Source: Bacteriovoracaceae bacterium (GTDB taxonomy: Bacteria; Bdellovibrionota; Bacteriovoracia; Bacteriovoracales; Bacteriovoracaceae). From it: DNA of 34,661 nt. A program made the translations under genes and the position numbers. The notes beneath the pieces were generated by a model, which was not told where the DNA came from, searched no databases, and saw only the letters and a program-made list of their open reading frames with translations. Positions within the stretch are counted from its first letter, which is position 1. Each line of letters begins with the position of its first letter. Positions 1-34,661 of the stretch are shown here, one piece after another. The stretch covers positions 1 to 34,661 of the forward strand of contig JAFMBV010000030.1 in assembly GCA_017858255.1 (NCBI GenBank), given 5' to 3'.

Positions 1-881
1 AGCACTATGGCTGGGTTGTTGAGGTTAATCCCAAAACAGGCGCGGCCAAAAAGCTTACAGGGCTTGGGCGTTTCTCTCATGAGTGTGCCACTTGTATTCC
101 GACTAAAGATGGGCGCGTTGCTGTCTACTCAGGTGATGATAAGAATAATGAATTTCTTTATAAGTTCTTATCAGATAAGAGTGACTCCCTTGAAAAGGGA
201 GAGCTCTTTGTTGCCAATATAAAAGAAGGGAAGTGGATCTCCCTTTCAATAGACAAGCAACCTATTCTTAAAAAAACCTTTAAAGATCAAACAGAAGTAC
301 TTATTCATTGTAGAGAAGCGGGGCGCTTAGTGGGCGCCACTCACCTTGATCGGCCAGAGGATATAGAGATCCATCCAGAAACAGGTGATGTCTTTGTCTG
401 TCTGACAAATAATAAAGAACGCGGCAACATGCATGGAAGTATTTTAAGAATTTCTGAAAATGGTGCTGATCACGCAAGTATGAGCTTTAAGGCAAGCGAC
501 TTCTTAGTAGGGGGTGAGTCTTTCTCTTGTCCTGATAACATGGCATTCGATAAATTAGGGAATTTGTGGTTTGCCACTGATATAAGCGGAAGCTCTATGA
601 ATAAGCCGCCTTACAGTAAGTTTAAAAATAATGGCCTTTTCTATGTTCCTATTAAGGGGGCTGAAGCAGGCAAGGTTATTCAAATTGCCTCTGCACCAAC
701 GGACGCTGAACTAACGGGACTCTCTTTTTCACCAGATGGAGAAACGTTATTTTTATCAATTCAGCATCCTGGTGAAAAATCTAAAAATGTTAAAAACCTC
801 ACAAGTCATTGGCCAAAGGGAGGCGATTCGCTACCTTTAAGCTCTGTTGTCCAAATTCGTGGTCCACTCTTAAAAGCATAG
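1..881 (+). CDS. PhoX/DUF839-type protein, 5'-truncated by the window edge
   Basis: The reading frame is open from base 3 to the stop at 881 and no start is visible, so only about 292 C-terminal residues are present. The visible part begins with HYGWVVEVNPKTG, followed by LGRFSHE, DGRVAVYSGDD, VGATHLDRPEDIEI, FSCPDNMAFDKLGNLWFATD and LSFSPDGETLFLSIQHPGE. These are the conserved blocks of the DUF839/PhoX family, Ca2+- and Fe-dependent beta-propeller phosphatases that are usually exported to the periplasm. An ATG at 330 lies inside the conserved domain and is not the true start. Family assignment is fairly secure. Actual phosphatase activity is inferred, because the N-terminal signal and part of the metal-ligand set lie outside the window. 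The gene ends 123 bp before the next one. Confidence 0.82.
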   Translation, partial: HYGWVVEVNPKTGAAKKLTGLGRFSHECATCIPTKDGRVAVYSGDDKNNEFLYKFLSDKSDSLEKGELFVANIKEGKWISLSIDKQPILKKTFKDQTEVLIHCREAGRLVGATHLDRPEDIEIHPETGDVFVCLTNNKERGNMHGSILRISENGADHASMSFKASDFLVGGESFSCPDNMAFDKLGNLWFATDISGSSMNKPPYSKFKNNGLFYVPIKGAEAGKVIQIASAPTDAELTGLSFSPDGETLFLSIQHPGEKSKNVKNLTSHWPKGGDSLPLSSVVQIRGPLLKA

Positions 882-956
882 TGAAGTTGAGTGCCAAAAG
901 GCACCACGGTGTAACTTTTCCTTCTTTGAAGACAAAGACTTGAAACTTCTTTGTCA

Positions 957-984
957 TTTGATAAGACATGTCCAAACCTAGTAT
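957..984 (+). promoter_or_regulatory. weak sigma70-like promoter candidate
   Basis: TTTGAT and TAGTAT are spaced 16 bp apart, just upstream of the GGGGAG ribosome site and the ATG at 1005. The predicted leader is very short, so this is only a candidate. Confidence 0.25.
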
Positions 985-1004
985 GACTTCATAGGGGAGA
1001 GAAC

Positions 1005-1718
1005 ATGAAGATTGCTTTAATATCGCTACTTGTAGCTTTAACATCATTTGCTGCGCAAGCAAGACCTGGTCGATTCGATCGAAGACCAGTTGAGAGACCT
1101 CAAACTCAGATATGTGTTTTTAATCTTGAGAAAGAAGCCTACACCGGCCGATCAGGATGGACCTATCAGTTTGAAGAGTCTTTTACTGAATTTGGTCCTC
1201 GTGCTTGTTTTATGGCAGAAGAGGCCTGTGAAAGAATAAAATCAAGAAAGAGAGATTATTGGAATTATCGTTGTGAGAAAGAATTCACAAACGGTGGTCG
1301 TCCTCAGTTTGGTGAGTCTTGTGAATATAAAATTCAAACACGGCGAGGAGTTGAGCCTGAGGTTTTTACGAGTCGTGGATTTGGTGCTTGTGGTTTAGCT
1401 CTTGATAAGTGTTCACTCGAGCTTAGAAGAAAACAAAATCTCGGTCTTAGAAATCGTCACCTCGGTGGAGTTGGACCTGCTGCTCAATGTGTACAGACTT
1501 CCGTATCTAGACCAGACCCTAGACCACCAAGAGTTACGGCGTCATGTAACGCCTCTATTTTCATTGAAGGTCGCTACAGACATAGAGCTTATAAATCATT
1601 TACTGAGTCTGCCTCTGGAAGAAGTTATTCTAGAGCAAGAGAGAAGGCATGTAGTGCTGTAATGGCAACTTGTCGGGCAAATACTCGTGGACCAATGTTT
1701 TGTGAGATCGTTGATTAA
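1005..1718 (+). CDS. secreted protein with three four-cysteine repeats
   Basis: This 237-residue protein starts at an ATG preceded by GGGGAGAG. A Sec signal peptide (MKIALISLLVALTSFAAQA) is followed by a basic linker. The mature part contains three related modules with cysteines at 37/68/75/90, 106/129/136/162 and 181/216/223/233. In each module the middle pair is spaced Cys-x6-Cys and is preceded by an aromatic/Ser-Thr-rich stretch (for example FTEFGPRAC, FTSRGFGAC). Twelve cysteines in an exported protein suggest two disulfides per module. I do not recognise a named family. It is a single-gene unit with its own terminator. The periplasmic or extracellular location follows from the signal peptide; function is unknown. 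Confidence 0.85.
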   Translation: MKIALISLLVALTSFAAQARPGRFDRRPVERPQTQICVFNLEKEAYTGRSGWTYQFEESFTEFGPRACFMAEEACERIKSRKRDYWNYRCEKEFTNGGRPQFGESCEYKIQTRRGVEPEVFTSRGFGACGLALDKCSLELRRKQNLGLRNRHLGGVGPAAQCVQTSVSRPDPRPPRVTASCNASIFIEGRYRHRAYKSFTESASGRSYSRAREKACSAVMATCRANTRGPMFCEIVD

Positions 1719-1745
1719 TCACTAAGTATATAGATTTGTTAATTA

Positions 1746-1772
1746 GGCCCTCTCTGTGAGGGCCTTTTTTTT
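1746..1772 (+). terminator. intrinsic terminator after the four-Cys-repeat gene
   Basis: A 7-bp stem GGCCCTC/GAGGGCC (1746-1752 and 1758-1764) with a 5-nt loop is followed directly by eight T residues. Confidence 0.9.
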
Positions 1773-1859
1773 GTATAGGATTTGCCTATCTATAAAGGCT
1801 TCCACAGTCACTTTGCTTCGTTAGTGAGAAGAAGTAGAGTCGGCAAAAAAGGAGAATCT

Positions 1860-2570
1860 ATGAAAAATTTAATAATTTCCCTAGGCGCTCTTATGAGCAT
1901 GGGTGCTATGGCAAGTGACTTTACACCAGCGAGTGACCTCAACACTGTGAGCGAGCTTAAATCAGAAATTTTAACGATCGCTGAGTTCTACCAAGGACAA
2001 CCTGATCAAGATTTCAAAATTCAAAAGACTCTTAATCCTTATGTCGAAAAACTAACAGAGATTTCTCCCCAAGGTCCGGTTGCCGATCGTATTGATGTAC
2101 TCGATGGTCGTTGGCAACAAGTCTGGGGCCCTTATGAATATAGAGAGTACGATAGAACGGTTGACCCATCTCTTGATGTGACGAAAATCTATCAAGTAGT
2201 TTTTAAAGGTGGATACTACTACAACGTTTCTAATACACTCGATAAGAAAACTGGAAAGTCTAAAGGAACAAGTCTTTTGAGAGGAGAGTTTAAAGTTGGT
2301 TCAGCTAATGACTTGAATGTTAAATTCACTAACCTTAGAAGAATCAAAACAAAACCTCCTGTTGGTTTAAGCTATACCGACCTTGCTGAACTCTCAGAAA
2401 ATGATCAACTTGAAGGAGAGCGAAATGTTCTTCCGAGCTTCATCGTTCGTTTGTTCTTTGGTGGCGGAACACTTAAAGAGGTCTATACTGACAAGGATTT
2501 ACGACTTGCCTATGGAACTTCAAAAGACGCGAAAGCGCCATTTCTCTATATTTTAAAACGAGTACCTTAG
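1860..2570 (+). CDS. exported protein with fibrillin (PAP)-like features
   Basis: I place the start at the ATG at 1860, because AAAGGAG lies just upstream and it gives a clean signal peptide (MKNLIISLGALMSMGAMA). The frame is open further upstream to an ATG at 1782 without any signal logic. The mature protein is about 218 residues. After a helical N-terminal part (SELKSEILTIAEFYQGQ) comes DGRWQQVWGPYEY, then IYQVVFKGGYYYNVSN, and finally VYTDKDLRLAYGTSKDAKAP followed by FLYILKR. This order (a 'GRW..v.gp' strand, an 'iyQ.v..g.y.N' strand and a terminal 'Y.D.dLR...G....lfil.r') resembles the plastid lipid-associated protein/fibrillin family, a lipocalin-like lipid binder. The resemblance is by eye; lipid binding is inferred. 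The gene is monocistronic and followed by a hairpin. Confidence 0.8.
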   Translation: MKNLIISLGALMSMGAMASDFTPASDLNTVSELKSEILTIAEFYQGQPDQDFKIQKTLNPYVEKLTEISPQGPVADRIDVLDGRWQQVWGPYEYREYDRTVDPSLDVTKIYQVVFKGGYYYNVSNTLDKKTGKSKGTSLLRGEFKVGSANDLNVKFTNLRRIKTKPPVGLSYTDLAELSENDQLEGERNVLPSFIVRLFFGGGTLKEVYTDKDLRLAYGTSKDAKAPFLYILKRVP

Positions 2571-2591
2571 AACTATTTTTCATTTATACAG

Positions 2592-2614
2592 GCCGCGTCT
2601 AAGACGCGGCTTTT
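2592..2614 (+). terminator. GC-rich terminator hairpin
   Basis: An 8-bp stem GCCGCGTC/GACGCGGC (2592-2599 and 2603-2610) with a 3-nt loop is followed by TTTT. The stem is strong and the T-tract short. Confidence 0.75.
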
Positions 2615-2815
2615 GCTTCCTTTGTAAATTCACTTCTAAATTCTTCTGTCATAAGAAAATGTCTCGTAAATATGAACACTTGGACCGAAGGTAAACACTA
2701 GTTCACCATGCGTTATAAAAGACAAAACGCCAAAGATTTGTTTTAATCAAAAGACACACAGGCACAAATTTTAAACACTGCATAACTTTGATTTTGAGAC
2801 CATTTAGAGGACTTT

Positions 2816-5800
2816 ATGACTACTGAGACTCCGTCGACCTCTCTTTCACTGAAAGAGAGTCACCCCAATAGTTTTGTTCACCTACACCTACACACTCAAT
2901 ATTCTCTACTCGATGGGGCCATCCGTTTAAAGGACCTCATTGCAGAGGCGAAAGAGCAGGGGATTCCTGCAATAGCTCAAACAGATCATGGAAATATGTT
3001 TGGAGCGATTGATTTTTATAATCGCTGTAAGAAAGAAGGAATCAAACCGATACTTGGTTCTGAGATTTATTTCACTTCCGGTAGTCGCTTTGATCGTAAG
3101 TCGGCCAAGAAAGCTAAGTCTGTTAGCTCTCAAGATGCAGAAGAATCTAGTCGTCAAATTCACCACCTCATTCTTCTATGTAAAAATAATACGGGTTATA
3201 AAAACCTTTGTAAGCTTTTAAGCCAAGCATACCTCGAAGGATTCTACTATAAGCCTCGTGCCGATATAGAACTACTCAAGGAATATAGTGAAGGCTTGAT
3301 ATGCACAACTGCCTGCTTAAAAGGCGAGGTTGGCTACAACTTCTTTACCGATCAAGATGACCGAGCAACCAAAGCGATTCATAAGTTGCATGATGTGTTC
3401 GGAGATGACTTCTATCTTGAGATTCAAGAGAATGGCATTCCTGAACAGAAAATTGTTAATGAAAAAGTCATTAGTTATGCGAAAGATAAAAATATTAATG
3501 TCGTAGCAACAAATGATTGTCACTACATGACTCCTGAAGACGCTCAGGCACAAGAAGTTCTTCTATGTGTACAAACAGGAAAGACTTACGCTGATGAAAA
3601 CCGCATGCGTATGACTTCTCAGGAGTTTTACTTTAAGACACCTGAGAAAATGAGGGAGGCCTTTAGCTATATACCTCAAGCTTGCGATGCCACTTTAGAG
3701 ATTGCTGATAAATGTAATGTCGAACTTAAGTGGACTGACGATGATGGCAACCAGATTTATCACCTGCCTGACTTTCCCATTGATACCGGTGAGAGTGCTG
3801 AGGAGTTCTTTGAAAGAATGTCTCGTGAGGGTTTAGATAATCGTTTCAATGGTCCTCATTTCTCAAAAATTATTGCTCAAGATAATTGGGAAACTGAAGT
3901 TAGACCTAAGTATATGGAGCGGCTTGATTACGAAGTTAATATGATCAAACAGATGGGCTTTTGTGGTTACTTTCTGATCGTATCGGACTTCATCAAGTGG
4001 TCAAAAGATAATGGTATTCCTGTTGGTCCTGGGCGTGGTTCTGGTGCGGGCTCAATTGTTGCCTACGCATTGGATATTACTAATATCAACCCTATTCCTT
4101 ATGATCTTCTCTTTGAAAGATTTATTAACCCCGAACGTATTTCCATGCCTGACTTTGATGTGGATTTTTGTCAGTATGGCCGACCTAAAGTTATTGAGTA
4201 TGTAACTCAAAAATATGGTCAAGATAAAGTTGGTCAGATCATTACCTTTGGAAAGCTCCAAGCAAAGGCCGTCGTTAAAGATGTTTCGCGTGTTTTTGGA
4301 TTAAGCTTTGCTGAGGCAAATATGATCTCTAAGCTCATCCCTGATGAGATTGGGATAACTCTTGAAAAAGCCTTGGAGATGGAGCCAAAATTAACAGAGC
4401 TCATTGAAACAGATCCAAAGATTAGGCATATCTTTACCATCTCTCGCCGACTTGAAGGCCTCTATCGGCATGCTGGTATTCATGCTGCCGGGGTTGTTAT
4501 TACCAATGAGCCTTTAGTTGAGTACTGCCCACTCTTTAAGGGAGCAAAGGGCGAAAAAGTTATTCAATTTGATAAGGACTTCTCAGAGCTTATCGGTCTC
4601 GTGAAGTTTGACTTCTTGGGACTCAAAACTCTTACGGTTGTCGATCAAGCGGTGAAATTTATCAGGCGTGACCATGATGCCAGCTTTGATATTGAATCCA
4701 TAGATATAGAAGATAAGAATGTTTACGACTTTGTGTCGCGCGGAGAAACTATTGGAGTTTTCCAACTTGAATCTTCAGGAATGATTGAGTTATGTAAAAA
4801 ACTCGGTCCAGACAACTTAGAAGATATCACTGCCGTTAACGCTCTTTACAGACCAGGACCTCTAAACTCTGGAATGGTTGATGACTTTATTGATATCAAG
4901 CACGGTCGTAAAGAGATGACATTTCCTTTTGCTGAACTTGAGCCGATTTTGAAAGACACATACGGTGTTGTTGTCTATCAGGAACAGGTGATGAAAATTG
5001 CCCAGGTGCTCGCCGGTTACTCCCTAGGTGAAGCGGATATTTTACGTAAGGCCATGGGGAAGAAGAAGATTAAGCTCATTGAAGAACACCGTGAGATCTT
5101 TCTTAAGGGTGCACGGGAGCGAGGCTATGATGAGAAAAAGGCGTCTGATCTTTATCAACTTATGGCAAACTTTGCTGAATATGGTTTTAACAAGTCCCAT
5201 GCTGTTGCCTACGCAGTAATTGCTTATCAAACGGCTTTTTTAAAGCATTACTATCCTGCAGCTTTCTTTGCGGCCCTGTTGTCCACAGAGCTCTCTAATA
5301 CAGATAAAATAACTATCTATATAAACGACGCTAGAAACTATGACATCGAAGTCCTACCACCAGATGTTAATGAATCATTATGGCAATTTAACGTGATCGA
5401 CAAAAATATCCGTTTTGGTATGGGTGCCGTTAAAACAGTTGGTGAGAATGCCGTTCTTTCTCTCGTCAAAGAAAGACAAGAAAATGGACCCTTTGAAGGT
5501 TTTATAAACTTTTGCGAGCGTGTTGATCTAAAACTTATTAACAAGAGAATGGTTGAGTCTCTTATTAAAGTTGGGGCATTTGACTCTTGTGAGAAAATGA
5601 ACCGTAAGACCTTAGTTGAGAACCTCGAACTGATTGTGGCATACGCAGCAAGAAAGCAAGAGGCCAAAGCACTAGGTCAGGTCTCTTTATTTGACGAAGA
5701 AGTTGTCGATGAAGAAACAACTAAGTCACGTATGGATATTCAGGAAGTGGCCGACTATGATGACCGAGAGAAACTTGGTTACGAACAATCTTTAATGGGG

Positions 5801-6436
5801 ATATTTGTTTCAGGTCACCCACTTGATCGCTTCAGAGATATTATGAAGCAGCTCTCCTCTAAAGAAATATCAGAGCTTAATGATATGCATGGGGAAGGTA
5901 AGAGGGATATGACTCTTGCGGGAATGATCACGGCCTCTAAGCAGATCATTACTAAAAAAGGGGACAGAATGTGTTTCTCTACCCTCGAGGATCTTTCAGG
6001 TAAAATTGAATGTATTGTTTTTCCTAAAGTCTATGCAGAGTTTGAAGAGCTGTTGGCCTCAGACGAAGCTTTGATTATTCAAGGAGAAGTTAACCTCTCT
6101 GAAGAGCCCCGAAAGTTTTTTCCTACGAAAATATTACGAATGAAAGATGAAGCGGAAGAACGGGTTACTGGGGTCAGAATCAAAGTGAACATTGATGACC
6201 TAATGCCAATAAAACTTGAACGTTTTAAACAAGTTCTTCTTAGTTACCGTGGTTCAGTTCCGGCCCACCTTATTTTTGAAGGGCAAGAGGGCAAAGCACG
6301 TATGCCGCTCGGCGATGATTTCTTGGTTAACCCAACGCCTCAGATGGCAGCGAAGATCAATGAAGTATTTAATATGAATGCAGTGCAGTTCGTTGTAGAT
6401 GGACGCTTGGAAGATGGCGAAAACGTCGTACAATAG
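2816..6436 (+). CDS. dnaE: DNA polymerase III alpha subunit (DnaE)
   Basis: This 1206-residue protein is the replicative polymerase catalytic subunit. It starts at an ATG behind AGAGGAC. The N-terminal PHP domain keeps its metal-type residues (HLHLHTQYS at 22-30, TDHGN at 56-60). The catalytic core has GPGRGSGAGS, PDFDVDF (Asp448 and Asp450) and KFDFLGLKTLT with the third aspartate at about 599. YGFNKSHAVAYA and the helix-hairpin-helix/OB region (MTLAGMITASKQIITKKGDR) complete the standard order. Length matches DnaE1 type. No epsilon-like exonuclease insert is present, so it is not PolC. It opens a plus-strand run, and the next gene begins 27 bp after its stop. Confidence 0.98.
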   Translation: MTTETPSTSLSLKESHPNSFVHLHLHTQYSLLDGAIRLKDLIAEAKEQGIPAIAQTDHGNMFGAIDFYNRCKKEGIKPILGSEIYFTSGSRFDRKSAKKAKSVSSQDAEESSRQIHHLILLCKNNTGYKNLCKLLSQAYLEGFYYKPRADIELLKEYSEGLICTTACLKGEVGYNFFTDQDDRATKAIHKLHDVFGDDFYLEIQENGIPEQKIVNEKVISYAKDKNINVVATNDCHYMTPEDAQAQEVLLCVQTGKTYADENRMRMTSQEFYFKTPEKMREAFSYIPQACDATLEIADKCNVELKWTDDDGNQIYHLPDFPIDTGESAEEFFERMSREGLDNRFNGPHFSKIIAQDNWETEVRPKYMERLDYEVNMIKQMGFCGYFLIVSDFIKWSKDNGIPVGPGRGSGAGSIVAYALDITNINPIPYDLLFERFINPERISMPDFDVDFCQYGRPKVIEYVTQKYGQDKVGQIITFGKLQAKAVVKDVSRVFGLSFAEANMISKLIPDEIGITLEKALEMEPKLTELIETDPKIRHIFTISRRLEGLYRHAGIHAAGVVITNEPLVEYCPLFKGAKGEKVIQFDKDFSELIGLVKFDFLGLKTLTVVDQAVKFIRRDHDASFDIESIDIEDKNVYDFVSRGETIGVFQLESSGMIELCKKLGPDNLEDITAVNALYRPGPLNSGMVDDFIDIKHGRKEMTFPFAELEPILKDTYGVVVYQEQVMKIAQVLAGYSLGEADILRKAMGKKKIKLIEEHREIFLKGARERGYDEKKASDLYQLMANFAEYGFNKSHAVAYAVIAYQTAFLKHYYPAAFFAALLSTELSNTDKITIYINDARNYDIEVLPPDVNESLWQFNVIDKNIRFGMGAVKTVGENAVLSLVKERQENGPFEGFINFCERVDLKLINKRMVESLIKVGAFDSCEKMNRKTLVENLELIVAYAARKQEAKALGQVSLFDEEVVDEETTKSRMDIQEVADYDDREKLGYEQSLMGIFVSGHPLDRFRDIMKQLSSKEISELNDMHGEGKRDMTLAGMITASKQIITKKGDRMCFSTLEDLSGKIECIVFPKVYAEFEELLASDEALIIQGEVNLSEEPRKFFPTKILRMKDEAEERVTGVRIKVNIDDLMPIKLERFKQVLLSYRGSVPAHLIFEGQEGKARMPLGDDFLVNPTPQMAAKINEVFNMNAVQFVVDGRLEDGENVVQ

Positions 6437-6462
6437 GAAGAAATTTTAAAAGAGGAATTACC

Positions 6463-7941
6463 GTGAAAGGAATCACGCTTTTTTTGAGTATCTTACTTTT
6501 TTTCCCAACCCTTACCATGGGTCAGCTGAATCCAGTTGAAGGCGATGGGCGTTTTTATTCGCGAGATGATGACACCTTAAGTTTTATTAAAAAACAACTG
6601 CTCTCAAGTGCCTTTCGAGATGTGTTCACGAAAGAGCTGAAAGAGATGGGTCTAGACTCCGATAAGTTTTGGCGCCGCTATGAGGAAAAGTTTCAAGAGT
6701 ACTTCACACCAATCAAGGAATCCCTAGAAAAAAAATACGAGATTGGAGTTGAGGGTGGAAAGCCTGATAAGGTGAAGTATCAAAAATCCCTCCGTCAAAA
6801 AAGATTGGTTTTAAAGGGTCGCTATGGACGTCTGAGTCGCGCGATTCCTCAATATTCTATAAAGAAAATGAGCCGATCTCCCCAAGTGCCTAATAGTCGC
6901 TATTTACGTTTAAGGGCCAAGGTCAATCGTAAAGAGCTTCATCGTATTTATCTTCAATTTACTTCTGATAATCCTGAACGCCACTTTTCAACTCTGTACC
7001 TCTCCACAAAGTTTCAGTTGGTGAACACTTCTTGGGTTGAGACAGGGGTGGAAGTTGAAAGTGATTTTACCCAAGTCTTAAGTAATCATTGGCGCGAAAA
7101 GCTTGAGGCCGAACTTTCTGGAAAAGTAGATCGTATTATTTTTGCTGATGCAGGAACAACTTCTCAAATAGAAACTTTTACAAGAATGAATACAGAGGCA
7201 AGAGAGGCGATGATCGGTGATGCCAAAAATCAAGCAGACTTAGAGAAGTCTGCCCAGAGTGGGGAAAAAGTAGAAGTTCCCGAGATTCTTGGAAATGACT
7301 TTGGATCCTCCCTATGGATGACTCTCAATTTTAAAATCAAAAAAGTTAAAGAAAATACTGAGGCCCAAAAACGAGAGTTTGAACTAATGGGAGATCTCCT
7401 ACTATTAGACTTGGCCACCCAAGGAATTCTTGTGCATGAGGATTTTTCTGAGAGAATGGGCAATTATAGCTTCTCAAATGCCAAAGAGATCAACAGTGGT
7501 TTGGCCAATGCGATCTTTCAAATGCCTCTAAGCCGCTTTCAAAAGCTGAGCGAAGCTGTCTTACAGGCGAAGGGAAATATGAAGAGGGTTGTGATTGATG
7601 TCGTTGAGTACGGCAACCTTGGTGAGCTCATGTCTCTGATGAAATTACTCGGGAATAAGGGCATTACCAAGCAATTTAGTCCTGTGATTAAAAGCTTCAC
7701 CCCAAGTAATGCTAAAATTCTCTTAGAGTACGCAGGTGATGATGTCGACATGACGGCCATCATCCGTGGCCTAGAAAATAAGGTTTTAGGAGTGGATAGA
7801 CGAATTGTTTTTCCTACCCCCAACACTGTATTTCAAGTGGCCCTGAAAAAAGAGGGTGCCAACAGCGTGAAAGATTCTCCAAAGCCTAATGAGGCGAAGG
7901 AAACCCCCACACCTAAAGCTGTTAAGGCACCAACGTCGTAG
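6463..7941 (+). CDS. exported protein of unknown function, dnaE-downstream
   Basis: The start is GTG at 6463, behind AGAGGAA. The 492-residue protein begins with a Sec signal peptide (MKGITLFLSILLFFPTLTMG, cleavage near QLNP). The body is mixed alpha/beta and charged, with one region rich in Arg/Lys (about residues 90-150). The last 25 residues are Lys/Pro/Thr-rich (KPNEAKETPTPKAVKAPTS), typical of a flexible periplasmic tail. I recognise no domain. Its stop is 3 bp before the ATG of the CsgG/FlgT-like lipoprotein gene, so the two are probably co-translated and may act together in the envelope. That link is inferred from spacing only. Confidence 0.85.
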   Translation: MKGITLFLSILLFFPTLTMGQLNPVEGDGRFYSRDDDTLSFIKKQLLSSAFRDVFTKELKEMGLDSDKFWRRYEEKFQEYFTPIKESLEKKYEIGVEGGKPDKVKYQKSLRQKRLVLKGRYGRLSRAIPQYSIKKMSRSPQVPNSRYLRLRAKVNRKELHRIYLQFTSDNPERHFSTLYLSTKFQLVNTSWVETGVEVESDFTQVLSNHWREKLEAELSGKVDRIIFADAGTTSQIETFTRMNTEAREAMIGDAKNQADLEKSAQSGEKVEVPEILGNDFGSSLWMTLNFKIKKVKENTEAQKREFELMGDLLLLDLATQGILVHEDFSERMGNYSFSNAKEINSGLANAIFQMPLSRFQKLSEAVLQAKGNMKRVVIDVVEYGNLGELMSLMKLLGNKGITKQFSPVIKSFTPSNAKILLEYAGDDVDMTAIIRGLENKVLGVDRRIVFPTPNTVFQVALKKEGANSVKDSPKPNEAKETPTPKAVKAPTS

Positions 7942-7944
7942 GAG

Positions 7945-8889
7945 ATGACTGTGAGAGTTACATTTAAAAAGAACAGTGCCCTTCTTCTGATTCCTTTTTT
8001 ATGTTTTCTACTGGCCTGTTCAGGACCAGTAATTAGAAGGCAGTCTTCTGGAAAGAGGCCTCGAGATAACTCGAGAAAGTTCTTTAATGGTGTGAAGAAA
8101 AAAGTGGCACTTCTCACTTTCTTTAATGAATCTCCTTATGGGGGTCCTGATCTTGGTATTACAGCAACTGAAGAATTGAGACGGGAATTGGCGCGAACTG
8201 GTGAGTTCATCATTGATCCCATGGCAAATAAAATTTTTGGCTCATCTAAAGAAATCTACGCTGGAGGCGGAGTAAAGCTCGTTCAATTGGCGAGAAAGGC
8301 CAAGGTCGCAGGTCTTAATTTTGTTGTTTTTGGACGTGTTAAGGATGCTCGTATCCGTGAAAAAACCGATGAAATCGGAGTTGTTCGCGAAACAAAATCA
8401 TATACAGAAAGTAAGGTTGAGATTCGAGTGTTCGATGTGAACTCTAATAAGGAAATCTATACTGATGAAATTAGAGGTTATGCCGATGATTCAACCTTTC
8501 GTCTCTTTAGTGGCGACCGTGAATCTAAGTTAACCTATCGACGTGAGTTGATGAGATATGCAGTGCGAGTGGCCGTGCGTAGAAGTATTCCGCGACTAAT
8601 AGAAATTTCAAGTAAGCTTGATTGGGTTGGAAGAGTGGCAAGAATTCTTGGAAATAAGATCTACATCAATGCTGGTCGCAAGTCTGGAATTCAAATTAGT
8701 GATATTTTAAAAGTAGTGACTGAAGGGCAAGAAATCTTTGATCCTGAAACGGGAGCCCTTATTGGCGTCTCAAAAGGTGAGGTTAAGGGAACGATTGAGA
8801 TAATCGACTACTTTGGCCCTGATGGTACGATTGCAATTCTTCACTCAGGTGGATCTGTTGTCGAAGGTGACTTTGTTCAGCTTTATTAA
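7945..8889 (+). CDS. CsgG/FlgT-like lipoprotein
   Basis: This 314-residue protein has an N-terminal hydrophobic stretch ending in a lipobox (FLLAC, Cys25). The ATG at 7945 and a GTG at 7951 are both possible starts and do not change the lipoprotein prediction. Residues from about 50 (KKVALLTFFNES, GITATEELRRELARTGEFIIDP, LARKAKVAGLNFVVFGRVKD) follow the CsgG-type fold: a nucleophile-free alpha/beta domain that, in CsgG and FlgT, recognises envelope partners. The C-terminal part (IYINAGRKSGIQISDILKV, DPETGALIG, GDFVQLY) resembles the FlgT C-terminal beta domain. It is likely an inner-leaflet outer-membrane lipoprotein. Whether it serves secretion, flagella or something else cannot be told here. 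It is tightly coupled to the gene before it. Confidence 0.75.
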   Translation: MTVRVTFKKNSALLLIPFLCFLLACSGPVIRRQSSGKRPRDNSRKFFNGVKKKVALLTFFNESPYGGPDLGITATEELRRELARTGEFIIDPMANKIFGSSKEIYAGGGVKLVQLARKAKVAGLNFVVFGRVKDARIREKTDEIGVVRETKSYTESKVEIRVFDVNSNKEIYTDEIRGYADDSTFRLFSGDRESKLTYRRELMRYAVRVAVRRSIPRLIEISSKLDWVGRVARILGNKIYINAGRKSGIQISDILKVVTEGQEIFDPETGALIGVSKGEVKGTIEIIDYFGPDGTIAILHSGGSVVEGDFVQLY

Positions 8890-8909
8890 ATGAATTTCAA
8901 GGACATGAC

Positions 8910-10001
8910 TTGAATCTTTATAATCTTTTTAAAAGTGTTGCCTTTCAAATAGATCCTGAGACTGCTCATAATCAAAGCATGGCACTACTTTCACGTTTTC
9001 CTGAAAGTCTTGCTACCTTTTTAGGCGTTCATGAGAAATTATTAGAGAATGACTCGAGCCTTGATCTAAGTGTTAGTTTAAATGATGGCAATACCTGGTC
9101 ATTTCCTGTTGGGCTCGCCGCCGGTTTAGATAAGAATGCTGAGGCCATTAATTTTTTCTCAACAATTCCTTTTGGTGCGATTGAAGTTGGTACGGTTACA
9201 CCTAGACCTCAAGAAGGAAATCCAAAGCCTAGAATGTTTCGCTTGAAAGAAGAGGAGAGTCTTCTCAATCGTATGGGTTTTAATAATGAAGGCATGGATC
9301 AAGTGTTTCTTCATCTTAAAAAGGCAGATCGCCACGGAAAAGTTGTAGGGGTTAATTTAGGAAAAAATAAAACAACTCCTCAAGATAGTGCAGCTGAAGA
9401 TTACCGAGTTTTATTCAATAAATTTGCTCCAGTGGCGAGTTATTTAGTAATTAACGTTAGCTCCCCCAATACGCCTGGACTTAGGGACCTTCAAAGTATT
9501 TCTTCTTTAAAAGAAATATTTGAAGCATTACAAGATCTACGGCGTGAATATAGTGTTCCTCTCTATTTAAAAATCTCACCTGATCTAGCGTTGGAAGATT
9601 TACCGGCCATTGTGGAATTGGCCCAGGAGTTTAAGCTTTCAGGCTTAATTGCCACTAATACTACCATTCGCAAAGACTTAGGCGTGGGTGGAATCTCTGG
9701 TCGTTTATTACAAGAGAAAGGCCGACTTGTGCGAGAGAAGGTTTTGGAAGCTCTTGGACCAGATAGTGAATTAGAATTAATTGGAGTCGGTGGTATCACT
9801 ACTTTTAATGACCTCCTCGACTTTTGGCGCGCCGGTGGAAAGGTTTGTCAGATTTATACCGCCTTTATCTATCAAGGGCCGGGATTATTGTTAGATTGGC
9901 GCCAGCAAATGATTGACCTCATGAATAAAGGCCAAGTTAAAAACTTTGAGGAATTGAGAACCTTTATTCAAAAGGATTCCCCTTTGGCTCAGAGGTCCTA
10001 A
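8910..10001 (+). CDS. pyrD: quinone-dependent dihydroorotate dehydrogenase (class 2)
   Basis: This is the fourth step of pyrimidine synthesis, oxidising dihydroorotate with FMN and passing electrons to membrane quinone. The start is TTG at 8910, with AAGGA about seven bases upstream; the ATG at 8905 runs into a stop after two codons (ATG ACT TGA). Visible landmarks are the N-terminal amphipathic helix typical of class 2 (DPETAHNQSM), PVGLAAGLDKN, GTVTPRPQEGNPKPR, NRMGFNN, the FMN/substrate loop INVSSPNTPGLR with Ser185 as the class 2 catalytic base, and IGVGGI near the phosphate site. At 363 residues it is slightly longer than usual. The last base of its TAA is the first base of the next ATG, so the following membrane protein is translationally coupled. 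Confidence 0.97.
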   Translation: MNLYNLFKSVAFQIDPETAHNQSMALLSRFPESLATFLGVHEKLLENDSSLDLSVSLNDGNTWSFPVGLAAGLDKNAEAINFFSTIPFGAIEVGTVTPRPQEGNPKPRMFRLKEEESLLNRMGFNNEGMDQVFLHLKKADRHGKVVGVNLGKNKTTPQDSAAEDYRVLFNKFAPVASYLVINVSSPNTPGLRDLQSISSLKEIFEALQDLRREYSVPLYLKISPDLALEDLPAIVELAQEFKLSGLIATNTTIRKDLGVGGISGRLLQEKGRLVREKVLEALGPDSELELIGVGGITTFNDLLDFWRAGGKVCQIYTAFIYQGPGLLLDWRQQMIDLMNKGQVKNFEELRTFIQKDSPLAQRS

Positions 10002-12094
10002 TGATTCTAAAGGCCTTTCTCACAAGTCTAATCCCTTGGCCTTTCTTACTTATCTTAAATTTTCTTTTTTTTCATTTAAATGCTGCTGAATTTTCAGGCT
10101 TAATTTTTTGGTACTATCTGATAACAGTTCTCGGTCTACTGGTATTTCCTGTCACTAAAGAATGTTTTAAGAACCTAAAAGATGGCGGTTATGGTCTGAC
10201 TAAAACTCTTTCTCTTTTGGGTCTTTTCTATGTCAATTGGCTTGGCACTAGCGTTAACGTCATGACATTTTCTGGGCCATCCTTATCTATAACCCTATTG
10301 TTATTACTATTAGGGACTAATTTTTTGATGAAAAAGGAAAATGATCTTCCTGATCTTATGGCCCAATACTCAAATCATATCTTGAAGATCGAATTTCTCT
10401 TTCTCTTTTTCTTTTGTCTCTATCTTTGTCTTTATAGTCTTCACCCAGAACTTTATTGGGGTGAAAAACCAATGGACTTCACGATCTTTAACTTTAGTTT
10501 GAGGAACGAAACATTACCGCTGAATGACCCGTGGTTCGCAGGCGAACCTATGAAATATTATTACTGGGGCTATACTTTCTTTACAGGTCTTACAAAAATG
10601 ACGGGAGCGAGTGGAGAGCTAGGCTATGCTCTTTCATTGGCAACATTACCAGCTTTGATGGCGAGCTCTCTCTATACACTCTTCCTTTATTTGGGAAAAA
10701 AACGTTGGCTGGCATTTTTTGGGGCGCTCTTAATTCCTCTGGCAAGTAACTTTAAGGCCTTCTCTAGTATTGTTTTTGGAGACGCAAAGTTTGATATCTA
10801 TTACTTTTGGTCTAGCACGAGGGTATTTAAAAATATGGCCTTCGCAGAGTACCCAAGTTGGTCCTTTCTCTTTGCTGACCTTCATCCCCATGTGATGAGT
10901 TATCCATTTGTAATTCTCTTAATTACTTGTCTTATCTATGGTCTACATGAAGTATGGCCAAAATTTGATATTAAGAAACATAAGCTCTTTTTCCTCTTCC
11001 ACGCTATTTCTTATGGCGCTCTTTTGGGAATAAATGGATGGGACTTTGTTATTTACGGCCTTTTTAATGGCCTCTTTTTTCTTTTGACCTTTCAGAACTT
11101 GAAGAGACCAAAGGTGTGGGGAATGTTCTTCTTAGTTCACCTTGCAGGGATATTATTATTCCTTCCGATGCTCTTAACTCTCATGGGCGGAGTGAAAACA
11201 AAATGGGGACCCTGGTTAAGTGATACAAACTCCCTTTGGGCCCACTTTGAACATCATGGTTTGTGGTGGCTAATTTGTTTTGTGATGATCTTTCCAGTCT
11301 ACTTCCTTCATCGTAAATCGTTAAAATGGCGAGTTGTTTTGCAATCTCTTGGCTTTCGTTTCTTTGCTTGCTCTCTTATTATTGGGCTTCTTGCAGAATT
11401 CTTTGTTTTTAATGATCGTGTAAATACCATTTTTAAAGTATTTAATAACATATATATTTGGGGAGGGATTGCAACGGTTATCTCACTACGCTATTTTAAA
11501 TTTTATCTAAGACGCAACACTCTCATTCCTTTTGCCATAGGTGCTATTATCCTTATCAATGCTTCTGTGCTGGGGACCATCTTTAATATATTGGCAGTTA
11601 CAAGTTATCGTCCATTTGGTTCGCGAAGCTATGGCCTAAGAGGAAGTGCTTATTTAGAAAAGACAAGTCCTGGCGACTTTGCGGTTATTAGCTGGATTAA
11701 AAAGAATATAAAAGGAACACCTGTTCTTCTTGAGCGCTATTCCCATAGTTTTGATCACACTGCCACAAGAATTTCTATGCATACTGGCGTACCGACTTAT
11801 CTTGGCTGGGATAACCATGTTTATTTAAGAGGAAGAAGTTGGTCTGCTATCAATCAAAGAAAACGGGATATTGATTATATTTTTAATAGTAATGACCCAA
11901 TCAAGGTCTATGAAATGATGAGAAAGAAAAGTATTCATTTTTTAGTTGTCGGAAATTTAGAGAGGAAATACTATTCTCATGAGAGTCTTGAGAAGTTTAA
12001 GCAATATAAGGACATATTTAAACCCTTAGTCGTCAAAGGGGCGACGACTCTATATGGGGTCGGTCTTTATGATGAGTACTTGGTTAATAAATAG
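10001..12094 (+). CDS. DUF2298-family multi-spanning membrane protein
   Basis: This 697-residue protein is dominated by hydrophobic segments (more than ten predicted spans). Two blocks match the DUF2298 (Chlor_Arch_YYY) family: EKPMDF at 155-160 continuing to NDPWFAGEPMKYYYWGY (175-191), and the block SWSFLFADLHPHVMSYPF, the family's 'fLf.DLHpH..alPf' motif. A soluble C-terminal part (from about residue 560: TSPGDFAVISWIKKNIKGTP) resembles the periplasmic tail of GT-C-type glycosyltransferases, and the Asp/His motifs fit that fold. The family is mostly known from Chloroflexi and archaea and has no firm function. A polyprenyl-linked sugar transferase is a reasonable inference. It overlaps the pyrD stop by 1 bp. 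Confidence 0.88.
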   Translation: MILKAFLTSLIPWPFLLILNFLFFHLNAAEFSGLIFWYYLITVLGLLVFPVTKECFKNLKDGGYGLTKTLSLLGLFYVNWLGTSVNVMTFSGPSLSITLLLLLLGTNFLMKKENDLPDLMAQYSNHILKIEFLFLFFFCLYLCLYSLHPELYWGEKPMDFTIFNFSLRNETLPLNDPWFAGEPMKYYYWGYTFFTGLTKMTGASGELGYALSLATLPALMASSLYTLFLYLGKKRWLAFFGALLIPLASNFKAFSSIVFGDAKFDIYYFWSSTRVFKNMAFAEYPSWSFLFADLHPHVMSYPFVILLITCLIYGLHEVWPKFDIKKHKLFFLFHAISYGALLGINGWDFVIYGLFNGLFFLLTFQNLKRPKVWGMFFLVHLAGILLFLPMLLTLMGGVKTKWGPWLSDTNSLWAHFEHHGLWWLICFVMIFPVYFLHRKSLKWRVVLQSLGFRFFACSLIIGLLAEFFVFNDRVNTIFKVFNNIYIWGGIATVISLRYFKFYLRRNTLIPFAIGAIILINASVLGTIFNILAVTSYRPFGSRSYGLRGSAYLEKTSPGDFAVISWIKKNIKGTPVLLERYSHSFDHTATRISMHTGVPTYLGWDNHVYLRGRSWSAINQRKRDIDYIFNSNDPIKVYEMMRKKSIHFLVVGNLERKYYSHESLEKFKQYKDIFKPLVVKGATTLYGVGLYDEYLVNK

Positions 12095-12121
12095 CATTAA
12101 TAATTTTTGAAAAGGTAAATT

Positions 12122-12694
12122 ATGAAACCATCAGACATTCCCTTTAATATGAATTTTTCTTTTGGAGATGACCTTCGAGAGGTACCAAAAGATTCTGAGC
12201 AAATGAGAAAAGGATTGGATTGGTTACAAGATAAAATTGTCGAACTCGCAGCTGATGAAGGTTCAAAGGCGGGAGTTATATTGTCTCAAATTGGTGGCTA
12301 TGCACGAATTATGGGAGATCTTAGCTTATCTGAGAAGTGTTATTTAGATGCTATAAAGGTCTTTGAAGAGTTAAAAAAGTCTGAGCAAGTTTTTGCGATG
12401 AAGTTGCGATTGGCGATTGTTTTTCAATACAAAGGTAATTTTACGAAGTCATCTGAGATTTACACCAAGTGTATAGAATTGACTCGTACCTCGAAATCAT
12501 CAGCTGTGCAGAGCTATCTAGATTTTGCTCTCCACCATTTTGGTAAACAAAAATTTGAACAAGGCTTCTACAGTGAGGCATTAGACCTTTTCATGGAGGC
12601 CTATGAACTTCGTATCATTAAAGGGGATCTGAGTTTAATTTCTTCGACTGAGCTTGCTGTTAATAAAACTAAAGAGAAGCTTGAACAAAGTTAA
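12122..12694 (+). CDS. small tetratricopeptide-repeat protein
   Basis: This 190-residue protein starts at an ATG behind AAAAGGT. It has no signal peptide or membrane span, so it is probably cytoplasmic. Helix-turn-helix pairs with TPR spacing are visible: GGYARIMGDLSLSEKCYLDA, then LRLAIVFQYKGNFTKSSEIY and DFALHHFGKQKFEQGFYSEA. The usual Gly/Ala/Tyr positions are mostly kept. TPRs bind protein partners; the partner is not evident. It is the last gene of the plus-strand run, 27 bp after the DUF2298 gene, and its stop overlaps the convergent queC stop by 4 bp. Confidence 0.8.
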   Translation: MKPSDIPFNMNFSFGDDLREVPKDSEQMRKGLDWLQDKIVELAADEGSKAGVILSQIGGYARIMGDLSLSEKCYLDAIKVFEELKKSEQVFAMKLRLAIVFQYKGNFTKSSEIYTKCIELTRTSKSSAVQSYLDFALHHFGKQKFEQGFYSEALDLFMEAYELRIIKGDLSLISSTELAVNKTKEKLEQS

Positions 12695-13395
12695 TCGTAG
12701 CTAGGACGCTCTTTATAGGGAATAGGATCTTCTAGCCCAGCTCTCGTAAATCCGCGCAAGCGAAGGGCGCAAGAATCGCAAACACCACAGGCAACATCAC
12801 CGCGTTCATAGCAAGACCAACTCGATTCAATAGGAGCTTTCAATTCGACGGCTTTTTGAACAATTTCACTCTTCTTCATTGCAATTACAGGCGTGATAAC
12901 TTCAATGATGCCGTCTTTCGTGCCTTCTTTAATGAGGTTATTTAGGGCCTTGTAATAGCTTGGTCTACAATCTGGGTATCCTGAGCTGTCTTCTTCTACG
13001 GCACCGATAAATATTTTAGTTGCACCAATAACTTCGGCCCAACTCACGGCCATTGCTACAATATGAGTATTTCTAAAAGGAACATAGGAGTCGGGGATAT
13101 CATCAGAGTCCCCTTGATATTTTTTTACTGTAATCTTGTCATCTGTTAAGGAGCTTCCTCCAATTTGTTTGAGAAAACTAACATCGATGATTTTTCTTCG
13201 GTGGGTAGGAACATTATAGAAATCGGCAATTTTATGAAAACATTCCAGTTCTTTCTCTTCTGTTTTTTGACCATAGTTGAGATGCAAGAAGGCCAGCTCT
13301 TCATGGGCATCATTGGCAATGGCTGCGGTGACAAGAGAGTCCATTCCTCCACTTACGAGGACAACTGCGAGTTCTTTAATTTTTGGTGTCGTCAT
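12691..13395 (-). CDS. queC: 7-cyano-7-deazaguanine synthase (QueC)
   Basis: This enzyme converts 7-carboxy-7-deazaguanine to preQ0 with ATP and ammonia, in queuosine biosynthesis. The PP-loop ATPase motif SGGMDS is at residues 15-20. The zinc site is Cys195, Cys203, Cys206 and Cys209 in CYERGDVACGVCDSC. LNYGQK and PFRNTHIVAMAVSWAE are also typical. At 234 residues it is the usual length. Its ATG overlaps the TGA of the upstream phosphoglucomutase gene (ATGA), implying coupled translation. The partner enzyme QueG lies about 17 kb away in the same window; no other que genes are present here. Confidence 0.96.
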   Translation of the reverse strand: MTTPKIKELAVVLVSGGMDSLVTAAIANDAHEELAFLHLNYGQKTEEKELECFHKIADFYNVPTHRRKIIDVSFLKQIGGSSLTDDKITVKKYQGDSDDIPDSYVPFRNTHIVAMAVSWAEVIGATKIFIGAVEEDSSGYPDCRPSYYKALNNLIKEGTKDGIIEVITPVIAMKKSEIVQKAVELKAPIESSWSCYERGDVACGVCDSCALRLRGFTRAGLEDPIPYKERPSYD

Positions 13396-15149
13396 GCTTT
13401 TTCAGCCCAATCCTTTATGAACGCCACAAACTTATCTGAAAGTTCATAGGCCTTCTTCTTCTTAGAGTCGAGGTCGCCCTCATTTTCTTGAATCATGATA
13501 TAAAATTTTATTTTTGGCTCTGTTCCTGAAGGTCTAAGGAAAAGCTTATTACCATTGGTAAAATTAAAGCCAAGTACATTACTCTTTATAAAATCTAAAG
13601 GCTTACTCGTGCCTTCTCTAAAATCTCTAATGGTGCTCTCTTTATAATCAGATAATGACCCAATTGTTTGGCCAACAATTTCTAAAGCATGAAAGGCCCT
13701 AAAGCTTTCCATAATTCGATTGATTTTATCAGCTCCTTCTTTGCCATAGTAATTAATGCTTAGAAGGTTTTCGTGAGAAAAGCCATACTCTTTGTAGATT
13801 TCATCGAGGGCCTCAATTAGATCCATTCCCTTTAATTTATAATGGAGAGCAATTTCACTTAAAAGAGCAACCGAGGCCACTCCGTCTTTATCGCGAACAT
13901 TGCGGTGATTTAAATAGCCAAAGCTTTCTTCAGTTCCAAATATAAAAGTTCTATTTGGTTCCTCTTGCTCTATTTCATTGACTCGGCCACAAATCCATTT
14001 GAAACCAGTAAGAGTATCTTCGCCAGTGACCCCAAAAGAGGCGGCAATTTTAGTTTGAAGATCTGTGGTGACAATTGTCTTAACAAAGTAGGGGTCCTTG
14101 GGCATTTTTCCCTGGGCCTTGTATTGTGAACAAGTGTAGTGAAGCATCAAAATACCAATTTGGTTACCATTGATGTATTTGACTTCGTTATCATGAATAA
14201 GGGCAATACCTACACGGTCGGTATCTGGGTCGGTACCCAAGGCGATATCGGCGCCTTCCTTTTTCATGAGATTTACGGCCAACTCTAAAGCTTCTGCATT
14301 TTCTGGATTGGGAGAACTCACTGTAGGGAAGTTTCCATCGGGAGCTTGTTGCTCTGGAACAGAGAGAATATTTGTAAGGCCTAGGTCCTTAAGGGCCCTG
14401 CTACAAGGTGCCCAGCCTGTACCATGGAGAGCAGTGTAGACAATTTTTAATTTATCACCATTCGCTTGGGTTTCTTTTAAACCGAGAGAGTTTTCTTTAA
14501 TGGCCTCATAATAATGCTTCTCAGTTTCTTCACCAATCCACTTTATTTTTCCCTCTTTAATTCCCTCGTCGAAATCCATAGTAGGGATGGAACCATAGTC
14601 TGTGATGGCGTTGAACTTATCGATGATCATGCCATCGTGAGGAGGGGTGACTTGTGCACCGTCGCGCCAAAATACTTTGTAGCCATTATATTCGGGAGGA
14701 TTGTGACTTGCTGTCACCATCACACCTGCATTGCAATTGTTGTGGCGAATAGCAAATGAAACCAGGGGCACAGGGTTGAGCCTCTCAAAAATAAGGGCCT
14801 CAATTCCATTGGCCGCAAAAACTCCAGCTGCTTCTTTTGCGAATTCAAAAGAGAAGTTTCTTGAATCATAGCTTATGGCCACGCTAGGAGAGTCTTTTGC
14901 CGTGGCGAGAACAACCAGGGACAGAGCATGGGTTGCTTTTCTAATATTATATTTATTGAGGCGATAGGTTCCTTGTCCAAGAATCGCACGCATTCCACCG
15001 GTACCAAACTCAAGGTCACGATAAAAGCGCTCCTCAATTTCCGCTTCATTATTATTATCAATTAAGGTCTGGATCTCCTGGCGGGAGTCCTTATCAAATG
15101 CTGGGTTGTTGGCCCATGCCTTGGCCCTTTCAAGACTATTTTGTGTCAT
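13392..15149 (-). CDS. phosphoglucomutase/phosphomannomutase, alpha-D-phosphohexomutase family
   Basis: This 585-residue enzyme interconverts hexose 1- and 6-phosphates through a phosphoserine. The phosphoserine loop is TASHNPP with Ser148. The Mg2+ loop is GTDPDTDR with Asp307, Asp309 and Asp311. The sugar-binding loop is GTEESFGY (405-412) and the phosphate-binding loop near residue 545 is RPSGTEPK. The N-terminal LEFGTGGMR and the total length fit the PGM2/PgcA-like group rather than the shorter GlmM/ManB type. The exact sugar cannot be read from sequence. It is the first gene of a two-gene minus-strand unit with queC. Confidence 0.94.
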   Translation of the reverse strand: MTQNSLERAKAWANNPAFDKDSRQEIQTLIDNNNEAEIEERFYRDLEFGTGGMRAILGQGTYRLNKYNIRKATHALSLVVLATAKDSPSVAISYDSRNFSFEFAKEAAGVFAANGIEALIFERLNPVPLVSFAIRHNNCNAGVMVTASHNPPEYNGYKVFWRDGAQVTPPHDGMIIDKFNAITDYGSIPTMDFDEGIKEGKIKWIGEETEKHYYEAIKENSLGLKETQANGDKLKIVYTALHGTGWAPCSRALKDLGLTNILSVPEQQAPDGNFPTVSSPNPENAEALELAVNLMKKEGADIALGTDPDTDRVGIALIHDNEVKYINGNQIGILMLHYTCSQYKAQGKMPKDPYFVKTIVTTDLQTKIAASFGVTGEDTLTGFKWICGRVNEIEQEEPNRTFIFGTEESFGYLNHRNVRDKDGVASVALLSEIALHYKLKGMDLIEALDEIYKEYGFSHENLLSINYYGKEGADKINRIMESFRAFHALEIVGQTIGSLSDYKESTIRDFREGTSKPLDFIKSNVLGFNFTNGNKLFLRPSGTEPKIKFYIMIQENEGDLDSKKKKAYELSDKFVAFIKDWAEKA

Positions 15150-15189
15150 TTTTGACTCCTAACGTAAGACTCTTAAAAGCTTTGGGCCC

Positions 15190-15218
15190 ATAATGGCAAA
15201 AGCGCTCTATTTAGGCAA
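15190..15218 (-). promoter_or_regulatory. candidate promoter for pgm-queC
   Basis: On the minus strand, TTGCCT and CATTAT are separated by 17 bp, about 40 bp upstream of the pgm start. Each hexamer matches consensus at four of six positions, so the call is tentative. Confidence 0.35.
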
Positions 15219-15364
15219 TAACTGCTATGGCCTGATAAGGATCAAGATTTAGTTTTGTTGAGGCCTTGTTTGATAAAAAAAGTTGGATACCTCTCGAAAA
15301 CCTGTTAAAAATAGCTTATAAAGACTTAGAATTTATGAAAATACTCAAAGATATAAGGTGAAAT

Positions 15365-15613
15365 ATGGCCAATCCAAGTATGAAACACCCAAAAAATATT
15401 CCAGGTAAGTTCTATTGTACGGACCCCGATGATGACAATGGAGAAGGGTGTATTGCTTGTAACGTCTGTTATACAGGGGCTCCTGAATTCTATGCTGAGG
15501 ATGAAGATGGTAATGCCTATGTAATTAAGCAGCCTGAAAGTGCTGAAGATATTGAGCTTTGCATGGAACAGCTTGAAGCTTGCCCGGTTGGTTCCATTGG
15601 TAACGACGGGTAA
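15365..15613 (+). CDS. small acidic [4Fe-4S] ferredoxin
   Basis: This 82-residue soluble electron carrier starts at an ATG behind AAGGTG. Cys29, Cys32 and Cys35 (CIACNVC) plus Cys73 (ACPVGSI) give a standard single-cluster pattern, with the 'aPEfy' segment between them typical of monocluster ferredoxins. Cys18 and Cys66 are extra and could form a disulfide, as in some single-cluster ferredoxins. The chain is strongly acidic (DPDDDNGEG, AEDEDGN), as expected for docking to basic partner enzymes. It is monocistronic with its own terminator, divergent from pgm-queC. The redox partner is unknown. Confidence 0.93.
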   Translation: MANPSMKHPKNIPGKFYCTDPDDDNGEGCIACNVCYTGAPEFYAEDEDGNAYVIKQPESAEDIELCMEQLEACPVGSIGNDG

Positions 15614-15645
15614 CCAAAATTTTCCAATAAAGAATTCTAAAAAGT

Positions 15646-15680
15646 AAAAACCCTCTTATTTTTATGGAGGGTTTTTTTTT
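15646..15680 (+). terminator. intrinsic terminator after the ferredoxin gene
   Basis: AAAAACCCTC (15646-15655) pairs with GAGGGTTTTT (15667-15676) around an 11-nt loop, and the T-tract continues to 15680. The A-tract on the left could make it work in both directions. Confidence 0.88.
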
Positions 15681-15766
15681 GGCGACTTTATCTTTGTGCC
15701 CCACGCCAGTTCTTGTTATTATAATTCCATATAAGAAATTTATTTCCTTACGGAGAGAGGAGAATC

Positions 15767-17089
15767 ATGGAGTACACAACAGTCGAGCTGATCGGGACGA
15801 TTTTATTTGCCCTAGCAGTTATCCATACCTTTATTGTTGCCAAATTTCAGAAAATGGCCCACCACTACCCAGAAGGGTCCATTGGAGAGAACTTCTTTCA
15901 TTTCTTGGGAGAAGTAGAAGTAGTTTTTGGGCTTTGGGCCGCTATTTTTCTAATCTTTAGATCCTCTATTGAGGGATTTGTCGTCTATGATGACAGTCAT
16001 CATGTTGTTGGCGGAGCCCTTCATTACTTAGAAGGCTTGAACTTTACAGAACCTGCCTTTGTTTTTGTCATTATGTGCATGGCCGGTACTAGACCGGTAA
16101 TTATGCTGGCTGAAAAGATGATTATGATAGCAGCGAAGGTACTACCTTTCCCAGGTAAGATGGCCTTTTACGTATCGGCCCTTATTCTTGGTCCGGTTCT
16201 TGGAAGTTTTATCACTGAGCCTGCGGCCATGACTGTTACTGCGCTAATCCTTCTTGATTACTTCTACTCGGGAGAGATGACCCCCAAGTTTAAGTACGCT
16301 ACTTTAGGACTTCTGTTTGTGAATGTTTCAATAGGTGGAACACTGTCTCACTTTGCAGCTCCTCCTGTTTTAATGGTGGCGAGTAAATGGCATTGGGGCT
16401 TTATGCATATGCTGACAAACTTTGGTTATAAGTCTGTTATTGCGATCGTTATCTCCACTCTCGTTGTTGCCTTTATGTTTAAAAAAGAGCTGTCAGGCGA
16501 ATTAGAAATAAAGCAAAAACACGATAACTTTATGATCCCAACTTGGTGGATGACTCTTATTCATCTTATCTTCTTGGCCTTAGTTGTTTATACAGCTCAC
16601 CATATGGTTTTCTTTATGGCGCTCTTTCTCTTTTTCTTGGGCTTTGCCACAGTTACACAAGAATACCAAGATTCTATTAAGCTAAAGGAATCCTTACTTG
16701 TAGGTTTCTTCCTCGGCGGTCTCGTGACCCTCGGTGGGGTACAAGCTTGGTGGCTACAGCCAATTCTTTCAACAATGCCAGATCTCCCACTCTTCTTCGG
16801 AGCTACAGGCCTAACGGCAATTACTGACAATGCGGCCTTGACCTACCTTGGCTCCTTAGTTGAGCTTACTGATTCTGCTAAATACAACCTTGTTGCAGGT
16901 GCGGTTGCCGGTGGTGGTTTAACTGTCATTGCCAACGCTCCAAACCCAGCTGGTTTCGGAATCCTAAAAGGAACCTTTGGCGAGAAGGGCATTAGTCCTT
17001 TGGGCCTTTTGGCTGGAGCTATTGGACCCACGATTATTGCCATGATTTGTTTGCAGGTGTTTGCAAGTCTTGGTGGTGGTGCCCACTGA
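15767..17089 (+). CDS. putative Na+/H+ antiporter, PF07399 type
   Basis: This 440-residue inner-membrane protein has about 11 hydrophobic spans. It starts at an ATG behind AGAGGAG. FHFLGEVEVVFGLWAAIF, LSHFAAPPVLMVASKWHWG, ITDNAALTYLGSL and GAVAGGGLTVIANAPNPAGF are characteristic of the PF07399 putative sodium/proton antiporter family in the ion-transporter superfamily. The Asp-Asn in ITDNAALTY and the inverted ANAPNP segment are plausible ion-coordinating re-entrant elements. The ion specificity is inferred from the family name and has not been shown broadly. The gene stands alone between two terminators. Confidence 0.9.
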   Translation: MEYTTVELIGTILFALAVIHTFIVAKFQKMAHHYPEGSIGENFFHFLGEVEVVFGLWAAIFLIFRSSIEGFVVYDDSHHVVGGALHYLEGLNFTEPAFVFVIMCMAGTRPVIMLAEKMIMIAAKVLPFPGKMAFYVSALILGPVLGSFITEPAAMTVTALILLDYFYSGEMTPKFKYATLGLLFVNVSIGGTLSHFAAPPVLMVASKWHWGFMHMLTNFGYKSVIAIVISTLVVAFMFKKELSGELEIKQKHDNFMIPTWWMTLIHLIFLALVVYTAHHMVFFMALFLFFLGFATVTQEYQDSIKLKESLLVGFFLGGLVTLGGVQAWWLQPILSTMPDLPLFFGATGLTAITDNAALTYLGSLVELTDSAKYNLVAGAVAGGGLTVIANAPNPAGFGILKGTFGEKGISPLGLLAGAIGPTIIAMICLQVFASLGGGAH

Positions 17090-17136
17090 GAGTAATTGTA
17101 GTCCGAGCTTCTTAATTATTTATAAGATCTTAATGG

Positions 17137-17164
17137 CCCTCCTTATTTAAGGAGGGTTTTTTTT
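17137..17164 (+). terminator. intrinsic terminator after the antiporter gene
   Basis: CCCTCCTT (17137-17144) and AAGGAGGG (17149-17156) enclose ATTT, followed by eight T residues. Confidence 0.92.
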
Positions 17165-17431
17165 CCTATTTTGTACTTCATTTAGAAGACCTAAGTCTCC
17201 AAGGTCCTTAACTAATCTATTAAAGACGTGTATTGATTCAAAATAATTCAGGAGGTTCTCATCCATTGGAGAAATGTAACGCAAATATTAGAGGGGGGGG
17301 AGGGACTTCAAAAATTGTAGTGATTTATATGAATAAAAAATTAAAGAATGAGTTGGAAGTTTTTATTCCAACCCAAAAGTATCGCCAAAATTTTGGCCAA
17401 TAAATGTAGGTTTTTAATAGTGGTTTTTTTA
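17165..17431 (+). other. intergenic region with hairpins and a G8 run, no gene seen
   Basis: Together with the antiporter terminator this forms a 342-bp gap. I see no credible coding frame. It contains an uninterrupted run of eight G (17293-17300), an inverted repeat GTTGGAA/TTCCAAC (17352-17358 and 17366-17372) and the perfect palindrome GCCAAAATTTTGGC (17384-17397). The hairpins lie just past the 3' end of the minus-strand gene at 17432 and may act in its termination, though no good T-tract follows them on that strand. Confidence 0.5.
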
Positions 17432-17803
17432 TTAGCGACGTACTCTGGCGTCAAGCAAGACACTCAGACTTTCGAAGCCACCCTTTTCTTGGCAGATATT
17501 TTCTTGAGTTTTAAATGAAAAATCCTTTCCACCAGAGATTCTCTTAGTGAGTAGATTTCCTGATTCCTGAGAGCCATCGTAGCAATTATAAACAATATCT
17601 GTGATAAGGACTCTGGCCTTCATTTTGTTTAAATTGAGGACTTTAAATTCAATGGAAGAGCCTTTTGCGATTTCAGAAGGCGAGTAAACTCTATAGGAGA
17701 AAACGACGTTGTTAATTGTTCCGAGAAATGTAAATTCACTCCAGTTCGCAAAGGAGGAAGAAGAGATAAGCACCAATATGATTGCAAAAAGCCAGTTACG
17801 CAT
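17432..17803 (-). CDS. small exported protein, function unknown
   Basis: This 123-residue protein has a clear Sec signal peptide (MRNWLFAIILVLISSSSFA). The mature part is about 104 residues, probably all-beta (FTFLGTINNVVFSYRVYSP, SIEFKVLNLNKMKARVLITD), with two cysteines (YNCYDG and ENICQEK) that could form one disulfide. It ends in Arg-Arg. The fold resembles small periplasmic beta-sandwich proteins in general terms only, and I do not recognise a family. It is preceded by a short gap after the ilvE terminator, so it is likely its own unit. Confidence 0.75.
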   Translation of the reverse strand: MRNWLFAIILVLISSSSFANWSEFTFLGTINNVVFSYRVYSPSEIAKGSSIEFKVLNLNKMKARVLITDIVYNCYDGSQESGNLLTKRISGGKDFSFKTQENICQEKGGFESLSVLLDARVRR

Positions 17804-17856
17804 AATTAAGCCTCCAAATTTATAACGATTCTAGGCTAATGGGGACTGGCGCGGAG

Positions 17857-17881
17857 ATAAAGAGGAGGCAAAAGCCTCCTC
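17857..17881 (-). terminator. terminator for ilvE
   Basis: GAGGAGGC/GCCTCCTC (17862-17869 and 17874-17881) with an AAAA loop lies immediately after the ilvE stop. Read on the minus strand it is followed by a short TTTAT tract. Confidence 0.8.
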
Positions 17882-17885
17882 ATTG

Positions 17886-18968
17886 TTATTGTTGCGGTGA
17901 AAGTGTTTTTCGCCACCCAAAAGGATCATCGCCTGTGCCTTCTTGAATATCCAATAAGGCTTTCCGAAGTTTCATGGCAACTGGACCTTGCTCGTGTTGG
18001 AGAGGAAAGGTTTCACCGTTGGAGAGGCCAAGAGTATTGATTGGAGTAATTATAACGGCAGTACCACAAGCAAAAGCTTCGCTACAGGCTCCGCTCTTTA
18101 CGTCCTCCACGAGCTCGCTAACTTTCATTGTTTTCTCTTCGACCTTGTAACCAAGATGGGTCGCAAGCTGAATGATAGACTTTCGAGTAATTCCATTGAG
18201 AATCGTCTCTGTTAGTTCGGGAGTTCTTAATTTCTCACCGTAGACGGCGAAGAAGTTCATGCCACTCATTTCTTCGATATTTTCTTTTGTGACAGCATCA
18301 AGCCAAAGCACTTGATCATAACCTTTCTTATTAGCATTGATCATGGAAAGTAGGCTTGCGGCATAATTACCACCCGTTTTTGCATGGCCTACCCCACCAG
18401 GGCAAGCACGAACGGCGTCCTCTTCGACTAATACTTTCACGCTGCCCGATTTAAAGTAAGCTTGTGAAGGAGAGGCAACGATTAAAAACTTAAACTTTTC
18501 ACTTGGTTTAATTCCGAGGCTATTTTCGGAGGCAAACATAAAAGGTCTTATATAGAGGCTATCCCCACTACTAACAGGGATAAATTGAGAGCAGTAACTT
18601 GTAATGGCATCAACCCCATCTAGAAAGCTTTCCTCCGGAATTTCTGCCATCGCCATTCTTTTTGCAGAGAGGTTAAACCTCTTCATATTTTCTTCAGGAC
18701 GGAAAAGGAAAGGCCCTTTAGCGTTAGTATAATAGCCTTTTAATCCTTCAAAGATTTCTTGGGCATAGTGAAGCGCCTTACATGTTGGATCCAATGTAAG
18801 CTGTTGGTAGGGGACCATTTTGAATTCATCCCACTTACCATTGTCATAATTTGATTCAATCATGATTGGCGCCATTACTTTTCCAAACGCCAAGTCCTCA
18901 GGCAATTTAAATGATTTAATGGCCTCAAGTGACTTGGGCGAGATGCTGATAGATTTAAATTTATCCAT
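17886..18968 (-). CDS. ilvE: branched-chain amino acid aminotransferase (IlvE, class II type)
   Basis: This PLP enzyme performs the last step of Leu/Ile/Val synthesis and the first of their breakdown. I choose the ATG at 18968 (MDKFKSISIS, 360 residues), which has AGGAG about ten bases upstream. The frame continues open 36 codons further up but that part is hydrophobic and unlike the family. Landmarks: YAQEIFEGLKGYY, FLFRPEENMKRFNLSAKRM, the PLP lysine Lys197 in GHAKTGGNYAAS, EEMSGMNFF, LNGITRKSI and ACGTAVIITP. The length and the 'QEIFEGLKAY' block place it with the eukaryotic/Gram-positive-like BCAT subgroup (fold type IV). Confidence 0.95.
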   Translation of the reverse strand: MDKFKSISISPKSLEAIKSFKLPEDLAFGKVMAPIMIESNYDNGKWDEFKMVPYQQLTLDPTCKALHYAQEIFEGLKGYYTNAKGPFLFRPEENMKRFNLSAKRMAMAEIPEESFLDGVDAITSYCSQFIPVSSGDSLYIRPFMFASENSLGIKPSEKFKFLIVASPSQAYFKSGSVKVLVEEDAVRACPGGVGHAKTGGNYAASLLSMINANKKGYDQVLWLDAVTKENIEEMSGMNFFAVYGEKLRTPELTETILNGITRKSIIQLATHLGYKVEEKTMKVSELVEDVKSGACSEAFACGTAVIITPINTLGLSNGETFPLQHEQGPVAMKLRKALLDIQEGTGDDPFGWRKTLSPQQ

Positions 18969-19139
18969 ATCGATTACACTCCTCAGGAGATTAAAAAAGG
19001 ATTTCCCTAAGCTAGCAAAACTGAGGATAAAAGTCAGGTGATAGGAGTGCGTTACTTTTAGGCATAGAATAGGCAAATTGGTCCCTTTTTCAGAAGAATT
19101 TGTTTTGCGTTAGAATGAATTTACGAGGACTTAATTCCT

Positions 19140-20336
19140 ATGATGATGAAATCGATAACGATAACTTTGAGCATTCTTATTTTTTCCCTTGTCCAAGCTG
19201 GGTTAGGTCAGGTTCAAGCCGCCTTTCCTGTGACAATTGAAGGAAAGAGGGGACTCATAGAGAGTTACAAGAAACGCGCAGAGCTAAAAATGGCCCGCAG
19301 CACGGACTTTTGTCGTGGCTATACCATGCCGAGGCTTATCGGCTCGTGGCAATGTCGTCCATCAGCGAAGGGCAAAGTAAAGTGTCGCTCAAAATTTAAG
19401 TGTCAGCTTGTTAACAAGAGTTTTTCACGAGTGAGTGAAACACGACGAATTCGTAGTGAAATGAAAAGAATTGGTCGCTCCTCTTCATCTTTTACAATGG
19501 TTGTTGGCAAAAGCCCCCTTCGAAATCCAAATAAATATCGCTATGTAGAACAAATTAAAAGAAAGCGCAGTTCCATGAGGGCTGTGCAAAAGCAGGCAAT
19601 AAAAAATAAAATTAAAAAGAGAACAGCAAAACTTCAAGAGGAAATGACGGAGTATGATGAGTTTGCTCAGTTAGAAAAAGAGTTGGCCATTGAAACAAAG
19701 TCAGCTAATCCAAGTGACAGAAAAGCTAGTGTTGATAATCTTTCAAGCAACTCATTGGCAGAGGATCGACGGCAGCTAGATGACAATCAAGAACTTGTGG
19801 CGCCCTTTCGTATGGAGCGCCAAAAGAGTAACACTGGTAACGAAGAAGTCATTCGCATCACAAAGAGAGAAGATGAAGTTTCAAAAGACCGTAGATTTCA
19901 AATCCTAAGTTTTTCCGGAGCGATGGCCCGTATTCAAGACAACAATGCTAGTAGTGTGTCCACTGCAGATTTTGCATGGACGCCACGTTGGCAATTTGGA
20001 GAAAAGTGGGCTTTTCGCGGACGTCTAGGTGGTCATATTATTAGTGCTGAAATTACTGAAGGAGCCGATGCTGAAACCTTTCTCGTTTATGACTTGGGTG
20101 GTGATCTAGAGTGGTTTCCTTTTGTAACGAATGGCCTTTATCTTAGTGGTGGTCTTGGCGTACAGAGCTGGACATCAACCACTGGTGGCGCTTTTTCGAC
20201 AGTTTCCTTTGGTGGTGGTTACCTTTTTGACTTTAATAAAGTGAAAATTATCGACAGAATCTTTTTTAATTACACGAGTGTCGGAAATGAAGCGGCAAAT
20301 ACAGAATTAAAAGTAGGGATTGGTCTTAGTTTTTAG
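19140..20336 (+). CDS. outer-membrane beta-barrel protein with a charged N-terminal linker
   Basis: This 398-residue protein starts at one of two adjacent ATG codons. It has a Sec signal peptide (cut near VQAAFP). Residues of roughly 55-90 hold four cysteines (DFCRGY, WQCRP, VKCRS, FKCQL). A long Lys/Arg/Glu-rich helical segment (about 115-245) comes next. The C-terminal 135 residues alternate hydrophobic and polar with Gly/aromatic turns (FAWTPRWQFGEKWAFRGRLG, LYLSGGLGVQSW, FSTVSFGGGYLF) and end in VGIGLSF, a terminal-Phe BAM signal. A small 8-strand-type barrel anchored in the outer membrane is a fair inference. The linker could sit in the periplasm or bind peptidoglycan. No specific family recognised. 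Confidence 0.85.
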   Translation: MMMKSITITLSILIFSLVQAGLGQVQAAFPVTIEGKRGLIESYKKRAELKMARSTDFCRGYTMPRLIGSWQCRPSAKGKVKCRSKFKCQLVNKSFSRVSETRRIRSEMKRIGRSSSSFTMVVGKSPLRNPNKYRYVEQIKRKRSSMRAVQKQAIKNKIKKRTAKLQEEMTEYDEFAQLEKELAIETKSANPSDRKASVDNLSSNSLAEDRRQLDDNQELVAPFRMERQKSNTGNEEVIRITKREDEVSKDRRFQILSFSGAMARIQDNNASSVSTADFAWTPRWQFGEKWAFRGRLGGHIISAEITEGADAETFLVYDLGGDLEWFPFVTNGLYLSGGLGVQSWTSTTGGAFSTVSFGGGYLFDFNKVKIIDRIFFNYTSVGNEAANTELKVGIGLSF

Positions 20337-20574
20337 ACTTATTCTTCTTTTTATACTCTTCCTGTTGTTTCAAATAAAGAATTTCATTTAAAATCTTATT
20401 ACAGCCCTTTGATATAGGGCTTTCACTAGCTATATCTCTTTTTATGATGAAAGATTCTGGAGAACTCTCAGACTTTAAAACACCTCTAAATATAGTGGAA
20501 CCACCACAACTGCTCAAACCTAATAGTAGTATAGGTAAAAGATAAAGAATTGATATTTCCTTATGGTTCTTCAT
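20326..20574 (-). CDS. small putative lipoprotein
   Basis: This 82-residue protein has a hydrophobic leader ending in the lipobox LSSC (Cys23), followed by Gly-Gly-Ser. The rest is polar with one more cysteine (KGCNKIL), a short helix and a Lys-rich tail (EEYKKKNKSKN). Its 3' end overlaps the 3' end of the convergent outer-membrane barrel gene by 11 bp. A terminator-like hairpin sits about 90 bp upstream of its start, in what may be its own leader (see the entry at 20656). No family recognised; a real gene is likely because of the well-formed lipoprotein signal. Confidence 0.65.
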   Translation of the reverse strand: MKNHKEISILYLLPILLLGLSSCGGSTIFRGVLKSESSPESFIIKRDIASESPISKGCNKILNEILYLKQQEEYKKKNKSKN

Positions 20575-20655
20575 ATTAATTTAATCGGTATTCTTGAAAA
20601 GACTCTTTAAGAAGAAAGTGACTATTTTGATCGGCACCAACCCTTTTAGTCAGTT

Positions 20656-20676
20656 AAAAACCCCTCCGGAGAGGGG
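20656..20676 (-). terminator. intrinsic terminator on the minus strand, upstream of the lipoprotein gene
   Basis: CCCCTC/GAGGGG (20661-20666 and 20671-20676) with a CGGA loop. On the minus strand it is followed by TTTTT (20656-20660). It points at the lipoprotein gene start at 20574 and is separate from the terminator at 20882. Confidence 0.8.
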
Positions 20677-20850
20677 CTTAAAGAAATTAGTTTCTAACTC
20701 ATTTCACACAAGGAGCATGAACTCTCATTCTGTAGGAGAATACTTCTTCTCCTTGCCCTAAAAGTAAGAACTAACTTAATTACTTGGATTGGTTTGTGTG
20801 TATTTTTTATATTGTATTTAAGGTGAAAGTTTAACGAAGAAGACGCTTGA
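20656..20850 (-). ncRNA. candidate small RNA or attenuated leader
   Basis: The 391-bp gap 20575-20965 holds no convincing full gene but two minus-strand terminators. The segment between them has no visible long frame. It contains mutually exclusive hairpins: AGGAGAA/TTCTCCT (20734-20740 with 20747-20753) and CAAGGAG/CTCCTTG (20709-20715 with 20749-20755), which share 20749-20753. A nine-codon frame (MRVHAPCVK, 20728 down to 20699) lies in the loop between. Upstream is an AT-rich stretch with TACAAT/TATAAA hexamers near 20810-20820. This fits either a terminated small RNA or an attenuator for the lipoprotein gene. The 5' end is a guess. Confidence 0.35.
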
Positions 20851-20881
20851 AATGAACTTTGTCTTTACTCGTTGTAAAACG

Positions 20882-20907
20882 AAAAAGGCCTCCCAAAAGG
20901 GAGGCCT
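20882..20907 (-). terminator. terminator for the exported 107-residue protein gene
   Basis: A 9-bp stem AGGCCTCCC/GGGAGGCCT (20886-20894 and 20899-20907) has an AAAA loop and, on the minus strand, is followed by a T-run (20882-20886). Confidence 0.92.
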
Positions 20908-20965
20908 AAGACATGAGAGAGAGTTTTTATTGAGAGAATAATCTCAGTCTTTTAAATTTCGGCAA

Positions 20966-21289
20966 TTATTTTTTACAAGATACTTTTACGATAGCTGTGT
21001 AAGTACCAGTTACATGGTTAAGGTAAACTGATGAAGAGTTAGTCCAAGCATTTCTTTTGAACCAAAAAACGTCACGAGAGTCAGCACTGGCACTTAGGTT
21101 ACATTCTTTTAAGTATGAAAGCTTAACAGACCCTTTAGCACCTTTAATTTCAGCAACCATGTCTTGTGCTTTATCAAAAGCAACCTGAGCACTTGAACCA
21201 GTTACGCGAATGTTTTCTCTGTAATCTTCTTTTTTTGCAAAGTTGCTAACAGAAAGAAGAGCGATAGTAATTAGAATGATTTTTTTCAT
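20966..21289 (-). CDS. small exported protein, function unknown
   Basis: This 107-residue protein starts at an ATG behind a strong GTAGGAGG site. The N-terminus MKKIILITIALLSVSNFA is a Sec signal peptide. The mature 89 residues contain AQVAFDKAQDMVAEIKGAKG, an amphipathic helix, then beta-type segments, with two cysteines (KECNLS and the terminal VSCKK) well placed for one disulfide. The fold looks like a small periplasmic alpha/beta protein, but I do not recognise a family. Its strong ribosome site, promoter candidate and terminator suggest high expression as a single gene. Confidence 0.8.
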   Translation of the reverse strand: MKKIILITIALLSVSNFAKKEDYRENIRVTGSSAQVAFDKAQDMVAEIKGAKGSVKLSYLKECNLSASADSRDVFWFKRNAWTNSSSVYLNHVTGTYTAIVKVSCKK

Positions 21290-21329
21290 GATGTCCTCCT
21301 ACAGACGTTGTTTTTGTTTCGATGGGGCA

Positions 21330-21358
21330 GTTATAGGCAGTCGAATTATTTTTGTAGA
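21330..21358 (-). promoter_or_regulatory. candidate promoter for the exported 107-residue protein gene
   Basis: On the minus strand, TCTACA and TATAAC are separated by 17 bp, about 40 bp upstream of the ATG. The -10 matches at five of six positions and the -35 at four of six. Confidence 0.4.
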
Positions 21359-21462
21359 TGGATAAATTGGCTTTTGAATAGTTTTTGTTAACAATCTGTT
21401 ACACACCAGTGAATTCAATTAATTTAGGAGGTTGTAGCAGTAGTGTGAAAAGCTCATCTTTT

Positions 21463-21480
21463 GGCCGTGAAGAAACGGCC
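21463..21480 (-). other. hairpin downstream of tRNA-Val
   Basis: GGCCGT/ACGGCC (21463-21468 and 21475-21480) lies about 100 bp past the tRNA 3' end on the minus strand. There is no T-tract after it on that strand, so termination or processing is only a possibility. Nothing else is visible in 21290-21583 apart from the promoter candidate. Confidence 0.35.
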
Positions 21481-21583
21481 ACTTTGTTTATGCTGGGGTT
21501 AATATATATTCTTGGATCCAAGGGAGAGTTTGGTCCTTAAGAGTATGTTTAATGAAGAAAAGTTTTTGAAATTGATTAATTAA

Positions 21584-21658
21584 TGGTGCGGCCGACTGGG
21601 ATTGAACCAGTGACCCCCTGCGTGTCGAGCAGGTGCTCTCCCACTGAGCTACGGCCGC
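21584..21658 (-). tRNA. tRNA-Val(GAC) with encoded CCA and C at position 33
   Basis: The 75-nt cloverleaf is complete: acceptor GCGGCCG/CGGCCGC, D-stem GCTC/GAGC, anticodon stem CCTGC/GCAGG with loop TCGACAC, T-stem ACTGG/CCAGT with loop TTCAATC, and discriminator A followed by CCA. The anticodon is GAC (Val). Position 33, just before the anticodon, is C (plus-strand G at 21627) where elongator tRNAs almost always have U. All stems pair perfectly, so it is not obviously a pseudogene. Short frames across this locus on the minus strand are shadows. Confidence 0.93.
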
Positions 21659-21680
21659 ATAATGAGATAGATGAAGGCTC

Positions 21681-21710
21681 ATATTAGGTTAAAAGGCTGA
21701 ATTTAGTCAA
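21681..21710 (-). promoter_or_regulatory. promoter of tRNA-Val
   Basis: On the minus strand, TTGACT (21710-21705) and TAATAT (21686-21681) are separated by 18 bp, about 23 bp upstream of the mature tRNA 5' end. This is a good sigma70-type match. Confidence 0.75.
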
Positions 21711-21797
21711 GATTTCAGTTGGACTTTTCTTAGCACAGACGGCGTAAGCGATTAATTTCATGACACTTAAGTTGGACTTCGATAGACTCCCGGCCAC

Positions 21798-23456
21798 ATG
21801 AATAAACGACTCCATAGAAGCCTTAGTGGCGTTTTATATCACCAGTTCTTAGAATTTTGGCCCTATTATATTGGGGCCTTAGGGTGTCTTTATGGCACTC
21901 ACTGGATTCAGTCCCATTTGCCTTTCCTGGCAAAAGAGCTCGCAGATATTGTCTCGGAAGGCGCAGAGACGATTGAAACCTGGAAGTTTTTTGCCTTAGC
22001 ATTGGGGATCATTATCTTTCGGACTTCCTCCAGACTTCTCTTTTTCTTCCCAGCGCGTGTTCTACAAAAGAACCTACGTGTTGAGATTCTTGAAAAATTA
22101 GAAGCGGTCAGTCCCACTCGTTATAGACATCATTCTGATGGTCAGCTTTTTCAAGTTCTTCAGATGGATATGGAGCAACTGCGGGCGCTTATTGGGTTTG
22201 CCCTCCTTCAAGTTGGGAATATTTTGGTGGCGATGATCGTTCTTATTCCCAAGATTATTAGTTTTAACGAAAATCTCCTCATTGCCCTATCTCCTTTGTT
22301 AATCGCGTTTATTTTATTCACGACTATTGTGAGCAGAAACAGAGTTTATTACCGTAAGGCCCAGGACCTTCAAGGTGAAGTCCAAAACGTCATCATTGAA
22401 ACCTATGCGGGTAAAAAGACGATCAAAAATTATCATGCTGAAGAGTCTTTTATTAAGTGGTTCAGAGACTATAGTTGGAAAGAGCTGTGGTACTTCTACA
22501 AAGCCGGTATTGGCGTGGGGATTTGTTTACCTTTATTACCACTAGGTATCGGTCTCTCTCTGATATGGGGCGCTCATATTGTTTTTCAAGAGAACTTAGG
22601 AGCTAGTTCCCTTATCCTCTTTAGTGGTTTCATCTTTTTATTCTTAGAACCCATTATGTTTTTGTCTTGGATAGGGGTGGTCTTTGCGCGCTCTTATGGT
22701 TCTTGGCAGAGAATTAAGGAACTTGTAAGTGACATCGATAAAAGCTCTAAAGATGAGGAGCGTTTATTAAAGGATAACCTTACCGAAGATCTTCGAGGCC
22801 AAGAGCTCGACCTTACGGTGGATTTTTGGGAAGAGAAATTAAAACTGAACTTTCCAAGAGGGTCATGGTCTGTTCTTGTCGGCAAAACTGGCTGTGGAAA
22901 ATCGACGGTATTAACCCAATTGGCAGATACTTTGAGGCTTCGTCAGGAAAATATCTCTTTTGTTGCCCAAGATCCCTATCTCTATAGTGACTCTGTCGTG
23001 AATAATATTTTTCTTGGTCAAGAGCAAACAAAGGATCGTTTAGATCAAGCCTATGAGCTTCTTGTTCTCTTTGGCCTTGATTATTTGGCCTCAAGTAAAG
23101 AGTCTCTACTTAACATGGAAGTGGGGGAGAAAGGAAAGAGGTTGAGTGGTGGTCAGTCTAAGAGGTTAGCGTTGGTGAGAAGTCTTATGGCCCGAGCCGA
23201 TATTCTTATTTGGGATGATCCATTTTCTTCAGTTGATCTGATTCTTGAAAAACAAATCATTAAAGAACTTAAGTCTTGGGAAGCGCTTAGCGGTAAGACG
23301 ATCATTTTATCAAGTCATAGAGTGACTACCGTTAGGGCATGCCAGTATTGCTTATATTTAGAAAAAGAAAGAGGTTTAGTGGAAAAGGGATCGTCCCTCG
23401 AACTTCTAAACCCACAATTTGAAACTTATGAATATTTTAAACAACAGATGGTTTGA
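21798..23456 (+). CDS. ABC exporter half-transporter, degenerate Walker B partner
   Basis: This 552-residue protein has an N-terminal membrane domain of about six spans and a C-terminal nucleotide-binding domain. Visible motifs: Walker A GKTGCGKST (362-370), Q-loop VAQDPYLYSD, signature LSGGQ (449-453), Walker B ILIWDD (Asp473, Asp474), D-loop SVD (480) and switch His507. The residue after the Walker B aspartate is Asp rather than the catalytic Glu. With the next gene, whose Walker B is canonical but whose signature is LSMGQ, it fits an asymmetric heterodimeric exporter (BmrCD/TM287-288 style). The coding regions overlap by 29 bp. Substrate unknown; a downstream disulfide-oxidoreductase lipoprotein suggests envelope work. 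Confidence 0.93.
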   Translation: MNKRLHRSLSGVLYHQFLEFWPYYIGALGCLYGTHWIQSHLPFLAKELADIVSEGAETIETWKFFALALGIIIFRTSSRLLFFFPARVLQKNLRVEILEKLEAVSPTRYRHHSDGQLFQVLQMDMEQLRALIGFALLQVGNILVAMIVLIPKIISFNENLLIALSPLLIAFILFTTIVSRNRVYYRKAQDLQGEVQNVIIETYAGKKTIKNYHAEESFIKWFRDYSWKELWYFYKAGIGVGICLPLLPLGIGLSLIWGAHIVFQENLGASSLILFSGFIFLFLEPIMFLSWIGVVFARSYGSWQRIKELVSDIDKSSKDEERLLKDNLTEDLRGQELDLTVDFWEEKLKLNFPRGSWSVLVGKTGCGKSTVLTQLADTLRLRQENISFVAQDPYLYSDSVVNNIFLGQEQTKDRLDQAYELLVLFGLDYLASSKESLLNMEVGEKGKRLSGGQSKRLALVRSLMARADILIWDDPFSSVDLILEKQIIKELKSWEALSGKTIILSSHRVTTVRACQYCLYLEKERGLVEKGSSLELLNPQFETYEYFKQQMV

Positions 23457-25203
23457 TTATTTTTCCTTTAGAGGAGGGCGCCGCTATTTATTAGTGGTCC
23501 TTGTATGTCTTTTTGTGTCTGCAATTTTAGGCGCGATGACACCTCAAAAGATTTCCGAACTCTCAAGGAATTATGAGGTTGAGGCCGACTTCTATGGAAC
23601 GATGTGGTCTCTGGCACTCATCTTTTTTGGTGTTTATGTAAACCGTGTTTTCTATCAGCTAAGTATCAATAAGTTTATTCAGCTTCTCATGCAAAATACT
23701 CGTGGTCTTTGTTATGAAAAATGGCTTCACACTTATGATGTAAAGACGGCAAAAGATAGTCGAAATGAACGCTACCCTCAGGGGGAAGTCATTTCGAGAA
23801 TCATGAATGATACCGAGTCTCTCCGTGAGCTTATGACTTCTGGGACATTTGGCATCTTTATTGATGTCTTCTTTGTCATCTCATGTCTTATTAGTTTTGT
23901 GTCTTTAAATAAGGTGAGTGGTATCTCCCTCGCTCTCGCAGAGGTTGTCGCTGCTCTTCTTCTTATTTGGGGTTCACGTTACATGCGTGAAGTCTTTATG
24001 GATGTGCGAAAGTCGCGCGCTGACATGAGTCGCCTTCTCTCTAATATGGTAGGGGGGATTAAAGAGACATATTATACCCGCCACGAAAATTATGCTTCAA
24101 AAAGAGGAGAGGTTGTTTTTCAAGACTTTCTAACGAAACAGCTTACTGCCAATATTTGGGATGCAGGCTATTATTCAACTGCTGAATCTCTTTATCCAAT
24201 TCTCTTGGCGTTCATTGTATTTCTCTTTCCTTATTCGGCGATCACAGAAGCTGCCATAATTTTTGCTATTGTGGATCTTATTCAACGTTCAATTGGTCCT
24301 GTAAAAGATGTCGCTGCAAAGATTGCAAATATTCAAAGGGCCTACACTGGCCTGCAGAGAATAGATGAATTTTTAGGGGATCTTGAGTCTGGAATGAGTT
24401 CCAAAGGTTATATCACCAAAGGAAATATTGAACTTCAAGAGGTCTTGGTTGATATAAAGCTTTTTGAATATCCTAGAAAGGCATCACAAGAAGAAGAGGT
24501 TCCTTTTAATTTAAAAGATATTCGCTTCACGGCCTTTCCCGGTGAACTCGTTGGAATTGTGGGTCTTTCGGGATGTGGAAAATCTACACTCCTTAATATG
24601 ATGGCCGCCAATATCGTTCCACAAGAGGGCGGCATTTATTTAAAAACCCCCAGCACTACGATGTCCTTTCCTGGTGAGACAGTTGAGGATATTATTGGTT
24701 ATCGTGAACAGGTTGGTATCGTCAGTCAGGATTCACATATTTTTTCTGATACGATCGCCTTTAATATTTGTATGAATCGTGAAACACCTGAGGACTTTAA
24801 CGAGTTCTGGGAGAGCGTCAGAGAGCAGATCCCATACATCAAACTTTGGGGCAAGGGTCCAACCGATAAGCTTGATCAGCGTGGACTCTCTATGGGACAA
24901 AAGCAGCTTTTGGCCGCTATTCGATCCTGTTATCTTCAAAAACCAGTTGTTCTCTTTGATGAAATTAGCTCCGGTCTTGATGGTGAGTTGGAGTTGGCCT
25001 TAAGAAAGATGGTGCTTCTTATTCAAGAAAAATCTCTTACCTTCATTGTCGCTCACCGGCTGGAAACAATAATAGAAGCCGATAAAATTATTGTTCTCGA
25101 AGGTGGCCGTGTAAAAGCGTCGGGTACTCATGGTTCTTTAAAAGAAGAATCAGAAGTCTACCGTCGATTTCTTGCAGAACTATCGCAATCTAAAGTTCAA
25201 TAG
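23428..25203 (+). CDS. ABC exporter half-transporter, catalytic partner with LSMGQ signature
   Basis: I take the ATG at 23428 (591 residues); a TTG at 23419 in the same frame is the alternative. Neither has a clear Shine-Dalgarno site, so translation is probably coupled to the preceding gene, which it overlaps. Six membrane spans are followed by an NBD with Walker A GLSGCGKST (379-387), Q-loop VSQDSHIFSD, signature LSMGQ (487-491), Walker B VVLFDE with catalytic Glu512, D-loop GLD (518) and H-loop VAHRLE. Paired with the preceding LSGGQ subunit, this Walker A/B would form the working ATP site, and the other composite site (Asp474 with LSMGQ) would be degenerate. Confidence 0.93.
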   Translation: MNILNNRWFDYFSFRGGRRYLLVVLVCLFVSAILGAMTPQKISELSRNYEVEADFYGTMWSLALIFFGVYVNRVFYQLSINKFIQLLMQNTRGLCYEKWLHTYDVKTAKDSRNERYPQGEVISRIMNDTESLRELMTSGTFGIFIDVFFVISCLISFVSLNKVSGISLALAEVVAALLLIWGSRYMREVFMDVRKSRADMSRLLSNMVGGIKETYYTRHENYASKRGEVVFQDFLTKQLTANIWDAGYYSTAESLYPILLAFIVFLFPYSAITEAAIIFAIVDLIQRSIGPVKDVAAKIANIQRAYTGLQRIDEFLGDLESGMSSKGYITKGNIELQEVLVDIKLFEYPRKASQEEEVPFNLKDIRFTAFPGELVGIVGLSGCGKSTLLNMMAANIVPQEGGIYLKTPSTTMSFPGETVEDIIGYREQVGIVSQDSHIFSDTIAFNICMNRETPEDFNEFWESVREQIPYIKLWGKGPTDKLDQRGLSMGQKQLLAAIRSCYLQKPVVLFDEISSGLDGELELALRKMVLLIQEKSLTFIVAHRLETIIEADKIIVLEGGRVKASGTHGSLKEESEVYRRFLAELSQSKVQ

Positions 25204-25250
25204 GTTATTATTTCAGGGATTTAGAAATATTAATTGAGGAGAACAGGTCT

Positions 25251-26306
25251 ATGAAAAACCGAATTAAAACTCTTTCTTTCTTAGGAATGATGTTACTTGC
25301 AGCTTTAGGGCTCTTTATTTCATGTACTAAGGACGTCGATAGTAAACCCCAGTTTATCTTTAAGGCCGCTCCTAATAAAGATGCCGCTGCAAAGGTTAAT
25401 GGAACAGTTATTACTTTTAGCGAGCTTACTGAAGGTGTTGAAAATGACCTTTATGAAGCCGAAATGAAAGTTCATGAGATTAAAATGAATCGCCTAAAGG
25501 CCTTGGTTCTTAAAAAGTTCATGGAAGCTGATCCAGCCTATAAAGGTGACAATGATAAATTCTTAAATGATCAAATTGCAAAAAGCATAAAAGTTACTGA
25601 CAAACAAATAATGGGCTTCGCTAAGGAAAGAAACATTCCTAAGGAAAATCTAAATGCTCAATTAAAAGATAGGATTAAAAAGTTCCTAGAAAATGAGTCC
25701 AAGCAAGGTGCTATTGATAATTGGATCTCACAAAAAACGAAGAAGAGTCCAGTTGAAGTTTACTTAATAAAGCCTACTCGTCCGGTAAAAGAAGTCATGG
25801 CCGGAGACGCGCCCTTTATTGGTGGTGCTGATGCGAAAGTGACAATTGTTGAGTTCTCTGATTTTCAGTGTCCCTTCTGTGCTCGTGGGGCAACTCTAAT
25901 GACTGACCTTAAAAAGAAATATGGTAATAAAATTAAGGTGGCCTTCAAAAACTTTCCACTACCTTTTCACAATCACGCTAAAAAAGCAGCAGAAGCTAGT
26001 TTATGTGCCCATGAGCAAAAGTCTGCAAGCTTTTGGAAGCTTCACGATAAAATGTTTGCTGACCAAGCAGGTCTTGATCGTAATGGCCTAATTGCAAAGG
26101 CCGTAAGTGTGGGTCTTAATAAAGAAAAGTTCACTAAATGTTTAGATTCTGGGAAATTCGCTAAAAGTATTGATAGTGATATTCAAGAGGGTCAAAAAAT
26201 TGGTGTTAAGTCTACGCCTACATTCTTTGTTAATGGAAAAATGGTTAATGGAGCTCAGCCTATGGAAGTCTTCGCTGAACTTATTGACGAAGAACTCGCT
26301 AAGTAA
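25251..26306 (+). CDS. lipoprotein with SurA-like N-domain and DsbA/thioredoxin domain
   Basis: This 351-residue protein starts at an ATG behind TTGAGGAG. The signal ends in FISC (lipobox Cys25). Residues of about 45-165 (AAKVNGTVITFSELTEG, MKVHEIKMNRLKALVLKKFM) resemble the SurA/PpiC N-terminal chaperone region, without a visible PpiC domain. From about 190 the thioredoxin fold begins: VTIVEFSDFQCPFCARG with the redox pair Cys207 and Cys210, and the cis-Pro loop STPTFFVNG. It is a DsbA/DsbG-like thiol oxidoreductase or a 2-Cys periplasmic partner anchored to a membrane. It follows the ABC pair by 47 bp and likely shares its transcript. Redox direction (oxidase or isomerase) is not decidable from CPFC alone. 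Confidence 0.9.
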   Translation: MKNRIKTLSFLGMMLLAALGLFISCTKDVDSKPQFIFKAAPNKDAAAKVNGTVITFSELTEGVENDLYEAEMKVHEIKMNRLKALVLKKFMEADPAYKGDNDKFLNDQIAKSIKVTDKQIMGFAKERNIPKENLNAQLKDRIKKFLENESKQGAIDNWISQKTKKSPVEVYLIKPTRPVKEVMAGDAPFIGGADAKVTIVEFSDFQCPFCARGATLMTDLKKKYGNKIKVAFKNFPLPFHNHAKKAAEASLCAHEQKSASFWKLHDKMFADQAGLDRNGLIAKAVSVGLNKEKFTKCLDSGKFAKSIDSDIQEGQKIGVKSTPTFFVNGKMVNGAQPMEVFAELIDEELAK

Positions 26307-26331
26307 TTCTTTAAAACTTATATGAAGAGAG

Positions 26332-26357
26332 AAGGGGCAATTATTGCCCCTTTTTTT
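26332..26357 (+). terminator. intrinsic terminator after the DsbA-like lipoprotein gene
   Basis: AAGGGGCAA/TTGCCCCTT (26332-26340 and 26344-26352) with a 3-nt loop runs straight into a T-tract. Confidence 0.93.
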
Positions 26358-26408
26358 ATATCCAATTGGCAACTTTTACCTTGGTTTTATTGCTATTGGT
26401 CAAATGTG

Positions 26409-26414
26409 TATAAT
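26409..26414 (+). promoter_or_regulatory. -10 element for the coiled-coil gene
   Basis: A perfect TATAAT stands about 40 bp upstream of the ATG at 26455. TTTATT, 17 bp further up, is the only -35 candidate, so recognition may rely mainly on the -10. Confidence 0.5.
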
Positions 26415-26454
26415 GGAAGAGCGCTAAACCCTTTAGGAGCATTGTTTAGACTAT

Positions 26455-28389
26455 ATGGATATAAGTGATTACAACAACAGATTAGCTCAGACCCGAAACC
26501 GCTACAGTGAAGCGTCTCAAGAGCTTAAAGATAATTACAACGATAAGGTCGAGCACCTTGAAAAGTTACACGCCAATAAAGTCAAAAACCAAAAAGATAA
26601 TTACCTGAATCAAAAAGATGAGATGGAAGTAGGGGCTCAAAAAAGACTTGAGCGCTATGACAATAATCTAAAGAAAGCTCTATCTGAGCGAACTGAGCGC
26701 TATAACAAAAATATTGAAGAGAAGCGTTCGGAATTTGATTCTAATCGTCAGAAACAAATGAATGATTATAATCAGAAACTCTCTTCTATTTCCCAATCAT
26801 TTGATACCGCCAATACTGAGAAAGATAAGCTCCATGCAATGTATAAAGACAATATGGTTGAGCGATATGAAGATGGTCTATCAAAGAGAGAGAAAGAGTT
26901 TAATGAAAAACTAGGTTCTCAACAAAAAACATCATCAGGTAAGCTAAATGAGTTCCGTGATCAACAAAGTCGTGAAAAAATCGAAATGATTACGGACCAC
27001 ACAAATCAAAAGAAACAATTAGTTCAAGACGCAAATATTTCTAGAAATAGTGCTAACAGTAGGCACCAACTTGATATGGAAAGATTGCGTGAAAATGCCA
27101 AGCAAAATGAAAGTACTTTAAGAAATAACGCTGAAAATGCTAATAGCGGACTAAGAAAAACGAAGAATGAAGAAAATGAAGCTCAACGGATTACGTTTGA
27201 GAAGTTGACGAATAAAATTCAGGACAGAAATACAGCTGAAATACAGCGCCTCAATAGACAAAATAAAACAGATAAGAGAGATCTTGAAAATACTTTTGGT
27301 CAAGATAGGATTCAAATTGAGCGGCGGACAAACGCATTATTGAACGAGGGAAGCCACAATAAGGTTGAAAACTCACGTAAGTCATTACAAGCTCAGCATG
27401 AAAGTCAAATTGGAAATCTCAAAAAATCAATTGAAGAAAATAATTATAATAACAACTTACTCAGTGAGAGACTTAGTCGCAGTCACTCTGATGAATTGAA
27501 AAAAATGGAAATCACGAGTGGTTCCAATCTTGAAAAGAAAAATGAAGAAATGAGAAAACTCCGCCAAGAAGAAGTAGGCGGGCTTCGTGAGCAGTTTGAA
27601 GGCTATCAAGAACTCATGGGAAAAAGAAATAGGCGCCTTGAGCAAGAGAAAGAAGAACAGTCTGTTACTTCTCGCCAAAAGTTAGTGAACACTGTTTCTA
27701 GGCAAAGAGAGGAGTTTGGTCGCTCCATTAATCATATAAATAATTCCAATCAAAGGGCGATGGCCGACGCTCGTGTCGAAATGTCAGAAGAGCAAACCAA
27801 GTTTATTGAAAACACCAAAAGAAATGTTCACAATGAAATGGCAGATCTTAAAAGTGACCTAAACGATGTTTTTTCTCGCAAAGAAGACAGCATGCAGAAA
27901 AAAATCGAAATGAGTGAAAAGAAAAAAGTAGCACTCGAAGAAAAGTATCAAAAGAAACTAGATGATCTTCAAAATAAATCGGCTAAAGAATTAGAGCAAT
28001 TAAAAGTTTTTGAAAATGAAAGACGGAAAGAGGATCGGCGAGCTGCTGAGAGACAGCTAGACCAACAACAAAGAGAATTTAAAAAGACGCTAATGTCTTT
28101 AAGAACAGAGTATGATCGCCGCCTTGATAGAACAAAGGCCAACAATGACCTTCATGTAGCAAAAATTACTGAGCGTTTTAATAATCAGATCTCTCGTGAG
28201 CGCCAAGAGGCCAATGCCCAAATGCAAAGAAGCACCAGCATGATGAATGCAAACTATAATCGTCTTGTTGATAAGACGAATATGGAAAAAGACTCCATGG
28301 TCAATCAATATGAGCTCAAGCTCAATAAGTTGCGCGAGGCCAATCGCGTCGCCAATATAGTTCAAAGCACGCGACCTAAAACCGTTTAA
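26455..28389 (+). CDS. large cytoplasmic coiled-coil (rod) protein
   Basis: The 644-residue chain is almost entirely Glu, Lys, Arg, Asn, Gln, Ser and Leu with long heptad-like runs (LKDNYNDKVEHLEKLHANK, LEEKYQKKLDDLQNKSAKE). It has no Trp or Cys, and the only proline is four residues from the end (TRPKTV). No signal peptide or membrane span is seen. AGGAG lies further from the ATG than usual (about 16 bp), so initiation may be modest. If largely helical it would form a rod up to roughly 95 nm long. It resembles filament or scaffold proteins in composition only; no homologous domain is recognised. It is monocistronic and precedes the pyruvate kinase gene. Confidence 0.88.
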   Translation: MDISDYNNRLAQTRNRYSEASQELKDNYNDKVEHLEKLHANKVKNQKDNYLNQKDEMEVGAQKRLERYDNNLKKALSERTERYNKNIEEKRSEFDSNRQKQMNDYNQKLSSISQSFDTANTEKDKLHAMYKDNMVERYEDGLSKREKEFNEKLGSQQKTSSGKLNEFRDQQSREKIEMITDHTNQKKQLVQDANISRNSANSRHQLDMERLRENAKQNESTLRNNAENANSGLRKTKNEENEAQRITFEKLTNKIQDRNTAEIQRLNRQNKTDKRDLENTFGQDRIQIERRTNALLNEGSHNKVENSRKSLQAQHESQIGNLKKSIEENNYNNNLLSERLSRSHSDELKKMEITSGSNLEKKNEEMRKLRQEEVGGLREQFEGYQELMGKRNRRLEQEKEEQSVTSRQKLVNTVSRQREEFGRSINHINNSNQRAMADARVEMSEEQTKFIENTKRNVHNEMADLKSDLNDVFSRKEDSMQKKIEMSEKKKVALEEKYQKKLDDLQNKSAKELEQLKVFENERRKEDRRAAERQLDQQQREFKKTLMSLRTEYDRRLDRTKANNDLHVAKITERFNNQISRERQEANAQMQRSTSMMNANYNRLVDKTNMEKDSMVNQYELKLNKLREANRVANIVQSTRPKTV

Positions 28390-28472
28390 TGTTGCTGTGC
28401 GCCCTTTAACTTTCGTCTATCACTGTTAAATTAAGAGAAATCGCAAAAGACCATTATGACTAAGGATTTCTC

Positions 28473-30155
28473 ATGCGCAGGGCAAAGATTGTCTCCACCC
28501 TAGGACCAGCTTCTAATACCGTTGAAATGATATCGAAGATGATTAAAGCGGGTCTAAATATTGCCCGAGTTAATATGAGTCATGGTACCCATGAATCCCA
28601 TAAACAGCTCATCGCCAATATTCGTGAGGCCTCAAAGATTGTGGGTCAAGAGGTTGCCGTTCTTATTGATCTTCAAGGCCCCAAGATTAGAGTGGATAAA
28701 CTTGATGAACCTCTAGAGCTTAAGTCGAATAGTGAATGGGTTATTGGTACCAGTAAAGAAAAAGAAAAATACCCTGAATATAAAGACTGTTTTATACCAA
28801 CAGTTTATGAAAATCTTGTTAATGACTGTCATGATGGCGCTCGAATTCTTTTTGATGATGGCCTTATGGTTGCTCGTGCGATTACAAAAGATCGCGGAGT
28901 TTACAAGATTAAGGTTGAGGTTGGTGGAACACTCAAAAGTAATAAAGGAATTAATCTTCCTGATTGCGATGTTTCGGCGCCGGCATTTACAAAGAAAGAC
29001 AGAGAGGACTTGATTTTTGGCCTTCAAGAAAACTGTGATTATATCGCCCTATCTTTCGTAAGACGAAAGGAAGATGTTCAAGAAGTTAAATACCTCCTTC
29101 ATAGCTTAAAGAAAAACGTTCCAATCATCTCAAAGATTGAAAAGCCTCAGGCAGTCGATAATCTCGAAGAGATTATAGAAGTGACGGATGTGATAATGGT
29201 GGCCAGAGGGGATATGGGGGTTGAGCTTGGTAACCACTTGGTTCCTGCCGTTCAAAAGAAAATGATCAGAATGTGTAACGAGCGCCATGTTCCAGTGATT
29301 ACTGCAACTCAAATGCTTGAGACGATGACTGATAACCCAACACCCACTAGAGCAGAGGCCTCTGATGTCGCAAATGCTATTTGGGACGGTACAGATGCCG
29401 TAATGCTAAGTGGGGAAACGGCGGCAGGTAAGTATCCTGTAGAAACTATTGCAATGATGGACTCTATAATCCTTGAGGCCGAAAAAGAGCCCAAGGAGAG
29501 ACCTTTCTTACGCCATATGGATCTATCAAACGTTAATGCCTCAGTGATGGTCGCAGCTTCAATGATAGCGGAGAAAATTCATGCTAAAAGGATATTATCG
29601 GTAACTGAATCTGGACACTCTTGTTTAAAGATCTCTCAGTTTCGTCCTCGCACACCTGTCCTAGGAATTACCAATAATATAGGAACCGTTAGAAAACTTT
29701 CTCTTTTTTGGGGAGTGACGCCTTTTTATCTCGCCGACTACGATGAAGATAATTTTGATTTTCAAAAAGATATTATTGAAAAAGTAAAAACTGATTTAGA
29801 ACTCGTGAACGGAGATAAACTAGTCATTACGAGAGGGGACGGAAAGTTCTTTGCTCGTGGTTCCTCAAACTCTGTAAAAGTAGAAATCATTAAAGATCGA
29901 CCTAAAGTACCTGGTGGCCAGGAAGTTCTTAAGGAGGCCAGTGATAAGAAGAAGAAAATTCTTCTTGATACTTCCGTCTGCGCTTCTTGCCAAAACTGTG
30001 TGCATATTTGTCCTCATGACATATGGAAGGTCACGGATGACGAACTTTCTAATACTTATATTAATGAACCACGGATTAGTGAATGCACCATGGACTATGA
30101 ATGTATTCGCGTTTGTCCTACTGGTGCCATAGAAATTCTTCCCATGGATAATTAG
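28473..30155 (+). CDS. pyk: pyruvate kinase fused to a C-terminal ferredoxin-like domain
   Basis: This 560-residue protein starts at an ATG behind AAGGA. Residues 1 to about 485 are a standard pyruvate kinase (phosphoenolpyruvate + ADP to pyruvate + ATP): KIVSTLGPAS, ARVNMSHG, DLQGPKIRV, SKIEKPQAVDNL, VMVARGDMGVEL, TRAEASDVANA and MLSGETAAGKYPVE. After a Lys-rich linker (about 490-498) comes an extra ferredoxin-like module. Its first motif is Cys503-x2-Cys506-x2-Cys509-x3-Cys513-Pro. The second is Cys538-x2-Asp541-x2-Cys544-x3-Cys548-Pro, so the second cysteine of cluster II is replaced by Asp. This CxxDxxC arrangement is known from ferredoxins with an Asp-ligated or [3Fe-4S] cluster. It precedes queG by 6 bp. 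Confidence 0.95.
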   Translation: MRRAKIVSTLGPASNTVEMISKMIKAGLNIARVNMSHGTHESHKQLIANIREASKIVGQEVAVLIDLQGPKIRVDKLDEPLELKSNSEWVIGTSKEKEKYPEYKDCFIPTVYENLVNDCHDGARILFDDGLMVARAITKDRGVYKIKVEVGGTLKSNKGINLPDCDVSAPAFTKKDREDLIFGLQENCDYIALSFVRRKEDVQEVKYLLHSLKKNVPIISKIEKPQAVDNLEEIIEVTDVIMVARGDMGVELGNHLVPAVQKKMIRMCNERHVPVITATQMLETMTDNPTPTRAEASDVANAIWDGTDAVMLSGETAAGKYPVETIAMMDSIILEAEKEPKERPFLRHMDLSNVNASVMVAASMIAEKIHAKRILSVTESGHSCLKISQFRPRTPVLGITNNIGTVRKLSLFWGVTPFYLADYDEDNFDFQKDIIEKVKTDLELVNGDKLVITRGDGKFFARGSSNSVKVEIIKDRPKVPGGQEVLKEASDKKKKILLDTSVCASCQNCVHICPHDIWKVTDDELSNTYINEPRISECTMDYECIRVCPTGAIEILPMDN

Positions 30156-30161
30156 AAAGCT

Positions 30162-31160
30162 ATGCCTCTTTTTAAACCCCAATTACTAACCCATCATAAG
30201 GTCGTTGATTGGGGTTATACAGAAGAGCTTGAACCATACTCCTATGACAACCTCGAGGCTTGGGTTGAAAAGGGCGAGCATGGTAGTCTTGGCTATTTGG
30301 CCGATCATCGTATGCAGGTCCGAAGTTCTTTAAAAAATGTCTTTCCCGAGTGCGAGAGTACCTTGGTATTTCTCTTTAGTTACCATCAAGAAAAATTGGC
30401 CTTAGAAGAATTTTATAAAGGGCCTGATAGTCACGGGATTAAACTCGCCAGTTACGTTCTGGGCTTTGAGGGGAAAGACTATCATTTAAGAGTACGTGAA
30501 TCTTTGGAAGAACTAGCAACTAAGCTTAGCGAAGGTCATGATGATTTAAAGTGGCGCCTCAGTCTTGATATCCAGCCAGTTTTAGAAAGAGACTTGGCCC
30601 ATCGAGCAGGTCTTGGCTGGTTTGGTAAGAACTCAATGCTAATTTCTAAGGACAAGGGCTCTTTCTTTATTATTGGCTCTCTTCTTCTCAATAAGAAATT
30701 AGAAATTCCTATGAGGCCAATTGAAACTGATCATTGTGGCCAGTGCAGGGCCTGCGTTGACGCCTGTCCAACACAAGCAATTGATGAGGACACCCGGACT
30801 TTAACTGCCGAAAAATGTATATCAACCTGGACAATAGAACACTTTAAGGAAGGACCTGATGCACCTATTGGAATGGAGAAAGCAAGTGGCGAGGTGTTTG
30901 GTTGTGATATTTGTCAGGACGTCTGTCCATGGAATGATCGGCCTGTGCGCTTAGGTCTTGAAGCTCAAGATACTAAAATATTTGAAAAGAATAATTCGTT
31001 TTTAATTGAAGAAATTTTAAAGAAAAATCTCACTGAATTGAGTGGCGACTTACAAGAGGTTTCTAATAGGGGATTTGTTAAAAAATTTCTCCATACGCCT
31101 CTTGGGAGAACTGGGCGACGAGGTTTTTTAAAGAATCTTTATTTTTGGAAAAAGCCCTGA
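30162..31160 (+). CDS. queG: epoxyqueuosine reductase (QueG)
   Basis: This cobalamin- and Fe-S-dependent enzyme performs the last step of queuosine synthesis in tRNA, reducing epoxyqueuosine. At 332 residues it is slightly shorter than the usual 350-380. Motifs: SYVLGFEGKDYHLRVRESLE, LDIQPVLERDLAHRAGLGWFG with the family's catalytic aspartate and aromatic stretch, and the iron-sulfur region Cys192-x2-Cys195-x2-Cys198-x3-Cys202-Pro with a second FGCDICQDVCPWN (Cys248, Cys251, Cys255). It lies 6 bp after the pyruvate kinase fusion and is likely in the same operon. Its 3' end overlaps the convergent hydrolase gene by 22 bp. Confidence 0.95.
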   Translation: MPLFKPQLLTHHKVVDWGYTEELEPYSYDNLEAWVEKGEHGSLGYLADHRMQVRSSLKNVFPECESTLVFLFSYHQEKLALEEFYKGPDSHGIKLASYVLGFEGKDYHLRVRESLEELATKLSEGHDDLKWRLSLDIQPVLERDLAHRAGLGWFGKNSMLISKDKGSFFIIGSLLLNKKLEIPMRPIETDHCGQCRACVDACPTQAIDEDTRTLTAEKCISTWTIEHFKEGPDAPIGMEKASGEVFGCDICQDVCPWNDRPVRLGLEAQDTKIFEKNNSFLIEEILKKNLTELSGDLQEVSNRGFVKKFLHTPLGRTGRRGFLKNLYFWKKP

Positions 31161-31957
31161 TCTTTTAACCACTTCTTGATGTGTGGGGCCGCATTCTCTG
31201 GTAAGTGGTGGGCCAGCTTTGCAGGTTTTTCGAGAACGACATTATTACCAAGGTTCTCAAGTTGAGCTTTTAGTCTCTCTGTACCGTCCTTACCTACGAC
31301 CACGTCGTCCTCACCGGTAAGAAGATAAATATTCTGACTAGTAAGATCGAGAGATTCTTTTTCTTCCTTTATCCAAGGAAAAATTTTATCAGGACCAATG
31401 GCCTCGCTCACAAGTTGCGCGCGCACAGCAAGGGTCGACTTATAAAAAGGCGTATTAAAGATATGGGTGACTCCTTCAGGGGGCAGTCCGAAACCGACGG
31501 CAATGACTTGAGTTTGTTTAAAGTTTTGAAAGGCGGGAGAGTCACAGGCCTTAAGAGAGAGTAGGGCCCCTAAGCTATGACCACCGAGAATAAATTTGGT
31601 GGAGCAGTGGTCACTGTGAAGGCCCAGCTCGTCTAAAAGGAGCTCCTCTAAGATCTTGAGACCACTTTCAAACATGAGGGTAGCGTTTCTCTGAAAGGCC
31701 TCAAGACTTGAAACTTCTGTGAAGCCTCCAAGGTAATGACCAGGCAAGTCAAAAAGTAGCGAGGGGATGCCTTCTTCTGCTAAGCGCAATGACCAGTTAA
31801 AAATACTGCCTTTGTGGCTAGTAAAGCCATGAGTGAATACACTCAGTGCTGGAGCTACTTTTGAACTAACGTCAGGTAGAAAACAAAAAGCATTTGTTGA
31901 GACAATAGTTTTTTCATCTTGAAAGGGAACAGCTGTTTTTAGAATCTTTACCGGCAT
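31139..31957 (-). CDS. alpha/beta hydrolase (serine esterase-like)
   Basis: This 272-residue cytoplasmic protein shows the nucleophile elbow GGHSLGA with Ser128, an oxyanion-type FTHGF (43-44), a probable acid in LLTGEDDVVVGKDG and a late histidine in KLAHHLPENA, so a complete Ser-Asp-His triad is plausible. FDLPGHYLGG is typical of the fold. Hydrolase specificity is not deducible. It overlaps queG tail to tail by 22 bp and reads away from the tRNA-Phe gene. Confidence 0.88.
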   Translation of the reverse strand: MPVKILKTAVPFQDEKTIVSTNAFCFLPDVSSKVAPALSVFTHGFTSHKGSIFNWSLRLAEEGIPSLLFDLPGHYLGGFTEVSSLEAFQRNATLMFESGLKILEELLLDELGLHSDHCSTKFILGGHSLGALLSLKACDSPAFQNFKQTQVIAVGFGLPPEGVTHIFNTPFYKSTLAVRAQLVSEAIGPDKIFPWIKEEKESLDLTSQNIYLLTGEDDVVVGKDGTERLKAQLENLGNNVVLEKPAKLAHHLPENAAPHIKKWLKDQGFFQK

Positions 31958-32000
31958 GCATTCAGATTACTAGAAACGCTCAATTTCAGCGAGATTTAAA

Positions 32001-32029
32001 TTGACTAAAAACCTCTTCACCCTTAAATT
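32001..32029 (+). promoter_or_regulatory. promoter of tRNA-Phe
   Basis: TTGACT (32001-32006) and TAAATT (32024-32029) are separated by 17 bp, about 28 bp upstream of the tRNA 5' end. Confidence 0.7.
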
Positions 32030-32057
32030 AAGTCTACTTTTTGAGATACATGAGCAT

Positions 32058-32133
32058 GCCCCGATAGCTCAGTTGGTAGAGCAAGGGACTGAAAATCCCT
32101 GTGTCCGTGGTTCGAATCCGCGTCGGGGCACCA
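32058..32133 (+). tRNA. tRNA-Phe(GAA) with encoded CCA
   Basis: The 76-nt cloverleaf is complete: acceptor GCCCCGA/TCGGGGC, D-stem GCTC/GAGC, anticodon stem AGGGA/TCCCT with loop CTGAAAA (anticodon GAA), T-arm with TTCGAATC loop, then ACCA. All stems pair. Its 3' 21 bases are duplicated 2259 bp downstream, marking it as an integration site; the gene itself stays intact on the left side. Confidence 0.97.
32113..32133 (+). repeat. attL-type core: 3' end of tRNA-Phe
   Basis: The T-loop through CCA (21 bp) recurs exactly at 34372-34392 in the same orientation. Bases on both sides of the repeat differ between the copies. The match begins inside the T-arm, the usual crossover segment of tRNA-targeting tyrosine integrases. 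Confidence 0.85.
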
Positions 32134-32148
32134 TTCTTTTAAAGTTAA

Positions 32149-32178
32149 AAAGCCCAGTTTAACCCACTGGGCTTTTTT
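32149..32178 (+). terminator. intrinsic terminator after tRNA-Phe
   Basis: AGCCCAGT (32151-32158) and ACTGGGCT (32166-32173) enclose a 7-nt loop and are followed by T6; flanking A/T runs extend the pairing. It lies on the island side of the att core. Confidence 0.9.
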
Positions 32179-32222
32179 TATTTCAGCTACTTATATTTTT
32201 ACCCAAATTCGTTTGTCTTTAG

Positions 32223-32246
32223 TTTTTACGTGCGCCTTGCGTGCGC
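32223..32246 (+). repeat. TTTTTACGTGCGCC-N4-GTGCGC motif, left copy
   Basis: The 14-base TTTTTACGTGCGCC is followed by a 4-base spacer and GTGCGC. The two GTGCGC cores begin 11 bp apart, about one helical turn. The same layout occurs at 34461-34484. It lies about 90 bp inside the left att core, where integrase arm-type or accessory sites are found. Confidence 0.7.
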
Positions 32247-32306
32247 TTAATTATCTGTAAAAAAACGTTATTCACTACAACTAGATTGAGATTAGAAGAC
32301 CTATAT

Positions 32307-33206
32307 TTAGCTAGCCTTATTAATCCCATCTCCACTTTCTAAAGGAGTAGCATCAGAAATGTCCTCCGAACTTAAAGTAGCGTTATCTTGCTCTTCTAAA
32401 TCCTCTGATTCGCAAGGGGACATATTTTTAGCTGACTTATCTTTTGTCTTTTTTCGACTAGGTTTACTGTTTATTTTTCGAAGAAGACTCTTGTTTAGAT
32501 CTTCCACTTCAGCTTTTATAATCTGATTTTCAATAATGTCTTTAAGCTGCTCTGGAAGAACTTTGACACCATGAATGCTTGTTACTTCCTTGGTGATACT
32601 TTTAATGATTTTATCGCTCAGTATTACTGCAACAATATCTTCGACCTTCGTAGCATTTGCTACTTTATGCACATCTCTCCAGTCACCATTTAAATACGAG
32701 TTCTTAGAGAAAAGATAAAACTCTTCAGCAAGGTTATCCGTATTTGATTCAACACCAAAGTTTACTTCGTGTATGAGGTTTGCATCTGAGTTACGTTTTG
32801 TATTTTTTACGCTGTAAAGTTGCCACCGTACAGTATTCGTTAGGACAAAAAAATCGATTCCATTAGTGAGGCAATATTGTAATGTTTGATTTACATGAGA
32901 TTGGCTTAGAGAAACATGTGCTGCTTTTGCTTCAATCACAAAATCATATTGGTCTTTTTTCTTTGAGTATGGGCTATCGGAAACCTTGATGACGTAATCT
33001 AATCGTCCATTTTTCTCTCGGTGCTCTGTCTTAACTTCGTTGTACTTGTCATAACCCAAGACATCAGCCAATACATCATTAATGATGATTCTTGCATCAT
33101 CTTCTGAGCTTGCTTTTCCTTTAGACTGTAAGTTCTTTATTACAGTTGTAAACTTTTTTAGCTCTGTAGAAATTGAACGTTTAAACTTGGCTGGTACTTT
33201 GTACAT
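32307..33206 (-). CDS. stand-alone HsdR-N-like PD-(D/E)XK nuclease-domain protein
   Basis: This 299-residue protein starts at an ATG behind AAAAGGGG. Residues of about 35-135 match the N-terminal nuclease domain of type I restriction R subunits: GRLDYVI with Asp70, then YDFVIEAKA with Glu92 and Lys94 (the D...ExK core), followed by HVNQTLQYC and FFVLTNTVRWQLY. Full HsdR proteins continue with a helicase motor of about 700 residues, absent here. The C-terminal 70 residues are low-complexity, first basic (KPSRKKTKDKSAK), then acidic (ESEDLEEQDN). No methylase or specificity gene is adjacent. A role in defence or in element maintenance is inferred only from domain and context. Confidence 0.8.
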   Translation of the reverse strand: MYKVPAKFKRSISTELKKFTTVIKNLQSKGKASSEDDARIIINDVLADVLGYDKYNEVKTEHREKNGRLDYVIKVSDSPYSKKKDQYDFVIEAKAAHVSLSQSHVNQTLQYCLTNGIDFFVLTNTVRWQLYSVKNTKRNSDANLIHEVNFGVESNTDNLAEEFYLFSKNSYLNGDWRDVHKVANATKVEDIVAVILSDKIIKSITKEVTSIHGVKVLPEQLKDIIENQIIKAEVEDLNKSLLRKINSKPSRKKTKDKSAKNMSPCESEDLEEQDNATLSSEDISDATPLESGDGINKAS

Positions 33207-33510
33207 TGAAACCCCTTTTATTAGATGACATACGTTTCGGTTAATTACTCTGAATATTTGAGTTTGAATTTGGCTAATTATTTAAACTGAGTGATGTTTT
33301 TGCGTGACAGATTTGTCGCCTTTGTTTCGTTTTTATCACTAGTTAAGCTAACCTGAATGATTGAGGGTTCTTGTCCCTTTTGATTAGTCTTGGGTGTTTG
33401 TTCTGCGATTAAAAAATAGTGATTAGTTTTGCCAAGTCGTTAAATTTTAAAAAGGAAGTTGCCGATATCTTAGTTATATTAAAGCGATTAAATTAAAATA
33501 AGGGTGTTTC
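33207..33510 (+). other. divergent intergenic region of the island
   Basis: These 304 AT-rich bases lie between the two divergent island genes and must hold both promoters. I see no frame of note, no strong sigma70 hexamer pair and no clear operator. The lipoprotein start at 33511 is preceded by AAGGGTG. Confidence 0.5.
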
Positions 33511-34212
33511 TTGAAACGATCTAAGTATTTTTTAATTTTTCTATTGGTGTCATGCTCTAGTGGTTCGGTTAATCTTACTAGTGAAGCAATAGCACTAAAA
33601 GAGTTTAAAAACCCGTTGTCTAAATATCTCTGTAAAAAAGGAGACACTCTTTCTTATTCGAAGGCTTCATCCGGTCTCTTCGGTAAAACTTTATCTAGTA
33701 ATGCAATTTTGAATAAAATAGCTGCTCAAAAGGGAGTTAATTATTACAGTAAGGATGACATAAAATCGACTATCTCTTACGGAAAAGAGAGTGTTGAGGC
33801 GTTTGGATTTTCTTGTAAGTTTAAGGATGTTCCCCTTAATCCTGAGGCTATCGATGTAAATATTTTAAAAAGCGATCATGTAGCTGTAAACTGTGAAAGG
33901 ATTGGTGAGTTTTTTAGTAGTCTTTATCATGATGACGAAAAAATCGTATTGAATAATTTAAAAAACATTACACATGAAAGGGGCGGTATTATTGGTAATA
34001 TTGAACCCACTAGAAAAGCTGGTACAAAAATAGGCGTTTATAAATGTTCTCCTAAACAGATCGCAAAGGTCAGGATTGATATGAGAAGGGAGTCTCGAGA
34101 AGAGGCTCAAATAAGACAAAATAAATTAAGAAATTACATCCTTGATGAACAAAACAGGACCTTGAAGGGTGCCTATGGATTGATGCAGTTTTATATACTT
34201 AATGAACTGTAG
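33511..34212 (+). CDS. island lipoprotein, function unknown
   Basis: This 233-residue protein uses a TTG start behind AAGGGTG. The signal (LKRSKYFLIFLLVSC) ends in a lipobox, Cys15. The mature part has four spaced cysteines (YLCKKGD, FSCKFKD, VNCERIG, YKCSPKQ), suggesting two disulfides, and a long charged C-terminal helix (RRESREEAQIRQNKLRNYIL). Codon use is AT-rich. I do not recognise the family. It is divergent from the HsdR-N-like gene and both lie between the att repeats, so it is cargo of the same element. Membrane attachment follows from the lipobox; function is open. Confidence 0.82.
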   Translation: MKRSKYFLIFLLVSCSSGSVNLTSEAIALKEFKNPLSKYLCKKGDTLSYSKASSGLFGKTLSSNAILNKIAAQKGVNYYSKDDIKSTISYGKESVEAFGFSCKFKDVPLNPEAIDVNILKSDHVAVNCERIGEFFSSLYHDDEKIVLNNLKNITHERGGIIGNIEPTRKAGTKIGVYKCSPKQIAKVRIDMRRESREEAQIRQNKLRNYILDEQNRTLKGAYGLMQFYILNEL

Positions 34213-34371
34213 CCCCATCTTATAAATTTTCTTTCATAATTCGAGTTCATCTTTATCACATATTACCCGAACGATTTTATTAGGAGAGTTTCCTTGCTCT
34301 CCCTCTTTATTTCCGTCCCAGTTAAATCGATTTCGCATTTGAAACATATAAACGGAAGCATTCTTGAGTCA

Positions 34372-34392
34372 CGAATCCGCGTCGGGGCACCA
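34372..34392 (+). repeat. attR-type core: displaced copy of the tRNA-Phe 3' end
   Basis: Identical over 21 bases, same strand, to 32113-32133. The upstream tRNA body is absent here, as expected for the right junction of an element that restored the tRNA on its left side. Confidence 0.85.
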
Positions 34393-34460
34393 CCTCTTCT
34401 TATTCTCCTTCCCCGTAATTTCAACATTATGACTAACTTTCAACGACTGAGCAGTGTTAT

Positions 34461-34484
34461 TTTTTACGTGCGCCATCTGTGCGC
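34461..34484 (+). repeat. TTTTTACGTGCGCC-N4-GTGCGC motif, right copy
   Basis: Same 14 + 4 + 6 layout as at 32223-32246 with a different 4-base spacer (ATCT instead of TTGC). It lies 68 bp after the right att core, while the left copy lies 89 bp after the left core. It sits outside the bounded element, hinting at a second related element. Confidence 0.7.
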
Positions 34485-34661
34485 CAAAAATTACATTGAG
34501 AGACTCACTTCCTGTTTAGGATGAGTATGTGACAGATCCATTTATATCACAACAATTTCATAGTCCTGAAATATAGTGCGGGTTGAGTCCACACCATAAT
34601 ATCAAGACTAATAAATGCAGAGCTAAGGCAATCTAGACCCTTATATACTCCGGACACATTT

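Follow-up and report, generated by a model that had tools for sequence, protein, structure and literature searches.

A two-gene unit behind tRNA-Phe in a Bacteriovoracaceae bacterium, probably part of a tRNA-anchored gene-cassette array

A tRNA-Phe gene whose 3' end is repeated a short distance downstream raises the question of what kind of element lies between the two copies. We addressed this question in the window, by which we mean the whole stretch of DNA analysed, 34,661 nucleotides that make up the entire contig C164 of a 4.08-Mb genome in 207 contigs. The tRNA-Phe (GAA) gene, identified with ARAGORN and Rfam, occupies positions 32058 to 32133 on the plus strand. Its last 21 bp (32113-32133) recur on the same strand at 34372-34392, so that, as the preliminary description had stated, an exact direct repeat, CGAATCCGCGTCGGGGCACCA, is found at a spacing of 2259 bp. 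Even the 11-bp core of this repeat, which the window contains two times, was absent from all of 100 dinucleotide shuffles. Only two genes lie between the repeats, at 32307-33206 (minus strand) and 33511-34212 (plus strand), and neither the open reading frame list nor a domain search placed an integrase or an integrase remnant within the 2.26-kb unit; on both points the preliminary description was correct. The unit has a GC content of 34.6%, below that of every equal stretch in the remainder of the contig (minimum, 36.2%).

Genes and boundaries of the window unit

The minus-strand gene encodes a solitary PD-(D/E)XK protein of 299 aa that resembles the N-terminal region of HsdR and matches HSDR_N_2 (PF13588; E = 6e-9) in the domain search. 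Its nuclease motif (D70, E92, and K94) is invariant in 10 homologues, and the top structural match of its predicted model (mean pLDDT, 76) is a weak one to HsdR of EcoR124I. No homologues were returned by a pattern scan over genome contigs. A homology search detected them in 11 other family genomes, none of which is a congener; these homologues are scattered and lie in mixed genomic contexts, one of them adjoining an integrase. This patchy distribution and the variety of contexts suggest that the nuclease-like gene was acquired by transfer. The plus-strand gene encodes a predicted lipoprotein of 233 aa that belongs to no known family; it carries an N-terminal LVSC lipobox-like motif and had no matches in Pfam, NCBIfam, or PADLOC.

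Directly behind the tRNA gene, the unit begins with a left arm (32134-32298, plus strand), within which an intrinsic terminator with a 12-pair stem and a T run (32147-32177, plus strand) adjoins tRNA-Phe. A second repeat pair, overlooked in the preliminary description, is 28 bp long and 86% identical and places one copy of a GTGCGC-containing arm motif 3' of each 21-bp repeat, the first (TTTACGTGCGCC-N4-GTGCGC) at 32219-32246 and the second at 34457-34484, both on the plus strand. These are the only two exact copies of the arm motif in the genome, and the position of the second suggests that another unit starts there. GTGCGC arms were also considered as a general feature of the arrays described below and rejected, the matches amounting to this genome's two copies and one weak match elsewhere. 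The contig stops 269 bp beyond the right repeat, inside the terminal repeat of an insertion sequence (IS; 34629-34661, plus strand), and the right-hand chromosomal flank therefore falls outside the visible sequence, a point likewise absent from the preliminary description; the assembly is broken here because of the IS. The 33-bp IS terminal repeat is found at several contig ends in this genome and is present in genome G026 as well. Joining C164 to a neighbor through the IS end was tried and rejected: contigs C169, C117, C29, and C176 all start with the identical repeat, and no target duplication matched the window flank.

The tRNA-Phe locus and cassette arrays in relatives

On its left side, the window unit is bordered by genes that recur at the tRNA-Phe locus throughout the family. 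A gene at 31139-31957 (minus strand), which from its sequence we take to encode an alpha/beta hydrolase-like protein, is about 100 bp away from the tRNA; at 41 family loci, the window included, the hydrolase gene lies 84 to 293 bp upstream of tRNA-Phe. It is mostly preceded by a gene that we likewise read as queG-like (30162-31160, plus strand, in the window), which tblastn located in the same place in most relatives. Farther left, the window holds a pyruvate-kinase-like gene with a ferredoxin-like C-terminal extension (28473-30155) and, upstream of it, a gene for a strongly charged, apparently coiled-coil protein of 644 aa (26455-28389). The 3' side of tRNA-Phe, by comparison, differed in every congener examined. 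In G001, a member of the same genus, an integrase with an in-frame stop and a transposase follow the tRNA; cassettes follow it in G002 and G005; and in G006 no repeat copy was found within 15 kb. Since the left flank is kept while the right side varies, the tRNA-Phe locus is an integration hotspot. Other cargo is thus present at this tRNA in relatives and gene content is not fixed, and the orthologous left flank with its variable right side bears out that part of the preliminary description that proposed an element without integrase at the 3' end of tRNA-Phe. No pair of strains with an empty and a filled site was seen among the relatives compared.

Tyrosine integrases directly adjoin tRNA-Phe in four relatives (G001, G093, G059, and G102). 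In G093, the integrase frame at tRNA-Phe is uninterrupted (locus L110, contig C52), and a two-site cassette array lies on another contig (L160, C93), which makes G093 a promising source of the recombinase. The first units of G018, G019, G011, and G110 are short and contain antisense tRNA-Phe fragments corresponding to the anticodon or T-arm, and a first unit at L030:1770-2146 contains a long antisense tRNA-like stretch.

In many relatives, repeated tRNA-end-like sites divide the region behind tRNA-Phe into tandem cassettes, with up to five units per array; where site and tRNA share a contig, the sites lie downstream on the tRNA strand. For example, G144 has five sites and G087 four, and further arrays are found at tRNA-Phe in G021 and G095. 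The intervals measure 98 bp at the shortest and 6.2 kb at the longest (median, 1.1 kb). Of 89 genes, 70 are on the tRNA strand, pointing away from the tRNA. In G120 (L156), G020 (L157), G134 (L158), G076 (L162), G031 (L166), and G025 (L167), the anchor is instead tRNA-Leu, which has the same 3' end, GCACCA; the cassette system is therefore wider than tRNA-Phe. Cargo families include GFA, glyoxalase, GrpB, ORF6N, cupin, and SnoaL, together with AHSA1, DUF1330, PemK, MarR, MerR, and DNA-alkylation-repair proteins, a list that in our reading resembles the contents of integron cassettes. Between G002 and G021, which represent two genera, a 533-bp GFA cassette shows homology over bases 1 to 532 and occupies different array positions; another unit takes first place after tRNA-Phe in G077 and third place in G147. 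Homology across most of a unit's length was seen for only three pairs. No array contains a tyrosine recombinase open reading frame, and the only Rfam RNA families detected in arrays were tRNAs. We also observed a 58-bp left arm, composed of a CCCTTGTTTTTACAAGGG terminator and ATGCCCTAAAATGAACTCTCGAACC, at G002:C17, G002:C33 (4880), G021 (1410), G019 (2360), G011 (5469), and G088 (13688). It spans five or six genera, is mostly 82 to 98% identical across cassettes, several of them with different genes, and may represent a second conserved cassette end.

The site at the cassette ends comprises about 41 conserved bp, with the consensus TCAAGTATTGCAGTTCGATAATCGTCCACTTCGGGGCACCA derived from 80 aligned sites. 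It resembles the T-arm and acceptor end of a tRNA, with a gap between GTTCGA and GGGGCACC that is 5 nt longer than in tRNA-Phe. A strict pattern matched 16 times, in 14 of the 115 family genomes searched, and a looser one 63 times, in 37 of 129 (20 of 48 genera); the reversed control had no match in either case. Among 84,980 species, the exact strict site occurred only in Bdellovibrionota, in nine stretches, several of them named Bacteriovoracaceae. In the first set of sites, about 28 lay downstream in forward orientation versus 1 in reverse. With regard to the exact crossover point, site and anchor tRNA have at least the last six bases, GCACCA, in common at all but 8 of 53 sites, and positions -11 and -10 of the site follow each array's own tRNA. 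Two folded structures were considered and rejected: an attC-like junction, for which mean pairing of the site with the 120 bp after it was 6.0, compared with 5.5 in shuffles, and a hairpin inside the 41-bp site, for which 77 sites gave no covariation. A terminator stands 3' of 44 of the 80 sites (7 expected) and 3' of 39 of 47 tRNA-Phe genes. The stop codons of the shortest cassettes lie about 30 bp or less from the site, which leaves scant space for a long lambda-type arm on that side.

Origin and movement of the window unit

The window unit is connected to these arrays by its left arm. The 165 bp that follow tRNA-Phe in the window share 91% identity with C144:8261-8425 of the same genome and 88% with G002:C33:5401-5565. 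In both of these places the arm lies directly 3' of a 41-bp site, and the cassette behind it contains a gene for a 593-aa protein. This genome has 41-bp sites at C144:8271 and on C48, the latter followed by an arm similar to one in G076. The ends of C144 and C48 overlap by 55 bp, and C69 has the same 55 bp; C164, C144, and C48 are unjoined in the assembly, and both the right side of the window unit and the link of C144 and C48 to it are based on homology. The shared left arm and the sites on C144 and C48 indicate that a cassette array is present in the genome and that the window unit makes use of a left arm from this array. We therefore think it probable that the window unit is the tRNA-proximal unit of a gene-cassette array anchored at tRNA-Phe, a hotspot in Bacteriovoracaceae. 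On this reading, the preliminary description overlooked a larger system of cassette arrays, of which the unit forms one end.

At its right end, the unit has 21 bp copied from the tRNA end, such as a conventional tRNA island leaves, as opposed to a 41-bp site. The unit might accordingly be a conventional tRNA-Phe island that was inserted by a lambda-type integrase resembling the G001 enzyme and has since lost the integrase, the arrays being an independent system located at this tRNA gene. The integrase-bearing islands at tRNA-Phe in the four relatives named above fit such a history, as do the repeated GTGCGC motifs, which look like integrase arm sites, and the arrays of G005, G021, G019, G011, and G088, in which the first unit ends in a tRNA-type copy and 41-bp sites appear only afterwards. 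Two observations speak against it: the 165-bp left arm is common to cassettes following 41-bp sites here and in G002, and the 2.26 kb retain no integrase remnant. We regard this explanation as unlikely. First units with tRNA-copy ends would reflect either a conventional tRNA-Phe integrase acting atop the array or one enzyme that produces both types of end.

It is far less probable that the right copy arose by chance, or through local duplication of the tRNA end long ago, and is immobile. The shared stretch is only 21 bp long, which would suit such an origin, but the 55 bp preceding the right repeat are 29% identical to tRNA-Phe. Sequence 5' of the right copy is thus unrelated to the tRNA, and the tandem tRNA duplication that the preliminary description had named as an alternative source is nowhere visible; moreover, in many relatives this locus contains repeated sites that resemble the tRNA end, a family-wide pattern that contradicts a local accident. 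Least probable of all is the phage satellite or anti-phage defence island that the preliminary description had in mind, a character suited to a small unit without integrase in which one gene has an intact, conserved PD-(D/E)XK nuclease motif but opposed by the lack of any phage-like gene among the two, of any PADLOC match, and of any match in IMG/VR for three strict site patterns, as well as by the mixed genomic contexts of the nuclease homologues.

Under the cassette-array explanation, small units, often with one or two genes, would be inserted behind the tRNA by site-specific recombination at its 3' end. Most units carry the 41-bp tRNA-like site on the right, and many have a terminator on the left, which would presumably replace the tRNA's own terminator upon insertion. 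From the arrangement of sites and units, we infer that units are both excised and integrated, and that the window unit moves like the 41-bp-site cassettes despite the tRNA copy at its right end. Since a recombinase gene is absent from all units, the enzyme must be supplied in trans. This enzyme would probably be of the tyrosine type, the best candidates being the tyrosine integrases of relatives at the tRNA-Phe site or a conserved Xer-like enzyme; a serine recombinase is possible. The tRNA-Phe integrases of the four relatives make a helper of the same specificity, as suggested in the preliminary description, plausible, but no such helper was recognised in this genome, where the closest homologue has just 33% identity and is encoded on another contig. 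Of this genome's 13 tyrosine recombinase matches, 10 were scanned, and none of these reached the IntI, XerC, or XerD cut-offs; for IntI (TIGR02249, cut-off of 265 bits), the best score among the 10 was 69 bits.

Comparison with known systems

More broadly, and with confidence a little short of even, we propose that Bacteriovoracaceae possess an integron-like gene-capture platform of separate origin, defined by an acquisition site at tRNA-Phe or tRNA-Leu, a 41-bp cassette site, and an unlinked recombinase that would insert and reshuffle single-gene cassettes, each bringing the tRNA a new terminator. If so, this would be a second, tRNA-based form of cassette capture, and such capture would have evolved more than once. 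It would also help to explain gene gain by predatory bacteria and would provide a well-defined site for finding a new recombinase. In the open-access literature, which was the scope of our search as distinct from subscription papers and preprints, no earlier description of tRNA-anchored cassette arrays was found.

Integrons are the textbook cassette-capture system, and CALINs are clusters of attC sites without an integron integrase. Like both, the arrays described here consist of tandem units, most with a single gene, whose 3' ends carry a recombination site; they further resemble integrons in the common orientation of their genes and in their cargo, and CALINs in having no integrase. Unlike integrons, which are anchored at attI, they are anchored at tRNA-Phe or tRNA-Leu. 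Their site is linear, 41 bp long, and tRNA-like, without the conserved hairpin of attC, and many of their units are separated by terminators. In addition, intI was found neither in the 10 of 13 matches scanned in this genome nor in any array. With tRNA-targeted islands that encode a tyrosine integrase, the arrays share the use of a tRNA 3' end and the direct repeat left there, and the same tRNA-Phe holds such islands in relatives; in contrast to those islands, cassette units can be shorter than 600 bp, have no integrase, and often place their stop codons about 30 bp or less from the site. CIMEs and the accretion of integrative elements have been described in Streptococcus (cf. PMC5704250). CIMEs, too, are att-flanked tandem units without an integrase that are thought to be moved in trans. 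However, their origin lies in integrative conjugative elements that share att sites, whereas the arrays comprise dozens of unrelated units of one to a few genes that carry one 41-bp end sequence across genera.
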